From the NCBI GenBank assembly GCA_902500785.1, contig CABVRW010000003.1, forward strand, positions 1 through 64,000: a stretch of 64,000 nt of DNA, read 5' to 3'. This DNA is from an uncultured Nitrospira sp. (GTDB lineage Bacteria; Nitrospirota; Nitrospiria; Nitrospirales; Nitrospiraceae). This document shows positions 1 to 64,000 of the stretch, piece by piece. Under the pieces are notes generated by a model. That model had not been told where the DNA came from. It made no database searches and saw nothing but the letters and a program-made list of their open reading frames with translations. The position numbers and the translations under genes were made by a program. How positions within the stretch are numbered: position 1 is the stretch's first letter; each line of letters begins with the position of its first letter.

Positions 1-595
1 TGGCCAACGGCGGATACTTTGCCCCTCGCTTTGACCCCGAATGTGCAATGTTGCTTTTGATCCATCCCGCAGGCTCGTTGCCCCAGGGAAACATCCGGCC
101 ATCTTCACCACGCGCGGCCTTCTCCCATTCGGCTTCGGTCGGCAGACGAGCGCCTCTCCAGCGGCAATAGGCATCGGCCTCCCGCCAAGAGACGCCGATC
201 ACCGGATGTTTGGCCATCTTGTCCAGAAACGGCTGTCCCCGCCAGTATTGGGGCCACGCCGCCCCGGTCGCCAGCACATACCGGAGATAGTTCACGTTGC
301 TGACCTCGAACCGGTCGATCCGGAACGCATCGACATACACGTGCCGCTGTGGCTGTTCCTGCGGCCCGGCAGCCCGATCGAACCGAGGATCGCTGCCCAT
401 CAGAAATGTGCTCGCCGGAACCCCCACCATGCCTCCCGGCACCTCAATCAACGCCAGCCGCTCCGCCTCATCGAGTGGGAACCACAGCGGCGGGGGTTTC
501 GGCAGTTCATGATCGGCGTGAAGGAGCCCTAGTGGTGACAGACACACCGACAGCAGTACTGCCGCCGTCATTCTCATCATCGCTAGGCTGTTCAT
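1..595 (-). CDS. Formylglycine-generating-enzyme-like (SUMF1/FGE-sulfatase domain) secreted protein, 3' end beyond window
   Basis: The reverse strand is open from the ATG at 595 to the window edge, giving 198 codons. The N-terminus ([20 protein letters not shown]) looks like a signal peptide. The rest has the landmarks of the FGE-sulfatase fold: [18 protein letters not shown], the segment [15 protein letters not shown], then [20 protein letters not shown] and [14 protein letters not shown], followed by FPWGNE. Members of this family either oxidise a sulfatase cysteine to formylglycine or act as non-catalytic binding domains; the C-terminal catalytic cysteines would lie outside the window. It is the last gene of the minus-strand copper locus, 77 bp after the second cupredoxin gene. 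Family assignment is firm; function is open. Confidence 0.85.
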
Positions 596-672
596 GGTTG
601 AACGGATTGTCGCGATCATCCGCCAGTCTCCGCGGTGGAAGCCTGAACGGGGCTCGCTCTTGGCTGCGTGGG

Positions 673-1626
673 TTAATACACTTGCTTTTCCAATGTCGGG
701 ACGATTGATGACTGGACGTCCTCGGTAATCGTGTAGCGGATGTAGGCGTTTTCGATCATCTGATTGGCATATAAACGCCCCGTGGGGGCCTCAACTTTCA
801 GGTCGACCGAGGCCGTCCCCTTCTCCGGAATCGTGACGGTTTGCTGATACGTCTGTCGCAGATAGGGGTGCCAGAGGGTGACGGTATAGGTGCCAGGCGG
901 AACATCCGTCAGTTCATAGCGCCCCTGCTCATCAGTCAGGGTGTAGTAGGGATGTGCCATCACAAGGGCCCAGCTTTCCATGTAGGCATGAAACCCACAC
1001 TGCATCGTGAAGACCCGCCGTCCCTTGGTCATTTTTACCTCTTGGGTGATCGGCACTCCTTCGTAATGCTTATGAAAATGTGCGCTTAGGCCGGCCTCGT
1101 TCGGATACCGCTTGCTGATCGGCAACGGCACATTGAACAACACCCGCGGCCCCAAGTGAGAGGTCTCGTACGCCTGCACATCGTGCAGGGCCGGGTCCAT
1201 ATTGATCACCACGACACTGTGCTGATCCCTGACTAAATTGACGAACGGGAGAAATCGACAATCCATGGCTTCGACTCGGGGAGCCGCGAACTCCCCGAAT
1301 GGCTTTCCTCGAGTCACCTCCTCGAGATAGACAACCACCTGTTTGAATTCGCCGTCTTTTCCCACTTGAAACGGTTGAAGGAGCCGCCATCCTTGACCGT
1401 CTGAGATCCGACCGCAGTAGATCTGATCCGGCAGGGTCGTGAGGTTGTAGCCTTTCGGCTTCGGCACTTCGCCGACCATAGTCACCGTGCCGGAAAGCGT
1501 TCCCCCATCGGTAACCGAGACTTCCTCATACCCCCACGCCGACACATGCGCGAAAGGGACGGACAACAAGAGCGCAGCTACAATGTGGACGAACCGATTT
1601 ACCATCTTCGGCTTGGTGTTGGTCAT
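673..1626 (-). CDS. Secreted blue-copper-like (cupredoxin) protein with C-terminal carboxypeptidase-regulatory-like domain, paralogue 2
   Basis: A protein of 317 residues if the ATG at 1626 is used; the frame is open to 1794 but the upstream part is not protein-like and the signal peptide ([23 protein letters not shown]) follows 1626. A cupredoxin site can be read: His148 in [13 protein letters not shown] and Cys210, His213, Met216 in [12 protein letters not shown], the C-x2-H-x2-M pattern of type 1 copper proteins. Residues about 225-290 ([17 protein letters not shown]) match the CarboxypepD_reg beta-sandwich. It is a close paralogue of the gene at 1976-2902. Its likely role is a periplasmic copper electron carrier or copper carrier for the oxidase upstream. 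Motifs are seen; redox role is inferred. Confidence 0.8.
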
Positions 1627-1975
1627 AGTGAATCGCGCCTCAGGGTTCTTTTTATTGAGTTCCAGAACGTCCGGCGACTCCGCCTCTTCAACAACTCCAT
1701 CTCGCACAAAGAGCCGGCCGCCTATCTGTCGGCATAGCGTTATCTGATTATGGCGGGAACCGGCATGGCCGACGCCTGATCCCTCGATGTCCATTCGATG
1801 ACGAAGTTCCCTGCATCGAACCGACCGACCATCGAGACAGGATCACCGGCGCTGCCGTGATCGACCGCACGGTATGGAACACCGTCCCTGGTCGGCAGAC
1901 GCGGCCTGTCAGGCGCATGACCCTGCGGCCTCCTTCAGGCGGGGACGGATACTTCCCGCTCCTGTCACCCATTCC
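1627..1975. other. Intergenic region between the two cupredoxin paralogues
   Basis: There are 349 bases without a convincing gene. Short open frames here lack ribosome-binding sites and protein-like composition. I see no strong terminator and no sigma-54 promoter. The second paralogue may be read through from the first. Confidence 0.5.
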
Positions 1976-2902
1976 TCAGTGCTCCTGCTTTTTGATCATC
2001 GGATCGATATCTTTCTGTGCTTCCACAGTGTAGCGGGCGGACGGATGATCCAACACCTCATTGGCATAGAGCCGGCCCGTCGGGGCCGGGACCATGATAC
2101 CCGCCTCCACGGTCCCTTTCGGACCGACAGTGACCGTCTGCTCGATCGTGCTCCTGATATACGGATGCCAGACGACCAGCTTATAGGTGCCCGGCGGCAC
2201 ATCAGTCATGGTGAATCGACCCTGCTCATCTGTCTTGGCAAAGTACGGGTTGGTGATGGCGACACCCCAGCTTTCCATGTAGGCGTGAAAACCGCACTGC
2301 ATGACGAAGACCCGACGGCCCTTGCTGAGATTGACCAATTGCTTCATCGGCGGGCCGGCCATATGCTTATGGTACATCCCGGCATCGCTGCGATCCTTGA
2401 GGTCGCGAGGATGCGCCGGGTTCATCGGCAACGGCACGTTGAACAAGACACGCGCACCCAAATGCGACGTTTCATAGGCCTGAATATCGTGCATGACCGG
2501 ATCCATGTTGACTACCGTCACCGTTTGATCGTCCCGCACGACGGTCGTGAACGGAAGGAAGAGACAGTCTCTCGCTTCGATTTGGGGGACGGTCTTTTCA
2601 GCGAAGGGTTTGCCTTTGTCGATCCCTTCCAGATAGACCACCACATCGCGAAACTCGCCTGCAGGCCCGACCTGGAAGGGTTGCAGAATTCGCCAGCCTT
2701 GCCCGTCAGAAATCCGTCCGCAGTAGTATTGGTCGGGTAACGTAATGAGGTTGTAGCCCTTCGGCTTCGGCACGGTCCCCTCAAGTTTGATGGTCCCCAT
2801 GATGGTCCCGCCCTCTGAAACCGAGATCTCTTCATAGGCCATGGCCGGACTGCCTAGACAGGCAGCCATCAGCCCTATCGCGATGGTGGTCCCAATCTTC
2901 AT
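1976..2902 (-). CDS. Secreted blue-copper-like (cupredoxin) protein with C-terminal carboxypeptidase-regulatory-like domain, paralogue 1
   Basis: The start chosen is the ATG at 2902, giving 308 residues. It follows a strong ribosome-binding site (GAGGGAGGCCGAC) and opens a clear signal peptide (MKIGTTIAIGLMAACLGSPA, then MA). Candidate type 1 copper ligands are His138 (NMDPVMHDIQAYE) and Cys203, His206, Met209 ([13 protein letters not shown]). The C-terminal third ([20 protein letters not shown]) is a regulatory-like beta-sandwich. Conserved cysteines near residues 61 and 113 may form a disulfide. The 13-nt leader GAGGGAGGCCGAC is shared exactly with the oxidase gene upstream, which supports coordinated expression. 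Probable periplasmic partner of the multicopper oxidase. Confidence 0.85.
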   Translation of the reverse strand: MKIGTTIAIGLMAACLGSPAMAYEEISVSEGGTIMGTIKLEGTVPKPKGYNLITLPDQYYCGRISDGQGWRILQPFQVGPAGEFRDVVVYLEGIDKGKPFAEKTVPQIEARDCLFLPFTTVVRDDQTVTVVNMDPVMHDIQAYETSHLGARVLFNVPLPMNPAHPRDLKDRSDAGMYHKHMAGPPMKQLVNLSKGRRVFVMQCGFHAYMESWGVAITNPYFAKTDEQGRFTMTDVPPGTYKLVVWHPYIRSTIEQTVTVGPKGTVEAGIMVPAPTGRLYANEVLDHPSARYTVEAQKDIDPMIKKQEH

Positions 2903-3023
2903 TTCGTCGGCCTCCCTCTTGTTTCTCCGCATGCGGATATCGCAGCCCCTCAGCCGCGCTAAGATCAGGATACGCTCCCCCACCGGCCTATCTCAAGACT
3001 CAGGCACCGAACCTAGAAACACA

Positions 3024-3061
3024 GATGGGGGAGCTGCGTATTACGTGGCAGCTCCCCCATC
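3024..3061 (-). terminator. Strong hairpin between oxidase and first cupredoxin gene
   Basis: A perfect 14-bp stem (GATGGGGGAGCTGC at 3024-3037 with its complement at 3048-3061) closes a 10-nt loop. It lies 26 bp past the oxidase stop codon. No T-run follows on the minus strand, so it could be a Rho-assisted or partial terminator, or a 3'-end stabiliser that makes oxidase mRNA levels differ from those of the cupredoxin genes. Confidence 0.7.
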
Positions 3062-3086
3062 CGGTATCACACCATGACGAACCCGC

Positions 3087-6000
3087 CTACTTCATAGCAG
3101 TCGGAATCGCCTGCGGCTCAGGCAGCTCGGCTTGACGCGTGCCTGATCCACTTCCGCTGAGAGGCTGAATTCGCGAATCGCCGGTCGGCAACACGCGCAG
3201 ATAGCCCCACTGTCCGGACTGCGTGTAGGGCAGCCGCGCATTCGACCACACGAAGTCACCCACCTGACGATACGGTCCGCCCGCACCGCCACGGATAAAG
3301 ACATCGAGGATCTCAGACCCGGCGTATTCCACCACGCTGATCATGTCGGCTCCCGTCATGTACGGCTCGATCGGCCACTCATGGCCCTCGACACCGAACA
3401 TGCCGTTCTGCTCGCTGTTCGCTCCGATCACGTGGATACGGATCGGATCACCGGCATGCGCCTCGATCAGAGGCGTGACGGGATCTTCGGGCTTGTCTAC
3501 CACGCAGGGCTGGAAGATCTTGCCCAACGAGCACCCTTGTTCTTCGCGGAACTTGTACGGTTCAGCGCGGTAGTTCACCGACGTCAAACCGGCCACGTTC
3601 TGCACATAGGGCATGAACGCGGTCCCGATGATGTTGTCCTCATCTTGGAAGAAGAGGGCCACATCACGATAGTTCCGCTTGCCGACGTTTTCAGGAAGGC
3701 TGGCATCGACGATGACGTCCGCCCGCCACGTGTTCTTCTGCGACACATCGGCGCCGGTGACAGGATCACGATATTGCGATCCCTTCGGGCCGACGACGAT
3801 CGCGCCGTACAACCCGTTACGCGGATTGACGACGATGTTGCCGCCGTCCCACACCAATGACGTCGTTTCCTTGTTGGAAGGATGCGCGTAATAGGTATAG
3901 GTGCGGCTGTCACCCGGAGCCACGGTCTGATCGCCGGGATTGTTCCCGACGTTCAACCCTTGGCTGTCTCGCGGATCAAAGGCCAGACCAGGCGCGAAAA
4001 ACGACGCCCGGCTTGCCTTCATCTTGTTCTTCAATTGCACCTTGATGCAATCGCCTAAATTCGCGCGTAGCGTGAGCGGATTCGGCATCACGTTGCCCGC
4101 CACGGTCGCGGCTTCCTCCTCCAGCGCGAAGATCTTGCCCTCCGGCATGGTCATTTCGATCTTCCGCTCGAAGTCCACCTCGATCGCATCCGGCGCTTTC
4201 GGATTGAGCTTCATCGGGCGATCCAACGCCACGACGTTGAAGCTCTTCACCGGAGCATCCGACGGACAGACGGAATTGGGAGTCGCCGGAATCCCGAGAG
4301 GATTGGTCCCCCTGGGCAACGGCTTCAAGTCCGCCACTTCCTTGTCGAGCACGCGGATGATGCCCCATCCACCTTCGGCGAAGTGTGACGTTCTGCCGTT
4401 GAAGTGGATGTAGTCACCCGGCATACCCTGGAATCCACCCGCTTTGGTGACGAGGTCATACCGCTCGGCGATCCCGACGTGAATCGAGTTCTTCCGATTG
4501 GCATCCGCCGCATACCGTTCCGTGAGGAAGGTATGTCCGGCGATCGTCCAGACGTGGGATTCGTTCATCAGCTGGTGCAACAGACGGAACACCATGGTGT
4601 CGCCCGTGTACGCCCGCAGGAGCGGCGTGCCCGGATCTCCATGGATCGCGCTGCTGAACAGTTTCGACGTGTCCGGATTGTTCGAGAGGCGTTGCGCAAA
4701 CGGCGCCGCGCGGAAATTGAACCCGCTGCCGGTTGTATGCGTCCCGCCGTTGATGTACTTATTCGGTGCGTTCATGATCTTGTCCGGCATCTGGAACGAC
4801 ACCGTTTTGCCTGCTTCCAACGCCACTTCGATCGGCTGTCCAGGAGGATTGCCGGCTTCGATGACGTTGACCGTGTGCGGCACCGTGTCGTGGATGGAGA
4901 CCATCAACTCACGGAAGCTCCCGCTCACACCGGCGCCGATCGGCTCGTTGCTGTGAATGTCCGCGATCGGACCGCTATACACCAACTTGCCGTTCTTCGG
5001 ATCATGATAGGTGGATCCGAATGGCTCCACGATCGTCACGCCGAACCCGCCATGGGGCCAGGTCGTCGCACCGAACGCGTGGTCGTGCCAGAACACGGTC
5101 CCCATATCCACGTCGACCCACCACCGGTACCGCACGAACTCCGGCGACACGAGATCTCCCGCCGGATGGTTCTGCTTCAGTGGCTTGAAGAACGTGACCA
5201 GGTCGCCCTTGATCTCCTTGACTCGGGCGACTTCCTGACAGCTCTTATCCCGCGGCAGTGACGCCGCCGCATCGTGGCCCTTCTCCAAACAATCCATGCC
5301 CACCATCAACTCGGTGTTCGGATGGAAGAGAGACGCACCGGGCGCCATCTCGATCTTGACGGTTGCTGTTCCGGCTTTGATGCCTTCTTTCAACTTCGCC
5401 ACCATCGGGGCCGGCAGTCCATGCTTGGTCTTCTTCCCCCACATGGTGAACGGCCGAACCGACATTTCATACTCCATCCCGGAGATCACTCCGTCCGAGT
5501 TCCCGGTGTCGAACTGGAAGAAGTGAGGATGGATGTTGATCTTGGACGACTGGAAGTTCGTGTAATCGTCGTCGTCCCATTCGCTGGTCAACAACAAGTC
5601 CACGCAGTCATACACGTTGGCGCGGATGACGGCGGGCAGTTTCAGATCGTCATTGGCTCTGGTCAAACGCTCTTCTTCGTGAAGCACGTAGATCAGACCA
5701 TCCTTGTCCACCATGGCCGGCTCTTTCCCCTGCTTTTTGGCCAGGGTGATCGGCATGCGGACAAAGTGAATGTTGTAATGCTTCCGATTGGCGTTGTCAG
5801 GGCACAGGCTCCAACGGCCCTGTTCGCCCGGCATCGCCGGTTCGGAGGTCCGTTCACCGTTTGCGTCCTGGTGAATCGGTTCCAACCAAGGCGCGCCGTT
5901 GTGATTGGCGGAGAACGGCACACGCTTGCCGAAGTGCGGCTTGAACAACGGCCAGGCCATCCGTCCCGTCGTCGGGTCGAAGAGGATCGCCGGCCTGGTG

Positions 6001-8021
6001 CTATCATCCCACTTCGCAGCCCACGTATACTTCGGATTCTGGGCCGTGCTCTCCCGCTCACCGCGGGCGATGTTGCCGTCCCACTTCCAGTCCCAGACGG
6101 TCGCATCGTAGGCCATGATCTGGCCCTTCTCGTCGTCCTTATGACCGGGTTTGCCCTGAGCCGGCACCCACATTTCGACCCAATCCTTGATGCTCACAAT
6201 CACAGGATCAGATTTCCAGTTGGTCTTCTGGCTCTTGTCGACGATCTTGAACGTCTTCCCGAACCAATCGACGGTCGTGCCGATCAGCTTGTCCGACGAC
6301 ACGCCGAGCTTCATGCGGCCTTTCCGATCGGGCAATTCCGCCAAGTCCGGCATCGTGTCGGTGTGACCCCCGCCGACCTGCAACGTATTGTAGAACCGCC
6401 CGTAGCCCCACATACCCGCCACATAGTGGTGCGCCACGTGGCAATGAAAGAGGAATTCACCGGCCAGGTGCTGACAGCCACCGCCGCCACATTCCGGCTC
6501 GAGATCCAACGACTCAGACGGACCGATGACTTCCACGTCGACACGGTCCGACTTCGTTCGAACCACCGGATACTTCACCGGTCCGTCCTGCCCCGCCGCC
6601 CACAGATTGTTCGGCTCGGTGCCCGGACTCCGCTGCCAGCGAATCGTTCCGCTGTGCGGATGGTGCGAGTGGAACACTTCCGATCCACCATGGACCAACC
6701 GCCACTTGACGGGATCTCCCAGATATCCGCGAGGGATCGTGGTCGGAGGATCACCGAAGGTGTAGGCGCTGTAGGCCAGCGACTCATCTTCGAACCCAAA
6801 ATATTCATGCTGCAGATGCATCTGATCGATACCGAACGGTTCGCTCCGATAGTTCAACGCGCGACCGCCCGGACGATAGGCATCGGTCAACGGATCGCGC
6901 TGCGGCAAGAAGTCCCCCTTCTTGTTCAGCGGACGGAAGGCTTCGTCGCCGATTTCGTGATAGAACAACACGAACTCGCGGAAGTCGGGCCCGGATCCGT
7001 TATCGATGTTGACCTGCCAACCGCTCGTCACTTGCTTGTCCGGACCGGTCCCCAACGCATTCACGTATGTCGACCCTTTCGGCTCGACGATGAAACCCCC
7101 GAAGAGACCGAGCACGGTCAATTCACGGTCGTGGCTGTAGGAGTGGAACTGACGAACACCCTCCTGCATCTGCGGGTGGATGTACCATTCGAACTCCTGC
7201 GTCTTGCCCGGCGCCACGATCGACTCCGGATTCGTCGTCGTCGCCGGCTTGCCGGTTGCGCTCACGATCATGCTGGACGCCTGGATAAACAGGCTCCCGT
7301 CTTCACTCTCCATCTGATTGCGGAGGGTCATTTTCACGCAATCGCCCTGGTTGGCGCGGAGCACCAACGGCTGAATCGCGTCCCCTTGCAACCCGGTGGA
7401 TACCGCACCCGGATCAAACCCGTCCTTTTCCCGTGCAACTTTATTCTTCTCTTCCTCGGCACGCGCCTTTCCGACATCGTCGGTCAGGACATACATATAC
7501 CCAGGATAGAAGTCGAGCCAACGGTTCAAGGTGATCTCGATGTTGATCATCGACACGTCATACTGCTTAACCGGCGCGTTGGCGGGGCACTTCCCCCCCG
7601 ACGTTGTCACCGGTTCGCCCTTCGACGAATCGGTTGCCAGCAGGAAACTGCTCCCATCCTGCCCCATGTACTGGTGCATCATCGACATCTCGTTGAACGC
7701 ACCGGAGGTCTGCTGCGCCTTCGCGTCCTTCTGCGCCTGCTGCTCCAACTTTTCCATCAGGCGATGGTGCTGCATCTCCATCTTTTCCGCATTGCCGGCG
7801 CGACCCTCCATGGCGTTTTCCACCACAGTCTGACCCTTGAGGGTCTGGGTCCAACCCGGCATGGCGACCGGCGACGCATGCCCATCATGCGATGGATCTC
7901 CCGGCCCGGCCGCAAACACCCACGGCGCCGCGAGCAAACTGCCCGATAGCAGCGCCGCCTGCAGGCTCAGCATCGCTTTGCGACTGATGCGCCTGCGCTT
8001 TGACTGCACTGAAGACCTCAT
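3087..8021 (-). CDS. Giant multicopper-oxidase-like protein with three tandem cupredoxin-pair modules
   Basis: This exported 1644-residue protein has an N-terminus (KRRRISRKAML followed by a hydrophobic stretch ending WVFAAG) that resembles a Tat or Sec signal. Three modules each open with a CPxxAxxKxY/F motif: CPANAPVKQYDV (about residue 143), CPDNANRKHYNI (about 735) and CPSDAPVKSFNV (about 1252). Each repeats RANxxDCxK/D, a V(E/G)PxGSxY strand and an N-(Y/F)-R-(S/A)-(E/A)-P block, so I count about six cupredoxin domains. Copper motifs are unequal: module A has FHSYSHDREL, VFHSHHPHSG and FHCHVAHHYVAGMW; module B has INIHPHFFQFD and VFWHDHAFG; module C has lost most histidines. Usual bacterial oxidases have two or three domains. 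The start follows AAAGGAGGGAGGCCGACAT. The substrate is unknown. Confidence 0.9.
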   Translation of the reverse strand: MRSSVQSKRRRISRKAMLSLQAALLSGSLLAAPWVFAAGPGDPSHDGHASPVAMPGWTQTLKGQTVVENAMEGRAGNAEKMEMQHHRLMEKLEQQAQKDAKAQQTSGAFNEMSMMHQYMGQDGSSFLLATDSSKGEPVTTSGGKCPANAPVKQYDVSMINIEITLNRWLDFYPGYMYVLTDDVGKARAEEEKNKVAREKDGFDPGAVSTGLQGDAIQPLVLRANQGDCVKMTLRNQMESEDGSLFIQASSMIVSATGKPATTTNPESIVAPGKTQEFEWYIHPQMQEGVRQFHSYSHDRELTVLGLFGGFIVEPKGSTYVNALGTGPDKQVTSGWQVNIDNGSGPDFREFVLFYHEIGDEAFRPLNKKGDFLPQRDPLTDAYRPGGRALNYRSEPFGIDQMHLQHEYFGFEDESLAYSAYTFGDPPTTIPRGYLGDPVKWRLVHGGSEVFHSHHPHSGTIRWQRSPGTEPNNLWAAGQDGPVKYPVVRTKSDRVDVEVIGPSESLDLEPECGGGGCQHLAGEFLFHCHVAHHYVAGMWGYGRFYNTLQVGGGHTDTMPDLAELPDRKGRMKLGVSSDKLIGTTVDWFGKTFKIVDKSQKTNWKSDPVIVSIKDWVEMWVPAQGKPGHKDDEKGQIMAYDATVWDWKWDGNIARGERESTAQNPKYTWAAKWDDSTRPAILFDPTTGRMAWPLFKPHFGKRVPFSANHNGAPWLEPIHQDANGERTSEPAMPGEQGRWSLCPDNANRKHYNIHFVRMPITLAKKQGKEPAMVDKDGLIYVLHEEERLTRANDDLKLPAVIRANVYDCVDLLLTSEWDDDDYTNFQSSKINIHPHFFQFDTGNSDGVISGMEYEMSVRPFTMWGKKTKHGLPAPMVAKLKEGIKAGTATVKIEMAPGASLFHPNTELMVGMDCLEKGHDAAASLPRDKSCQEVARVKEIKGDLVTFFKPLKQNHPAGDLVSPEFVRYRWWVDVDMGTVFWHDHAFGATTWPHGGFGVTIVEPFGSTYHDPKNGKLVYSGPIADIHSNEPIGAGVSGSFRELMVSIHDTVPHTVNVIEAGNPPGQPIEVALEAGKTVSFQMPDKIMNAPNKYINGGTHTTGSGFNFRAAPFAQRLSNNPDTSKLFSSAIHGDPGTPLLRAYTGDTMVFRLLHQLMNESHVWTIAGHTFLTERYAADANRKNSIHVGIAERYDLVTKAGGFQGMPGDYIHFNGRTSHFAEGGWGIIRVLDKEVADLKPLPRGTNPLGIPATPNSVCPSDAPVKSFNVVALDRPMKLNPKAPDAIEVDFERKIEMTMPEGKIFALEEEAATVAGNVMPNPLTLRANLGDCIKVQLKNKMKASRASFFAPGLAFDPRDSQGLNVGNNPGDQTVAPGDSRTYTYYAHPSNKETTSLVWDGGNIVVNPRNGLYGAIVVGPKGSQYRDPVTGADVSQKNTWRADVIVDASLPENVGKRNYRDVALFFQDEDNIIGTAFMPYVQNVAGLTSVNYRAEPYKFREEQGCSLGKIFQPCVVDKPEDPVTPLIEAHAGDPIRIHVIGANSEQNGMFGVEGHEWPIEPYMTGADMISVVEYAGSEILDVFIRGGAGGPYRQVGDFVWSNARLPYTQSGQWGYLRVLPTGDSRIQPLSGSGSGTRQAELPEPQAIPTAMK

Positions 8022-8249
8022 ATGTCGGCCTCCCTCCTTTATAATCCCGCGCCCTTCCGCGGGAGTGGTTAAAAAACGTGGTCGTGTGACCGGCCTCCGT
8101 CAGGCAGGACCCCGGCTCCTCCGGCCTCTCCTTTTTCCCTCCACGAAACGCTCCCAAAAGGAAAAAGGGCTGGTGAAGGATGTCCTCAAAGTTCGAGGGA
8201 GCAGGTCATTCGGAGGCCGGTCCTAATCACCCGCACCTTCACCAGCGCC
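8022..8249 (-). promoter_or_regulatory. Structured 5' leader of the multicopper oxidase mRNA (candidate cis-regulatory RNA)
   Basis: From the predicted sigma-54 start near 8249 to the ATG is about 228 nt. Three complementary pairs are visible. An outer perfect 12-bp pair joins GACCGGCCTCCG (8088-8099) to 8211-8222. A nested 9-bp pair joins CCTTTTTCC (8130-8138) to GGAAAAAGG (8160-8168). A 6-bp hairpin (CCCGCG 8046-8051 with CGCGGG 8058-8063) lies just upstream of the ribosome-binding site at about 8031-8040. I do not recognise a known riboswitch class. The complementarity is seen; regulation is inferred. Confidence 0.5.
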
Positions 8250-8260
8250 TCTCATCCAAC

Positions 8261-8276
8261 GCAATTGATGTGCCCG
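8261..8276 (-). promoter_or_regulatory. Sigma-54 (-24/-12) promoter of the multicopper oxidase gene
   Basis: The minus strand reads GGGCACATCAATTGC, which fits TGGCAC-N5-TTGC with one mismatch and the exact GG-N10-GC spacing. The start point would be near 8249. A sigma-54 activator gene lies immediately upstream on the same strand, which makes functional use likely. Confidence 0.75.
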
Positions 8277-8432
8277 TCTTAATCCAAGACAATTCACAGC
8301 ATTTCAATCATATTATTAATGATTTATGTGTCGCTGCAGTAACGTCGGCAGGGGCGTGGGATACGGTAGTTTTCCAGGCGATTAGACAGCAGAGGCAGGC
8401 AACGGTATCAGTCCTTACAATACAACTACTTA

Positions 8433-8456
8433 TGCTGTCCAAACGACTGGACAGCA
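8433..8456. promoter_or_regulatory. Perfect inverted repeat, candidate enhancer for the sigma-54 activator
   Basis: TGCTGTCC, an 8-bp spacer and GGACAGCA form a perfect dyad centred about 195 bp upstream of the predicted oxidase start point, the usual distance for enhancer sites of NtrC-family activators. A related half-site, ACAGCAGAGG, sits at 8386-8395 and recurs exactly at 10742-10751 upstream of the second sigma-54 promoter. The rest of 8277-8595 is AT-richer and holds no supportable gene. Confidence 0.65.
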
Positions 8457-8595
8457 AGTTTTGACTTTCGGGGCAATAAGGGGCACCAGGGGGAGGCCAA
8501 GCCTACAGGAATAGGGACGATCAGGTTGGTTTTGAAGAGTATTTGAGTGAACGCGGAGAATCGGCACAACCGGGCAGAGCCGGTTCACATCTGCG

Positions 8596-9999
8596 CTACC
8601 GAATGTCGAAGTCGTGCAGCTTGTTATACAGACTGGCGCGACTGATTCTGAGCAGACGGGCAGCCTTCACGCGATTCCCGGATGTCTGTTGCAATGCCTG
8701 AAGGATGCGAGCCCGCTCAGCCTGCCGCGCCGCACCACGACCGACCGTACGCAGATCGGCGGCTTCCGGCTGGGATCCCAATGCGACCAGGTCCGCGCAG
8801 GTCAACTCCGTGTGGGTCGTCGTGACGACGGCGCGCTCGATGTAGTGCTGCAGTTCGCGAACATTCCCGGGCCAAGGCGCAGCGGTTAACGCACACATGG
8901 CTTCCGCGGTGACCAGGCGCAGATCCTGACGATGCCGTCGGCAAGAGTCGGCGATAAATTTCGAAACCAACAGGGGAATATCTTCTCTCCGATCACGCAG
9001 AGGAGGCAAATGAACGGGCAACACGGCCAACCGATAGTAGAGGTCCTGACGGAAGGCCTTGGCCTGTACGAGATCGGTTAAATCCCTGTTGGTCGCGGAT
9101 ATGACGCGGACGTCGATTTTGACCGGTCGAGTGCCGCCGACTCGCTTGATTTCGCCCTCCTGCAGCACCCGAAGCAATTTCGCTTGGAAGGTCGGCGTGG
9201 TGTCGGCGATCTCATCGAGAAAGATGGTGCCCCCATCAGCCTCTTCGAACAGACCGGGCTTGGCCTCGGCGGCTCCGGTAAAGGCCCCTTTGACATGGCC
9301 AAAGAGTTCGCTTTCCAGCAAGGTCTCCGGAAGTGCCCCGCAATCCACCACCACAAAGGGTTTCTCACGCCGATAACTGGTCCGGTGAATGGTCTGGGCC
9401 ACCAGTTCCTTTCCTGTGCCGCTCTCGCCTTGAATCAACACCGTGGCCGAACTGTCCGCCACCAATCGAATCATTTCAAACAACTGATGCATGGCCGAAC
9501 TTGCACCGACCAGATCTCCCAATCGCGACTCGGTCCGTTCCGGCCGCAACCGGCCTGAACTCTGCTGAGCAAGCGACTTCGGAGCACCCACCGTATCCGA
9601 CCGTTTGTGAAACAGTACCAGGATTGAGGCGACCTCTCCTGATGACGACAGAAGAGGAAAGGCCTGGTGCATCCCGCAGGAGGTACCATCCCCGGCCGCA
9701 CTACAGGAAACGGTGCGCACCTCCCCGGTCGCAAACACCGACTCAGCGGGGCATTTCCCGCAGGGGTCTGTCATTTGGACAAAGGCTTGATAACACTTGG
9801 CCGGCTTGATGACCGTCGACGCCCCTGCATCCCGCACCCAGGCCGCGTCATTGGCATACACCACATTCAGATCCCGATCCATCACGGCAACCCGATCAGT
9901 CAACCCATCGGCCAATTGCTTGAGGGCCTCCAAACGAGCGGTAAGTATTGGGTCAGAAAATGGAACAATAGGAGGTATCGGCGCGTGAGATCCGGCCAT
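8596..9999 (-). CDS. Sigma-54-dependent transcriptional activator with N-terminal cysteine-bearing PAS domain
   Basis: The start chosen is the ATG at 9999 (467 residues), preceded by AGGAG at good spacing; the frame is open to a TTG at 10029. Residues about 20-130 form a PAS-like sensor with cysteines at 69, 80, 83, 99 and 108 (KCYQAFVQ and DPCGKCPAE), which could bind a metal, Fe-S cluster or haem. The AAA+ domain carries Walker A GESGTGKE (about 192), the sigma-54-contacting loop GAFTGA (about 237) and Walker B IFLDEIAD. A Fis-type helix-turn-helix closes the protein (NRVKAARLLRISRASLYNKL). There is no receiver domain, so the signal is probably sensed directly. It is the best candidate to activate the oxidase promoter just downstream. 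Confidence 0.92.
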   Translation of the reverse strand: MAGSHAPIPPIVPFSDPILTARLEALKQLADGLTDRVAVMDRDLNVVYANDAAWVRDAGASTVIKPAKCYQAFVQMTDPCGKCPAESVFATGEVRTVSCSAAGDGTSCGMHQAFPLLSSSGEVASILVLFHKRSDTVGAPKSLAQQSSGRLRPERTESRLGDLVGASSAMHQLFEMIRLVADSSATVLIQGESGTGKELVAQTIHRTSYRREKPFVVVDCGALPETLLESELFGHVKGAFTGAAEAKPGLFEEADGGTIFLDEIADTTPTFQAKLLRVLQEGEIKRVGGTRPVKIDVRVISATNRDLTDLVQAKAFRQDLYYRLAVLPVHLPPLRDRREDIPLLVSKFIADSCRRHRQDLRLVTAEAMCALTAAPWPGNVRELQHYIERAVVTTTHTELTCADLVALGSQPEAADLRTVGRGAARQAERARILQALQQTSGNRVKAARLLRISRASLYNKLHDFDIR

Positions 10000-10139
10000 C
10001 TCATCACTCCTCATATCCGTGGGAACCAAGAGGGGCCTTTCTTCACGGTGAAGGCCCTATATGTACTACGCCCAGCACTGCGAAGACAACCCTCTCACTG
10101 GTGGGAGATCGGGCCCAAACACCCGTTCGTGGCGCAGGT

Positions 10140-10544
10140 TCAGCGCAGGAGCCGATCCTCCGATCGAGTTTCGGGATGTTGCAGGAGCTGTTTGACGGTC
10201 GCCTTCAGTTCCGATAGTCGAACCGGCTTGTCGAAGTAGGCCGTCGCTCCGTTCTTGATCGCATTGTCCCTGGTTTGGGCATCACCGAAGGCCGTCATCA
10301 CGACAATTGGACAACCGGGCACGCAACTTCTCAATTGAGACACATAGTCGAAGCCGCCAGCCGGCATTCTCAAATCGGTCACAATCAGATCGGGGGCCGC
10401 AAGCCTGGCCGCGGCCAACCCCTCAACCCCATTGCTGGCTTCCCGCAATTGATACCCCTCTCCCCACAACTCGTCGCAGAGCAAGCTCCGCATCTCTTTA
10501 TCGTCTTCCACAACCAGTAACACAGCCGGTGCTCTTTCATTCAC
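10140..10544 (-). CDS. Stand-alone response regulator receiver (CheY-like)
   Basis: A single REC domain of 134 residues from the GTG at 10544, preceded by GAGG. The upstream part of the open frame is not conserved-looking, and the predicted sigma-54 start point at about 10575 also excludes it. Phospho-site residues are present: acidic pair EDD (13-15), Asp57 in VTDLRMP, Thr in MTAFGD and Lys in YFDKPV. With no output domain it should act by protein contact, perhaps in a relay with the multi-PAS kinase upstream and the sigma-54 activators. It has its own sigma-54 promoter. Confidence 0.88.
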   Translation of the reverse strand: MNERAPAVLLVVEDDKEMRSLLCDELWGEGYQLREASNGVEGLAAARLAAPDLIVTDLRMPAGGFDYVSQLRSCVPGCPIVVMTAFGDAQTRDNAIKNGATAYFDKPVRLSELKATVKQLLQHPETRSEDRLLR

Positions 10545-10586
10545 GTTTGATCCCTCAAACCGCACTCGCCATGGACAATAACCCAC

Positions 10587-10601
10587 GCAAACCATGTGCC
10601 A
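10587..10601 (-). promoter_or_regulatory. Sigma-54 (-24/-12) promoter of the receiver gene
   Basis: The minus strand reads TGGCACATGGTTTGC, an exact match to TGGCAC-N5-TTGC. The predicted start is near 10575, leaving a 31-nt leader before the GTG at 10544. The copy of ACAGCAGAGG at 10742-10751 lies about 170 bp upstream of that start, at enhancer distance. Confidence 0.8.
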
Positions 10602-10758
10602 CTCACGCCGGCACGAGGAAACGCACAACACCTTGCATTCATTGGATAATTTAATGTGAATGATTCACCAATCAGGGACGCACTATATCGGGCTCTGGCG
10701 AGAAAGACCCCAGGCTCGGCAACATCCTGCCCCGAAGCGCTACAGCAGAGGACAACCG

Positions 10759-13482
10759 TCACGCGTTCGATGGGTTATGAAGGATGATGCTCACCTCACG
10801 GTGGATCGGCAGGCAAATGGTGAAGATCGCCCCTTTCCCAGGCTCGCTCTCGACTGTAATCGTCCCGCTATGCTCCTCGATGATGCCTTTCGCCACGGTC
10901 AGCCCCAAACCAGTCCCCTTCCCGAACTCCTTGGTCGTGAAGAACGGATCGAAGATTCTGGCGATCACGTCTCGAGCCATGCCGTGGCCGGTATCCGCAA
11001 TCGTGAGGGCGACCATGTCCCGATCGGGCGCCAATGCGAGCCTCAGGGTTCCTCCCTCAGGCATCGCATGAATCGCATTCATCACCAAGTTGATCAAGAC
11101 CTGGCTCATCTGATCGGCATCGGCGTGCACCAATGGACATGCGTCGGCGAAGGAGGTTTCGACGATGACGTTGCTATGGGAGAGGCGCTCTTGAAAGATT
11201 TCCAGATTGTCCTCGATGGTCTGGCGCAGATCGAGGGCACAATGTTCCACCGGGCGCCGCCGGGCAAAGGCCAATAGCTGGTTCATCACTCGCGTAATCC
11301 GCTCGACCTGACTGACGATGGTTTGGAGCCCTTTCCTGACCGGCTCCTCCTTCGTCCGTTCCATCAGATACTCAGCACGGCCCAAAATGACGTTCATGGG
11401 CGTACCGATCTCATGCGCCATGCCAGATGCCACCGTTCCGAGTTCGGCGACCCGCTCAGTCCGGCGAAGTTGCGCCTCCAGACGCTTTCGCTCCGTGATG
11501 TCGCTGGCAATGCCGTCGATCCGCAAGGGGCGCCCCGCGGCATCTTTGATGATGCGCCCACGGTCGTGCAGCCAGCGCTGATCGCCGTCGAGCCTGACGA
11601 TGCGATATTCCACATCGAACTCTCCTGTCGACTGAAGCTCGCGTCGCGCCTGTTCGGCCAGCGCACGATCATCGGAATGCACCACCTCCAGCCACAACGA
11701 GGGCCGGGCCAAAAACGCATCGACCGACCGACCATAGATGTTCGCCACGGACGGACTGACATAAAAGAGCGTCGACAAATCCAGCGAAGAAGACCAAATC
11801 ACATCCTCCATCGCACCCAAGAGACTTTGCAGCCGCTCTTCGCTTTCCCGCAGCTTCTGTTCGGCCACTTTGCGCATCGTAATGTCCCGCAAGACGACCA
11901 GCATCCCGACGCCGTCCTCGTCCTCGAAACGAGCCGCCCTCACGGCCACATCCACGATCACCCTATCCAACCGCACGATCTTTTCTTCGACCTCAGGCAC
12001 CGTGCGGCCTCGCCCCATGAGATGCCGGATACGTTCACCGACCAGCTCGTGGTAATCGGGATGCGAGAGGTCGTAGAGCGACCGTCCCAAAATGTCGTCT
12101 GCCCTCGCCGCCCCGAATAATCGCAGCCCCTGGTCGTTGGCAAAAATGATCCGGTTCTCACGGATCACCAGAACAGCATCCGGCAAGACTGCCAGCAGCC
12201 TGCGATACCGCTCTTCACTTTGGCGCAGAAGCTTTTCCGCCTTCTTCCACTCAGTCACATCGCGCGTGACCCCCAACACGGACGTAATGGTCCCATCGGC
12301 GGCGCGCAGGGGCACCACATGCGTGTCCAACCAGCGAGGAGTGCCCAGAAGACCGACCATTTCAAACTCCAACCGCCCCGCCTCCCCCTGTCCTGCCGAC
12401 CGGACCAGTTCACGGAAGGCCGGTTGAAATTCAGCGGCGACCAGACTGCACACATCCCGCCCGACGATGTCCGTGCTACTCGTGGCCTCGATCATGGCGA
12501 GCCCGGCGGTATTGATGGTCCGGACCGTTCCATCCAAGGCCAGCACCTTCACACACTCTGGCTCGGTCTCGATGATCGCCCGCAGCAAGGCTTCGCGTTC
12601 AGCCAATTCCTGTTCGAGGCGTTTTCGTTCGGTGATATCACGGAGAATGACGGTATAGTAGCGCGCCCCTTCCACGCCGATATGTGAGATCGCGGCCTCG
12701 ATCGGAAATTCCCCTCCGTCGGCGCGAACCCCCATAACCATACCCAGCGCCCCCATTTGGCGCGTCGTGATGCCGGAACGGCCGAACTGCCGGATATGGT
12801 CACCATGGACGCTACGGAACCGCTCGGGGATGAGCCGATCCAAGGGTCGCCCTACCATTTCCTCGGCCTTCCACTGAAACATCCGCTCCGCTGCCTGGTT
12901 GAACAACACGATCTTCTGTCCTTCATCAACGGCAATGATGGCATCCATGGCCGACCGAACGATCCCCTCAAACCTCAATTTATCCCGATGCATTTCTGCT
13001 TCGGCCGAACGTTGTCCAGCCACCGCACCCATCACAGCCGCCTCGGCCAAGGCCCGCGCCTCTGCAACCGCAGCGTTCGCCGACTCGGCTTGTTGTCGCT
13101 CAGCCTGTGCGGTCGTAAGTGCCTGCGACAGCTCCTCCTGGTTCATATCGGCCGGCACGGGAGAGGGTCGGCGGAAGACCGCGAGGACAACGACGGCTCC
13201 CATGAGTCCGATTCCAAGGAGGCGATTGAGCAGCGCGGAGAATGGAGGGTCCCCGGTAGAGGAGGCAAGGAAGCCGATGACCAGCAACAGTGTCACCAAC
13301 CCCATGAAATAAAGAGGAGCACGTGCCCGGGAGGACGCCGCGATGAACGTCAGTGGAATCCCATAGAGCAGCCACACGACGACCTCGGCGGGCGCCAACA
13401 CATCCAGGACAAAGATCCCGATCGTCAGCAGCACCGGTAGGCGGTATTCGAGAAGGAGTGGTTTCAGATGAAGGGGCTGCAC
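10759..13482 (-). CDS. Membrane-bound multi-PAS sensor histidine kinase
   Basis: The preferred start is the GTG at 13482 (907 residues), 35 bp after the preceding gene and behind GGGAG; the frame is open to 13593 but that part overlaps the upstream gene. About four membrane spans fill residues 10-110. A short coiled coil leads to four PAS modules, visible from the linkers ITERKRLEQEL, VTEWKKAEKLLRQSEERY and MRKVAEQKLRESEERL, with a final PAC ending SDITERKRLEAQL. The kinase core has the H-box MAHEIGTPMNVIL (His about 689), N-box NLVMNAIHAMPEGG and the G-boxes DTGHGM and GTGLGLTV. Downstream of an NtrC-type regulator in the same direction, it is probably that regulator's cognate kinase. Confidence 0.92.
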   Translation of the reverse strand: MQPLHLKPLLLEYRLPVLLTIGIFVLDVLAPAEVVVWLLYGIPLTFIAASSRARAPLYFMGLVTLLLVIGFLASSTGDPPFSALLNRLLGIGLMGAVVVLAVFRRPSPVPADMNQEELSQALTTAQAERQQAESANAAVAEARALAEAAVMGAVAGQRSAEAEMHRDKLRFEGIVRSAMDAIIAVDEGQKIVLFNQAAERMFQWKAEEMVGRPLDRLIPERFRSVHGDHIRQFGRSGITTRQMGALGMVMGVRADGGEFPIEAAISHIGVEGARYYTVILRDITERKRLEQELAEREALLRAIIETEPECVKVLALDGTVRTINTAGLAMIEATSSTDIVGRDVCSLVAAEFQPAFRELVRSAGQGEAGRLEFEMVGLLGTPRWLDTHVVPLRAADGTITSVLGVTRDVTEWKKAEKLLRQSEERYRRLLAVLPDAVLVIRENRIIFANDQGLRLFGAARADDILGRSLYDLSHPDYHELVGERIRHLMGRGRTVPEVEEKIVRLDRVIVDVAVRAARFEDEDGVGMLVVLRDITMRKVAEQKLRESEERLQSLLGAMEDVIWSSSLDLSTLFYVSPSVANIYGRSVDAFLARPSLWLEVVHSDDRALAEQARRELQSTGEFDVEYRIVRLDGDQRWLHDRGRIIKDAAGRPLRIDGIASDITERKRLEAQLRRTERVAELGTVASGMAHEIGTPMNVILGRAEYLMERTKEEPVRKGLQTIVSQVERITRVMNQLLAFARRRPVEHCALDLRQTIEDNLEIFQERLSHSNVIVETSFADACPLVHADADQMSQVLINLVMNAIHAMPEGGTLRLALAPDRDMVALTIADTGHGMARDVIARIFDPFFTTKEFGKGTGLGLTVAKGIIEEHSGTITVESEPGKGAIFTICLPIHREVSIILHNPSNA

Positions 13483-13516
13483 GCCGATGACTCCCAGCGC
13501 GACGGTAAGACGGTGG

Positions 13517-14896
13517 TTACGCGTCTGCGTGTGGCTTGCCTTCGATTTCGGCCAGCTTCCGATACAGGGTCTTGCGGTCGATGCCCAGGACATGAGCGGC
13601 TTGGTACTTATTGCCGCCCGTCTTCTCTAAAATTTTCACGATATACTCTTTTTCCACTTCATGCAGGGGCAAGGTCCGTTCCGCCGCTTCATCGAGAATC
13701 CGGCGATCTCCACGCGCACCCTGCACCTGAATCGGCAAATCATCCGCGCCGATCATGTCACCATGGCTCAAAGTCACGGCCCGCTCAATGACGTTTTCCA
13801 ACTCGCGCACATTTCCCGGCCAGGCATAGTCGGCCAACATGGCCAGGGCCGACTCGCTCAGCCCCTTGACCTGCTTCCCGCGGGATTCGGCGCATTTCTT
13901 CAAGAACGCATCCACCAGGATGGGAATATCCTCCCGGCGTTCCCGCAACGGCGGAAGCCGCAACTCGATGACATTGAGTCGATAGTAAAAATCTTCCCGG
14001 AATCGCTTGTGTTTGACTTCATCGGCGAGATTCAAATTCGTGGCGGCGATAATCCGCACATCTACGGGAATGGATTTGGTGGCACCCACCCGGCGAATCT
14101 CTCGTTCCTGGATGGCGCGCAGGAGTTTCGCCTGGAGCATGAGCGGAAGTTCGCTGATTTCGTCCAGAAACAATGTGCCTTTTTGCGCCTCCTCAAACAG
14201 CCCGCGCTTATCCATTTTGGCATCCGTAAAGGAACCTCGCATGTGGCCGAAGAGTTCACTCTCCAGCAACTGTTCAGGAATCGCGGCGCAGTTAACGGGG
14301 ACAAATGGGGCATCACGCCGATCACTGTTATAATGAATGGCCTTGGCCACCAGTTCTTTTCCGGTCCCGCTTTCCCCCGTAATCAGCACGTTGGTCGGGC
14401 TGTCGGCCACCCGTCGAATCAGATCAAAGACCGCCTGCATCGGCTTACTCTTGCCGAGGATCTGATGAAAGCTGTACTCCTTGTGCACCTCTTTCCGTAG
14501 ACGGCTGACCTCGCGCCGGAGCGCTGCCTCCCGAATGGCCCGCTCGACCACGCGCACTAACTCCTCGGTTTTCACCGGTTTGGTCAGATAGTCGCTGGCA
14601 CCGTGCCGCATCGCGTCCACGGCCGTCTCCACCGACCCGAAGGCCGTCATCAGGATGACCCCGATATCGGAATAGCGATGTTTCACCTCCGCCAGCAGCT
14701 CGGTGCCCGACATGCCTTTCATCCGCAGGTCGGTGAGGACCACGGCATAGTCTTCCTCGCTTAGCTGCTGAAGCGCCTCGTCACCGCTGCCGACCCCGGT
14801 GCATTGATGTCCCCGACCCTGCAACACATCACACAGCAGGCTGCGCATGTCGGCATCATCATCGACCACCAATACTCCGCCCCATTCCTCGGTCAT
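13517..14896 (-). CDS. NtrC-family response regulator (REC-AAA+-Fis HTH) with variant GSFTDA loop
   Basis: A protein of 459 residues with the full three-domain layout. The receiver has Asp56 in LTDLRMK and Lys in TKPVK; the AAA+ domain has GESGTGKE near 172 and LFLDEISEL; the C-terminal Fis helix-turn-helix reads GGNKYQAAHVLGIDRKTLYRK. The loop that contacts sigma-54, normally GAFTGA, reads GSFTDA (about 221-226), so contact with sigma-54 may be altered. It forms an operon with the multi-PAS kinase and is divergent from the macA-like gene. Confidence 0.93.
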   Translation of the reverse strand: MTEEWGGVLVVDDDADMRSLLCDVLQGRGHQCTGVGSGDEALQQLSEEDYAVVLTDLRMKGMSGTELLAEVKHRYSDIGVILMTAFGSVETAVDAMRHGASDYLTKPVKTEELVRVVERAIREAALRREVSRLRKEVHKEYSFHQILGKSKPMQAVFDLIRRVADSPTNVLITGESGTGKELVAKAIHYNSDRRDAPFVPVNCAAIPEQLLESELFGHMRGSFTDAKMDKRGLFEEAQKGTLFLDEISELPLMLQAKLLRAIQEREIRRVGATKSIPVDVRIIAATNLNLADEVKHKRFREDFYYRLNVIELRLPPLRERREDIPILVDAFLKKCAESRGKQVKGLSESALAMLADYAWPGNVRELENVIERAVTLSHGDMIGADDLPIQVQGARGDRRILDEAAERTLPLHEVEKEYIVKILEKTGGNKYQAAHVLGIDRKTLYRKLAEIEGKPHADA

Positions 14897-15170
14897 ACAG
14901 CGTCCCTCACTTGATCCTTGTCTAGGACCGGCTTGTGCAGCTAATGCGCGAACAGACTAATCGGCTTGCTCCTAGGCGGTCAAGGGGGCGTCCTGCCGCA
15001 ACCGCTTGCTGCCTGCTGTCGCGAAATGCCCCAACGATATTCCAAGACTATTCCACGACCATCCCTTAAGCCGCCAAACCATAGGGTGAGCACGCCGCTT
15101 CATCGATTGCTCAGCTCATCCCGCAACGGCACTTCTCTTGCGTCTTCCCGGATGAAACGGGAGGTGATTC

Positions 15171-16490
15171 ATGGCGGCAGACCACTCGGAACTCGACCCC
15201 CAGCAAACCGCTCACCCGACACCGGTTGTGCTGGCTCCCGTTCCGGTAGTGCAAGGTCAAGGCCATCATCAAGTGCCTGTCAGAGCCGGCTCAAGCGCCC
15301 CTCCTGTCAGAAAACGACGGATGCCGTTCCTGCTGGGAACGATCGGACTTCTGGCTCTTCTGGCTATCAGCCTCTGGTACTGGTGGTCCACCAACCCTAT
15401 TGCCAGCCACTACAAGACCCTCCCGATCGACCGTGGACCGATTACCGCTCTTGTGACGGCCACCGGAGCCGTCAATCCGGTTGTCTCGGTGCAGGTCGGC
15501 AGTCAGGTCTCGGGTAAGATTGGAAAACTCTATGCCGACTTTAATTCGGTGGTGAGAGAAGGGCAGATCCTCGCCTCCATCGATCAAAAGCCCTATCACG
15601 CCAAGGTCAGTCAGGCCAAAGCTGGGCTCAAGAGCGCCGAGGCCAATCTCGCCAAAGCACGAAACCTATTCCTGCAGAGAAAGCTGGAACTGGACCGGAT
15701 GGGTGCCCTGCGCGCCCAACAATTTGTGTCTCAATCCGAACTGGATCTGGCAAGAACCAATTCCCGGGACGCCGAGGCGCAGGTGGATCTGTCCCACGCG
15801 CAGGTGGATCAAGCCAAGGCCACACTCTCTGCTGCGGAATTGGACCTGGGCTACACAACTATTTATTCGCCGGTCAACGGCACCGTCGTCTCCCGCAATG
15901 TCGAAGAAGGACAGACCGTCGCTGCGAGTTTTCAAACCCCGACCCTTTTTGTGCTCGCACAAGATCTGACCCGCATGCAAGTCAATGCCAACGTCAGCGA
16001 ATCCGACATCGGCGGGGTGACGGAAGGGAAACCGGCTGACTTCAGGGTAGATGCCTACCCGCGAGATTTTTTTCGCGGCATCGTGACGCAGGTCCGAAAT
16101 TCGCCGGTCAGCATTCAAAATGTCGTCACTTACGATGTGATCATCTCGGTCGAAAACCCCGACCTCAAACTCAAACCCGGTATGACCGCCAGCATCACCA
16201 TTGTGACCGCGCGAAACGAACATGCGCTCCGCGCTCCCAACGCGGCGTTACGTTTCCGTCTCCCCGGCGTGCCGGTGGATCGCAAGACGCCGCAGCTCTG
16301 GGTGCTGGAAACGAGTGGACGTGTGCGGGCCGCCCCGATCACCCTCGGCATTGCAGACTCGCTGTTCACCGAGATTGCCGACGGCGACGTGCGGGAAGGT
16401 GATGCCGCGATCGTGGCATTGGAGACCGTGGAGGACAGCGCCCAGCAAAAACTGCCGCCGGGTTTCGAGTTCGGACCGAAGATGCGGTGA
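15171..16490 (+). CDS. macA: Efflux periplasmic adaptor, MacA/HlyD family
   Basis: A protein of 439 residues with an excellent ribosome-binding site (GGGAGGTGATTC before the ATG). One membrane anchor lies at about 48-68 (RMPFLLGTIGLLALLAISLW). The lipoyl-type halves (VQVGSQVSGKIGKLYADFN and YSPVNGTVVSRNVEEGQTV) flank a long coiled-coil hairpin. A beta-barrel domain follows (DFRVDAYPRDFFRGIVTQV). Adaptors of this kind join an inner-membrane ABC permease to a TolC channel. The macB-type permease gene follows 10 bp later. The symbol reflects family resemblance. Confidence 0.9.
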   Translation: MAADHSELDPQQTAHPTPVVLAPVPVVQGQGHHQVPVRAGSSAPPVRKRRMPFLLGTIGLLALLAISLWYWWSTNPIASHYKTLPIDRGPITALVTATGAVNPVVSVQVGSQVSGKIGKLYADFNSVVREGQILASIDQKPYHAKVSQAKAGLKSAEANLAKARNLFLQRKLELDRMGALRAQQFVSQSELDLARTNSRDAEAQVDLSHAQVDQAKATLSAAELDLGYTTIYSPVNGTVVSRNVEEGQTVAASFQTPTLFVLAQDLTRMQVNANVSESDIGGVTEGKPADFRVDAYPRDFFRGIVTQVRNSPVSIQNVVTYDVIISVENPDLKLKPGMTASITIVTARNEHALRAPNAALRFRLPGVPVDRKTPQLWVLETSGRVRAAPITLGIADSLFTEIADGDVREGDAAIVALETVEDSAQQKLPPGFEFGPKMR

Positions 16491-16500
16491 GCGACGTGGC

Positions 16501-17733
16501 ATGAGCTTTCTCTGGCTGACCATTCAAGCCGCCCTGCGGGTGCTCCGGCGCAATCCCTTGCGCGCAGGATTGACCATGCTCGGCATCGTCATCGGTGTCG
16601 GCGCCGTCGTCGGCATGGTGAGCCTTGGACAGGGCGCAACCGCCTCGGTCCAGCGTGAGATCGCCAGCCTTGGCACCAATGTGCTCATTATCATTCCTGG
16701 CGCCACCACGACGGGCGGCATACGCGGCGGACTCGGCTCGGTCTCGACTCTCACTGTGGAAGATGCGCGCGACATCGAAAAGCGCATCGGCGACATCAGC
16801 CTCGTGACCTATGCGTCCCGTTCCGTCTTACAAGTCATTCACGAACATAAAAACTGGAACACCATCGCAATAGGCACCACAACAGCCTTCACCGAGCTCC
16901 GCAACTGGCCTGTGACGGAAGGGAACTTCTTGACCCAGGCGGATGAAGACGCCGCCACGAAGGTCGCGGTGCTGGGGAAGACTGTCGTCGACAACCTGTT
17001 TGAGCGGGGAGAAGACGTGATCGGGGCGCAGATTCGAATCAAGAATGTGCCGCTTCGCGTCATCGGCGTCCTGGCACCGAAAGGACAGTCTCTGACCGGG
17101 CAAGATCAGGACGACCTCGTCATCCTTCCGTTCACGACCGCGGAGCGGAAGGTCCTGGGCACGAAGTTCCTGGGGACTGTCGGGATTATTCTGGTAGCCA
17201 CCCAGCACCGTTACAGCATCCCCGCCGCCGTCGAGGAGATCAAAGAACTCCTGCGCACGCGACATCGAATTCACCCGGCCGAGGAGGACGACTTTACGAT
17301 CCGAACCATGGAAGATGTGGCCAAGACCGTGGCGGGAGCCAGTCGGACCATGATGGTGATGCTCCTCAGCATCGCGTCGATTTCCCTCGTCGTGGGCGGC
17401 ATCGGAATTATGAATATTTTGCTGGTCTCGGTGACGGAACGCACCAGGGAAATCGGCATCCGCATGGCGGTCGGGGCCAAACGCGCCCACATTCTGCTGC
17501 AGTTTCTGGTCGAGGCGATTATCCTCACGGCGATCGGCGGAGTGGCCGGTGTGATATTCGGCATCGCCGGCGCGCGGCTCCTGACTCGCCTCATCGGCTG
17601 GCCCACGATTATCTCGTCGCAAGCGGTGGCCGTCGCCTTCCTCTTCTCTCTGGTCGTGGGAATCTTCTTCGGCCTCTACCCGGCCAACAAAGCCTCGCGG
17701 ATGAATCCCATCGAAGCACTGCATTATGAGTAG
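16501..17733 (+). CDS. MacB-type ABC transporter permease (FtsX/MacB_PCD domains), without ATPase domain
   Basis: A protein of 410 residues from the ATG at 16501; the frame runs upstream to 16222 only as antisense-like overlap with the adaptor gene. The N-terminal span (RAGLTMLGIVIGVGAVVGMV) is followed by a periplasmic MacB core, then three spans and the FtsX signature (MNILLVSVTERTREIGIRMA). In classic MacB the ATPase is fused, and in LolCDE-like systems it is the neighbouring gene; neither is present here, and the next gene is convergent lipA. The ATPase must be encoded elsewhere, or the pair is incomplete. Substrate unknown. Confidence 0.9.
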   Translation: MSFLWLTIQAALRVLRRNPLRAGLTMLGIVIGVGAVVGMVSLGQGATASVQREIASLGTNVLIIIPGATTTGGIRGGLGSVSTLTVEDARDIEKRIGDISLVTYASRSVLQVIHEHKNWNTIAIGTTTAFTELRNWPVTEGNFLTQADEDAATKVAVLGKTVVDNLFERGEDVIGAQIRIKNVPLRVIGVLAPKGQSLTGQDQDDLVILPFTTAERKVLGTKFLGTVGIILVATQHRYSIPAAVEEIKELLRTRHRIHPAEEDDFTIRTMEDVAKTVAGASRTMMVMLLSIASISLVVGGIGIMNILLVSVTERTREIGIRMAVGAKRAHILLQFLVEAIILTAIGGVAGVIFGIAGARLLTRLIGWPTIISSQAVAVAFLFSLVVGIFFGLYPANKASRMNPIEALHYE

Positions 17734-17766
17734 GGCTGACAAGCGACCGGTGGGCAAGGGGTCGAC

Positions 17767-18696
17767 TCAACGTCCCGCGACCTGCTGTTCCGCGTGGTAG
17801 GAACTGCGGACGAGCGGGCCAGATTCCACATGGCGGAACCCGAGGGCGAGGCCTTCCTCTTTCAGAGCGGCAAATTCGTCGGGATGGTAGAAGCGCGCGA
17901 CGGGCAGATGCTCTTTGGTCGGCTGTAGATATTGGCCGATGGTCATGATGTCGCACTCGACGGCGCGCAAATCACGCATGACGGCGCGGGCCTCGTCCGT
18001 CGTCTCACCCATGCCGACGATCAATCCCGACTTCGTGGTCATCCCCATCTGCTTCGCCCGGTCCAGCAACTCGATGGACCGCGGGTATTTCCCCTGCGGA
18101 CGGATCGAGGGAAACAGACGACGCACCGTTTCGATGTTGTGATTCAAGATGTCCGGCTTCTCCGCGGCGACCATCGCCAGCGCCGCGTCCTTTCCTTCAA
18201 AGTCCGGAATCAGCACCTCGATCGTGCAACTGGGAATCAATTGCCGGATGTGACGGATGGTTTCGGCAAAGATCGAGGCGCCGCCATCGTCAAGTTCGTC
18301 GCGGTTCACCGAAGTGATGACGGCATGCCTCAAACTCAATGCCTGGATGGCTTCCGCCACGCGCAGCGGCTCCTCGCGATCCACCTCATGCGGCCGGCCG
18401 GTGGCGACCGAACAGTAGTGGCATCTCCTGGTACAGATGTCGCCGAGAATCAGAAAGGTTGCGGTGCGCGCGTTCCAACATTCCCACACGTTCGGACAAC
18501 GGGCCTCTTCACAAATCGTGTGGAGGTTGAGCCGGTCCATGGTGGTACGGATGTCCTGGTAGTCGGGACCGGTCTGAAGCCGAACCTTGAACCAGGGCGG
18601 CAGGCGGCGGGATTGAGACGCGGATGGCTGATGCCCGATGGCCGAGACCGGATCTTCTCCAAGAGGTGGCCGGGGATCGATGTGAATGAAGCTCAC
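17767..18696 (-). CDS. lipA: Lipoyl synthase
   Basis: A radical-SAM enzyme that inserts two sulfurs into protein-bound octanoyl groups. The GTG at 18696 overlaps the TGA of the upstream E2 fragment (GTGA), giving 309 residues. Both iron-sulfur motifs are visible: the auxiliary cluster C-x4-C-x5-C (CEEARCPNVWEC) and the SAM cluster C-x3-C-x2-C (CTRRCHYC). Family motifs ITSVNRDELDDGGA, NHNIETVRRLFPSIR and GLIVGMGET are intact. Coupling to an E2 gene is a logical context because E2 carries the lipoyl group, but the E2 here is only a remnant. Confidence 0.95.
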   Translation of the reverse strand: MSFIHIDPRPPLGEDPVSAIGHQPSASQSRRLPPWFKVRLQTGPDYQDIRTTMDRLNLHTICEEARCPNVWECWNARTATFLILGDICTRRCHYCSVATGRPHEVDREEPLRVAEAIQALSLRHAVITSVNRDELDDGGASIFAETIRHIRQLIPSCTIEVLIPDFEGKDAALAMVAAEKPDILNHNIETVRRLFPSIRPQGKYPRSIELLDRAKQMGMTTKSGLIVGMGETTDEARAVMRDLRAVECDIMTIGQYLQPTKEHLPVARFYHPDEFAALKEEGLALGFRHVESGPLVRSSYHAEQQVAGR

Positions 18697-19064
18697 GGGT
18701 TCACCACCGGCGCGGCGAGTGCCTGCGGGTGCTCCAGGACTCGTTTGAACTCTTTGAGAAACTGCGCGCCCATCAATCCATTGAGCGCCCGATGATCGCA
18801 CGACAGAGTGACCTTCATCCGCCGTCCCACCGTGATCGCGCCCTTGACCACGACGGGCACATCACGAATGTCACCGACAGCAATCGACGCGGCCTGCGGC
18901 GGCATCAACACCGCGATAAATTTGTCCACTCCGAACATCCCGAGGTTGGAAATTGAAAAGGTAGCTCGCGAATATTCTTCCGGACGCAAGCGCTGCGGTG
19001 GAGGAACAGCAGATCGGTCTTGTCCATATCCGTCATTATGCATGGGCGGGAGGAGCCGACTCAA
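18693..19064 (-). pseudogene. Truncated dihydrolipoamide acyltransferase (E2) catalytic-domain remnant
   Basis: The open frame (123 codons from a TTG, or 116 from an ATG) matches only the C-terminal part of the 2-oxoacid dehydrogenase E2 catalytic domain: RLRPEEYSRATFSISNLGMF, then SIAVGDIRDVPVV and the active-site segment LSCDHRALNGLMGAQFL. The lipoyl domain, linker, subunit-binding domain and most of the catalytic core are missing, and similarity stops abruptly just upstream of RLRPEEYS. No E2 sequence appears in other frames up to 19183. This looks like a deletion that removed the E1/E2 genes and left lipA, or less likely an assembly join. Confidence 0.8.
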
Positions 19065-19183
19065 CCTCGATCTTCCGAGGTCGACACGAGGAGAAAACCG
19101 GGAGAGTAAAACTGCCGAAGGAAGATATTGTGGAGCGCAGGCGACTCAGGTGCGGGCGCAATGTCTGCACCTGAGCGGCAGGG

Positions 19184-19858
19184 CTATTTCACCTTGGAAA
19201 AATCAGCATCGAACTGCATTTGCTGTCCGTCCTGCAAGGTGACGATCACGGCCGTTTTGGCGTTGGGATCAAACGACTCGTATCCGAACCGAGCGGTAAA
19301 CCGCGACCGGTAGGCGGGTCCTGCGCCGTCATTCTTTCGGCCCCGATCGGCTGGGCTGATATCCACCGGGCGGATGTTCTTTCCCTTTTGCTGGAACACG
19401 ACGTCGGCTTTCTCCGCGAAGTACTCATCATCGCCGCAGAGCTGCACTTCAACTTCCATGTTCGGCATGTCCACGACCTTCTGAATGAATTCGTCGGGCA
19501 TGCGCACGTCTTTCTTCTGTTTTTTTGATTCCGCCGCTTCCTGTCTGCCGAAGGCCTCCAGCCGATACCGCTTGGTGCGCAAGATGGCGCTCGCGCCGCA
19601 GGGATCCTTCTCGGGATCGGCGCCCACTCGCGTGACCAACGACGCCTGCTGCAAGACCTTCTTCACATCTTCCGGCGACCCGGCTTTTTCCATAGGCGCC
19701 CGGCCGGCCTCCAAGGCCTTCTTGGCTTCGTCGGGGGACAACTTGACGTCGATCGCCCACGTCGGCCCGCTGACCGCCCATACCATCGCTCCGATGACCA
19801 GCCCCAGGATACCATGGGACCGCCGACGCCGACCTGCACTGCAATGATTAGCGCGCAT
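19184..19858 (-). CDS. Secreted hypothetical protein
   Basis: A protein of 224 residues preceded by a strong ribosome-binding site (GGGAGGTAGTC). Arginine-rich residues 1-15 and the hydrophobic stretch ILGLVIGAMVWAVSGPTWA form a signal peptide. The mature part is charged, has two cysteines (about 87 and 140) and a central lysine/glutamate-rich stretch (EAAESKKQKKDVRMPDEF). I recognise no family. It stands alone between the E2 remnant and maf. Confidence 0.75.
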   Translation of the reverse strand: MRANHCSAGRRRRSHGILGLVIGAMVWAVSGPTWAIDVKLSPDEAKKALEAGRAPMEKAGSPEDVKKVLQQASLVTRVGADPEKDPCGASAILRTKRYRLEAFGRQEAAESKKQKKDVRMPDEFIQKVVDMPNMEVEVQLCGDDEYFAEKADVVFQQKGKNIRPVDISPADRGRKNDGAGPAYRSRFTARFGYESFDPNAKTAVIVTLQDGQQMQFDADFSKVK

Positions 19859-19959
19859 GACTACCTCCCTGACGCGTCACTGAATAAGGGCGCATTGTAA
19901 AAGGATTGCGAGGGCCTTTTCAATCTTACGAACGCAGGAACATTCATGGACGAGCCGGG

Positions 19960-20592
19960 CTACGAACTGAAGCGATTCCAGTTGGGATAGGGCTTGCGCG
20001 CATAGAGACGATCGACATCCACCGGACAAGCTACGCCGCGCTGATGCAGCATCTCCGCAACCAGGCGAAGGGGCAATCCCACGGCCGCGGTGTAATCGCC
20101 GTCAATCCGCTCGATAAGGGTTGCGCCGCCACCTTGGATAGAATAGGCGCCGGCCTTGCCCAGACTGTCGCCGGTTCGCAGGTAGGCAGCCAGGGCATCT
20201 TCATGGAGGAGCTTCATCGTCACCAGCACCGTGGCGATCTGCACCTCGCATCGATCACGGTCAGGCCCCACGAGGGCCACCGCGGTCACAACCTTGTGCA
20301 TCCGCCCGGCCATGCGCTTGAGCATGGACTCGGCATCGGCCAAATCGACCGGCTTTCCCAAGACCTCTGAACCAAGGCTGATCAAGGTGTCGCTCCCAAT
20401 AATGAGCGCGTCAGGACAATGAGCCGCACAGGACCGGGCCTTGCCCACGGCACACTCGATCGCCTGCTGCTCGGCAGACAGATGCGGCCTCACCTGCTCG
20501 ACGAACGGTGGAGCAACGACGTCAAAGGGCAGCCCCAGGAGGGTCAACAATTCATGCCGTCTCGGGGAGGTGGAGGCCAGAATGAGCCGCAT
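19960..20592 (-). CDS. maf: Maf-like nucleotide pyrophosphatase
   Basis: A house-cleaning enzyme of 210 residues that hydrolyses non-canonical nucleoside triphosphates. The family opening ILASTSPRRHELL is present, as are IIGSDTLISLGSEVLGKP and the later AGAYSIQGGGA. The ATG at 20592 is preferred because the family starts just before the LASxSPRR motif; a GTG at 20607 would overlap dus by 11 bases. Encoded 4 bp after dus, so probably co-transcribed with it. Confidence 0.93.
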   Translation of the reverse strand: MRLILASTSPRRHELLTLLGLPFDVVAPPFVEQVRPHLSAEQQAIECAVGKARSCAAHCPDALIIGSDTLISLGSEVLGKPVDLADAESMLKRMAGRMHKVVTAVALVGPDRDRCEVQIATVLVTMKLLHEDALAAYLRTGDSLGKAGAYSIQGGGATLIERIDGDYTAAVGLPLRLVAEMLHQRGVACPVDVDRLYARKPYPNWNRFSS

Positions 20593-20596
20593 GGAA

Positions 20597-21778
20597 TCAA
20601 GAAACACAGGGGTGAGAGACGTGAGGATCGAGCAGCGCAGGCTCAGGCGCGGCGAGCTCCGCCGTCATGAGGTCAGGACAAAACTCTGCGACGATGCGTT
20701 CGACGTCCAGCACGCTGGACGCCCCGAACATCTTGCCGCGCATCGCTGCGGCATGGGGAAATCCTTTGCAGTACCAGCCCAGATGTTTCCGAATGGACCG
20801 GAACCGTTCCAGTCCGGCGATGGCTTCATACTGCTTCGCATGGTCGAGCATGACCTGCATGCGATGACGGACCGAGACCTGCGGTTCCCAGGCCGTGACG
20901 GGTAAGGTGGACAGGTCCCGTTCGCTGAACGCCCGCCGAGCCTGCTCTTTTTCACGAAAGAACCAGGGCGATCCCAACGTGCCGCGCCCGACTAACACGC
21001 CCTGCACCTGGCTCTCGGCAATGCGTCGGATCGCATCGACCAATGTGTTGAGATCGCCGTTCCCTAGAATCAGCGTGTCGGTGCCGCGCGCCAGCTTGGC
21101 GGCTTCGGCGATGGCCGACCAATCCGCCGCTCCCCGGTACATCTGCTGCAGCGTTCGGCCGTGTACGGTGATGGCCGCCGGACCGACTGCCAACAGATGT
21201 TCGATCCAGCGCTCGACCACGACACAATCAAACCCCAGGCGAGTCTTGATGGAAAGCGGAAGAAGCCGGCGTGAAACGACCGGCACACCGCAGCGACGAT
21301 GGTTCAACGTATGAATAAATTCGATGCGAGAGGGTTTAAATCCCTGAGTGTGGATGGACTGCCCTCCGGCCCAATCCTTCAAACCCTGTCGGGTAGCGCG
21401 CACAATCGCATGCGCCAAATCCGGCGTCTTGATCAGGGCCGCGCCCGAACCCGACGCCGCCACGCTCTTCGACGGGCAACCCATATTGATATCGAGTCCG
21501 TCGAAGCCAAGCTCACAGACCACCTGCGCCGCGCGATAAAACTGGTCTGGGTCCTTGCCATAGAGCTGCGCGACAATCGGCCGTTCTGCCTCGCTGTACA
21601 TCAACGACGACAGGAGATGGTCCGGCCCACGGCAAATCTCGTTGACGTTGGTGAACTCGGTAAAGCTGATATCGGCTTGCCCCTGAGCAGCGACCACCTG
21701 CCGAAAGGCGGCATCGGTCACTCCATCCATCGGCGCCAATCCAAGAATAGGCTGTGGCAGGGTCGCCCAAAAGCTCAT
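20597..21778 (-). CDS. dus: tRNA-dihydrouridine synthase
   Basis: An FMN enzyme of 393 residues that reduces uridines in tRNA. It begins with the TIM-barrel flavin motif LGLAPMDGVTDAAFR and has the catalytic cysteine in NMGCPSKSVAASGSGAAL, the VHGRT motif (ITVHGRTLQQMYRG) and the phosphate-binding end GVLVGRGTLGSPWFF. A region of about 25 residues (GGQSIHTQGFKPSRIEFIHT) interrupts the usual core. Its ATG overlaps the stop of the upstream gene (ATGA), implying translational coupling. Confidence 0.93.
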   Translation of the reverse strand: MSFWATLPQPILGLAPMDGVTDAAFRQVVAAQGQADISFTEFTNVNEICRGPDHLLSSLMYSEAERPIVAQLYGKDPDQFYRAAQVVCELGFDGLDINMGCPSKSVAASGSGAALIKTPDLAHAIVRATRQGLKDWAGGQSIHTQGFKPSRIEFIHTLNHRRCGVPVVSRRLLPLSIKTRLGFDCVVVERWIEHLLAVGPAAITVHGRTLQQMYRGAADWSAIAEAAKLARGTDTLILGNGDLNTLVDAIRRIAESQVQGVLVGRGTLGSPWFFREKEQARRAFSERDLSTLPVTAWEPQVSVRHRMQVMLDHAKQYEAIAGLERFRSIRKHLGWYCKGFPHAAAMRGKMFGASSVLDVERIVAEFCPDLMTAELAAPEPALLDPHVSHPCVS

Positions 21779-23289
21779 GCGCGCACCTCGGCCGATTCCA
21801 CCGGTTCGTTCGCCGCGCGATAGGCCGTCCGCAGTTCCTGAGCCTCCGCCATCACCAGCCCCGCAGCCGCTGGGCAGTCATTCGCGACGAATTCGACGAA
21901 CCGATCGATCTTCAACAGGAAAAAGTCATAGTCATTCTCTTCGGACCTCGGTCGGCTGAACCAGAATGGGACGAACTGCTCCAACGGGAGATGGGCATCC
22001 ACCAGCATCCGACAGGTCTTTGGAAACATATCCTGCAACTCACCTCCCCAATGGAGCAACTCGTGAGGGAGATAGGTCTCGCGGTACCTGTTCAGGTCAT
22101 CGAGGGATCCGCCGAGCAGAGCCAGCTCTTCCGTCATGGGCACCGACGGTTGGATGGTGACGAATCGAACATAGGCTTGGTACTGCCTACTGAGTGTCGC
22201 TTGTTCCTCCGCCGTCAGCGGCCGGCGTGATTCCCGGAATGGGACCATCTGTGGTCGTGGCCACCGAAGCGATGCAGCCAGACCAGCCTGCTCGACGCCA
22301 CTGGCCATCGTTTCAAATCGATCGCAAAATCGACGAAACTCCGTGACGATCGTGTCCACGGGCTTCGTATCGACTTCCAGCGCCACCCCTTTCAACGACG
22401 TCAGGCGAGGATGTTCCAAAACCTGGCCCAGCAGATCGAACAAGACTTCCGGAATCGGAGCTCCGTGGGCATCGATCCAGTAGGGCAATCCAGCATCATC
22501 GGCTGCCGGTCGGAAGTCATCCTGCGTCGTGAATTCTGCGAGCCCGGCGACATGAATTTCGATGACCCGTTCCATCGGGAACGCATCCAGAAATTCAGCG
22601 GCAAAGCCCCCTAACGTCTGACGGCGCCAGGCCCCCGTGTAGCGATACACCGTCCAGAGATGTCCGATGTCCAGCACCAAGCCGCATGCGACACGTTTGG
22701 TCACCGTTCGGAAGTAGGCAGGAATCGCAAGTGAGCCGCAGCCAAAATACGTGAGCGGCGGCATTTCCAACAAGATGAGGGCGGGCTCTGTCCCATAATG
22801 ATGTGCCTGCTCGTCCACTTGCGCCTGGAGAAGGTTCAGATTCTCAGCCGTCATTCTGGCCGATAAGTCCGTATACAACGGCGGCAGATAGGTGCCGAAG
22901 GCATACCCCGCCATTTGCTTCGTGGCACATTCATGATTCAGCCACGCACTGTCCAGGACGGCAATCTGCGCACAAGCTTCCGCCACCCCTTGCCTCCCGG
23001 AGCTGCTGTGCGGAAAATCCGGCTGCGTGGTCCACAAGCCTTCGCCATGATAGGGAAGCTTCATGTCCTGCAGGTGCCGTCGTACCCACTGCATGGCTGA
23101 GATCGTCGCCTTGAAAACCTCCAGATAACCTGGGCGCAGACCTCCATCTCGCAGCACCTGGACGAGGTGCAACAGATCCGGAGAATAGACATCGACGGAC
23201 AACCCTATCCCATGCGCGGCGATCCGACTCGCACGTTGTGTGAATTCACTTTCCATCATGTCGCGTTTGGCATATTTTGAAGCAATCAT
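21775..23289 (-). CDS. MNIO/DUF692-like (multinuclear non-haem iron oxidase fold) protein with C-terminal extension
   Basis: A protein of 504 residues from the ATG at 23289, with alternative ATGs at 23259 and 23256; the open frame reaches 23355. Residues about 25-320 follow the DUF692 TIM barrel (MbnB/TglH type): HGIGLSVDVYSPDLL, GYLEVFKA, KLPYHGEGLW, ILLEMPPLTY, LVLDIGHLW, IEIHVAGL, WIDAHGAPIPEVLFDLL and ALEVD, which supply histidine, glutamate and aspartate positions used to bind iron in that fold. About 180 further residues form an unassigned domain. Known members modify cysteines or other residues of small peptides, but I find no precursor peptide nearby. Fold is fairly sure; substrate unknown. 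Confidence 0.7.
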   Translation of the reverse strand: MIASKYAKRDMMESEFTQRASRIAAHGIGLSVDVYSPDLLHLVQVLRDGGLRPGYLEVFKATISAMQWVRRHLQDMKLPYHGEGLWTTQPDFPHSSSGRQGVAEACAQIAVLDSAWLNHECATKQMAGYAFGTYLPPLYTDLSARMTAENLNLLQAQVDEQAHHYGTEPALILLEMPPLTYFGCGSLAIPAYFRTVTKRVACGLVLDIGHLWTVYRYTGAWRRQTLGGFAAEFLDAFPMERVIEIHVAGLAEFTTQDDFRPAADDAGLPYWIDAHGAPIPEVLFDLLGQVLEHPRLTSLKGVALEVDTKPVDTIVTEFRRFCDRFETMASGVEQAGLAASLRWPRPQMVPFRESRRPLTAEEQATLSRQYQAYVRFVTIQPSVPMTEELALLGGSLDDLNRYRETYLPHELLHWGGELQDMFPKTCRMLVDAHLPLEQFVPFWFSRPRSEENDYDFFLLKIDRFVEFVANDCPAAAGLVMAEAQELRTAYRAANEPVESAEVRA

Positions 23290-23309
23290 AGTGACTATAC
23301 TTCTTGTGC

Positions 23310-23382
23310 AGTCTAAGCGCCTAACCTCTTGGTTGACAAGGGAAGATGGGGACACTGCTCCGGCATATCGATCTGGTATACT
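23310..23382. promoter_or_regulatory. Divergent promoter region (MNIO-like gene and CBS-PilZ gene)
   Basis: On the minus strand TTGTCA (23334-23339) and TAGACT (23310-23315) are 18 bp apart and point to the MNIO-like gene. On the plus strand an extended -10 (TG-G-TATACT, 23374-23382) points to the CBS-PilZ gene. Both are matches by eye. Confidence 0.45.
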
Positions 23383-23450
23383 TCCTTTCGACGTGGTGGT
23401 CGCCGGGCCGCAACGTCAGCCCCTCTCACGGCGAGAAACAGGCTTAAACG

Positions 23451-24227
23451 ATGACAAAGACCGGCTACATGCTCCGCGACAAACCGACCCATTACTCAAC
23501 CCCTATGGTGGCCCACATGATGACACCCGGCGTAGTACAGGTCCCGGGGGATGTCTCTGTCAGCGAAGCCGCCTTGCTCCTAGACCGGGAGCGCATTCCC
23601 TGCCTGTTGGTGAAGGATAGCGAGACCACGTTCGGGATCATGACCTCCGGCGATATTGTCACGAAGGTCGTGGCCCAGGGCCTGGAACCGCACGATGTGG
23701 AAGTCCGGTCCATCATGTCGAAACCCGTGCATTCCATCGAATGTGATCAGATTCTCGACGACGCGACCAGCGTGATGGCCTCCACCGGCGCCTCGCTGCT
23801 GATCGTCACCAAACAAGGCCAGCCGGTGGGCATCCTGACGGCGCGAGATCTTGCGCTGGCGCCCAAGCGATGCGAAACATGTTTGCCTGCCACCATTCGC
23901 GTGACAAACGGTGAGGGCGAGGGAGCGAAACACATCGCCACCATCCGACAGCTGAGTCACGTCGGCGCCTTCATCGAGAGCCGCACATTGCTACTCCCCG
24001 GTACGAACATCGTCCTCTCTTTTATACTCCCAGGAGCGGACTTGAGCTTCTCCGTGCGCGGGACCATCCTCAACAGCAGTTATGAACCGGAATTCCACGA
24101 AGACCGGGGCGTGCGGGGAACGAATCCCGGAGTCGACATCCAATTCGCTCCCTTGCCCTCCTCCGAAGAGGCGAAGATTCGCGCCTGGGTGCTGCAAAAC
24201 TTGCCGCGAGCGTCCGGCCTCTCCTAA
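23451..24227 (+). CDS. CBS-domain pair fused to a PilZ-like domain
   Basis: A protein of 258 residues. Two CBS repeats fill about 15-140 (VAHMMTPGVVQVPGDVSVSE with GIMTSGDIVTKV, then VRSIMSKPVHSIECDQILDD with GILTARDLALAP). This pair commonly binds adenine nucleotides. A PilZ-like barrel follows at about 145-250 (IATIRQLSHVGAFIES and DIQFAPL). The PilZ c-di-GMP motifs RxxxR and DxSxxG are not clearly intact (the second reads QLSHVG), so ligand binding is uncertain. Probable cytoplasmic signalling protein. Confidence 0.75.
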   Translation: MTKTGYMLRDKPTHYSTPMVAHMMTPGVVQVPGDVSVSEAALLLDRERIPCLLVKDSETTFGIMTSGDIVTKVVAQGLEPHDVEVRSIMSKPVHSIECDQILDDATSVMASTGASLLIVTKQGQPVGILTARDLALAPKRCETCLPATIRVTNGEGEGAKHIATIRQLSHVGAFIESRTLLLPGTNIVLSFILPGADLSFSVRGTILNSSYEPEFHEDRGVRGTNPGVDIQFAPLPSSEEAKIRAWVLQNLPRASGLS

Positions 24228-24377
24228 CTCGAACGATTCATGAACACCTGCGACCTCGTTCGATCGTCTCGCCTACGCCTGCTTCAATGAATCTTTTGCT
24301 TCATCCGCGTGAGCTTGTTATGATTTCTTTCTCCGACGATACGCGTCCGGAGTTTACCGTGCTTTAGGTGACCATTC

Positions 24378-25433
24378 ATGAAAAGCCCTGCCGCTCGCTC
24401 CAAGCCGACCCCGACCAAAGACGAAATTCGCGCGCAACTCAACACCCTGCTCGACCGTCCAGACGACGACATCCAGGCGGCGCTCATGAAGGAAATTCTC
24501 GCGGGAGTCATCCGGCTCTCGGAATCGCAGCTGGATGTCCTTGATCTCAAGATCGTGAATCGAGCTCTGAAGGAACTGCGGCACGCCTTCAGGGTGTTCC
24601 AAGGGTACCGCCACCGCCTCAAGGTCAGCGTATTCGGATCGGCCCGCACTCCCGCCGACGACCCCAACTACCAGCTTGCCTTTCAATTCGCCCGACGGAT
24701 GGTGGAAGAAGGCTACATGACCATCACCGGCGGCGCGGACGGCATCATGCGAGCGTCACAAGAAGGCGCCGGCCGCGAACATAGTTTCGGCGTGAATATC
24801 ATGCTGCCCTTCGAGCAAGGCGCCAACGCCGTCATTGCTGATGACCCCAAGCTCGTCACCTTCAAATACTTCTTCACCCGCAAACTCATGTTCCAAAAAG
24901 AATCGCATGCGATCGCTCTGTTTCCAGGCGGATTCGGCACCCATGACGAGGGATTTGAAATCATGACCCTCGTACAGACCGGCAAGAGCGACCCGAAACC
25001 GATCGTGTGCCTCCAAGCGCCAGGCTGCGATTACTGGAATCACTGGAATTCGTTCATCACCGAACAATTGTTGAAACGACGGCTGATCAACGCCGAGGAT
25101 CTCTCCCTCTTCACCATCGTCGACAACGTCGACGATGCCGTCACGGAGATCCGCACATTTTATCAGCGTTATCACTCGCTCCGATTTGTGGGGCGCCAGC
25201 TCGTCGTCAGACTGAAAGCGCCATTGACCGAGTCGCAGGTGGCGGACGTGCAGCGGCAATTCAACGACATGCTGACCGAAGGAACGTTCGAACAACGGCC
25301 GTCGCTGCCCGAGGAAATCGATGAGCCCGGGCTGAAGGATCTCTCGCGATTGACCTTCTCGTTCAACCGTCGAAACGCCGGCCGCCTCCGACAACTAATC
25401 AATCATCTCAACCAACTGCCTACGACGGCGTAG
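24378..25433 (+). CDS. LOG-family (TIGR00730-like) Rossmann-fold nucleotide-binding protein
   Basis: A protein of 351 residues. The core at about 75-260 opens with VSVFGSARTPADDPNYQLA, has the substrate loop ITGGADGIMRASQEGA and the signature LFPGGFGTHDEGFEIMTLVQ. Family members with PGGxGTxxE act as nucleotide 5'-monophosphate phosphoribohydrolases (cytokinin-activating LOG type) or related hydrolases. It has unusual N- and C-terminal extensions of about 75 and 90 residues. A stand-alone gene ending in a hairpin. Confidence 0.85.
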   Translation: MKSPAARSKPTPTKDEIRAQLNTLLDRPDDDIQAALMKEILAGVIRLSESQLDVLDLKIVNRALKELRHAFRVFQGYRHRLKVSVFGSARTPADDPNYQLAFQFARRMVEEGYMTITGGADGIMRASQEGAGREHSFGVNIMLPFEQGANAVIADDPKLVTFKYFFTRKLMFQKESHAIALFPGGFGTHDEGFEIMTLVQTGKSDPKPIVCLQAPGCDYWNHWNSFITEQLLKRRLINAEDLSLFTIVDNVDDAVTEIRTFYQRYHSLRFVGRQLVVRLKAPLTESQVADVQRQFNDMLTEGTFEQRPSLPEEIDEPGLKDLSRLTFSFNRRNAGRLRQLINHLNQLPTTA

Positions 25434-25444
25434 CCGGATCCAGA

Positions 25445-25471
25445 CGATGCCGGTCAGGCCGACCGGCATCG
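25445..25471 (+). terminator. Hairpin terminator after the LOG-family gene
   Basis: An 11-bp perfect stem with a 5-nt loop (GATGCCGGTC, AGGCC, GACCGGCATC, plus one closing C-G pair) begins 12 bp past the stop codon. It is followed by a pyrimidine-rich stretch rather than a pure T-run. Confidence 0.65.
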
Positions 25472-25532
25472 CCCTCTCCCCCTGAGTTAGCCCTTTAGTC
25501 TCCATGAACGGACATGCTAAGGTGGTGAGCCT

Positions 25533-26405
25533 ATGAGCGCTGCCTCCATGCGAAGTCATTCCTCTTCTCCTCCCACGCTGATTCTCTATCACGCGGAATG
25601 TGCGGATGGTTTTGGTGCCGCGTGGGCCATCTGGCGGCGCTACCCCGGCGCGGAGTATCGCCCCGTGAAACATGGGGAGGGACCACCGGCCGGCCTGGCA
25701 GGACATCGTATCGTCATTGTGGATTTCAGTTACCCCCGAACGACACTCGAAACCATCGCCAAAGACGCAGCCAGCCTGGTTGTCCTGGATCATCACATCA
25801 CCGCCGAGCAAACGCTGGCCGATCTACCCTATGCCTATTTCGATCAGAAAAAATCCGGCGCCGTGCTCGGCTGGGAATGGGCCCACGATGAACCGGCTCC
25901 CTGGCTGTTGCGCTATATTCAGGACAAGGACCTCTGGCAGTGGGCGCTCCCGAACAGCCGGGAGATCAGCGCCGCGCTGGCCTCGCATCCGTTCGACTTT
26001 CAGCTTTGGACGCGCTTCGAGCAACGTGAGTTGGAGCGGGACGGCCGGGCGATTCTCCGCTACGAAAACGAACTGGTCACGAAATTGGCCTCCCACGCGA
26101 CCCTGGTTCAGTTTGAAGGGGCAACCGTGCCTGCAGTTCAGAGTGCCGTCCTCACGAGTCAAATCGGCGAACGACTGTCCGCCGAGCACCCCTTCTGCCT
26201 CATCTGGCATGACCGCAACGGGCGACGGTACTACAGCATGCGCTCCCGCGAAGATGGAACCGACGTGGGCTCGATCGCCGCGTCATTCGGCGGCGGAGGG
26301 CATACGCATGCGGCCGGCTTCTCGATTCCATTGCAAGCCGACGGGTCGCTCCCATCACATCCTCGATTGCCGCTACCAGCACCCTCGCAGCCGGACCATC
26401 GGTGA
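25533..26405 (+). CDS. DHH/DHHA1-family phosphoesterase
   Basis: A protein of 290 residues. It opens with the DHH-family nucleophile region YHAECADGFGAAWAIW, then VDFSYP, the DHH motif LVVLDHHITAEQ and the DHHA1 substrate-binding motif FGGGGHTHAAGF. Related enzymes cleave phosphodiesters such as oligoribonucleotides, c-di-AMP or pAp. The N-terminal aspartates of RecJ-like proteins are replaced by the AECADG form seen in short oligoribonuclease-like members. The rhomboid gene follows 3 bp later. Confidence 0.88.
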   Translation: MSAASMRSHSSSPPTLILYHAECADGFGAAWAIWRRYPGAEYRPVKHGEGPPAGLAGHRIVIVDFSYPRTTLETIAKDAASLVVLDHHITAEQTLADLPYAYFDQKKSGAVLGWEWAHDEPAPWLLRYIQDKDLWQWALPNSREISAALASHPFDFQLWTRFEQRELERDGRAILRYENELVTKLASHATLVQFEGATVPAVQSAVLTSQIGERLSAEHPFCLIWHDRNGRRYYSMRSREDGTDVGSIAASFGGGGHTHAAGFSIPLQADGSLPSHPRLPLPAPSQPDHR

Positions 26406-26408
26406 CCG

Positions 26409-27113
26409 ATGCTGCCCCTCAATGACGATACCCCGACCGACAGTACGCCGGTCGTGACCATCAGCTTCATCGTCGCCTGCTCCCTTATTTTTTTATATCA
26501 AAGCGCCTTACCGCCGACCCCCGGGGAAATTCTCGTGTATCAGTACGGTGCGATTCCGGCCGTCCTGTTCGGTCATGCGGCACTCCCACCCGAAGCGATG
26601 GCGATCCCCGCGTTTTCGACCGTCCTGACAAGCATGTTCCTGCACGGCAGCTGGATGCATCTCATCGGCAATATGTTGTACCTCTGGGTCTTCGGCAACA
26701 ACATCGAAGATGTGATGGGAGCCACGAAATTTATTGTCTTCTACCTGCTGTGCGGCATCGTGGCGGCATTCAGCCATGCGGTCACGGATCCCACATCCAC
26801 CGTCCCGATGGTCGGCGCCAGCGGCGCGATCTCGGGAGTGTTAGGCGCCTACCTGCTGTTGTTTCCTCATGCCAGAGTTTTGCTCCTTGCCCCGCTCGTG
26901 GGAACCACCTATGTGCCGGCCGGCATCGTGCTGGGATTTTGGTTCGTGATGCAGGTCCTGAGCGGGGGAGCGAGCCTCGGCTCGCAAGGGGGAGGGGTGG
27001 CCTTCTTCGCTCACATCGGTGGATTCGTGGCCGGGATGATCCTGATCGGATTTTTCAAACGACCGGAGGTGCGGTTCTTCACACCCGCCCGTGCCAGATC
27101 CTGGCGCTATTGA
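26409..27113 (+). CDS. Rhomboid-family intramembrane serine protease
   Basis: A polytopic membrane protein of 234 residues. Rhomboid landmarks are all visible: the loop after span 1 with TSMFLHGSWMHLIGNMLYLW, the catalytic serine in GASGAISGVLGAY and the catalytic histidine in FFAHIGGFVAGM. The helix-2 histidine and asparagine (HLIGN) are present. It cleaves within membrane segments of other proteins; the substrate is unknown. It starts 3 bp after the DHH gene and is convergent with the hybrid kinase. Confidence 0.93.
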   Translation: MLPLNDDTPTDSTPVVTISFIVACSLIFLYQSALPPTPGEILVYQYGAIPAVLFGHAALPPEAMAIPAFSTVLTSMFLHGSWMHLIGNMLYLWVFGNNIEDVMGATKFIVFYLLCGIVAAFSHAVTDPTSTVPMVGASGAISGVLGAYLLLFPHARVLLLAPLVGTTYVPAGIVLGFWFVMQVLSGGASLGSQGGGVAFFAHIGGFVAGMILIGFFKRPEVRFFTPARARSWRY

Positions 27114-27129
27114 GTGCTCACTCGACGAC

Positions 27130-28938
27130 TCACACATCCAGCAGTTCGCGGATTTTTCCGGCCAAATCATGCTGTCGATAGGGCTGCTGCAAGAAGTATT
27201 TTTTATTGACCCGATGACTGGCGATCGTGTCGTCCGAGAACCCGGACACAAACAACGCCTTCATCTTGGGATGTTGGAGGACCAGGCGCTTGGCCAACTC
27301 CCGGCCGCTGATTTCCGGCATGGAGAGATGGCTGACGGTGAGGTGAATCGGCCCATGGTGCTGCTGGGCCACCAGCAAGGCCTCCACGGCAGACCCCGCC
27401 TCCAACACATGATAGCGATGGCAGTGGAGCGTCGAGAAGGCCAGCTTTCTGGCAATTTCATCCTCCTCGACCAACAGCACCGTCTCCGCCCCTTTGGACA
27501 GCGCTTCATTGAGCACCCTCGTATCCCTCACGATTCCATTCCGCTCAACTAAGGGGAAATAGACGCGCACTGTCGTCCCCTGTCCGGACTGGCTCTGGAC
27601 CTCAATCATTCCTCCGTGTTGGCGAACGATCCCATAGACCGACGTCAGCCCTAGCCCGGCATGGGTTTCCTTGGTGGAGAAGAACGGTTCGAACATCTGG
27701 GATTGGACGGTCAGGTTCATCCCACCGCCACTATCGCTCACGGCAATCCGGGCCATGCGCTTCCGGGGATTCTTTTCCAATTGTTCGGCGGGGAGCAATT
27801 CACCGGTGACGACCTCAAGTGCAATGTCCACACGACCGCCTTTCGGCATCGCATCCCGCGCATTGGCTACCAGATGCAAGAGCGCATACTCCAATCGATC
27901 ATGCCCGACTTCCACCAAGATCGGCACCGAATCACTCGGCACCCGCAAGTCGATCCGTCCGGGCAGGAGCCCTTCCAACGTCTCCCGCATTGATTCAATC
28001 GCCGGGCCGAGCGACAACGTGTCACGAATGGTGGTTTCATGAACCCGTAATGCCAGAAGTTGTGCCGTCAAGGTCGCGGCCCGCTCTCCGCTGCGGAAAA
28101 TCTCGTCGACCGGCCCCTGCAAGGCATCATTCGGCTTCAGTTTGGACACGATGACGCCGGTCTCTTTTCCAATGACCGATAACACCTCAGTGAATTCATG
28201 CGCCAATTTGGCAGCCAACCGGCCCACCGCTTCAAATTTCTGCGCTTCGCGCAGCTGTCGTTCCAACCCCGTCCGCTCCACCATGCCTTGACGGATCTCC
28301 TGATTCGCACGGGACAGGCCCTGCTTCAGTCCTTGCACGCGGGTTTCGAGTTGCGTCCGTCGTTCCTCCAGCACCTGCTCAGACTGTTTCAATCCTTGTA
28401 CGTTTTCACGCAACAGGCGATTGCGTCGGCGCTCAGTGGCGACCGTTTCAAGCGTGAGGCCGTAAAACACCGACATGATCAGCAAGACCGGTATACCCAG
28501 GAGATGACCCACCGCGAGGGTGCCCGACTGCATCGCATGTTCGTACACCAAGACGCCATATCCGGCGCAAATGACCACCGAAAGACCGAGCAGTTGCCGA
28601 AGCGAAGGGGCCGAAGAGGCAATCAAGAGCAGGAGAAAATAGGTGAGATACAGTTCGGAGCTGGCGTTCCCCGAAAGATAAATCGTCCCCGTCACCAACA
28701 GGGTATTGATGCTGATCAGCGCGCCGGGAAACCAGGCCCCCTCAAGTAGATTCCGTGGCAACAGCATGATCCCGCAACTGATCAGAATCAGGCCGGCGGC
28801 CACCATGAGACTCACCGCATGCCCGTAGATCGTCTCGTTACTGACCAACAACTCATAGGAGAGGATGCCGGCCACAAGACTTTGCAGAAAAATCGTGCGC
28901 GTACGAGAATGATTGAGCAGCCGCCCCAGTCCTCGCAT
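27130..28938 (-). CDS. Membrane hybrid histidine kinase with degenerate receiver domain
   Basis: A protein of 602 residues from the ATG at 28938; a GTG at 28992 is possible, and the frame is open to 29076. Five or six spans cover about 15-160, then a coiled coil (RTQLETRVQGLKQGL). The phosphoacceptor box AAKLAHEFTEVLSVIG keeps its histidine but replaces the usual HEFNN by HEFTE. The ATPase domain is complete (NARDAMPKGG, DSGGGM, LGLTSVYGIVRQHGG). The C-terminal receiver keeps the acidic patch (EEDE), but the phosphorylatable aspartate position is His (VSHLSMP) and the conserved lysine is Gln (QQPYR). It probably autophosphorylates and signals outward while the receiver is regulatory. Confidence 0.85.
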   Translation of the reverse strand: MRGLGRLLNHSRTRTIFLQSLVAGILSYELLVSNETIYGHAVSLMVAAGLILISCGIMLLPRNLLEGAWFPGALISINTLLVTGTIYLSGNASSELYLTYFLLLLIASSAPSLRQLLGLSVVICAGYGVLVYEHAMQSGTLAVGHLLGIPVLLIMSVFYGLTLETVATERRRNRLLRENVQGLKQSEQVLEERRTQLETRVQGLKQGLSRANQEIRQGMVERTGLERQLREAQKFEAVGRLAAKLAHEFTEVLSVIGKETGVIVSKLKPNDALQGPVDEIFRSGERAATLTAQLLALRVHETTIRDTLSLGPAIESMRETLEGLLPGRIDLRVPSDSVPILVEVGHDRLEYALLHLVANARDAMPKGGRVDIALEVVTGELLPAEQLEKNPRKRMARIAVSDSGGGMNLTVQSQMFEPFFSTKETHAGLGLTSVYGIVRQHGGMIEVQSQSGQGTTVRVYFPLVERNGIVRDTRVLNEALSKGAETVLLVEEDEIARKLAFSTLHCHRYHVLEAGSAVEALLVAQQHHGPIHLTVSHLSMPEISGRELAKRLVLQHPKMKALFVSGFSDDTIASHRVNKKYFLQQPYRQHDLAGKIRELLDV

Positions 28939-29425
28939 AGTTGGGTGCCGTCCGGTTTGGTCGAGTTCGGAAGAAGAAAGTGGAACGCTCACTACCGCGC
29001 CTGCCTTCAATAGGAACGTGTGAAACCAAGTGAGTGAGAAGTCAGCAAGTCCCGTACCTTGATCACGACGCGGCAAGTCGTGGCATTTTCAGGGACCGCG
29101 AAAAAACGAGGTGGCCTGGACGGCCAGAAGACTCACCTCGTATCACAAAAACGAACACCCGCCGGCGGGACAAGCGACGCCAACGGATGCGAATGAGCAC
29201 CACCGTAGACGTGCCTGACACAGGCCGAAGCGCTCGCTCAGTCTGCGCATTCATGACCATTCGCGGGGACCTCGCACGGCCTCCAGATGAGACTGGCTTG
29301 CGGAATTGCGTGGAAGAGAGGCCCTCTTGGGCAGGATGTTGACCGACCGAGCGACGAGCCGTCCGTCGGCATGCCGCAGCGCCGCATATTAGCTTGTCGC
29401 GGCGGCGAGGCCGGTATGGAGCGAT
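28939..29425. other. Intergenic region upstream of the hybrid kinase
   Basis: There are 487 bases without a supportable gene. A plus-strand frame of 102 codons at 29034-29342 is arginine-rich, lacks a ribosome-binding site and resembles no protein. The kinase promoter is expected here, but I cannot single it out. Confidence 0.4.
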
Positions 29426-30601
29426 TTATGAACGCTGTGGGCGAACGGCGAGTGGGGCGAGCCGCGAGCGGAACGAGGACGCTTTGGAGAGCGCCTCCTC
29501 ACGTGTCGCGGCGAGGAAGGTAATGTGCCCCATTTTTCGTTTCGGACGCATCACCCGTTTTCCGTAATGATGGACCACGGCGCCCGGCTCCCGCAGGAGC
29601 TCTTGTGCGGCAGGCAGCACCGTGACCAGCCGGATCTCGTCTCCGATGAGATTGAGCATCACCGCAGGACTCAGCAAGCGCACCTCTCCAAGCGGCAACC
29701 CACAAAGGGCGCGGACCTGCTGTTCAAATTGCGACACCGTACAAGCATCCAATGAGTAATGGCCGGAATTATGCGGCCTGGGCGCGACTTCGTTGATAAG
29801 CAGCCGGCCATCTGCCATGAGAAACAGCTCCACGCAAAACACCCCTACGCCGTCCAACGCCTGCACCGCGCGCCGTGCCATGGTCGCAGCCTGATCGGCG
29901 ACGGTCGCCAGCACGTCGGCCGGCACCGTGGTCTGGCGCAGAATGCCGTCTTCATGCACATTTTCAACGAGCGGATACGTGCGCGCGGCTCCGTCGACGG
30001 TGCGCACGACCAGGATCGAGACCTCGCGTTCGAAAGGCAGCCATTCCTCCAGAATCCAACGCGATCCCGGCCTCGTAGACCGAGCCATGTCCTGCTGCAC
30101 CGTGGCGCAATCTTCTGTGCGATCGATCTTCCATTGTCCTTTGCCGTCGTACCCCGCGGTCGCGGTTTTGCAGACCAGCGGGTACTCGAGCACCGTTTGA
30201 CGATTGAGCTCCTCCGGCGACGAGAGAGCGTGAAACCTCGGGACAGCGAGTCCGTGTGCGTGCAGAAAGGTCTTTTGTTCGATCCGATCTTGAATTACGC
30301 GAAGGACTCGACTCGATGGCCGAACCGGCACCTCACGCTCCACCTGCTCGCACAAGTCAGCCGGCACATTTTCCCACTCATATGTAACCGCGCGAACCCG
30401 CGCGACGAAATCCTTCCGGGCAGCGGCGTCCATAAACGGTTTGACGAGGGAATAGTCGGCAAGTCGGTGGGCGGGCGCTTCGGGGTCGGGATCCCATACC
30501 GCGATCGCATACCCCATGCGTCGGGCCGTGGTGGCGAACATTGCGCCGAGTTGTCCTCCCCCTAGAACCCCTAGAGTCGCGCCGGGATCGACGACCGTCA
30601 T
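29426..30601 (-). CDS. purK: 5-(carboxyamino)imidazole ribonucleotide synthase
   Basis: Purine biosynthesis: ATP-dependent carboxylation of AIR to N5-CAIR. The protein has 391 residues from the ATG at 30601; a GTG at 30607 overlaps the purE stop. The N-terminal motif LGVLGGGQLGAMFATTARRM is characteristic. The ATP-grasp core shows KTATAGYDGKGQWKI, ILEEWLPFEREVSILVVR, GVFCVELFLMADGRLLINEV and APRPHNSGHYSLDAC. Translationally coupled to purE, whose product takes over N5-CAIR. Confidence 0.96.
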   Translation of the reverse strand: MTVVDPGATLGVLGGGQLGAMFATTARRMGYAIAVWDPDPEAPAHRLADYSLVKPFMDAAARKDFVARVRAVTYEWENVPADLCEQVEREVPVRPSSRVLRVIQDRIEQKTFLHAHGLAVPRFHALSSPEELNRQTVLEYPLVCKTATAGYDGKGQWKIDRTEDCATVQQDMARSTRPGSRWILEEWLPFEREVSILVVRTVDGAARTYPLVENVHEDGILRQTTVPADVLATVADQAATMARRAVQALDGVGVFCVELFLMADGRLLINEVAPRPHNSGHYSLDACTVSQFEQQVRALCGLPLGEVRLLSPAVMLNLIGDEIRLVTVLPAAQELLREPGAVVHHYGKRVMRPKRKMGHITFLAATREEALSKASSFRSRLAPLAVRPQRS

Positions 30602-30603
30602 GT

Positions 30604-31155
30604 TCACGACCGACGGCTCGTCCGAGCGCTTCGTTTCAGAAGGGGAGGAGACAGACGGGCATCGTCCTGTGAATCGAGCACCGATTGCGTTTGATTGGCG
30701 CGGAACCGCTCCACGCGTTGTCTGATGGGTGCCGACCGTAACGCCAATATTTGCGCGGCTAGGATGGCGGCATTTTCAGCGCCCCCGATGGCGACCGTCG
30801 CGACCGGAATGCCCCGAGGCATCTGTACGATGGACAACAACGAGTCCAGCCCCCGGAGATTCTCCGTGGGAATGGGAACCCCGATCACCGGCAATGAGGT
30901 CTTCGCCGCCAACATCCCGGGAAGATGGGCTGCGCCGCCGGCGCCTGCGATGATGACCTGGATACCCCGCGCCGACGCCCGCTCCGCATAGGCGAAGAGG
31001 CGATCCGGGGTACGATGGGCCGAGACCACCAGCAGCTCATTAGGAATCCCCAGCTCATTGAGCATGGCCACGGCCTTCTCCAGAATGGGAAAATCCGACG
31101 TGCTTCCACCCAATACCCCGACGGAAGCCCGAACCCCTGAGTTCTTGTGCGACAT
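30604..31155 (-). CDS. purE: N5-carboxyaminoimidazole ribonucleotide mutase
   Basis: Converts N5-CAIR to CAIR in purine synthesis. The protein has 183 residues from the ATG at 31155. Class I PurE motifs are clear: [58 protein letters not shown] and [19 protein letters not shown]. The last 25 residues are a basic tail ([13 protein letters not shown]) beyond the usual end. First gene of a purE-purK unit. Confidence 0.96.
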
Positions 31156-31331
31156 ACGTAAGGCCACCTTTGGCTGAAGGAACGGATGATGCGGCGAACC
31201 TTAGCCCTTCTGCAGTCAACGGGTCAAGCCGCGCATCGGCGGAACCCGTCATTGAATTGACCAAGTCCCGCGCAATCCACTATGATACGATCAGTGTGCC
31301 TTCAAAGTTGACTGTGCCCTGGAGGGGACAC

Positions 31332-32768
31332 GTGCAGCGTATCCGTGAAGGGCTCAAGACCCGACTTCGCTCCCTCGTCACGCAGCGCACCGGCCTGGAT
31401 GAAATGGCCGTTGATGAGCTGGCGATATCCACCAGGCTGCGGTCTTGGGAAGCGGTTCAAATTCCTGAACGGCTTCGTTTCTCTTCTCGGCTGGCCCTTC
31501 TCTTGGTCGGCTTCTTCATTTTTATCGTGGCGTTCGTCCCCTGGACCCAAACCATCACGGTGACCGGTCAACTCTCCGCCTATTCCCCCTTCGACCGGCC
31601 GCAGGACATCGAGGCGCAGATCACCGGCCGTATCAAAAAGTGGCATATCTTCGAAGGCGTACGGGTGACCGCCGGCGACGTAATTCTCGAACTCGAAGAC
31701 TATGACCCGAGCTTCATGGCGCCGGATCTCTTGAACTTGCTGGAACAGCGCAAGAAAGCCCTCGAAGACACGAGAAAGGCCGCCTTGAGTCGCGCTGATC
31801 AGCTCGATAAGCGGATCACGGAGATGCAAAACCTCGTAAAGGCGGCGGTGCCATCGGCAAGCGCCCGCATCCTCGAAGCAGAGAGCAAGGTCCGTGAAGC
31901 CCGGCAGAAAATCGAAGCCGCCAAGATTGCGGTCGCCACCGCCGAACTCAATTTAGACCGGCACCAACAATTGGCTAAGCAAGGCCTTGTCTCACAACGC
32001 GAATTGGAACTCACCATCCAATCTGCGGTCGCCAGCAAAGCCGACCTGCGAGGGGCGCAGGCCAACCTCAGCGCAGCCGAACAGAGCATGAAGGCGTTGG
32101 GTTTCGGACGAGACCAAGTGAGCGCGGAAATGCTTCAACGCCTCCTCGACGCCGAAGCGGCGCGCGACGCGTCGATCGGAGAAGCGGCCCGCGCTGCCGA
32201 TCAAGTCGCGGACATGTCGCTGCGACTGTCCAATGCGACCCAACGCCGCGTGGCCAGCCGCATTATTTCACCGATCGACGGCACCGTGGTGAAAATGGCG
32301 CAGGCCGGCGCAGGAGAAACGGTACGGCCGGGTGACAAACTGGTCAAGATTTCTCCGGCCAGCACGGACCAGGCCATTGAAATGGTGGCCGACGGCATTG
32401 ACGCTCCGTTGCTCAATGTCGGACGGAAGGTGAAGATTCTGTTCTACGGTATCCCCGCCATCCCGTTACCGGCGTGGCCGGAATTGATGGCCGGCACCTA
32501 CAACGGGGTGATCAAGGTCATCGACCAAGTGGACGACGGAAAAGGCAATTTCCGCTTCTGGGTCGTCCCCGACCAGGAAGAGCGCCCCTGGCCGCCGCAA
32601 GAGCATGTCCGCCAGGGCACCAAAGCCATGGGATGGGTCATCCTCAATCGTGTCCCGCTCTGGTATGAGCTGTGGCGCCGCTTCAACCTGTTTCCGCCCG
32701 ACTACCAGGAACGACCCCCGAGTTTGATCGATACGCTCTTGCCGAAAGCCGGACGAGGGGCCAAGTAA
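31332..32768 (+). CDS. HlyD-family membrane fusion protein of a type I secretion-like cluster
   Basis: The preferred start is the GTG at 31332 (478 residues) because GGAGGGGACAC precedes it; the frame is open from a TTG at 31170, but that part has no ribosome-binding site. One membrane span at about 48-68 (SRLALLLVGFFIFIVAFVPW) is followed by a lipoyl half (DIEAQITGRIKKWHIFEGVR), a long coiled-coil hairpin (about 120-330, many Ala/Glu/Lys/Arg), the second half (RIISPIDGTVVKMAQAGAGE) and a beta-barrel. It spans the periplasm between the exporter and the TolC-type protein. First gene of the five-gene cluster 31332-38924. Confidence 0.88.
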   Translation: MQRIREGLKTRLRSLVTQRTGLDEMAVDELAISTRLRSWEAVQIPERLRFSSRLALLLVGFFIFIVAFVPWTQTITVTGQLSAYSPFDRPQDIEAQITGRIKKWHIFEGVRVTAGDVILELEDYDPSFMAPDLLNLLEQRKKALEDTRKAALSRADQLDKRITEMQNLVKAAVPSASARILEAESKVREARQKIEAAKIAVATAELNLDRHQQLAKQGLVSQRELELTIQSAVASKADLRGAQANLSAAEQSMKALGFGRDQVSAEMLQRLLDAEAARDASIGEAARAADQVADMSLRLSNATQRRVASRIISPIDGTVVKMAQAGAGETVRPGDKLVKISPASTDQAIEMVADGIDAPLLNVGRKVKILFYGIPAIPLPAWPELMAGTYNGVIKVIDQVDDGKGNFRFWVVPDQEERPWPPQEHVRQGTKAMGWVILNRVPLWYELWRRFNLFPPDYQERPPSLIDTLLPKAGRGAK

Positions 32769-32858
32769 CCAGGTCCACCTCCTCGGTCTTCCTGTCGGAG
32801 CGCACAGGCTCTTCGACGCTTATTTTCTCCCGTTTGGACTCAGAAAGGAGTGCGCCTC

Positions 32859-34349
32859 ATGAAGAACGCGATCCGGATAGTTGCCATCGCAGCCTGTGCG
32901 CTCTGTTGGCTGCCCGGACACAGTCGGGCGGCTGAAGACGCAGCCACATCACGCAGGTTGCCACCGATTCCTCTCTCGTTGAACGAAGTCCTCGCCTGGA
33001 TCGATCGGTCCCATCCGTTGTTGAAAGGAGCCGGCACCGAAAAAACCTCGGCACGAGGGAAAATGCTCAAGGCCCTGGGCGCCTTCGAGCCCACCCTGGT
33101 CAATGATACCGAGATCGAGCGATTTATCGAGAAGGGGACGACCAGAACGCAAAGCGTCGGCTTCAATGATACGTTGGTCGAGGCTCGTCATCCATGGGGA
33201 TTTCGCGGTAGTGCAGGGTTTCGCCAGGCCATCGGCGATGCAAGGATCCCTGACCTCTCCTTCGGCAACGGCAACCAGCAGGTGATTCTCGGCGGCTTCA
33301 TGCCCCTCCTCAAAGGGCTCATGGTCAATCCGGAAAATGCCGAACTCCAGCGGTCACAGTTGGCCGATCCGCGCGCCGACGTGAAGATCTCCCAAACCAG
33401 GCAGGACCTCTTTCTCGCCGCCGCCTCCCAATTTTGGGATTGGGTCTCTGCGGCAAAGTTCGTGGAGGTCCAACGCCGAGCCCTCGCCGTCGCGGAAGAA
33501 CGCTTGAGGCAGGTGGAGGGCAGAGCCAAAGCCGGAGCCGTGGCTCCGCTCGACGTGGTCGAAGCCGGCCAGGAGGTCCAGCGACGCCGCGAGGTTTCCA
33601 TCGGAGCGCAACGGGCCGTGGAGCAGGAGCAGTATAAGATGTCGATGTTCCTCTGGGAAAACCAGACGCCGACAGCACCGCAAGTGGAACGAGCGCCTGA
33701 TTTCCCGCCTCCGGCAGCCGTGCCGACGGCTGAGATCGTTCAAGCCGACAAGCTGCAAGCGAAAACCGACCGGCCCGAGATTCGAGAGGTCGATATCGAA
33801 GCCAAGGTCAACAACATCGACTTGGAATTGGCCAAGAACAACCTGCTGCCCAGTCTCGACCTCGAAGCGGCACCGGCGCGGGCTCCGGAAAAGTTCGTCC
33901 TCGGACTCGGTTACCGATTTGGGGTCGAACTGCGAATGCCGATCCTTCAAAGGAGAAGTCGGGGCGAAGTATTGGAAGCACAAGCTCAGGCGGATCGCCT
34001 GGTTATGGTTCAGAAGTATCGGGAGCAGCAAGTGGTCGTCGATGTCGACAATGCACTCTCGGCGATCGAACGAGCGAAGGAACGAGTGACCGCAGCGGCC
34101 GAATCTCTCCGCATGGCCAAGACACTTGAGGAAGGCGAGCGGTTCCGGTTCAGTCTGGGTGCCACGAGCGTCCTCTTTGTAAACCTGCGCGAACGCAATT
34201 CTGTCGATTCAGAAATGCAATTGGTGCGGGCGAAGGCGGATTATCAGAAGGCGTTGGCCCTCTATCAGTGGGCCACCGGGACCTGGGCGCGAAGCCAGCC
34301 GTCCGCCACGCCGGTCAACTACCGAATCGGCGCCGGCTTCTCCAAATAG
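32859..34349 (+). CDS. TolC-family outer-membrane efflux/secretion channel
   Basis: A protein of 496 residues from the ATG at 32859, with AAAGGAG eight bases upstream. The signal peptide is MKNAIRIVAIAACALCWLPG followed by HSRA. Two repeats of the outer-membrane efflux domain follow, each opening with a characteristic segment (PLSLNEVLAWIDRSHPLL and REVDIEAKVNNIDLELAKNN) and rich in long heptad-type helices (ERAKERVTAAAESLRMAKTL). It should form the trimeric outer-membrane exit duct for the neighbouring HlyD protein. Confidence 0.88.
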   Translation: MKNAIRIVAIAACALCWLPGHSRAAEDAATSRRLPPIPLSLNEVLAWIDRSHPLLKGAGTEKTSARGKMLKALGAFEPTLVNDTEIERFIEKGTTRTQSVGFNDTLVEARHPWGFRGSAGFRQAIGDARIPDLSFGNGNQQVILGGFMPLLKGLMVNPENAELQRSQLADPRADVKISQTRQDLFLAAASQFWDWVSAAKFVEVQRRALAVAEERLRQVEGRAKAGAVAPLDVVEAGQEVQRRREVSIGAQRAVEQEQYKMSMFLWENQTPTAPQVERAPDFPPPAAVPTAEIVQADKLQAKTDRPEIREVDIEAKVNNIDLELAKNNLLPSLDLEAAPARAPEKFVLGLGYRFGVELRMPILQRRSRGEVLEAQAQADRLVMVQKYREQQVVVDVDNALSAIERAKERVTAAAESLRMAKTLEEGERFRFSLGATSVLFVNLRERNSVDSEMQLVRAKADYQKALALYQWATGTWARSQPSATPVNYRIGAGFSK

Positions 34350-34481
34350 TGGTATTTCACAGTCTGCTCTGATAGGTTTTAACACGCGATATGGGCAGAC
34401 ACAGACAGGTCCGATCAACAATGAGACTGCCTTCGCAGAGGCGCGGCAAGGGGCTCGGTCAGGGTTAGCAGGGGTAGCACG

Positions 34482-36152
34482 ATGGCCCAAGACCATTCCG
34501 GCAACCAAGGGAGTCTGTTCCAAACGGTCGTCGGCCATCTCGGCCTCTTATTCCGTCTGGAACGGCGCGTCCTCGGCCTCATCTTCTCCTACTCGATCGC
34601 CATCGGGCTCTTCGCGCTGATCGTTCCGCTCACCGTTCAAGAACTCGTCAACACGTTCGCGTTCGCTCTCCAGCCCATCACCATCGTCACCTTGTCGGCG
34701 GTCATGGTGACGGCCTTGCTGTTCGTCGGGGCGTTTCGGGCATTGCAATATTACGCCGTCGAGGTATTGGAGCGCCGCATCTTTGCCCGCGTCGCCATTG
34801 CGATGGCGCAGCAGCTCCCACACTTGCGTTATCAGGGATTCAAGCCCCGCTACGCGAATTTCTTCGTCGAAACCATTCTCATGCAACGAGCGGTCTCCGT
34901 CTTGCTGGTGGATTTGATTAACGTCGTCGTCGGCGGGGCGGTCGGCATGACCATCTTGGTGTTCTATCACCCCTATTTCCTCCTGTATAACGCAATCCTG
35001 CTGGTCGGGTTCAACGTGGTCTTTTTCCTCATGAGTCATGGCGGCTTGAAGGCCGACATCAACCTTTCTCACGCCAAATACGATACGTTGCACTGGTTTC
35101 AGGAAATTGCGTACAACCTGCTCCATTTCAAGGCAACCGACAGCCAGGCACTCCTGGTCAAAAAAACAGATCAGCTCGTGGATGCCTATATCGGCGTGCG
35201 TCGGACCAGGTTCGGGGTGTTGATCCGTCAGTATGTGAGCTCACTCGGATGGCAGGCCATCGCGCATGGAGGCCTCATTGCCACCGCCGGGTGGCTGTTA
35301 GGCATCGGCCAGTTGACGCTCGGGCAATTTGTCGCCGCCGAGGTGGTGGTAAGCGGCATGCTCTTGAGTTTCGATGGGGTCGTCAAACGGATGGGGCATA
35401 TCTACTACTTCCTCACCGCGTTGACGGAACTGAACTTCTTATTCTCGCTCCCGAAGGACCAAGATACCGCGACCCTCTCCATTCCGCTCCCCGATCCGAC
35501 TGTCCATGGTATACGCGTCACCTGCAAAGATCTGACGTTTGCACCCGCCGATGGCCAGCCCGTTTTCGAACGGTTCAACCTGGAAGTCACCCCCGGCGAA
35601 AAAATCGGCATTTATGCGGACACGACGATGGCCAAGACCGTGCTGGCTCGGGTCCTGGGCGGGTTGGAGTCTCCCACATCCGGCGTGATCCGCTACAACG
35701 GCGTCGACCTCCGCCACCTCGACCTGGACTCCGTCAACCGGTTCAGAGGATTCATCCTGGATTCACAACTGTCGCTGTTCGAAGGCACACTCGAAGAGAA
35801 CATCGTGCTGGGACGGGACTACATTCCCTATAGCGACGTGCGCTGGGCGCTGCGCTTCACCGAACTCGAAGAAGAGGTTGATGCGCTGCCCCAAGGTCTG
35901 AAGACCCATGTCCGGTCCGCCGGGAAAATATTCGCCCCCACCCACATCGTGCGCATCCTGATCGCACGGGCGATTCTGGGCCGGCCGCAACTCCTCATTT
36001 TCGAAAGCATCCTCCAGCACAGCATGCACCCCGCCATTCGCGAGACCATTCTCCGGCGCCTATGCAGTAAGGAAGAACCCTGGTCGGTCATCTTTGTCTC
36101 GAACGATCCCAACCTGACCCCCCACGTCGACCGACGCATTATGCTGAACTAG
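34482..36152 (+). CDS. ABC exporter-type half-transporter with degenerate nucleotide-binding domain (first copy)
   Basis: A protein of 556 residues with the normal exporter layout: six membrane spans at about 20-300 and an NBD at about 335-556. The NBD fold is readable (VTCKDLTFAPADGQPVFERF, GVIRYNGVDLRHLDLDSVN, SLFEGTLEENIVLG), but the catalytic motifs are gone. Walker A reads YADTTMAKT (about 377) instead of GxxGxGKS/T. The LSGGQ signature is replaced by AGKIFAPTHIVRI. Walker B with its glutamate reads LLIFESIL instead of a D-E pair, and the H-loop reads VSNDP. ATP hydrolysis seems unlikely. The gene is full length without frameshift, so it appears selected for another role. Confidence 0.88.
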   Translation: MAQDHSGNQGSLFQTVVGHLGLLFRLERRVLGLIFSYSIAIGLFALIVPLTVQELVNTFAFALQPITIVTLSAVMVTALLFVGAFRALQYYAVEVLERRIFARVAIAMAQQLPHLRYQGFKPRYANFFVETILMQRAVSVLLVDLINVVVGGAVGMTILVFYHPYFLLYNAILLVGFNVVFFLMSHGGLKADINLSHAKYDTLHWFQEIAYNLLHFKATDSQALLVKKTDQLVDAYIGVRRTRFGVLIRQYVSSLGWQAIAHGGLIATAGWLLGIGQLTLGQFVAAEVVVSGMLLSFDGVVKRMGHIYYFLTALTELNFLFSLPKDQDTATLSIPLPDPTVHGIRVTCKDLTFAPADGQPVFERFNLEVTPGEKIGIYADTTMAKTVLARVLGGLESPTSGVIRYNGVDLRHLDLDSVNRFRGFILDSQLSLFEGTLEENIVLGRDYIPYSDVRWALRFTELEEEVDALPQGLKTHVRSAGKIFAPTHIVRILIARAILGRPQLLIFESILQHSMHPAIRETILRRLCSKEEPWSVIFVSNDPNLTPHVDRRIMLN

Positions 36153-36274
36153 CTGGATGCCGTATCCATTCACCCGCCTGTCCACACCCTGCTCCATGTC
36201 CCAGCCATTGCCCTCCCGCACCGGATCGCCCATCAAGCCAGACCAGGCATGCCGTGCGAGAGCGGACGACGCGG

Positions 36275-36296
36275 CCGGCCTTTCGGAAAAGGCCGG
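36275..36296 (+). terminator. Hairpin between the two degenerate ABC genes
   Basis: A perfect 9-bp stem (CCGGCCTTT, loop CGGA, AAAGGCCGG) lies in the 212-bp gap between the two ABC genes. It may terminate part of the transcripts or stabilise the upstream mRNA. Confidence 0.5.
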
Positions 36297-36364
36297 GTCA
36301 ACCTTGACAGGATTTCGGCAATCCCCCACACTGCCTCCCACAGCCGACCGCGACGAGCCACTGC

Positions 36365-38041
36365 GTGAATCAGAACGCTACCGACGCCACCCTTTCGACT
36401 CCCTCCGCATGGACCATCCTTGCTCGCCTGAATCTGTTGGTCGGGCTTGAGCGACGCGTCCTCACCATCATCGTCTCATATGCAGTCGTGATCGGCCTGT
36501 GTGCGTTGATCATCCCCCTCACCGTTCAGGAACTGGTCAATACCTTCGCATTCGCCATTCAACCGATCATGATCGTCACGCTGGCCGGGACGATGCTCGG
36601 CGCGCTGCTGCTGATGGGCGCATTCCTGGTCCTGCAGGCGCGTGCGGTGGAAATCCTGGTTCAGCGCCTCTATACACGCCTAGCCGTCGCGTTTACCGAA
36701 GCCCTGCCGCGCTTCCGAGAGAACGCGTTTCTTCCTCAACAGACCAACGCCTTCATCGAAGCGGAGCTGCTGCCGCGCGCCGTGGTTGCCATGCTCACGG
36801 ATGTGATCAACGTGACGGTGTCGGGCCTGATCGGCATGACGATCCTCATCATGTACCATCCCTACTTCCTCGGATATAACACCCTCCTGATCACGGGATT
36901 CGCCTTTCTCCTGACGTTTTTCGGCCGCGGAGGGATCCGCATCACCCGACAGGTGTCTCATCTGCATTACCAGACCTTTCACTGGCTGCAGGACATCGGC
37001 ATCAACCGGCTGCACTTCAAATCCACGGACAGCCTCCCGCTCCTGCTCAAGAAGACAGACGCGCTCGTTCAGGCCTATATCATGGCGCGCAAGCTCCGTT
37101 CAGATATCTTGAGCGGCGCGCAATATAAGAGCGCGGTCATTTTTCAGGCCGTCGCGCACAGCGGCATGATCAGCCTCGGTGGCTGGTTGCTGTCGGTCGG
37201 CGATATTACCCTCGGGCAGTTCGTCGCGGCGGAGGTGATTGCCGGAACCCTGCTGCTCAACCTCGACGTCGTGGCCCGGCGCATGTATGCCGCCATTTAC
37301 GTCGTGACCTCACTTCATGAACTATCCATACTGTTCGACATGCCGAAGGAGGATGTATCCGGCCCCGTGGCCGCCTGGCTTCCCGATCCCTGTCTGCAGG
37401 GGGTACACCTGACATGCAAGGATCTCGCATTCGCCGCGCCGGACGGACCGCTGCTCTTCGGCGGGTTCAACCTGGACGTTCTGCCGGGCGAGAAGGTCTG
37501 CGTCCTCTCGGGGACGAGCACAAGCAAGACCTCCCTCGCACTCGTATTGGCCGGACTGTACCATCCGACCGGCGGTGTGATCCGCTACAACGACGTCGAT
37601 CTGCGTGATGTGTCGCTGAATTACGTGAACCGCTGCCGAGGATTGATGCTGGATTCCCACCCCACCCTGTTCGATGGAACCCTGGAGGAAAACATCACGC
37701 TCCAGCGACCTTCGATTCAATTCGAGGCTCTGAGCTGGGCGCTGCGATTCGTGGACCTTGAAGAGGACATCGATGCCATGCCCCAAGGCCTGGAAACCCC
37801 TGTACATGGGAACGGCGCCAACTTAACCCGAAGCCAGGTGCTTCGCATTCTCCTTACCCGAATGATCGTCACCCGACCGGAATTACTGATCTTCAACGGC
37901 AGCCTTCACAATATTGAACCGGCGCTCCGATTGACCTTGCTGCGCCGGCTCTGCTCCAAGGAGGAACCCTGGTCGGTAGTGTTCGTCTCCAACGATCCGG
38001 AAGTCGGCCAACTGGTCGAGCGACGCGTAGTACTGGACTGA
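36365..38041 (+). CDS. ABC exporter-type half-transporter with degenerate nucleotide-binding domain (second copy)
   Basis: A protein of 558 residues starting at a GTG, paralogous to the gene before it over its whole length (both have LTVQELVNTFAFA, EEPWSV and FVSNDP). The membrane half is intact. The NBD again lacks catalysis: Walker A is LSGTSTSKTS (glycines lost, lysine kept), the signature region is GNGANLTRSQVLR, Walker B and glutamate read LLIFNGSL and the H-loop histidine is Asn. Together the two could form a heterodimer without a competent ATP site. The TLEENI and RYNDVDLRD framework is conserved, so the fold is retained. Confidence 0.88.
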   Translation: MNQNATDATLSTPSAWTILARLNLLVGLERRVLTIIVSYAVVIGLCALIIPLTVQELVNTFAFAIQPIMIVTLAGTMLGALLLMGAFLVLQARAVEILVQRLYTRLAVAFTEALPRFRENAFLPQQTNAFIEAELLPRAVVAMLTDVINVTVSGLIGMTILIMYHPYFLGYNTLLITGFAFLLTFFGRGGIRITRQVSHLHYQTFHWLQDIGINRLHFKSTDSLPLLLKKTDALVQAYIMARKLRSDILSGAQYKSAVIFQAVAHSGMISLGGWLLSVGDITLGQFVAAEVIAGTLLLNLDVVARRMYAAIYVVTSLHELSILFDMPKEDVSGPVAAWLPDPCLQGVHLTCKDLAFAAPDGPLLFGGFNLDVLPGEKVCVLSGTSTSKTSLALVLAGLYHPTGGVIRYNDVDLRDVSLNYVNRCRGLMLDSHPTLFDGTLEENITLQRPSIQFEALSWALRFVDLEEDIDAMPQGLETPVHGNGANLTRSQVLRILLTRMIVTRPELLIFNGSLHNIEPALRLTLLRRLCSKEEPWSVVFVSNDPEVGQLVERRVVLD

Positions 38042-38141
38042 CAACCTATTGCACGGCAAACGCGACTCGGCTTCTATCTATCCGTGCGATCTGCTAAACT
38101 CAGCGCTACGCTTCGCCTCCAGCCTGACGAAAGGTACGCTT

Positions 38142-38924
38142 GTGTCACTGGCATCACGCCTCAAACTGACCTTCCCCAATACCAATCAACTGATCATCAG
38201 CGTCCTGATCGCGGGGTTAGGGTGGGTCAGCGGCCAGGCCCTAAGCCGCATCGATCAAGACCTCCGCATCATGTATACGGAATACACCCTTGGCGCGGCG
38301 GACCTCGCCCATATTTCAGCGAACGTCATGCGGTACCGTAATACGATCATCCGGTCGTTGGAGGCCGAAAATCAGGCCACCTTCGAACGGATTACCGATT
38401 CCCTGCCCGCGCAGCGAGCGCGGATCCAACATGCCGTGGATCGTTATGCCGCGGCAGGTCTGCGAGTGTCACGCAGCGGCCGAAGCGAAGAAAAAGACAT
38501 TCAGGCGGTTCGCGAAAGCCTTGACCAGTACTTCCACGTGGCCAGCAAGACAATCGATTTGCTGACCCAGGAATGGAGGGCCGGTTCCGCAGCTAAAGCA
38601 ACGGAACTCCGGCGTAAGGCTGAGATTCATGCGGCCGACAACGGGGGGCCGAAAATCATGCAGGTGAGTCTCGCGCTGGACCGTCTACTGGAGACGGTTG
38701 CGGAAGTCGCCAAAGACATGCGCGACGAGGGGACGAAGACCATCCTGTCCACCAGTTATTGGATCGTCGGCGGGAGCTTCTTCATCGCTCTCCTGAACTT
38801 ATTTCTCAGCTGTGCTCCCCGGGCAAGGAAGCTACCGTCCTCCAGACCGGAAGAGACCAGTCGGCCCGGTTCGTCCCTGCACCTGCCGAGTGAGGGATCG
38901 AAACCCGCGTTTCGCACCGATTGA
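38142..38924 (+). CDS. Membrane four-helix-bundle sensor-like protein without output domain
   Basis: A protein of 260 residues from the GTG at 38142, with AAAGG eight bases upstream; the frame is open from 38049. An N-terminal span (NQLIISVLIAGLGWVSGQAL), a periplasmic helical region of about 160 residues (DLAHISANVMRYRNTIIRSL, then KDIQAVRESLDQYFHVASKT) and a second span (STSYWIVGGSFFIALLNLFL) match the 4HB_MCP ligand-binding layout. The cytoplasmic tail is only about 40 residues and has no methyl-accepting, kinase or HAMP domain. As the last gene of the HlyD/TolC/ABC cluster, it may be an accessory subunit. Confidence 0.7.
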   Translation: MSLASRLKLTFPNTNQLIISVLIAGLGWVSGQALSRIDQDLRIMYTEYTLGAADLAHISANVMRYRNTIIRSLEAENQATFERITDSLPAQRARIQHAVDRYAAAGLRVSRSGRSEEKDIQAVRESLDQYFHVASKTIDLLTQEWRAGSAAKATELRRKAEIHAADNGGPKIMQVSLALDRLLETVAEVAKDMRDEGTKTILSTSYWIVGGSFFIALLNLFLSCAPRARKLPSSRPEETSRPGSSLHLPSEGSKPAFRTD

Positions 38925-38943
38925 CCACCGCATCGTCGCTCCC

Positions 38944-39654
38944 TTACGTTGCCCCCTCGACCGGCCGGCCGAGAGCCTGAAAGAGCTGACCACGCTCTTC
39001 CGAATTCAGATCCATCCACTGACCAGCATGTAAACCTTCAATGGTGATATGCATGATCCGCACGCGATGCAATGACACAACCCGATAGCCGAGCCCCTGA
39101 CACATACGCCGGATCTGGCGATTGCGCCCCTCCGTCAGAATGATACGAAAGCGGCGAGGGGCGAGGCGTTCCATCGTGCAAGGCCTGGTGCGCACCCCCA
39201 CAATCATCACCCCCTCGGCCATCCGCGAAAGAAACACCGCGTCGAATTCCCTATCCACCTCCACGCGATATTCCCGCTCATGACCATGCTCGGCCCGCAA
39301 GATCTCATTGACAATATCGCCGTCATTCGTCAGCAGAATGAGGCCGGAGGAATCTTTATCGAGCCGCCCAATGGGAAAAATTCTGGCCGCATGACCGATT
39401 TCGGAGATAATGTTCCTCCGCACATGGCCTTCGGTAGTCGTCGTCACCCCGACAGGTTTGTGATACTTGAGATACACCGCGCGATTGCCCCGGTGCAGGA
39501 CGAGGCCGTCGCGCGCCACGAGATCCTGCGGCGAGACCTGATCGCCGAGCTTGGCCACCGCACCGTTGATGGTCACACGCCCTTCGGCAATCAGGCGATC
39601 AGCTTCTCGCCGCGAACACAGGCCTTGCTCGGTAAAAAATTTATTGATGCGCAT
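38944..39654 (-). CDS. 23S rRNA pseudouridine synthase, RsuA/RluB/RluF family
   Basis: A protein of 236 residues. An N-terminal S4 RNA-binding domain (MRINKFFTEQGLCSRREADR) precedes the catalytic domain with the aspartate motif FPIGRLDKDSSGLILLTND and the later YRVEVDREF and LTEGRNRQIRRMCQGLGY. The HEREYRV form and length resemble RluF-type enzymes that modify 23S rRNA, but RluB/RluE cannot be excluded. Convergent with the export cluster. Confidence 0.92.
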   Translation of the reverse strand: MRINKFFTEQGLCSRREADRLIAEGRVTINGAVAKLGDQVSPQDLVARDGLVLHRGNRAVYLKYHKPVGVTTTTEGHVRRNIISEIGHAARIFPIGRLDKDSSGLILLTNDGDIVNEILRAEHGHEREYRVEVDREFDAVFLSRMAEGVMIVGVRTRPCTMERLAPRRFRIILTEGRNRQIRRMCQGLGYRVVSLHRVRIMHITIEGLHAGQWMDLNSEERGQLFQALGRPVEGAT

Positions 39655-39779
39655 AGGAAGGGAATCAGGCGTCGGGCGTCACTGGTCGATCATCAACGGC
39701 ACGGCACAGGTCCTTCGAGTGAGGAAGGACGGATTACGGCGACGGTCAGCGGCTCACAGATCTGCCGCGACCGGAGGCG

Positions 39780-40712
39780 TCAGTGCACACGCCGTCCGGC
39801 ATGAATCCGGCCCAGCATGCGATAAATCAAGCGAGCGATGCTGAACTGTGGAGCGACGAACCCATCAATGGGCGCGATCTCGCTGATATCCATGCCCACG
39901 ATACCCGGCCCGTTTGCCAGCGCGGTCACGAGCGCGAGGGTGTCGTACCAGCCCAACCCGCCTGGTTCAGGTGTTCCCAACGCCGGCACAAGCGACGCAT
40001 CGAGCCCATCGCAATCGAAGGTGAGGTACACCGGCCCGGTACAGACGGCCAGGATGTCTGGAATCCAACGAGCCGCCCGCCCCTCATAGGGACCGGAGGG
40101 ATCGAGAATCGAGGCGGCAAAAAATGTATGGATTCGCGAGGTCTTCTGGATAAGGTCGATTTCTTCCGGGCTGATCGATCGGACGCCGACTTGTACCAGC
40201 GGCAGACCATCCTGCACCACGCGGGCCATCACACTCGCATGGCTGTAGGGATTGCCCTGATAGGCCTGGCGGAGATCGCCATGGGCATCGATCTGCACGA
40301 CACACATGGCCGGGTAATTCCGTGCATGCGCACGAATGGCGCCCAACGCACCGGTATGTTCGCCCGTCAGGGTGACGAGAAATTTTCCCATGCCGACATG
40401 CGGCAGGACGAAGTCCTGAATAGCCTGCACGGCCGGCCCGTCGACCAGACCATTCAGTTCCAACGTTGCCGCAGTCGCGACCCCTCCCCACTCCCGGTAG
40501 GGCTCATACCGCAGCGTCTCATCGTAGAGTTCGACCTGTTGGGAAGCTTCAATGATGGCGGAGGGGCCTCGATCGGAGCCGAGGATATAGCTCGACGTGT
40601 GTTCGTAGGGAGCCGGAAGGACATAGACTCCGGCCTGCTCAGGATGGCACCAGGGCTCGTCGATTCCGAGAAAATTGTCGGCTTGTCCAAGCCACCCGAA
40701 CGGGAGCGTCAT
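39780..40712 (-). CDS. speB: Agmatinase / ureohydrolase family protein
   Basis: Hydrolyses agmatine to putrescine and urea with a binuclear manganese site. The start chosen is the ATG at 40712 (310 residues), 11 bp after the arginine decarboxylase stop. Metal-site motifs are visible: LTGEHTGALGAIRAHA, VVQIDAHGDLRQAY (D-x-H-x-D), the SHASVMARV segment, and LTFDCDGLDASLVPALGTPEPGG. Paired with pyruvoyl arginine decarboxylase, this gives a complete route from arginine to putrescine. Confidence 0.92.
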   Translation of the reverse strand: MTLPFGWLGQADNFLGIDEPWCHPEQAGVYVLPAPYEHTSSYILGSDRGPSAIIEASQQVELYDETLRYEPYREWGGVATAATLELNGLVDGPAVQAIQDFVLPHVGMGKFLVTLTGEHTGALGAIRAHARNYPAMCVVQIDAHGDLRQAYQGNPYSHASVMARVVQDGLPLVQVGVRSISPEEIDLIQKTSRIHTFFAASILDPSGPYEGRAARWIPDILAVCTGPVYLTFDCDGLDASLVPALGTPEPGGLGWYDTLALVTALANGPGIVGMDISEIAPIDGFVAPQFSIARLIYRMLGRIHAGRRVH

Positions 40713-40723
40713 AGCTGCCGCCG

Positions 40724-41299
40724 TCAGGCCTGGTTCCGGAGACTTTTGGGAATGTTTTCGATGGGGATAAACACCGCCAAGGCGATCACGCAGGTCCATC
40801 GATTGGGACGGCCGACCGCGGATTGGGTGATATTCAACGTCCGCACGATCTTTCCGCCCATCTTGAACACCTGCTCGCGCTCTTTCCAGGCCACGTCCGG
40901 ATCGAACTCAATGCCTTGGGTGGTGGCCAGCATTTGCGCCGCGAGATCTTCGGTGTATTCGCCGGACTCCTCGTCCGTTTCGCCGTAGGCATGGTGTTCG
41001 GAAAGATAGCCGTAGGTGTCACGGTCGGTCGGAATCGCTAAACCGATCGACGCAGAAATCAGCCGGTTGCGTTCGTTGGTCTCCGACCTGGCCATCACAC
41101 AAAATGTGATTTCACCTGGATTCAGGAGTTTTTCGCCGCGCTTGCGCGGGAGAATTTTGCAATTGGGCGGGAGAATGGAAGAGACGCTGACAAGGTTGCA
41201 GTATGCCACGCCGGCGCTGCGCAAGGCCTGCTCGAACGCAGCCAGCTTTTCCTTGTGCACCCCGACGCCCCTCGTCAGAAACATGTGTGTTGGTACCAT
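40724..41299 (-). CDS. pdaD: Pyruvoyl-dependent arginine decarboxylase
   Basis: Converts arginine to agmatine using a pyruvoyl group made by self-cleavage. The protein has 191 residues from the ATG at 41299, behind GAGGGAG; an earlier ATG at 41317 is less well placed. The cleavage site is visible as [12 protein letters not shown], with scission expected between Ser40 and Ser41. Further family segments are [45 protein letters not shown] and [17 protein letters not shown]. Upstream of agmatinase in the same operon. Confidence 0.95.
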
Positions 41300-41473
41300 G
41301 TAGGTCTCCCTCTTCATCCCTCGTCGAAAACACTCCGCCTGAGCGTTCGAAGATTTGTCACAAACCTTGTGCCACGCATTTGATCATGCGGCGACACGCG
41401 CGGAAGTTGTATCAAGTTTGCGGGGCATCCGCAATATGGCGATCTGGTTTTTTTGTCGCGCAATCAGGTTCCG

Positions 41474-42898
41474 TCAGGGTCGGCGCAGGTTCATGACCAA
41501 CAACTTGGGCTCAGTCATGTCCTCGATCGCATAGCGAAGACCTTCACGTCCGATCCCAGAATCCTTCACGCCACCATAGGGCATGTGGTCCGCCCGGAAC
41601 GTGGGAATCTCGTTCGCCAAGACGGCGCCGACCTCCAACTGCTCGAATGCCTGGAAAATTCGTCCGATGTTGTTGGTGAAGATTCCCGCCTGCAAGCCGT
41701 AGTCCGACTCATTCACGGCATTCAACACCGCCTCGAACTCACGATACGGGGTGATCGTGACCAGGGGACCGAAGACTTCCTGACAGGACACCTGCATGGT
41801 GGCGTTCACGTCGGACAAGACCGTCGGGCGCACAACCGATCCTATCCGCGTTCCGCCCGACAGCACGCGGGCGCCCTGCGCCACGGCCTCCCCGATCCAG
41901 CCTTCGATTCGCTGCGCCGCGCCCGGATCAATCAACGGTCCCACGACCGTGCGTTCGTCGCATGGATCTCCGGTCTCCAACCGCTGCACGCGCGCCACGA
42001 GCTGCTCGGTGAATGCCGCGGCGACCGACTCGTGCACGAAGATCCGTTGCACTGAAATACACGTCTGGCCGGCGTAGCTGAATCCGCCGGTCACGCAGCG
42101 CTGCGCCACATAATCCAGATCGGCATCGGGCTCGATCACGACGGCGGCGTTCCCACCCAATTCGAGCACCACCTTCTTCTTGCCGCACTTGGCTTTCAAC
42201 ATCCAGCCCACGGGCGCGCTGCCGGTAAAGCTCAGTAACTTGAACCGGGCATCGACGACCAGCTGTTCCGCCACACGATTATCGCAGGGCAGCACGTTGA
42301 GACCGCCCGGCGGGACGCCGGCCTCCAGGAGCAGATCACCGAGCAGGAGCGCCGTCAGGGGAGTCTGCGGGGCCGGTTTGATCAGAATGGAATTACCCGC
42401 CGCCAAGGCGGGAGCCACCTTATGGACGACGAGATTGAGCGGAAAGTTGAAGGGGGTAATCCCGAGAATGGGCCCGATGGGAAACCGCCGCGTCACCCCC
42501 CAGTACGATTCCATCCCGGGCGACCAATCCAGCGGCACCACTTCTCCACCGATTCGTTTGGCTTCCTCTCCGGCGATCGAGAGGGTCTGAATGGCACGAC
42601 CGACCTCCCGGCGTGAGTCGGTCAGAGGCTTGCCGGCCTCAGCCATCATGGTGCGCGCAAACTCCTCCTGTCTTGCCTGAAGCGCCTGAGCCGCTTTCTG
42701 AAGCATGGTCGATCGCGCGTAGCCCGACAAGCGGCGCATCGCCGCCGCGCCGTCGACGGAAGACTGCACCGCCGCCTCCGCCGAACCGGCCTGACAGACA
42801 TGGGCAATCGTCTCACCTGTATAGGGATTTCGTACGGGAGCAGCCGTGGTGGCGTGACACCACCGGCCACCGATCAGAAATGGACGTCCATCTTCCAA
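41474..42898 (-). CDS. NAD(P)-dependent aldehyde dehydrogenase
   Basis: A protein of 474 residues from a TTG preceded by GGAG at good spacing. ALDH landmarks are complete: GITPFNFPLNLVVHKVAPAL and ILIKPAPQTPLTAL for the cofactor, SFTGSAPVG, catalytic Glu in LELGGNAAVVIEPDADL, catalytic Cys in YAGQTCISVQRIFVH, and FGPLVTITPY near the end. The glycine-poor form and length resemble the lactaldehyde/phosphonoacetaldehyde/GapN-like branch. It sits between the polyamine genes, so an amino-aldehyde substrate is possible but unproven. Confidence 0.92.
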   Translation of the reverse strand: MEDGRPFLIGGRWCHATTAAPVRNPYTGETIAHVCQAGSAEAAVQSSVDGAAAMRRLSGYARSTMLQKAAQALQARQEEFARTMMAEAGKPLTDSRREVGRAIQTLSIAGEEAKRIGGEVVPLDWSPGMESYWGVTRRFPIGPILGITPFNFPLNLVVHKVAPALAAGNSILIKPAPQTPLTALLLGDLLLEAGVPPGGLNVLPCDNRVAEQLVVDARFKLLSFTGSAPVGWMLKAKCGKKKVVLELGGNAAVVIEPDADLDYVAQRCVTGGFSYAGQTCISVQRIFVHESVAAAFTEQLVARVQRLETGDPCDERTVVGPLIDPGAAQRIEGWIGEAVAQGARVLSGGTRIGSVVRPTVLSDVNATMQVSCQEVFGPLVTITPYREFEAVLNAVNESDYGLQAGIFTNNIGRIFQAFEQLEVGAVLANEIPTFRADHMPYGGVKDSGIGREGLRYAIEDMTEPKLLVMNLRRP

Positions 42899-42927
42899 CG
42901 GATCAACTCCAGGAGAGGAAGACTCGC

Positions 42928-43206
42928 TTACTGTACTGATTCCATCGGAGGGGCCGCGGGAGCCGCGGCACTGAGCGCCTCTTCAGCGGCCTGAGCCGCC
43001 ACTGCCTTGGCGATCAAGTCTTCGGTCCCCCAATCTTGAACCGCCGCCAAGGTAAACGCCTCATAGGTCGAGACTCCGTGACACGTCGGACAGGCAGGCA
43101 TGGGAACCTTCCGGCAAAACGCCTCGCTCAAACAGGACATGCATACCCACACATCCGGCTCTCCATCCTTCGCAGGCACAGACCAAAAGGCTTGTTTCGA
43201 CGCCAT
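42928..43206 (-). CDS. Small zinc-ribbon-like protein
   Basis: A protein of 92 residues with two CxxC knuckles (VWVCMSCLSEAFC and PACPTCHGV) that should hold one zinc ion, followed by an acidic and then alanine-rich tail. No family is recognised. It lies 29 bp upstream of the aldehyde dehydrogenase and downstream of the DsbA-like gene on the same strand, so it is probably in that operon. Confidence 0.75.
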   Translation of the reverse strand: MASKQAFWSVPAKDGEPDVWVCMSCLSEAFCRKVPMPACPTCHGVSTYEAFTLAAVQDWGTEDLIAKAVAAQAAEEALSAAAPAAPPMESVQ

Positions 43207-43278
43207 AGTGCAATTTCCTCTTTCCTGGCTAAACGATGATTCTCGTCACCCTGCTGGCTTGCTTCCGCATGAGAGGCA

Positions 43279-43932
43279 TTACTTCTGTTTCGCCCCAGTC
43301 GGCGCGAGCAACTTTTCAATCTCTTCCTCGAAGGCTTCAAACGGGAACGCGCCCGGAATCGCAATCGCCGGATTCTTGGTGGTCGGCTCCTGCGTCGTGC
43401 GCATCAGCAGGAAACCGGGCGTGCCATGGAATCCCCAGGAGTTCGCTTCATCCCGGTCTCGAAAGATGGCCTGCACATGCGGGGCATCCCGTAAACATTG
43501 TCGGAACTGTGATTGGTCGAGGCCGATGGCTTTGGCATGCTGCGTGTAGCTATCCGCGTCCAAGCGCCCGTCCGCAGCAAACAAGCGGTCATGCATCGGC
43601 CAATAGTTGCCCTGGTCTCCGGCACAACGGGCCGCGAGCGCGGCCGTCACCCCAGGACCCTGATCCGCGCGGGGATAGTCCTTGTAGAGAAACCGCACCT
43701 TGCCCGTCTCCACATAACGAGCCTGAATCTTTGGCCAGGTTTCTTTGAAAAACTTGAGGCAGTATCCGCAGGTGAAATCCGAATACTCAATGAGCGTCAC
43801 GGGCGCATCCGCCTTGCCCCGCATACGATGATCGACCGCAGGGGCACTCGCAGCCACGGCCGCACCGGCGACGACCAGGAGAAGGACGCACAACACCCAA
43901 CACCGCAACAGCCACGCCGTCACGGGGGTCAT
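43279..43932 (-). CDS. DsbA-family thiol oxidoreductase (thioredoxin fold), secreted
   Basis: A protein of 217 residues from the ATG at 43932, which overlaps the stop of the preceding gene (ATGA). A signal peptide spans about 1-28 (LLRCWVLCVLLLVVAGAAVA). The active site is Cys55-Gly-Tyr-Cys58 in YSDFTCGYCLKFF, and the cis-proline loop is FHGTPGFLLM. The layout is that of DsbA/DsbG-like thioredoxin_4 proteins that form or repair disulfides in the envelope. The long upstream frame to 44211 is antisense-type overlap and was not used. Confidence 0.92.
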   Translation of the reverse strand: MTPVTAWLLRCWVLCVLLLVVAGAAVAASAPAVDHRMRGKADAPVTLIEYSDFTCGYCLKFFKETWPKIQARYVETGKVRFLYKDYPRADQGPGVTAALAARCAGDQGNYWPMHDRLFAADGRLDADSYTQHAKAIGLDQSQFRQCLRDAPHVQAIFRDRDEANSWGFHGTPGFLLMRTTQEPTTKNPAIAIPGAFPFEAFEEEIEKLLAPTGAKQK

Positions 43933-45032
43933 GCCGAAACGCTCTTGGCGCGGCTGCGCTCTAACAGTCCTACCATGAGCAAGGGCCACACCAGCGTCGC
44001 GTCGCTGAGCACTTCGGCGAAGCGCCCACCCTCGGCCGGCGGCACGAACTTGCCCCATGAGATACCTTCTTGATACGTACACCCGCTCAAACCACCCCAA
44101 TAATCCGGTTCGGGGCAGATCCGAACACCATAGTGAAACCGTGGCGGCTTGACGTTCAGGCCCAACCGGGTATTGCTGATCTCGATGTAGGGCGCCACCT
44201 GCTGCGCCCAATTGCGCGGCACCCCGCCGCCGATGGTGAAAATGCCGAGACGTTGGGAGCCGAGGATTTCTTCCGCATAGTGATTGAGATCGAGATAGGG
44301 GTTGAAGACCGGACAGGTTTCGTGAAGCGCGCGCAACACGGCAAGGTCTCCCCCCTCCTTGATTCGGCTGCGAGCCTGATCGATGTGCTTGCCCATGGCC
44401 CAGGTGCCGACATCCAGTCCCATCTCGGAATCGGTAAACGCCGGAATATACACCGGCACATTTTTCAAGTAGGCGCTTTTCAGAATGCCAGGGCCTTCAA
44501 ATTCTTCGCTCAGTGTCTTCCCCAGCTCCCGGGTCAGGAGATGCGAGGACAGCGGCTGATCGGAGTTGATCCGCTTCAGCGTCAACGAGACCACATGCTC
44601 GACGTAGTTGAGATTCGACTCCATTTCGAGGGTGTCATAGACGCGGTTGTATCCCTTCTGGAATAACTCCTCGTCGCTATGGGAAGCCTCATGACGATAG
44701 TGGAGCTTGCCGACCGATTCGCTCAATCCGTGCGCAACCAGCGCACCGGTCGAGACGATGGCGTGCACCATGCCACGATCGATCATCGTGCTGATGATTT
44801 TGCCCATCTTGGCAATGGTCATGGCGCCCGAGAGCGTCAGCACGACCTTACAGTCGGCATCTTCGATCATGGCGGCAAGCGTGTCATACGCCTCCCCCAG
44901 ACGGCGACCGCCGAACGCGGTCTTTCGCATCGCCTCTAACAATTCCGAAAAGGAACGAATCTTCTCGGGATCGAGAGGCTCGAGCGCCTCCAAACCATCC
45001 GTGGCACCGTCGTGAAACACCCGTCCCGCCAT
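43929..45032 (-). CDS. Deoxyhypusine-synthase-like protein (probable homospermidine/polyamine synthase)
   Basis: A protein of 367 residues with a strong ribosome-binding site (GGGAGG). It matches the deoxyhypusine synthase fold used by bacteria: VLTLSGAMTIAKMGKIIST, IVSTGALVAHGLSESVG, VYIPAFTDSEMGLDVGTWAM and GIFTIGGGVPRNWAQQ, an NAD-binding pattern. Bacteria lack eIF5A hypusine modification, and several such enzymes make homospermidine from putrescine or spermidine. Putrescine would be supplied by the decarboxylase and agmatinase encoded nearby. Exact product not fixed. Confidence 0.9.
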   Translation of the reverse strand: MAGRVFHDGATDGLEALEPLDPEKIRSFSELLEAMRKTAFGGRRLGEAYDTLAAMIEDADCKVVLTLSGAMTIAKMGKIISTMIDRGMVHAIVSTGALVAHGLSESVGKLHYRHEASHSDEELFQKGYNRVYDTLEMESNLNYVEHVVSLTLKRINSDQPLSSHLLTRELGKTLSEEFEGPGILKSAYLKNVPVYIPAFTDSEMGLDVGTWAMGKHIDQARSRIKEGGDLAVLRALHETCPVFNPYLDLNHYAEEILGSQRLGIFTIGGGVPRNWAQQVAPYIEISNTRLGLNVKPPRFHYGVRICPEPDYWGGLSGCTYQEGISWGKFVPPAEGGRFAEVLSDATLVWPLLMVGLLERSRAKSVSA

Positions 45033-45254
45033 GATGAGAGCCTCCCGAAAAAAATCAACCTTCCGATCGAGCAGCTCATTTTATACACAACCGACCGTCG
45101 CGGGGTCAATTGAAGCACCGATCGGCCGTGTCGGGGCGACCCGCCGTTCATCACACGTGACACATGCTGAGCGCTCTTCTCGGATACCTCGGAAAGTAGA
45201 GTGAGTCTACTGGAAGGACCGGGACAGGAAGGCGGCTGAAGAGGGAACGAACCG

Positions 45255-46007
45255 TCAGCTACGAACGCCGCTGACCAGCGTCAGCACCATGGCCGTGAGA
45301 TACATGAGACTGATACCGGCAAACATACCCGCCGCCACCTGCACTCGACGCGTCGCCGTGTACGATACGACCGTCAGCGAGAGCACCACATAGAGCAGCG
45401 AGCCTGCGGCCAGGGCGTAACAGCCGATTGCGACGTAGGAAGACACTCCCTGCCCGCTGAGGAACGTCCCGACACAGGTCGGCACCCCGGCGATCAGCCC
45501 CAGCAGAAAGACATCACGCCAGGACATCGGCGTTTTCCCGGCCGCCCCCACGATGCCGAACCCCTCGGTGCCATTGTGCAAACCAAAGCCGGCGACCAGT
45601 AAGGCGCTGAGCGTGTACTGGCCGCCGGCGTAACTGGCACCGATCGCGAGCCCCTCGCCGAGATTGTGTAACCCCATCCCCACCGCAATCATGTATGGCA
45701 GTGATAGGACGCGGCTTCCTGAGCGCCCGCCGAAAACCTGGCTGGACTCCAACGCGACCAAGCCGACAAAGCTCAGCCCGAGGCTGCCCAGAAACACCAC
45801 CCACGAGACCAGATCACGAGCGCCGGTCAGCTCCGTCGCCTCATGCATGAGATCGAAAAAGAGATACACGATCACCCCGGTCGCGACGCCGATCAGGCCG
45901 CCCTCCCAGGTCCTCGGCAATATTTTCCCAAGGAACAATGCCGCCAGGATCCCGAGATAGACAGGTATGACACCGGCGATCGCGCCCAGTCCGATCAGAT
46001 CCAACAT
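45255..46007 (-). CDS. ZIP-family divalent metal transporter
   Basis: A membrane protein of 250 residues with about eight spans. The two metal-binding helices are clear: GMGLHNLGEGLAIGASYAGG and FGLHNGTEGFGIVGAAG. The first cytoplasmic loop carries HEATELTGARD rather than a long histidine-rich loop. ZIP proteins bring zinc, iron or manganese into the cytoplasm. Single gene; the metal cannot be told from sequence. Confidence 0.92.
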   Translation of the reverse strand: MLDLIGLGAIAGVIPVYLGILAALFLGKILPRTWEGGLIGVATGVIVYLFFDLMHEATELTGARDLVSWVVFLGSLGLSFVGLVALESSQVFGGRSGSRVLSLPYMIAVGMGLHNLGEGLAIGASYAGGQYTLSALLVAGFGLHNGTEGFGIVGAAGKTPMSWRDVFLLGLIAGVPTCVGTFLSGQGVSSYVAIGCYALAAGSLLYVVLSLTVVSYTATRRVQVAAGMFAGISLMYLTAMVLTLVSGVRS

Positions 46008-46129
46008 GCCACACTTTTATCAGACCGACGGACGGAGAAGAAAGTTCTTTGTCACAGACGTCGCGCCTGCGACAGAAAACATTCTCTCCGACTCTCCAAA
46101 GATCGAAGCGGCCAGACCGCGCAGGGGCA

Positions 46130-46774
46130 TCAGAGACGACTCTCTGCGCCTTGGAGGGAATAGAGCGGCTGAACCGGTTGCCGACGGGCAATCGTCGCCA
46201 TCACAATCCGGTCGTAGACCGCCGTGTAGGCCATCGCCGTCTCAACGAGCGCATCCAGTGTCTCCTCGCATCGCCCATCCTGCTGCTGGGGAAGGTGCCA
46301 GGGAATGACGGCCTGCCAGTTGAGTTCGGGACATTGCCGGACCTGCTCGGAGGACGTCGCCACCAGGGCCAGTTCCTTGAACTCTCGGTAGAGCCTGAGG
46401 ACTTCCGGCGCATCCAATGAGCCATATACCGTCGCCACAATAGGGAACGGGCTTCGGCGCATCAACGGAAACGCCGTGAATCCCGCATGCACATGGATGA
46501 GATCGAACGGGGAGGCTGTGGACAGCGCCTTCTCCACCGCGAGCAACGTCAATGCTTCCGAGAGGTGACGTTTGGGCGCAGGATAGTGCCGAAGCGCCAG
46601 CGGAGCGACCGACACCAACGCGCCCGATACTCTACTGTCTCCGCTCGCGAACACCGTGACATCATGACCGAATCGGATCAAACCCTTCGTCAGGAATGCG
46701 ACGCCGCGGGCTTCCGGACCGTCACTCTCGATCGACACCTCTTCTACACACGGACTGACATGAGCAATGCGCAT
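46130..46774 (-). pseudogene. Family-4-like glycosyltransferase with internal deletion
   Basis: A protein of 214 residues with a good ribosome-binding site (GGGAG). The first 160 residues are a GT-B acceptor domain (MRIAHVSPCVEEV, FLTKGLIRFGHDVTVFASGD, FDLIHVHAGFTAFP, PIVATVYGSLDAPEV, CPELNWQAVIPWHLP). Full-length members then have about 170 residues of donor-binding Rossmann domain with a GRxxxEK-type motif. Here that part is missing, and the sequence jumps to what looks like the extreme C-terminus (LVETAMAYTAVYDRIV). The reading frame is kept, so a short protein may still be made, but transferase activity is unlikely. Confidence 0.65.
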
Positions 46775-47195
46775 ACGCTTCTCCCTTTTCTTGTTCCTCG
46801 ATCACCCGGGTCGTTCCCTCGCTCAGGGCACGGTCCTCTCCCACGCATCTCAATCAAGCCGTGCTTACAGGATCCAGTTCGGCCGGATCGACGCCATGAC
46901 GGCTGTGGTTGAGGCTGTCTGTGCACCATCTGACGGTTCGACTCAACCGTACGGACAGGCATAGCAAAAGACCCGCACCTCACATCATGAGGGGGATGGT
47001 ACGACGGCAACATGAAAATTCGCTGAAGACTATATGAAAATTTGATGAGCGTGAGGCGAGATATGGAGAGTCAGCGTCACTCGAATGGATGTCAGCAGCC
47101 CGACGGCTCAGACAAGGGTTCTGTGCGCGAGACCTGACCTTGTTCCGCAGCCTACGGATGATGAGGAAGGATGTCTAGAGGAACACTGCGCGGGA
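46775..47195. other. Intergenic region
   Basis: There are 421 bases with no supportable gene. Frames of 65-89 codons occur on both strands without ribosome-binding sites or protein-like composition. It must contain the promoter of the glycosyltransferase gene and the 3' end of the small zinc-ribbon transcript, but I cannot place them. Confidence 0.4.
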
Positions 47196-47441
47196 TCACA
47201 CCGCTCGCGACTTGCAGACCGTCGACTGACAACTTTCACAGCGCGTCTGAAACCACCACGCGCCGTCAGGACTGAGGCCTTGCGCTTGCAGCACGGCCGA
47301 TTCATCCTGCCATAGCTCCTGCGCCGCATCATGCGGGCCGGCAACCTTCACCCGATTACACCCCCGACAGCGGAATAACACCGGGCGACCGAAGAAACGC
47401 TCTGATCCCTCTCCTGTCTTCTCCTGGCCACCGGTGCGCAT
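47196..47441 (-). CDS. Small CxxC protein (zinc-ribbon-like)
   Basis: A protein of 81 residues from the ATG at 47441, chosen because GGGAGGGTGT precedes it. Two CxxC pairs (FRCRGCNRVK and TRCESCQSTVCKS) suggest a single zinc site. The middle is predicted helical (AAQELWQDESAVLQ), followed by a tryptophan-rich turn (GAWWFQ). Family unknown; solitary gene. Confidence 0.65.
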   Translation of the reverse strand: MRTGGQEKTGEGSERFFGRPVLFRCRGCNRVKVAGPHDAAQELWQDESAVLQAQGLSPDGAWWFQTRCESCQSTVCKSRAV

Positions 47442-47585
47442 ACACCCTCCCGCCGTGATTGCCGAGCCTGCCACCCCTTATAAGACAGTTCGGCACCCTG
47501 CGGAACTCGTAAGGCCTGACAGTATCGGACGGAAGATTACGAGGGGTAGACGCTTGAGGGCACCAGCGGGAAATCCTAGGAGAGG

Positions 47586-48230
47586 TCAAGAAGAAGCCAA
47601 AATCCCGTGTGTTAGCGCATATTTGATCAGTTCGGCCGTGGTGCGCAGGTTCAGCTGCTCCATGATCTGCGCCTTGTGAAACTCCACGGTTCTGGTCGAA
47701 ATCTTGAGGCGGATTGCGATGTCCTTCACCGTTCGCCCTTCCGCCAGCAACTGCAACACCTCGCGCTGACGAAAGGTCAGCGTTTTCTTCTGGTACGGCT
47801 GACCCGGTGCGGCCGTGAGCAGCACCTCCAGCAAATCTTTCGCGATCAACGGCGTGATGTAGGTATGCCCGGCCCACACAGCCCGAATCGCCTGCTCCAG
47901 CTCGTCGACCGCCGATCGCTTCAGAACATACCCCGAAGCTCCGGCTTCGAAAGCGGATCGGACATAGTCTGCATCGGCATGCATGGTGACAAAAATCACC
48001 TTGATCGACGGGTGCGCTTTCTTGAGCTGCGTGGCCGCATCGATGCCGTTCAGTAAGGGCATCGACACGTCGAGAATCACGATATCGGGCTGTACCCGCT
48101 GCGCCGCCTCCAGGAGTGCCCGTCCGTCCTCAACCATCCCCACTAGGTCGCATTGATCGTCGAGGATGCGGCGGAAGCCTTCGAGCACTAAGGAATGATC
48201 GTCGGCCAATAACACCCGTGGCTTAGACAT
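47586..48230 (-). CDS. NarL/LuxR-family response regulator
   Basis: A protein of 214 residues from the ATG at 48230, behind GGGGGAAG. The receiver has ADDHS, phospho-Asp54 (VILDVSMP) and Lys in GYVLKRSAV. The C-terminal LuxR-type helix-turn-helix is LTFRQREVLQLLAEGRTVKD followed by ISTRTVEFHKAQIMEQL. The start lies within the 3' end of the kinase gene, so the two are translationally coupled as a two-component pair. Targets unknown. Confidence 0.93.
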   Translation of the reverse strand: MSKPRVLLADDHSLVLEGFRRILDDQCDLVGMVEDGRALLEAAQRVQPDIVILDVSMPLLNGIDAATQLKKAHPSIKVIFVTMHADADYVRSAFEAGASGYVLKRSAVDELEQAIRAVWAGHTYITPLIAKDLLEVLLTAAPGQPYQKKTLTFRQREVLQLLAEGRTVKDIAIRLKISTRTVEFHKAQIMEQLNLRTTAELIKYALTHGILASS

Positions 48231-49389
48231 GCGCACTTCCCCCTATCGGCACATCGACCTCGATGTGCGTCCCGTGCCCCGGCGCCGTCCTGATCTCCAA
48301 TGTGCCTTGTACCAACCGCACCCGCTCTTTCATGCTGAGCAACCCTAACCGTCCGCGCATCTGTGATGCCTGCATCGAATCGAATCCGACCCCGTTGTCC
48401 CGAATCGAGAGAGTAACTCTCCCTTCATCGCAAATCAATTCCACTTCCACCTCAGAGGCCTGGGCGTGATGGGCGACATTGTTGAGACTCTCCTGCGCAA
48501 TCCGATAGACGCTGGTGGCCAGATCGGAGGGAACCGGATTTACCGGATCGTGATGGACATACACCGCGTGAACCCCGGTGCTGGCCGAAAAGTCATCCAC
48601 CAACCGGCGAACGGCTTTGGTGAGCCCAAGATCGTCCAGAATCGACGGATGAAATCGATAGGCCATCTGCCGGACATCGTCCGACACCGCGGTCAAACGA
48701 CCCGTGATCGAACGCACCATGCTGATGATGGAGGCGAAATCTCCCGCTTCACCCTTTTCTATCCGTCGCAGGTCCATCGCCAACATCGCCAATCGTTGGT
48801 TCACGTCATCATGCAGATCACGCGCGATGCGGCGGCGTTCCCCCTCTTGAGCCGTCAGCAGTTGACCAGCCAGCGACCGGAGTTCCTCGCGACTGCCCCG
48901 TAACTCCTCCTGACTCACCTTCAACGACGTCTCGCTCTCTCTGAGCGATTGCTCCGTCTCCATTCGTTCGCCGATCTCCTCGACCAGCGCCTGGTTCACC
49001 ATCGCTAGTTCACGCGTACGCTCATCTACCCGAACCTCGAGCTCGTTGTGAGCATTACGGAGCGCCGCTTCGATTCTCCGACGCTGCATCGAATAGATGA
49101 CGGGAAACCAGATCGCCGTCAGACTAAAGAACCGGTTGCTGAGTCCCATCCAGAACGGAACATTTTGCAGCGTGACCCCCAGAAAGACATCGGAGAGGGC
49201 TAAAATCGAACACGTCCCGGCCACCAACAAAGGAACCTTGCGATTCTGAACCGCTAAGGACAGCACCACAAGGCCTCCATACAGCACACCGTTGCCGATG
49301 CCTAGTGGAAGATAGAGATCAAGGGTGTACAAACCGATTCCGAGGACAATGATGGTCAGAAGCAACAGTCTGTGGGAGGGCTGGGGCAT
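48223..49389 (-). CDS. NarX/DegS-type membrane sensor histidine kinase (HisKA_3)
   Basis: A protein of 388 residues from the ATG at 49389; the frame is open to a TTG at 49428. About four spans fill residues 5-105 (HRLLLLTIIVLGIGLYTLDL and later SLTAIWFPVIYSM), then a long coiled coil (RVDERTRELAMVNQALVEEI). The HisKA_3 phosphoacceptor is RRRIARDLHDDVNQRLAMLA. The ATPase domain has AQESLNNVAHHAQA, RDNGVGFD and GRLGLLSMKERVRLVQGTL. No dedicated periplasmic sensor is visible, so sensing may be through the membrane region. Partner of the overlapping LuxR-type regulator. Confidence 0.93.
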   Translation of the reverse strand: MPQPSHRLLLLTIIVLGIGLYTLDLYLPLGIGNGVLYGGLVVLSLAVQNRKVPLLVAGTCSILALSDVFLGVTLQNVPFWMGLSNRFFSLTAIWFPVIYSMQRRRIEAALRNAHNELEVRVDERTRELAMVNQALVEEIGERMETEQSLRESETSLKVSQEELRGSREELRSLAGQLLTAQEGERRRIARDLHDDVNQRLAMLAMDLRRIEKGEAGDFASIISMVRSITGRLTAVSDDVRQMAYRFHPSILDDLGLTKAVRRLVDDFSASTGVHAVYVHHDPVNPVPSDLATSVYRIAQESLNNVAHHAQASEVEVELICDEGRVTLSIRDNGVGFDSMQASQMRGRLGLLSMKERVRLVQGTLEIRTAPGHGTHIEVDVPIGGSAHV

Positions 49390-49829
49390 GGAGGAGCAAT
49401 TATCCTCCCTTCTCCATGGAGGCTTCAAGACGGTTCCTTAGCCGAGCCGTCTCCCACAAGGTGATCATCGCCTCGATCCCCAACCAGACCACTCTCACAG
49501 TCCGGGCCGGCCGCACCCTGATTTCTGGTTCAGGAATCCAATGTCCTGAGATCATCCGACGCCGCAGAACGCGCCCAGCCTCAACAAAATCACTCGTGCC
49601 GGACGGACATGCACTCCCTCGCCGACAAGACGAGACCTCCGGCTTGCGCGGAGGCGGAGTCCTCGCTGAGAGCGCATGTGCACCCGATAATCAATGGACA
49701 AACATCCACCTGTCCGGCATAATGCCTCAACGGTTCCGCACAGTAGTTCCTATCGATTTCCACGTATTCATTTCATGCTTCACGCACCGCTGCACTCGCC
49801 AGTGACCTTCCTCTGAGGCCACCTATTCT
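49390..49829. other. Divergent intergenic region between kinase and antiporter genes
   Basis: There are 440 bases. A plus-strand frame of 129 codons at 49416-49805 lacks a convincing start and overlaps the kinase promoter side; I do not accept it. Promoters for both divergent genes should lie here, but no strong consensus stands out. Confidence 0.4.
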
Positions 49830-51758
49830 GTGACCACCGCCCACGCCAGCATGACCTTCGCCATCGCACTGGTTGCCGGAGTGTTGGCCCAAAGTTTGGC
49901 CAAACACCTGCGGATTCCCGGGATCATCTTGCTGCTGGCAATCGGCGGCGCGCTGGGACCGGAGGGGTTCGACTGGGTGCATCCCGACTCCATCGGCGGG
50001 GGGTTGTTCGATCTGGTTGATTTGGCCGTGGCCGTCATCCTCTTCGAAGGCGGCCTGAATCTGGAAGCCTCCCGACTACGACGCCAGGAAACCCCCATCC
50101 GTCGGTTGATCACCTGGGGTGCCCTGATCACATTTGGGGGCGCCGTCGGTTCCGCCATGCTGTTTCTGCATTGGCCCCTGAGCTTGGCCGCCCTGTTCGG
50201 TAGCCTGGTCGTGGTCACCGGACCCACGGTCGTCGCGCCGCTCATCCGTGATATGCGGCTGCGCCCCGGCCTCAAGACCGTGATCGAGGCCGAAGGGGTC
50301 CTGATCGATCCGATCGGGGCGATTCTCGCCATTCTCGTGTTACACATCGTGCTCGCTCCCGGCGCCGAGACGTTGGCGAGCGAATTATACTTTCTCAGCA
50401 TGCGCCTGGGTTTTGGCATCCTGGCGGGGCTGGCCGGCGGGCTGATCATCGGCTGGCTCTTGCGTGTGCGGGGGCTCGTGCCGCAAGGACATGAGAACAT
50501 CTTTACGCTGGCGCTGGTCTATTTCTTATTTCAGGCCGCCGATCACATCATCTCCCACAGCGGCATCCTGGCCGTGACCGTGGCGGGCATCCTGGTCGGG
50601 AATATGGGAACTCAGGTGGATCGCGACCTCCGCGAGTTCAAGGACCAGCTCACGGTCATGTTCGTGGGTTTGTTGTTCATTCTTCTGTCCGCCGATATCC
50701 GTTGGGGAGACATGATCCAAATCGGATGGCCGGCGGTGTGGATCAACGGCGCCCTCATCCTCGTCGTCCGACCGCTCAGCGTGTTGCTGTCCACCTACCG
50801 GTCAGGGTTGGTCCTTCGCGAGCAACTCTTCCTGGCCTGGGTGGCACCTCGCGGCATTGTGGCCGCGGCCATGGCCACGCTGACCGCGGATGCCATGCTC
50901 CGGCAGCACGTCAACGGCGGAGAAGAACTTCGTGCCATGGTCTTCCTCACGATCGCCGTCACGGTGGTGCACGCCGGAACCACGGCCAGACTGGCGGCCT
51001 GGCTGTTGAATCTCCAACTCCCCGGTCGGAATGCCGTGGCCATTCTCGGCGCCCATGGGCTGGGTCTCGCTCTGGCACGTGAACTACACACAGAGGGCGT
51101 TCCCACCGTGTTTCTAGACGCTGACCCGAAGCGTTGTCGAGAGGCGCAGGAAGCTGGTTTCACCGTGGTCTTCGGCGATGCCCTGCAGGAGCGCACCCTT
51201 CAACGGGCGCATTTTGAGGTCGTCGACAAGGTGATCGGGCTCACCGCAAACGAACATCTCAACTGTCGGTTTGTGGCCCAAGCGCGGATGCTCTTTAAAG
51301 TGCCGACCGCCTATGTAGCGGTCGAGGCGCTGAACGGCACGGGTGAATCCAGTCCGTTGCGGCAATTAGAGGCAGAGGTGCTCTTCGAAGGTCCCCACGA
51401 TACAGAACGGTGGGACGTCCGCTGGCGACATGGCGACCTGGAAGTCATCCGGTGCGTATATGACTCGCCCAAGAATGAGACGCCTTCGTCCGACAAGCCG
51501 GCAGAACCGCCTGCAACCACACACTCCCTGGGAGAACATGGCGTGATCCTCACGATCCATGATGGGAAACGCATATTTCCGATGTGGCTGGGCTATCAAC
51601 CAAAGGCCGGAGATCACGCGGCAGTCGCGGTCTTCAAGCCACAGCGCGATGAAGCGATTACGCAGTTGGGAGAGGCCGGGTGGATCGTCGCACCCCCTTC
51701 TTCCGCTCCGGAAGAGACTCCCGCTCCTGTCAATCTGCAGAATCCTTCCCTCGCCTAA
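49830..51758 (+). CDS. Cation/proton antiporter (CPA1-like) with C-terminal TrkA-N/RCK domain
   Basis: A protein of 642 residues starting at GTG (an ATG at 49851 is possible). The first 390 residues hold about 12 spans with the antiporter core VVVTGPTVVAPLIRDM, EAEGVLIDPIGAILAI and GILAVTVAGILVGN, which includes the acidic D-P ion-binding position. Residues about 405-540 are a Rossmann RCK domain (AILGAHGLGLALARELHTEG, VFLDADPKR, VVFGDALQERTLQ) that normally gates K+ or Na+ transport by nucleotides. The last 100 residues are an extra cytoplasmic domain. Likely role in sodium/potassium and pH homeostasis. Confidence 0.88.
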   Translation: MTTAHASMTFAIALVAGVLAQSLAKHLRIPGIILLLAIGGALGPEGFDWVHPDSIGGGLFDLVDLAVAVILFEGGLNLEASRLRRQETPIRRLITWGALITFGGAVGSAMLFLHWPLSLAALFGSLVVVTGPTVVAPLIRDMRLRPGLKTVIEAEGVLIDPIGAILAILVLHIVLAPGAETLASELYFLSMRLGFGILAGLAGGLIIGWLLRVRGLVPQGHENIFTLALVYFLFQAADHIISHSGILAVTVAGILVGNMGTQVDRDLREFKDQLTVMFVGLLFILLSADIRWGDMIQIGWPAVWINGALILVVRPLSVLLSTYRSGLVLREQLFLAWVAPRGIVAAAMATLTADAMLRQHVNGGEELRAMVFLTIAVTVVHAGTTARLAAWLLNLQLPGRNAVAILGAHGLGLALARELHTEGVPTVFLDADPKRCREAQEAGFTVVFGDALQERTLQRAHFEVVDKVIGLTANEHLNCRFVAQARMLFKVPTAYVAVEALNGTGESSPLRQLEAEVLFEGPHDTERWDVRWRHGDLEVIRCVYDSPKNETPSSDKPAEPPATTHSLGEHGVILTIHDGKRIFPMWLGYQPKAGDHAAVAVFKPQRDEAITQLGEAGWIVAPPSSAPEETPAPVNLQNPSLA

Positions 51759-52195
51759 CAACGTGCGGATCATCGGCTCAGGTGCGCAGCCCCACGAAAT
51801 AGAGTTGACGTCACTCAGCCGACGGAAACCAAGCCCCTGATTCGTTCACGCCTGCCGTTTGATTCCGGACGTCCATGCAACAGGGAGTCGGACTGGAGAC
51901 ATCGATTGACCGCCAAGCCCAGCAAGAAAGGCTGGTGGTCGGATGCCGCTCTGTCCGGCTTACCGACCGACTGTGGTCCGCTGATTAGGAGGGAGAAAGA
52001 GCGATTATTTGATCAGGGTCGCTATTGAAACGGTTTTCCCAAATTGATTGCGATCTCATGAGCTTGAGGCGTTCCATTAATTCTATCTTTTCCCGTCCTT
52101 TCCCGTCCCGTCTAGTCTGGCCACAAAAGTGGTCCCACCGCGCGACCCGCCGTGAAGGTGTTGTCGCGTTCCTTGTCGTCCGTCGTCACCGGCAT
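51759..52195. other. Intergenic region between convergent genes
   Basis: There are 437 bases between the convergent antiporter and secreted-protein genes. I see no gene, RNA or strong terminator. A 67-codon frame at 52025-52228 is antisense to the end of the secreted-protein gene and is not protein-like. Confidence 0.4.
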
Positions 52196-52885
52196 TCAGT
52201 CTTCCACGCCCAGGCCGATCACGATTAGAACCGCATAGTCCTGCTTCGTGCAGCCCTCGACCGAAGGCATCGCTCCCCCTGGCACAACTGGAAACGCAGT
52301 CTTCTGCGCGTTTGCCGGCGAGCACGAACCACCAATCCCTGCCGGTGTATAGCGCGCGGAGCGGCAGGCCAGGTGCGTCACGTCATAGAGCGTCGCGCCT
52401 TTATCGAGCTCCCAGCGCCTGTCGCCATTCCCGTCGACGGGATGAATGGTCAGTACAGCCGTCACGTCGCGGGCGCCCGTGACCACGTATTTGCCGGGAG
52501 GGAGAGGAAAGGTCGGCTGCTCCATGATCAAGCCGTGCTCCTCCAGCCACCAGTCGGAGCCGTCGAATTTCCAGCGCGCCGGGGCGATGCCACCTGCATC
52601 CTTCAACCGTTTATAACTGTTCAGCTCGACGCCCCGAGGACCGGGGTCCAGAGGCCACAGACCCCACGATTGCGCGCCGCTCCCGGAGGTCGCACCTGGA
52701 TCGCCCAACGCCGCGATGAACTGTGTCGATATGCGCTGGACCTTCGTCTGACCTCCGGTTGCGGCGTGGGCTTGGCTTCGACTCAGATGGAATGAGGGGA
52801 GCACGAACGAACCGAGCAGCAAGAGAACCAGGATGAACAGATGACACGCAGAACGGGCCAAAGAACCACCCTCTTTTTTTGTCAT
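52196..52885 (-). CDS. Secreted hypothetical protein
   Basis: A protein of 229 residues with AGGAGTAAAG directly before the ATG. A signal or anchor helix covers about 13-32 (HLFILVLLLLGSFVLPSF). The mature part has strong, conserved-looking blocks (WGLWPLDPGPRGVELNSYKR, SDWWLEEHGLIMEQPTFPLP, PPGKYVVTGARDVTAVLTIH, LYDVTHLACRSARYTPA) and three or four cysteines. I do not recognise the family. It is the last chromosomal gene before the tRNA-Glu island. Confidence 0.8.
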   Translation of the reverse strand: MTKKEGGSLARSACHLFILVLLLLGSFVLPSFHLSRSQAHAATGGQTKVQRISTQFIAALGDPGATSGSGAQSWGLWPLDPGPRGVELNSYKRLKDAGGIAPARWKFDGSDWWLEEHGLIMEQPTFPLPPGKYVVTGARDVTAVLTIHPVDGNGDRRWELDKGATLYDVTHLACRSARYTPAGIGGSCSPANAQKTAFPVVPGGAMPSVEGCTKQDYAVLIVIGLGVED

Positions 52886-53133
52886 CTTTACTCCTGCGTG
52901 TATTCGGTGATTTTCTCAGGTTAAGTCGACGCTGAGATGAGTTGCAAGTCGCTGGGAAGCGAAACGATGAGGATGCGCTATTCCCACGATGGACATGGCT
53001 GGGATCAACAGCTGCGGCGCGCCGTTACACTGATCGAAACGACGGTGTTGTCGATGGATTGCCCTATAGGGAATCGTCCGTTGAACTGGACATTGCCCTC
53101 AAGGCGGTTAACTCATCGGAAGATCAGAAAAAA

Positions 53134-53179
53134 GTTGGTGGTCCCAACGGGATCTGAACCCGTGTCTGAGCCTTGAGAG
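53134..53179. repeat. Left attachment-site repeat (partial tRNA-Glu copy)
   Basis: These 46 bases match 61577-61622 except at position 53154 (C for T). They contain the tRNA-Glu 3' half from the anticodon loop through CCA, without the 5' half, and cannot encode a tRNA. Confidence 0.92.
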
Positions 53180-53308
53180 TCGATACCAAGCAGTTTTCAC
53201 AGTGGCTTGATTTTGCGAAAGTTTCCCCGTTTTTTCTTTTGAATTAAGCGGTTAACGGCATTCTATGGGTTCTACTAGGGCGAACCAATATTGAGTGTTC
53301 TGACATTT

Positions 53309-53328
53309 TCTAGCACAAATCTAGCACA
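53309..53328. repeat. Tandem 9-bp sites, candidate integrase arm-binding sites
   Basis: TCTAGCACA occurs at 53309-53317 and 53320-53328, 11 bp apart, which is one helical turn. A variant TTTAGCACA is at 61522-61530, and TTAGCACC on the minus strand lies near 61556, both close to the right attachment site. Short repeats at both ends of an element are typical of tyrosine-integrase arm sites. Confidence 0.5.
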
Positions 53329-53361
53329 CTCAAACTTACAGAGATTTCTTCTGACCGCTAG

Positions 53362-53389
53362 TTGACTAATCAATAATAATTGATATATC
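53362..53389 (+). promoter_or_regulatory. Promoter of the ars operon with overlapping ArsR operator
   Basis: TTGACT (53362-53367) and TATATC (53384-53389) are 16 bp apart. Between them lies a perfect dyad, ATCAAT-AATA-ATTGAT (53369-53384), of the AT-rich type bound by ArsR/SmtB repressors. Bound ArsR would cover the promoter and release it on arsenite binding. Confidence 0.65.
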
Positions 53390-53396
53390 GTCATTC

Positions 53397-53720
53397 ATGC
53401 GAATAAAGATGGCTAAAGGAATAGCCGATGTTGCCAAAGTGTTCCAGGCTCTGTCAGACGAAACCCGATTACTGATTCTGGAACAATTGAAGGACGGCGA
53501 GCAATGTGTGTGCGATCTCACGGACGTGTTTAAGACGGGGCAGTCACGTCTCTCCTTTCACCTCCGAGTGCTTAAAGATGCGGGGTTAATCTTGGCTCGA
53601 CCTGAAGGACGATGGATGTATTACTCGCTCAATCTCGACGGGGTGGAAGAGTTGCAGGATGTGGTGACCTCGCTCAAAGCTGCATCGTCCCGCGCCGCTA
53701 AGAGAGGGTGTTGTCCGTAA
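53397..53720 (+). CDS. arsR: ArsR-family arsenical-responsive repressor
   Basis: A winged-helix repressor of 107 residues; an ATG at 53409 is an alternative start. It opens with VAKVFQALSDETRLLILEQL and has the metal-binding helix with EQCVCDLTDV, the C-x-C pair that binds As(III) in ArsR. The recognition helix is SRLSFHLRVLKDAGL. A C-terminal GCCP adds a vicinal cysteine pair. First gene of the ars operon, with its dyad operator just upstream. Confidence 0.93.
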   Translation: MRIKMAKGIADVAKVFQALSDETRLLILEQLKDGEQCVCDLTDVFKTGQSRLSFHLRVLKDAGLILARPEGRWMYYSLNLDGVEELQDVVTSLKAASSRAAKRGCCP

Positions 53721-53770
53721 CTTTTTTTTGCCATAATTCATCAACGTTTCTTGATGTAATAGGTGTTCCG

Positions 53771-54871
53771 ATGGAAGTTGTCGTCACAGTCCAGCCGCAG
53801 AATCCCAAAGAAGCGAAACGATTAAATCTGTTCGAACGATATCTCACTCTGTGGGTTGGTCTTTGTATGGTCGCAGGAGTCTTGCTAGGGAAGGCAGCGC
53901 CGGGGCTCATTCAGGCCTTACGAGCGATGGAATTCGGAAGGGAGAGTCATGTGAACTTTCCCATGGCTGTGCTGATCTGGCTGATGATCACTCCGATGAT
54001 GATGAAAGTAGATTTTCGTGCGGTTTCGAAGGTGGGGCAACGACCTCAAGGCCTGTTCGTTACCCTCTTTGTCAATTGGGTGGTGAAACCGTTCTCCATG
54101 GCTTTCTTAGCCTGGGTCTTCTTTCGATTCGTGTTCTCAGCCTGGATAACCCCCAACGAAGCGGATCAGTACATCGCGGGAGCCATCATCCTTGCCGCCG
54201 CACCTTGTACGGCCATGGTCTTTGTCTGGAGTTATCTGACGGACGGCGACCCTACCTATACTTTGGTGCAGGTGTCGGTCAATGACTTGATCATGCTGGT
54301 GCTGTTTGCGCCGATTGTGGGCTTGCTGGTCAGTGGCGCATCGTCCCTCACGGTTCCGTTCGCGGTGCTGCTCTACTCGGTCGTGGGCTTTATTGTGATC
54401 CCCTTGGTGCTAGGAGTTCTGATCCGACAATGGGTCGTCCGACAGCGAGGGCAGCGATGGTTTGAAGACACGCTCTTGCCTCGGTTTGCTCCTATCACGA
54501 TTGGAGCCTTGCTGGTCACATTGGTCCTGATCTTTGCCTTTCAAGCCGAGAACATCCTCGGGAAACCTTTTCATGTCCTACTCATTGCGATTCCGATTCT
54601 TCTCCAGGTCTATTTCAATGCTTTCCTCGCCTATGGATTGATGAAGTGGTTAAAAGTGCCCTATGCGGTGGCAGCTCCAGGCGCATTGATTGGCGCGAGC
54701 AACTTCTTTGAACTCGCTGTAGCCACGGCTATTGCTTTGTTTGGCCCTGAATCAGGGGCGGCATTAGTGACCGTTGTCGGTGTGCTCGTTGAGGTCCCCG
54801 TCATGCTGTCGGTGTGCCATGTCTGCAATCAGACACGACACTGGTTTCCGCTGAAAGAGGTTCCGGCATGA
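53771..54871 (+). CDS. acr3: Arsenite efflux permease, ACR3 family
   Basis: Pumps As(III) out of the cell using the membrane potential. The protein has 366 residues from the ATG at 53771; the upstream part of the frame from 53708 is not typical. About ten spans are visible. ACR3 motifs include LNLFERYLTLWVGLCMVAGV, MMMKVDF, the cysteine helix IILAAAPCTAMVFVWSYLTD needed for transport, and ALIGASNFFELAVATAIAL. Second gene of the operon. Confidence 0.95.
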   Translation: MEVVVTVQPQNPKEAKRLNLFERYLTLWVGLCMVAGVLLGKAAPGLIQALRAMEFGRESHVNFPMAVLIWLMITPMMMKVDFRAVSKVGQRPQGLFVTLFVNWVVKPFSMAFLAWVFFRFVFSAWITPNEADQYIAGAIILAAAPCTAMVFVWSYLTDGDPTYTLVQVSVNDLIMLVLFAPIVGLLVSGASSLTVPFAVLLYSVVGFIVIPLVLGVLIRQWVVRQRGQRWFEDTLLPRFAPITIGALLVTLVLIFAFQAENILGKPFHVLLIAIPILLQVYFNAFLAYGLMKWLKVPYAVAAPGALIGASNFFELAVATAIALFGPESGAALVTVVGVLVEVPVMLSVCHVCNQTRHWFPLKEVPA

Positions 54872-54893
54872 CAGCCAGACCATAAGGTGGCCG

Positions 54894-55118
54894 GTGGATT
54901 TTTTGACCTTGCTCGGGCTGATCGCAACGCTGACGTTCATCGTGCTGGTCGGTATATACGTGTCAGAACAGTGGCACAATCCTAGCTGGGGAGATCTCAG
55001 GAAGCCGATGTCGCTAGGGGAAGTTTTCCGAGAATGGCTAATCTTTGTCATTTTGTACGGCGGGTTGTCCGCGGTTTTACACGGAGCCCTGCGGCTCGCC
55101 TGTTGGACTGTCTGTTAG
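54894..55118 (+). CDS. Small two-span membrane protein in the ars operon
   Basis: A protein of 74 residues starting with GTG behind AGGTGG, 22 bp after acr3 and 27 bp before the arsI-like gene. Two spans are predicted (FLTLLGLIATLTFIVLVGIY and EWLIFVILYGGLSAVLHGAL) with a short polar loop (SEQWHNPSWGDLRKPMSLGE). No family recognised. Its position suggests an accessory role in arsenic handling. Confidence 0.65.
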   Translation: MDFLTLLGLIATLTFIVLVGIYVSEQWHNPSWGDLRKPMSLGEVFREWLIFVILYGGLSAVLHGALRLACWTVC

Positions 55119-55145
55119 GTGCATTAAACCAAAGGAGGGACCATC

Positions 55146-55616
55146 ATGAAACGATTACATCTGCACATTGGAGTAGACAACCTTAGCGAAAGTATCAACT
55201 TCTACACCGCATTGTTTGGGACAGCGCCGGTTAAAACTAAGCCCGATTACGCCAAATGGTTATTGGACGACCCTCGCGTGAACTTTGCCATCTCGACTCG
55301 GGCGAAGAAGGGCGTTGACCACCTCGGCATTCAGGTTGAGGAAGACAAAGAGCTGGCAGAGGTGCGGGAACGCCTTAAGGCGAAGGATGTCACCTTGACC
55401 GATGAGGGGGAAACGGTCTGCTGTTACGCCCGATCGGAAAAGTCGTGGATTCAGGACCCATCAGGTATCGCATGGGAGACCTATCGGACCATGGAAGATG
55501 TTCAACTCTTCTTGGGTGAAACTGAACCGGCGGAAGGTGCTTGCTGCACCCCAGACACTATGGGAACGCCTAACTGCTGTGAACCCTCTGCAAAAACAGC
55601 GGGGTGTTGTGACTAA
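55146..55616 (+). CDS. arsI: ArsI/CadI-family vicinal-oxygen-chelate metalloprotein
   Basis: A protein of 156 residues with a very good ribosome-binding site (AAAGGAGGGACCATC). The VOC fold is visible (RLHLHIGVDNLSESINFYTA, GVDHLGIQVE, WIQDPSGIAWETY). Metal ligands would be a histidine near residue 5-7, His59 and Glu of WETY. The vicinal pair Cys92-Cys93 (ETVCCYARSEKSW) matches the substrate-binding pair of the C-As lyase ArsI, which demethylates organoarsenicals. The tail carries three further CC pairs (ACCTP, NCCEP, GCCD), which could chelate As(III) or Cd(II). Confidence 0.88.
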   Translation: MKRLHLHIGVDNLSESINFYTALFGTAPVKTKPDYAKWLLDDPRVNFAISTRAKKGVDHLGIQVEEDKELAEVRERLKAKDVTLTDEGETVCCYARSEKSWIQDPSGIAWETYRTMEDVQLFLGETEPAEGACCTPDTMGTPNCCEPSAKTAGCCD

Positions 55617-56044
55617 TGCAGAAGGAAAAAGACATTATCAAGGTACTGGTGCTCTGTACGGGCAACTCCTGTCGTTCGGTCATGGCGGAGGCGTTAATCA
55701 ACGACCTGCGCCGTGGCCTTTACCAAGCCTGGAGCGCTGGCAGCCATCCCACGGGCTCTGTGCTTCCCAAATCCATCGAGACGCTCAAGCGGCATGGGGT
55801 CGATCCGGGTCAGCCGCGTAGCAAATCGTGGGATGAATTCGTCGATCAATCGTTTGATTTGGTGATTACCGTATGTGATCAGGCAGCCGGTGAAAGCTGC
55901 CCGTTGTTCCGCAGGAGCCCCACGAAGATGCATTGGAGTACGCCTGACCCGGCCAAAGCGACCGGATCGGACGCCGAGATTAATCGGGCCTTCGACGAGG
56001 CATTTCTGTTGTTGAAAAAGCGCGTTGAAAATCTAGCGAACTAA
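55616..56044 (+). CDS. arsC: Arsenate reductase, low-molecular-weight phosphatase fold
   Basis: Reduces arsenate to arsenite for export. The protein has 142 residues; its ATG shares a base with the stop of the preceding gene (TAATG). The P-loop LVLCTGNSCRSVMAEAL contains nucleophile Cys14. The relay cysteines Cys87 and Cys95 (VCDQAAGESCPLF) fit the thioredoxin-dependent class. DLVITVCD and HWSTPDPAKATGSD are family segments. Last gene of the ars operon. Confidence 0.95.
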   Translation: MQKEKDIIKVLVLCTGNSCRSVMAEALINDLRRGLYQAWSAGSHPTGSVLPKSIETLKRHGVDPGQPRSKSWDEFVDQSFDLVITVCDQAAGESCPLFRRSPTKMHWSTPDPAKATGSDAEINRAFDEAFLLLKKRVENLAN

Positions 56045-56360
56045 GCTTTGGGGCGTAATCAGCAGGAAAGTCGTTGAAAAGTTGGCAGGCGATCCTGGCA
56101 TTAAACCAGTGGCATCTTCCGTGTGAAGGCAAAAACATAGATTTCTTAATCGCTCGCTGTTGCAATGGTTTCCTCACAAAGACCTTGAATTTCATGCGGT
56201 TAGGAGTTCTCTATAGCTTACACTGCGTACATTACATTTCGAGGGTTCAGATGATTTCTGACACAAAAGTGACCACAGGGTGATTACCTATATGGAATGG
56301 GTGAGCGCCTACCGTTCTGCTTTTCAACTTTTCTACCCCCGCCTCATTCCTCGCTTGCTT

Positions 56361-56384
56361 GCGGGTACTCTATAGAGTACCCGC
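56361..56384. repeat. 24-bp perfect palindrome
   Basis: Arms GCGGGTACTC and GAGTACCCGC flank TATA. It lies 134 bp upstream of the XRE-family gene start and 316 bp downstream of arsC. No T-run follows on either strand, which favours a protein-binding site over an intrinsic terminator. Confidence 0.75.
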
Positions 56385-56505
56385 TTCACGGCATTCCTCT
56401 ATTACATCAATATCTTAATGCTATATTTATATTGTAGACAGTATATAAAAATGCGAATAATATTATTAACGATATAAAAATATTAAATAAATATACTATT
56501 TGCAG

Positions 56506-56511
56506 TATAAT
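56506..56511 (+). promoter_or_regulatory. -10 element of the XRE/Fic operon, possible leaderless start
   Basis: A perfect TATAAT ends 6 bp before the ATG at 56518, so transcription would begin at or next to the start codon. The matching -35 (TTAAAT, 56483-56488) is weak but correctly spaced at 17 bp. Confidence 0.55.
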
Positions 56512-56517
56512 GTGGCC

Positions 56518-56988
56518 ATGAAAAGAAAGCTGGTCACGATTCTTGACGATATTGCACTATCACGCCTCACGGTTGATCCTCCAACAGAAGCCAGCCATCG
56601 TTCGCCAGGGGACTGGATACGTATTCTTCGCAACTACCTCAGAATGACCCAGAGTGAGCTTGCACAACGCGCACATATTACGCAGCCCAACCTAGCTGCA
56701 ATTGAGTCTGGAAAAGTCGATCCGCAGCTGGGAACGCTCGGGCGTATCTATGAGGGTCTCTCGTGCACGCTCTCTATTGAGCCGCGACCGAAAAAGCCTC
56801 TTGAGGAAATACTCCGAGGACGTGCCCGCACAGTTGCCCTAAAGCGGCTCAAGCAGACAATGGGCACGATGGCGCTTGAAAGTCAGGCTCCCGAGGAAGA
56901 AACATTTCGACAGTTGCTCGAAAAGAGCACAGACAACATTCTACGGAGCACCAGGAAACGCTTATCAGGGAAGAATGATGGCAGATGA
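56518..56988 (+). CDS. XRE-family HTH protein, 'mobile mystery protein A' type
   Basis: A protein of 156 residues from the ATG at 56518. The helix-turn-helix (WIRILRNYLRMTQSELAQRA, then TQPNLAAIESGKVDPQLGTL) is XRE type and is followed by a charged helical tail. Together with the overlapping Fic gene it matches the mobile mystery A/B pair found on mobile elements, where A probably represses and perhaps counteracts B, toxin-antitoxin style. The gene lacks a ribosome-binding site and may be translated from a leaderless mRNA. Confidence 0.82.
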   Translation: MKRKLVTILDDIALSRLTVDPPTEASHRSPGDWIRILRNYLRMTQSELAQRAHITQPNLAAIESGKVDPQLGTLGRIYEGLSCTLSIEPRPKKPLEEILRGRARTVALKRLKQTMGTMALESQAPEEETFRQLLEKSTDNILRSTRKRLSGKNDGR

Positions 56989-57595
56989 GACCCACCTTGC
57001 CGGAGCAACACCGGGAGAGGACACTTCGGGCCTAATTGACCTCTCTCTTGCCACACGAGCTGATCGAAATGCTGCAGAAACACAAACCATCGGTCTTGCC
57101 TACAACAAGTATATTTTTGAAGCACGAAGAAAGAAACGTGGGACACAATGGCTCACTGATGATTTCATCCTCGTTGTGCATCGAAGTATGTTTGGCTCCA
57201 TCTGGACGTGGGGGGGACACTATCGCAAAGAACGGCTCAACATGGGCTGTGAACCGCACCTGATTCGAGAGCAGATTAAGTTACTCAGTGACGACTTTCT
57301 TTCATGGGATTCCATCGACTCAGAAATGCCCGTAGTAGAAGTAGCCGCACGCCTTCAAAATCGGCTCACAAAAATTCATCCGTTCAGAAACGGCAATGGG
57401 AGACACGCCAGGCTTATCACAGATATTTTCCTCTATTCCCGTAAGCACTCCTTACCTCAGTGGCCACAGATTCACCTCATGTCTCAAGGCGAGAACGTTC
57501 GATCACAATATATTCAAGCAATGAAAGAAGCTGATCAGGGTGACTTCTCGGAGTTGATCCGATTTATGGAAGGCTGCATTCAAGCCTCGACTTAA
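56975..57595 (+). CDS. Fic-domain protein, 'mobile mystery protein B' type
   Basis: A protein of 206 residues; the ATG at 56975 follows GGGAAGA and overlaps the XRE gene by 14 bases (ATG at 56978 equally possible). The Fic active site reads HPFRNGNGRHARLITD; the usual Asp/Glu after the arginine is Asn, but the catalytic His, the glycines and the final Arg are present. The flap region GHYRKERLNMG is visible. Fic enzymes transfer AMP or other groups to target proteins and are often toxins. Probably maintains the island. Confidence 0.88.
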   Translation: MMADETHLAGATPGEDTSGLIDLSLATRADRNAAETQTIGLAYNKYIFEARRKKRGTQWLTDDFILVVHRSMFGSIWTWGGHYRKERLNMGCEPHLIREQIKLLSDDFLSWDSIDSEMPVVEVAARLQNRLTKIHPFRNGNGRHARLITDIFLYSRKHSLPQWPQIHLMSQGENVRSQYIQAMKEADQGDFSELIRFMEGCIQAST

Positions 57596-57687
57596 GCCCG
57601 CATGTGAGGCTTGGGAGTCTTATCCTGCTCCCCGTGAAATTGAGACCACCCCTAAGACATGGTCCGGAGAGGGCCGAGGAGGTGGAC

Positions 57688-57948
57688 ATGGCAGTCGAAT
57701 CTGCAGAACCCATAGAACGATGGACGGCCAAACGGCGGGTGGCGCTGGTGGTGAGTATTCTGAAGGGCGAGACCGCTGTGGTTGAGGCGGCTCGGACGCA
57801 TGGGCTGACGGTGGCCGAGGTGGACGATTGGCGGGAGAAGTTTCTGCTGGGGGCCGAGAACGCCCTGCGGACGCGGACGAAAGACGAAGAGGCCGTGAAG
57901 GACGAGCAGATCAAGACGCTCAAACAGAAGATCGGCGATCTCGGCTGA
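57688..57948 (+). pseudogene. Truncated transposase-associated HTH protein (DUF1153-like), cut by the IS3 element
   Basis: The frame begins well (GAGGAGGTGGAC before the ATG) and gives 86 residues: WTAKRRVALVVSILKGETAV, then EAARTHGLTVAEVDDWREKF and LRTRTKDEEAVKDEQIKTL. This is the start of a transposase OrfA/DUF1153-type protein. It stops at LKQKIGDLG because the IS3 end supplies the TGA at 57946-57948. The remainder is not found on the other side of the IS, so a larger deletion accompanied or followed the insertion. Confidence 0.8.
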
Positions 57949-58071
57949 CCTTCCCCCAGTTATTACACCAAAGCTGAGGAAGTTAACACCTGTGTGAGAG
58001 GGCTCCCGTCTTGATAGGTGTTGATGAACTCCTGGGGTGTCACATCCCCGATGGTGCTGTGCGTTCGCTCC

Positions 58072-58773
58072 TCATTGTATTCCCGCCGCGTATTCCCGCC
58101 GCCACACCTCGATCACGAGCTGCGCTTCCTGGAGCGTCAGAAACCAGTGCTCGTTGAGACACTCGTCTCGAAACTTGCCGTTGAAGCTTTCGATAAACGC
58201 ATTTTGGACCGGTTTGCCCGGCTGAATAAAATGCAGGTGGACGCCGTGCTGAGCGGCCCAGGCATCCAGCGCGGTCCCCGCGAATTCGGGACCGTTGTCC
58301 AGAATCAAGGCGTCTGGCAACGAACGCGTGGTAAACAGCCGATCCAGAATCCGGCACACCCGCGCCACGCCAATTGACACGTCCACCTCAATCACCAGTA
58401 CTTCTTTCGAGCAAGGATCGGTCATCGTCAAGCACTTGAACCGTCGGCCATTGGCCAGCCGGTCATGGACAAAATCCATCGCATACCAGCGTCCTGGTTG
58501 CGTGGGCTTCGGCAAGTCGACTCGTGGCACCGCTGCGGCCTTCTTCCGTCGTCGCCGCTGGAGCGAGAGCCCTTCGACGCGATAATAGAGCCGTTCCACC
58601 TTCTTATGGTTCACTCGCCAGCCTTCCCGTCGCAATCGCACATAAATCCGGGGACACCCATAGCGTCGCTTACTCTCGGCAATTTCTCGGATCCGCGTCC
58701 GCAGGGCCCCATCGTCCTGCCGCCGACTCCAATACCGGAGCGTGTTCCGATCGAGAGCGATTAAGCGACACAC
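58072..58773 (-). pseudogene. IS3-family transposase OrfB, C-terminus lost by 13-bp duplication
   Basis: An integrase-core transposase with its DDE residues in [24 protein letters not shown] and [13 protein letters not shown]. The frame runs open upstream to the slippery site at 58846-58851. It ends prematurely at [11 protein letters not shown] because a 13-bp unit is duplicated at 58077-58102. Without the second copy the frame would continue as [18 protein letters not shown] and end at 57963, the normal IS3 C-terminus. About 37 residues are lost, so the element is probably immobile. Confidence 0.88.
58077..58102. repeat. 13-bp tandem duplication inside the transposase gene
   Basis: GTATTCCCGCCGC is present twice in direct succession (58077-58089 and 58090-58102). 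Removing one copy restores the conserved transposase frame, so this is a recent inactivating slippage or an assembly artefact. Confidence 0.9.
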
Positions 58774-58838
58774 TCGTCGCTGACTGAGCCCAAAGCGCTC
58801 GGCCGCCCACTGGGCCGCCGTTCGTTTCGCCTTGGGCC

Positions 58839-59105
58839 CTACCAGTTTTTTGCGGTGATCGCTTTCAGCGCCTGAATGTCCAGCGCTTGCTCCGCCACCA
58901 TCTGCTTCAACCGCCGATTTTCGTCTTCCAGTTGGCGGAGTTTCTTCACATCACTGACTTCGAGCCCGGCATATTTCGTCCGCCACTTATACAACGTGGC
59001 ATCCGAGATGCCGTGCTTGCGACAGAGCTCGTGGACCCCAATGCCCGCTTGGGCGTCCTTCAACACCGCAATGATTTGTTCCTCCGTGTGCCGTTTCCGT
59101 GTCAT
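58839..59105 (-). CDS. IS3-family transposase OrfA
   Basis: A protein of 88 residues from the ATG at 59105 ([20 protein letters not shown]). The helix-turn-helix [20 protein letters not shown] and the leucine-zipper-like [20 protein letters not shown] are typical of IS3 OrfA. The gene ends at LKAITAKNW. Just before the stop the mRNA has the heptamer A-AAA-AAC (A-run complementary to 58846-58851), the classic site for -1 frameshifting into OrfB. Confidence 0.92.
58846..58851 (-). promoter_or_regulatory. Programmed -1 frameshift site (A-AAA-AAC) of the IS3 element
   Basis: In the orfA frame the codons are GCA AAA AAC TGG TAG. Slipping back one base joins the OrfB frame ([14 protein letters not shown]...), open through to the transposase core. 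This is the standard IS3 strategy to make the OrfAB fusion. Confidence 0.8.
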
Positions 59106-59137
59106 AGCCCCCTCCTGTAGGGCCCATCTCAGCACAG

Positions 59138-60151
59138 GTGAACTTCCAAGCCAATGGTCTAGTTTTCGGGGGGAAGGTCTTTACGGTCCTGGCCAGCAAT
59201 CCTCAAGAGACCATGAAGGTCCTCGGTGGAGAGTGGAGTCGGGCCAAAGGCGGCTTTCGAGGCTATCCCCTCTCATGGGTCAAGACAGATGGACTGCGAG
59301 GAGTTGGCAAACTGGGCACGAACGCGCCTCGTCGTCCGAATGAAATCCATGTCGATCTCTCTGGCGGTTTGGTCTCTGCGCTCACGCTCGATCAGATTCG
59401 AGTGCTCCTGAAGTGGGTCCATGCACAGCAAGGGCACGTCACCCGAATTGACTGTGCGCTCGATGATCGAGCCGCGACCGTCTCCGTCTCGACGGTTCGA
59501 GAGGCCGTCGCTGCCGGCCAATGTATGACGCGTGCAGCACAGGTCCGGCACATTGTCTCCAACCTGACGCATGGGGACGGAGCCACGACGGGCGAGACCA
59601 TGTATTTCGGGAGTCCGCAGAGCCAGACCCTCTTGCGCATTTACGACAAGCGTCTCGAACTCAAGAGTAAGGAACAGGCGAATTGTGAGGAATATGGCAC
59701 CAGGTGGGAATTGGAACTGAAGAAGGATCGCGCCGAACAATGTGCCCGAGCCTTAGCCTCGTTAGACGAAGCCGATTGGAAGGAGTTGGTGGTCGGATTG
59801 CTCCGATCCTATGTGGATTTCCGGCAGATCCCGAAAGATGCCGAGGATGAAGAACGATACCGGGCTCCAGTGCTGGAGTGGTACGCCCTTCTGACGGAGG
59901 GATTTCAGAAGGGCCGATTAGCCCAGGAGAAGCAGGTGCAGACCCTGCAGAACGTGAAACGATGGGTGAGCGACACCCTGACGCCAATGCTGGCGGTCAT
60001 TTGTGCCACCCCTGGTGGGGAAGAATGGCTACAGCACGAAATTGTCAGGGGCATCTCCCGGTGGAAAGACCGGCACCGGAACTTGCTCAAGCAACCACCC
60101 AATCGGTTTCATCCATCGTCTGCCGGCGGGAACGCGGGCAGCCCATGTTAG
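59138..60151 (+). CDS. Replication initiation factor (Rep_trans-like), 5' end replaced by the IS3 element
   Basis: The frame has 337 codons from a GTG at 59138, but the first 14 codons are IS sequence; the next ATG is at 59213. The body matches rolling-circle replication initiators of the Rep_trans family: GGFRGYPLSWV, RPNEIHVDLSGGLVSAL, HVTRIDCALDDRA (metal/catalytic region) and TLLRIYDKRLELKSKEQ, with a catalytic-type tyrosine in IYDK. A short N-terminal piece was probably lost with the IS insertion. It suggests the island derives from a plasmid- or phage-like replicon. Confidence 0.75.
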   Translation: MNFQANGLVFGGKVFTVLASNPQETMKVLGGEWSRAKGGFRGYPLSWVKTDGLRGVGKLGTNAPRRPNEIHVDLSGGLVSALTLDQIRVLLKWVHAQQGHVTRIDCALDDRAATVSVSTVREAVAAGQCMTRAAQVRHIVSNLTHGDGATTGETMYFGSPQSQTLLRIYDKRLELKSKEQANCEEYGTRWELELKKDRAEQCARALASLDEADWKELVVGLLRSYVDFRQIPKDAEDEERYRAPVLEWYALLTEGFQKGRLAQEKQVQTLQNVKRWVSDTLTPMLAVICATPGGEEWLQHEIVRGISRWKDRHRNLLKQPPNRFHPSSAGGNAGSPC

Positions 60152-60194
60152 GGGGACTGGGGGTGTCGCGAGACTGCCCCGGTATATCTGCATC

Positions 60195-60509
60195 ATGCTC
60201 ACCACCAAAGAGCTTTCGGCTTGGCTCAACATCAAGCCGTCCACGCTCTATCTCTGGGTCTCACGGAACAAGATTCCTTGCCATCGCATCCATTGCCTCA
60301 TCCGGTTCGACCCTGACGCCATCCAGGCGTGGCTGAATGGCTTTGGGGCAACTCCCGTCCAGCCTTTCCCATTGCCGATTCACGACGATACCCGAGATAT
60401 TAACCACCTCATTGAAGCGGCCAAATCCGAGGTCTATACTCCCCGGCACGGGGAAACCAGACCGAAATCAGGCCTCATCCAGAAGGAGGATGCAGATGGG
60501 GCTGTTTAA
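60195..60509 (+). CDS. Excisionase-like small HTH DNA-binding protein
   Basis: A protein of 104 residues from the ATG at 60195. The N-terminal MerR/excisionase-type motif is MLTTKELSAWLNIKPSTLYL, then WVSRNKIPCHRIHCLIRFDP and a typical IQAWL end. The rest is polar and probably flexible. It overlaps the integrase start by 14 bases, as expected for a recombination directionality factor. Confidence 0.82.
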   Translation: MLTTKELSAWLNIKPSTLYLWVSRNKIPCHRIHCLIRFDPDAIQAWLNGFGATPVQPFPLPIHDDTRDINHLIEAAKSEVYTPRHGETRPKSGLIQKEDADGAV

Positions 60510-61572
60510 GCGCAACAAAGTGTGGTGGATGACGTTTATCTATCAGGGACGGCAGGTCCGACGGAGTACCGAATGTACAGACCGCCGACTCGCAGAAGCG
60601 GTGCTCGGAAAGATCAAGGTCAAGCTCGTCGAAGGTCGCTATTTCGACCGGCTCGAAGAACAAGAACGGACCTTTGAAGAAATGGTCGAGCGCTACGTGG
60701 CTGAACGAGTCGTAGGAGCCAGCCGTCACGGTGAACGGCGGGCACGAGGCGTCCTGGCGCATCTGCTGCCGGTGTTTGGCCACATGACCTTAGTTCGGGT
60801 CACACCAAAGGAGATTGCCGCGTACAAGTGGAAACGGCAACAGGCGGGAGCCGCGCCGGCCACCATCGTGAAAGAATTGGCGTTGATGAAGACGGCCTTC
60901 AATATTGCCATTCGAGAATGGGAATGGTGCCGAGACAATCCCGTCTGTCGCGTGTCGATGGGCAAGGTGAACAATGCACGCGTCCGCTATTGCGATGACG
61001 AGACGCTGGCGACAATTCACCAAGCTTGCCCGACGTGGCTGCAACCGATCGTGATGCTGGCACGCTATACCGGCCTGCGCCGGGAGAACGTGGTGTGCTT
61101 GCAGTGGGAGCAAGTCGATCTGGCTCGGGGACTCATCATTCTGGATCACACGAAGAACGGAGATCGCTTAGGCATTCCGTTGTGTGATCCTGCGATGAAG
61201 ACGTTGGAAGCCGTGAGACCCTCCCGACCACTCGCCAGCGGTCCTGTGTTCCTGCAACACACCGAGGCCAGGGAACCAGTGACGCCGGATATGGTCACAA
61301 CGGCCTTTCGGCGAGCCTGTGAGTCCGTAGGCGTGACGAACTTTCGCTTTCACGACCTGCGGCATACGTTCGCCTCAGCGCTCGTCCAGCGAGGCGTGGA
61401 TCTCTATCGGGTGCAACGGCTGCTCGGACACCGCGATGGACGGATGACGCAACGGTATGCGCATCTCGCACCGGAGAATTTGCGGGAAGCGGTGCAGGTG
61501 TTTAAGGACGACTATCACAAATTTAGCACAATGACGGGGTGTGAACCGCCACGGTTGGTGCTAACTGCGTGA
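60496..61572 (+). CDS. int: Tyrosine recombinase (phage-type integrase)
   Basis: A protein of 358 residues from the ATG at 60496, chosen because GGAGGATGCAG precedes it; the frame is open from 60337. An N-terminal SAM-like core-binding domain (TFEEMVERYVAERV) precedes the catalytic domain with the full set: Arg in YTGLRRENVVCLQW, H-x-x-R in HDLRHTFASALVQRG, His in LLGHRDGRMTQ and nucleophile Tyr in QRYAHLAPEN. It ends 4 bp before the right attachment repeat, so it is the integrase of this island. Confidence 0.95.
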   Translation: MGLFKRNKVWWMTFIYQGRQVRRSTECTDRRLAEAVLGKIKVKLVEGRYFDRLEEQERTFEEMVERYVAERVVGASRHGERRARGVLAHLLPVFGHMTLVRVTPKEIAAYKWKRQQAGAAPATIVKELALMKTAFNIAIREWEWCRDNPVCRVSMGKVNNARVRYCDDETLATIHQACPTWLQPIVMLARYTGLRRENVVCLQWEQVDLARGLIILDHTKNGDRLGIPLCDPAMKTLEAVRPSRPLASGPVFLQHTEAREPVTPDMVTTAFRRACESVGVTNFRFHDLRHTFASALVQRGVDLYRVQRLLGHRDGRMTQRYAHLAPENLREAVQVFKDDYHKFSTMTGCEPPRLVLTA

Positions 61573-61576
61573 AAAG

Positions 61577-61622
61577 GTTGGTGGTCCCAACGGGATTTGA
61601 ACCCGTGTCTGAGCCTTGAGAG
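61577..61622. repeat. Right attachment-site repeat within tRNA-Glu
   Basis: These 46 bases cover the 3' half of the intact tRNA and are repeated at 53134-53179 with one mismatch. Recombination between the two would excise a circle of about 8.44 kb and leave one intact tRNA. Confidence 0.92.
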
Positions 61623-61656
61623 GGCTCCGTCCTAGGCCAAGCTAGACGATGGGACC
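61579..61656 (-). tRNA. tRNA-Glu (anticodon CTC)
   Basis: The minus strand folds as a complete tRNA: acceptor GGTCCCA paired with TGGGACC, discriminator A and encoded CCA; anticodon stem GAGCC/GGCTC with loop CTCTCAA (anticodon CUC); T-arm around GGGTTCAAATCCC. It is the integration target of the island and remains functional because the attachment site lies in its 3' half. Confidence 0.96.
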
Positions 61657-61801
61657 AGAGAGGCAGTCCATGCAGCAACTGAAAGAGCAGGACTGTACCA
61701 CAGCGAGTTTTGGCTTTTCAAACAGCAAGTCATCGCAGGCAGGACTGACGGCTGCCTGAAACCGGATACAGCTGGAAGGGCTGCACCTGCTTGCGGAGGC
61801 A

Positions 61802-62260
61802 ATGGAATTAGCCTACAGTACGACGATGGTCGTCCATTTCGCTGGCTCCCGGTTCTTCCTGATCGCAGGTCTGCTCCCGGCGTTCCTCTCACTAGCCGGC
61901 TGTGGTGCGAGCTTTCTGGAAGGAACCATCGCGCCTCCCAATTCCAGCGCCTGGACCAAATGTGGGGCCACCACCAAAGTCCGCGTGAAGCCACCGCAAT
62001 CCACCATTACCGTCGCGTATACCGAGCCCACGTCCGGCACCGACGGCAAACCCTTGACTAACCTTGCGTATACGACCATTTACTACAACGCCGGCGATGG
62101 CCCGGTCATCGGGAAGGTCGTCCCCGCGTCACAAAAGACCGGCGGAGGGGCGGTCTCCCAAGTCATTGCGATTCCTCTGCGTGATCAATCGGAACAGGAC
62201 GTCACCGTCTGCGTGACGGCCACTGATTCCGATGAGCGTGAAGGCCCTGCCTCTCCCTAA
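61802..62260 (+). CDS. Putative lipoprotein
   Basis: A protein of 152 residues (ATG at 61802, alternatively 61826). The signal ends in a lipobox-like LAGC (FLSLAGCGASFLEGT), so the mature protein would start at that cysteine and be lipid-anchored. The rest (TKVRVKPPQSTITVAYTEPT, VTVCVTATDSDEREGP) has the strand pattern of a fibronectin-III-like domain. Solitary gene; function unknown. Confidence 0.72.
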   Translation: MELAYSTTMVVHFAGSRFFLIAGLLPAFLSLAGCGASFLEGTIAPPNSSAWTKCGATTKVRVKPPQSTITVAYTEPTSGTDGKPLTNLAYTTIYYNAGDGPVIGKVVPASQKTGGGAVSQVIAIPLRDQSEQDVTVCVTATDSDEREGPASP

Positions 62261-62305
62261 CCACACAGCCATACCCACGGCCAAAACGGACTTGACAGCG
62301 CCTCG

Positions 62306-62611
62306 CTAAGGGCCTACCTTGCTCCCCACTTGATCAGGCAAGCACGTATCATCGAATGCATCCCTCAACGGGTCCGTGAGCCACCCTCGCAGGCTGACGA
62401 ACAACTCGTCGTTTGCTTGATACGCTGCGATCAGCTCATGGGCGCTATTTGTGACAGAATAGCCCACAGGATGCTCAAAAGGGCCCTCCAGCAAGGCCGA
62501 TCGAGCATCGAGCGAAGCGGCGAATCGTACTCGTGCGGTACGGTGACCGGCTGCGTGATGCGAGAACACCGCTGGCGGACTGTTTCCGCATTCTGCTAGA
62601 TCTCTACGCAT
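62306..62611 (-). CDS. Possible small protein, weakly supported
   Basis: A minus-strand frame gives about 101 residues from the ATG at 62611, which shares the CATG with the start of the plus-strand gene at 62610. Part of it looks protein-like (GYSVTNSAHELIAAYQANDE, LFVSLRGWLTDPLRDAFDD). There is no good ribosome-binding site and I recognise no family. If it is not a gene, 62261-62609 is a 349-base gap that holds nothing else I can name. Confidence 0.3.
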   Translation of the reverse strand: MRRDLAECGNSPPAVFSHHAAGHRTARVRFAASLDARSALLEGPFEHPVGYSVTNSAHELIAAYQANDELFVSLRGWLTDPLRDAFDDTCLPDQVGSKVGP

Positions 62612-63134
62612 GGAACTACGCAAACCTGACCCATCGCCCCCCTCCCACGAGGCTGAATCGAAGCGGCATAGGTCCCGCCTGGAAATCCGACTGGGCTCCA
62701 ACATTTTCCGCAACACCAACGGGGTCATCCGCATTCAAGGCAAAGAACAACTCGTGCTGGAACTCACGTCGGAGCAGGACCGCATCCTGCTCACCATCGA
62801 TCTTTATGACGGCAGCGGCAACCATGTCGCACACCTGCGCCGCAATCGTTGGGCGTTTAACGACGGCAACCGGTTTTCGCTCAACACGAGCGATTCCCCC
62901 CCGACCCTCTTCCCCAATCTGCCGTGGCTGAAATTGACGGACCAGGAGACCGGCGAGACGGTCCTGGAAGCGGCGGTCGCGCCCGGCGAAAAAATCCATG
63001 TGGCCACGGGGAAATTCTACTCGCACCGGGGGCAGCTCATTGAAATCACCTCGCACTTCTGCCGCATCGGGTCTACCCACACGCTGTTCGGCGATGTGTT
63101 CGAGGCCCGCGGCGGAACCGCGGTGCTCGGCTGA
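62610..63134 (+). CDS. Hypothetical cytoplasmic protein
   Basis: A protein of 174 residues with neither signal peptide nor membrane span. It has a beta-rich pattern (IRIQGKEQLVLELTSEQDRI, LLTIDLYDGSGNHVAHLRRN, WAFNDGNRFSLNTSD). Family not recognised. The DUF6941-like gene follows 15 bp downstream, so the two are probably co-transcribed. Confidence 0.72.
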   Translation: MELRKPDPSPPSHEAESKRHRSRLEIRLGSNIFRNTNGVIRIQGKEQLVLELTSEQDRILLTIDLYDGSGNHVAHLRRNRWAFNDGNRFSLNTSDSPPTLFPNLPWLKLTDQETGETVLEAAVAPGEKIHVATGKFYSHRGQLIEITSHFCRIGSTHTLFGDVFEARGGTAVLG

Positions 63135-63149
63135 CAAGGGCCGGGGCAC

Positions 63150-63584
63150 ATGACTGACGTTTCACATCCCAGCGTCCAGGCCTTCTTGGTGTGCGACTGC
63201 GTCATCGAAGACAGCCTGACCAAGAAAAAATCCCTGATCGGCATTTTTACCCACCTCCAGGCGGTGACGTTCCCGTTTCAACATCAGCAACTCGGTCTGT
63301 ACTTCTGCATGACCGATGCCGAGGGGACCTATCACTTCGACATCGACCTGGTGTACGTCAATACGGACCAGCTGGTCTGCCGCGCCTCCCTTCCCAATAT
63401 CGTTATCGGGGACCGCCTGCAGATTGCTGACTTCGGCATCAATATCCCCGCCCTCCTGTTCCCCGCCCCGGGTCGCTATGAGTTCCGCTTGCGTATGAAC
63501 GGCCGCGTGCTCGCACAGAAAGATTTCAATGTGATCCGGCTACCGGCACCGCCCGACGTTGAGCCGCAGCCACATTCCCCTTGA
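63150..63584 (+). CDS. DUF6941-like protein
   Basis: A protein of 144 residues. The opening (VQAFLVCDCVIEDSLTKKKS, then LIGIFTHLQAVTFPF) and the ending (LFPAPGRYEFRLRMNGRVLA) follow the DUF6941 pattern, a family of unknown function found in many environmental bacteria. The ribosome-binding site is weak (CAAGGGCCGGGGCAC). The role is not known. Confidence 0.72.
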   Translation: MTDVSHPSVQAFLVCDCVIEDSLTKKKSLIGIFTHLQAVTFPFQHQQLGLYFCMTDAEGTYHFDIDLVYVNTDQLVCRASLPNIVIGDRLQIADFGINIPALLFPAPGRYEFRLRMNGRVLAQKDFNVIRLPAPPDVEPQPHSP

Positions 63585-63739
63585 CGCCACACATTCGGCC
63601 ACAGAAAAGGTTCGTCCTAGCTCATCAGTCGGAGCGGCAAACCCGCCGCCGTTATATGTGTCAGGTTTCGGGAGAACTGTGCTGATCAAGGGTGGATCCG
63701 AGCGGCGTACCGAGCCCCACGCTGCATCAACGGGCTGGA

Positions 63740-64000
63740 CTAAAAGGCCGTGGCGGTGGCCAGGCAGGCGTCGACATACTCTTCTTCGCCTTTGCGACAG
63801 GCTTGTGCCCGCTTCTCCTTATCGTCGAAGAGGGGCACCACCATCTCCCCCACAGTGGCATAACAGTCCTTCTTGAAGGGCCCGTCCAGGCTCCGACAGA
63901 GTGCGAGACCCGGCTCCGGCTTGGCATCGGTGAGAATAAAGTCCTTCACGGCGCCGATGAAACATTGCCGTACCTGATCGGCCTGCCCCAGCCGGCAGAG
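63740..64000 (-). CDS. Hypothetical cysteine-containing protein, 5' end beyond window
   Basis: The minus-strand frame is open from the window edge to the stop at 63740 (86 codons seen). It reads LCRLGQADQVRQCFIGAVKD, then LALCRSLDGPFKKDCYATVG and QACRKGEEEYVDACLATATA. Cysteines recur about every 10-15 residues in helical segments, suggesting paired disulfides and a secreted protein, but the N-terminus is not visible. Family not recognised. Confidence 0.65.
   Translation of the reverse strand, partial: LCRLGQADQVRQCFIGAVKDFILTDAKPEPGLALCRSLDGPFKKDCYATVGEMVVPLFDDKEKRAQACRKGEEEYVDACLATATAF

What the first reader, a model, noticed from the sequence alone, without database searches (positions are those of the whole stretch)
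31332..38924. Export-like cluster with two ABC proteins that have lost all ATPase motifs
HlyD-type, TolC-type and two exporter-fold proteins are encoded together with a 4HB membrane protein, as in type I secretion. Yet both ABC proteins lack a normal Walker A, signature, Walker B/glutamate and H-loop (YADTTMAKT/LLIFESIL/VSNDP and SGTSTSKTS/LLIFNGSL/VSNDP). Both are full length and the degenerate sites differ from each other while VSNDP is shared, so the erosion is old and maintained. This may be an undescribed ATP-independent envelope complex, or one energised by another ATPase.
Basis: partly seen in the sequence, partly recalled or inferred. Interest (0 to 1): 0.85.

Follow-up and report, generated by a model that had tools for sequence, protein, structure and literature searches.

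The report
Exporter complex that lost its ATPase
A three-part machine that spans the bacterial cell envelope, built like the ATP-driven type I secretion pumps, keeps all its membrane parts under strong selection although its ATP-burning engine is dead here and completely deleted in dozens of relatives, so it probably runs on some other energy source.

Summary
The window (Nitrospira-like) encodes HlyD, TolC, two full-length ABC-exporter proteins (about 53% identical) and a 4HB membrane protein. Both ABC proteins lack the P-loop glycines, LSGGQ, catalytic Glu and H-loop His; the P-loop Lys-Thr remains. They are not decaying: genus dN/dS is 0.04-0.08 in both the membrane domain (TMD) and the nucleotide-binding domain (NBD).

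The case is larger than the finding. A TMD-HlyD-TolC family occurs in Nitrospirales, Bacteroidota and Sphingomonadales. None of the first 73 NBD-bearing members inspected has the H-loop His. In two lineages the NBD is gone altogether, with HlyD and TolC kept beside the TMD: at least 74 species of the Spirosoma family and 3 Nitrospirota species. Ten such genomes hold no orphan family NBD.

So ATPase loss is derived and recurrent, but not simple decay. Conserved charged TMD residues are shared with those intact relatives; no new proton ladder was seen.

Best reading: a tripartite exporter that no longer hydrolyses ATP, perhaps driven by the proton-motive force. Energy source and substrate are unproven.

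The parts
31257..31286 (+). promoter-like site upstream of the HlyD GTG start (weak, consensus match only)
   Evidence: 4 such sites found in the region, 2.5 expected by chance
31332..32768 (+). HlyD-type periplasmic adaptor, 478 aa (open frame extends to 31170); C-terminal WYELWRRFNLFPP signature shared with Bacteroidota
32850..34349 (+). TolC-family outer membrane protein (two OEP domains)
34482..36152 (+). ABC1, exporter-fold protein with degenerate NBD, 556 aa
34524..35456 (+). ABC1 transmembrane domain (residues 15-325); carries family-wide H163 (34968-34970) and E287 (35340-35342)
35616..35639 (+). degenerate Walker A ADTTMAKT (residues 379-386)
35928..35954 (+). degenerate signature IFAPTHIVR (residues 483-491), in place of LSGGQ
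35991..36014 (+). degenerate Walker B LLIFESIL (residues 504-511); catalytic Glu absent
36093..36110 (+). degenerate H-loop FVSNDP (residues 538-543); His absent
36365..38041 (+). ABC2, second exporter-fold protein with degenerate NBD, 558 aa, about 53% identical to ABC1
38049..38924 (+). 4HB_MCP_1 membrane protein without a chemoreceptor signalling domain; found with the cluster only in close relatives

Best explanation
The cluster encodes a type I-secretion-like envelope-spanning exporter (HlyD adaptor, TolC outer-membrane duct, ABC-exporter-fold membrane dimer) that no longer hydrolyses ATP. Shown by sequence: the NBDs lack catalytic residues, are under strong purifying selection, and in two independent lineages are deleted while TMD, HlyD and TolC stay adjacent. 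Inferred: in this window the NBDs are structural remnants, possibly a scaffold or regulator of the TMD. Also inferred, and weaker: the TMD works by alternating access driven by an ion gradient, most likely protons, as described for the NBD-less transporter SbmA (PMC13316013), and hands a small molecule or peptide to HlyD-TolC. Loss of ATP hydrolysis has probably happened several times from ATPase-bearing ancestors in the same operon, which suggests that ATP was dispensable for this TMD early on.
For: Motif loss in both proteins and all congeners. dN/dS in the genus: ABC1 TMD 0.044, NBD 0.039, Walker A window 0.107, Walker B to H-loop window 0.012; HlyD 0.041, TolC 0.046. NBD-less members: 3 Nitrospirota species and at least 74 of 179 family-bearing genomes in the Spirosoma family (tallied by hand from open-frame length), 26 Bacteroidota cases checked in sequence with HlyD and TolC directly downstream. 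The tree needs two NBD-loss events, each nested among NBD-bearing relatives. No orphan family NBD in 10 NBD-less genomes: all other NBD hits there score about 100 bits or less at 21-32% identity, as ordinary ABC proteins would. Coupling-helix-2 region is less conserved in NBD-less than in NBD-bearing relatives, 0.38 against 0.56 pairwise identity, while the TMD as a whole is not (0.63 against 0.61). The NBD-less protein is predicted with confidence as a complete six-helix exporter TMD (pLDDT 89.8), nearest HlyB/D and TmrAB (Z 27, rmsd 2.6-2.8). A TetR-like regulator lies near the operon in 67 of 120 Bacteroidota loci, most often directly upstream, as is usual for efflux pumps (general knowledge).
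Against: No transport, ATPase or ion-flux data. Conserved ionisable TMD residues (E94, D144, H163, R240, E287) are shared with relatives whose catalytic residues are intact, so they are not a newly gained proton path. Coupling-helix-1 region is not relaxed in NBD-less proteins. Walker A is intact in most Bacteroidota members, so ATP binding may still matter there. No substrate is known.
Confidence: 0.6

Rival explanations
1. The membrane dimer is not a pump but a passive or gated platform: it anchors HlyD-TolC and opens a path through the envelope, with flow driven by the substrate's own gradient or by another machine.
For: Explains repeated NBD loss without any replacement energy residues in the TMD and the strong conservation of HlyD and TolC.
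Against: The full exporter TMD fold, including cytoplasmic helix extensions, is kept; an open conduit across both membranes would be costly (general knowledge).
Confidence: 0.25
2. The NBDs bind ATP without hydrolysing it and act as a regulatory or gating domain.
For: Walker A Lys is intact in 40 and the preceding Gly in 44 of 44 sampled Bacteroidota members while signature, Walker B and H-loop are not; P-loop Lys-Thr persists in ABC1 and ABC2.
Against: In Nitrospirales the P-loop Gly (residue 384) is kept in only 8 of 29 and Walker A is the least constrained NBD stretch tested; NBD-less relatives exist.
Confidence: 0.15
3. The complex is energised in trans by an unlinked ATPase, such as another ABC protein or a SecA-like protein.
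For: HlyD/OEP loci with a SecA_DEAD protein and no ABC transporter were reported in Nitrospirae and other phyla (PMC4452313).
Against: No ATPase gene of that kind among the cluster and its flanking genes examined, no orphan family NBD in NBD-less genomes, coupling-helix-2 relaxation.
Confidence: 0.12
4. The NBDs are divergent but still catalyse ATP hydrolysis with non-standard residues.
For: The NBD fold is predicted well (pLDDT about 90), and ABC1 Walker B to H-loop is the most constrained stretch tested.
Against: Catalytic Glu and H-loop His are both replaced in both proteins; family relatives do without the domain.
Confidence: 0.05
5. Pseudogene decay: the ABC genes are on their way out.
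For: Intact-motif relatives exist in the same operon order; ABC2 is missing in two congeners.
Against: Full length in nearly all congeners, dN/dS about 0.04-0.08, TMD-only forms kept across at least 74 species.
Confidence: 0.02

Closest known systems
Type I secretion systems of the HlyB-HlyD-TolC kind (also PrtD, LssB/LapB, PCAT)
   Same: HlyD adaptor, TolC duct, type IV ABC exporter TMD fold, operon organisation; predicted fold nearest HlyB/D, PCAT1, PrtD
   Different: NBD catalytically dead or absent; sequence far below every curated NCBIfam cut-off (105-113 bits against 693 for LssB); no linked substrate gene identified
SbmA/BacA (SLiPT) peptide transporters
   Same: ABC-exporter-type TMD that does without an NBD, derived from a full ABC protein (PMC13316013)
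   Different: SLiPTs import, lack coupling helices and have a TM0 and a glutamate ladder (PMC13316013); here small coupling-helix elements remain in the model, HlyD-TolC are adjacent, and there is no SbmA/BacA Pfam match
Heterodimeric exporters with one degenerate site (TM287/288, TmrAB, BmrCD, TAP)
   Same: Two related exporter subunits; degenerate motifs are tolerated
   Different: Those keep one working site (PMC7756269); here both subunits are dead and in relatives the NBD is deleted
HlyD/OEP loci with secondary SecA_DEAD proteins (PMC4452313)
   Same: Type I secretion parts without a working ABC ATPase, also in Nitrospirae
   Different: No ABC protein there and a SecA-like ATPase present; the reverse here

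Membership tests
Type I secretion ABC exporter (HlyB/PrtD/LapB type) | type IV ABC exporter transmembrane fold | tested here: met
   AF2 models and PDB comparison
Type I secretion ABC exporter (HlyB/PrtD/LapB type) | HlyD-type adaptor and TolC-type duct encoded with it | tested here: met
Type I secretion ABC exporter (HlyB/PrtD/LapB type) | catalytically competent NBD (Walker A, LSGGQ, Walker B Glu, H-loop His) | tested here: not met
Type I secretion ABC exporter (HlyB/PrtD/LapB type) | reaches curated family score | tested here: not met
   best 105-113 bits for LssB, cut-off 693
Type I secretion ABC exporter (HlyB/PrtD/LapB type) | exports a protein substrate | not testable with these tools
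   no experiment possible; no linked substrate gene identified
SbmA/BacA SLiPT | NBD absent | tested here: not met
   window proteins keep a folded NBD; relatives L110, L060 and others lack it
SbmA/BacA SLiPT | sequence family match (Pfam) | tested here: not met
   no such hit
SbmA/BacA SLiPT | conserved glutamate ladder lining the cavity | tested here: inconclusive
   conserved acidic TMD residues exist but are shared with catalytically intact relatives; cavity geometry not examined
SbmA/BacA SLiPT | proton-driven transport | not testable with these tools
   needs a flux assay
Exporter with one degenerate and one consensus site | one consensus ATP site across the two subunits | tested here: not met
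   both subunits lack Walker B Glu, H-loop His and LSGGQ
HlyD/SecA_DEAD locus | SecA-like ATPase encoded in the locus | tested here: not met
   no SecA match among the five genes and three flanking genes scanned

The most novel reading that the evidence does not exclude
A widespread class of tripartite envelope exporters whose inner-membrane part is an ABC-exporter fold driven by an ion gradient instead of ATP, reached repeatedly by death and then deletion of the NBD, with living intermediates at every stage.
Probability: 0.4. Interest if true: 0.88.

Novelty: new variant of a known kind. Interest (0 to 1): 0.74.

Why it matters
ABC exporters are defined by ATP hydrolysis. This family shows loss of that step in a sampled series: intact catalytic residues, Walker A only, all motifs gone, and NBD deleted, beside HlyD and TolC throughout. 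If the TMD-HlyD-TolC complex still transports, it would be an ABC-fold pump that couples to another energy source, outside the ABC, RND and MFS classes of tripartite pump (PMC8277102). The NBD-less Spirosoma operons make the question directly testable in harmless bacteria. Automatic annotation can also mislead: one Sphingomonadales member with no intact motif is labelled 'ABC transporter ATP-binding protein' in its public record.

Tried and rejected
Glutamate E287 (TM6) and H163 looked at first like a proton-coupling signature, because they are nearly invariant in 104 family members and absent from four ordinary exporters of the same genome. Relatives with intact catalytic residues have E287 in 12 of 13 and H163 in 9 of 13, so it is a family trait and not a replacement for ATP. 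SbmA/BacA membership: no Pfam match and no SbmA entry among the structure hits printed, which show only the best 50 and prove nothing. Trans-acting NBD: none of the family kind found. RND pump next to the NBD-less genes: first assumed from gene sizes, but Pfam shows DabB- and DabA-like proteins. A first outgroup set was read on the wrong strand and discarded, then redone. Literature searches found no description of this family, in an open-access library only. Genus name: the Nitrospira probe site Ntspa662 (sequence printed in two held papers) is present in a congener, G001, but not in the fragmented window genome, so 'Nitrospira-like' is an inference.
Full report
Observation. The five genes are at the stated place with the stated domains. 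Both ABC proteins are full length. Aligned to four ordinary ABC exporters of the same genome, ABC1 reads ADTTMAKT / IFAPTH / LLIFES / VSNDP and ABC2 reads GTSTSKTS / NLTRSQ / LLIFNG / VSNDP where the ordinary ones have GxxGxGK[ST] / LS(G/V)G(Q/E) / LLxDE / xxAHR. The P-loop Lys-Thr remains in both.

Conserved, not decaying. All 28 congeneric genomes searched carry the family, and most of those fetched keep HlyD-TolC-ABC1-ABC2-4HB in order; ABC2 is absent in two. Their motifs are degenerate in the same way. Pairwise dN/dS in the genus (Nei-Gojobori): ABC1 TMD 0.044, NBD 0.039; ABC2 0.076 and 0.078; HlyD 0.041, TolC 0.046, 4HB 0.077. Within the ABC1 NBD, the Walker A window is the loosest (0.107) and the Walker B to H-loop window the tightest (0.012). 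So the NBD is kept, but not for its P-loop.

Distribution. In the order, 139 of 197 genomes carry the family; elsewhere in the phylum none of the sampled genomes did at E <= 1e-40. Two Sphingomonadales plasmids carry the same trio. In Bacteroidota, 76 of 296 sampled genomes match at E <= 1e-60.

State of the NBD. Of 73 NBD-bearing members sampled first (29 Nitrospirales, 44 Bacteroidota), none has the H-loop His and four have Glu at the catalytic position. Bacteroidota members mostly keep Walker A; a further 29 near L163 (Flavobacterium) look the same. Nitrospirales mostly lose it.

NBD deletion. In three Nitrospirota species the gene ends after the TMD (open frames 339-348 aa). In the family of Spirosoma, at least 74 of 179 family-bearing genomes have a TMD-only open frame (counted by hand from open-frame length, a lower bound because the list is cut). 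Twenty-six Bacteroidota cases were checked in sequence, each with HlyD and TolC directly downstream and no NBD gene between. On a TMD tree the deletion needs two events, each nested among NBD-bearing relatives (quick search, long branches present). Ten NBD-less genomes hold no orphan NBD of this family: all other NBD hits score about 100 bits or less at 21-32% identity, as ordinary ABC proteins would. The coupling-helix-2 region is less conserved in NBD-less than in NBD-bearing relatives (0.38 against 0.56), the coupling-helix-1 region is not.

Intact relatives. Sampling the family's edge in Bacteroidota gave 13 members with Walker A, Walker B Asp-Glu and H-loop His intact, in the same operon order where the neighbours could be read, though the signature is LSTGQ, LPGG or similar and never LSGGQ. 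The tree needs five changes between this state and the rest, of which starred branches force two. So ATPase loss is derived and probably recurrent.

Transmembrane domain. H163, Q282 and E287 are invariant or nearly so in 104 members and absent as a set from ordinary exporters of the genome. H163 and E287 occur also in most of the relatives with intact catalytic residues, so they do not stand in for ATP. Nitrospirales have a private Glu at position 54. No clear gained proton ladder was found.

Structure. The NBD-less Spirosoma protein is predicted as a whole six-helix exporter TMD (pLDDT 89.8), nearest HlyB/D and TmrAB. ABC1 is predicted with a well-folded NBD, nearest PCAT1, HlyB and PrtD. These are monomer models; the complex was not modelled.

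Context. A TetR-like regulator lies near the operon in 67 of 120 Bacteroidota loci, most often directly upstream, which points to efflux of small molecules; this is an inference. No substrate gene was identified.

Mechanism. Shown: no standard catalytic site, strong constraint, NBD dispensable in two lineages. Inferred: the complex still exports. Most likely energy source: an ion gradient, as for SbmA (PMC13316013). Rivals: passive platform, ATP-binding regulator, ATPase in trans. None can be decided by sequence.

Limits. Genomes reached through the genome search are unnamed; the genus name is an inference. 'Intact' means residues present, not activity. The literature library is open-access only.

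Noticed in passing
L204 6441-11199; also L205, L208, L209, L210, L212, L216, L221: In a paralogous locus three TolC-family genes stand in tandem beside one pseudo-ABC and one HlyD, which might form a hetero-trimeric outer membrane duct.
   Followed up: partly
L060 5504-11731; L061; L183: The NBD-less gene in three Nitrospirota species is followed by DabB-like (proton antiporter family) and DabA-like inorganic carbon transport genes.
   Followed up: partly
L042, L043, L054-L059, L087-L092: Solo pseudo-ABC copies without HlyD or TolC genes nearby in congeneric genomes.
   Followed up: no
window 27130-29076 (-): Histidine kinase with a C-terminal receiver-like part that reads IHLTVSHLSMPEISG, apparently without the usual phospho-acceptor Asp (by eye).
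   Followed up: no
window 39780-41317 (-): Agmatinase-like gene next to a pyruvoyl arginine decarboxylase-like gene, by eye only.
   Followed up: no
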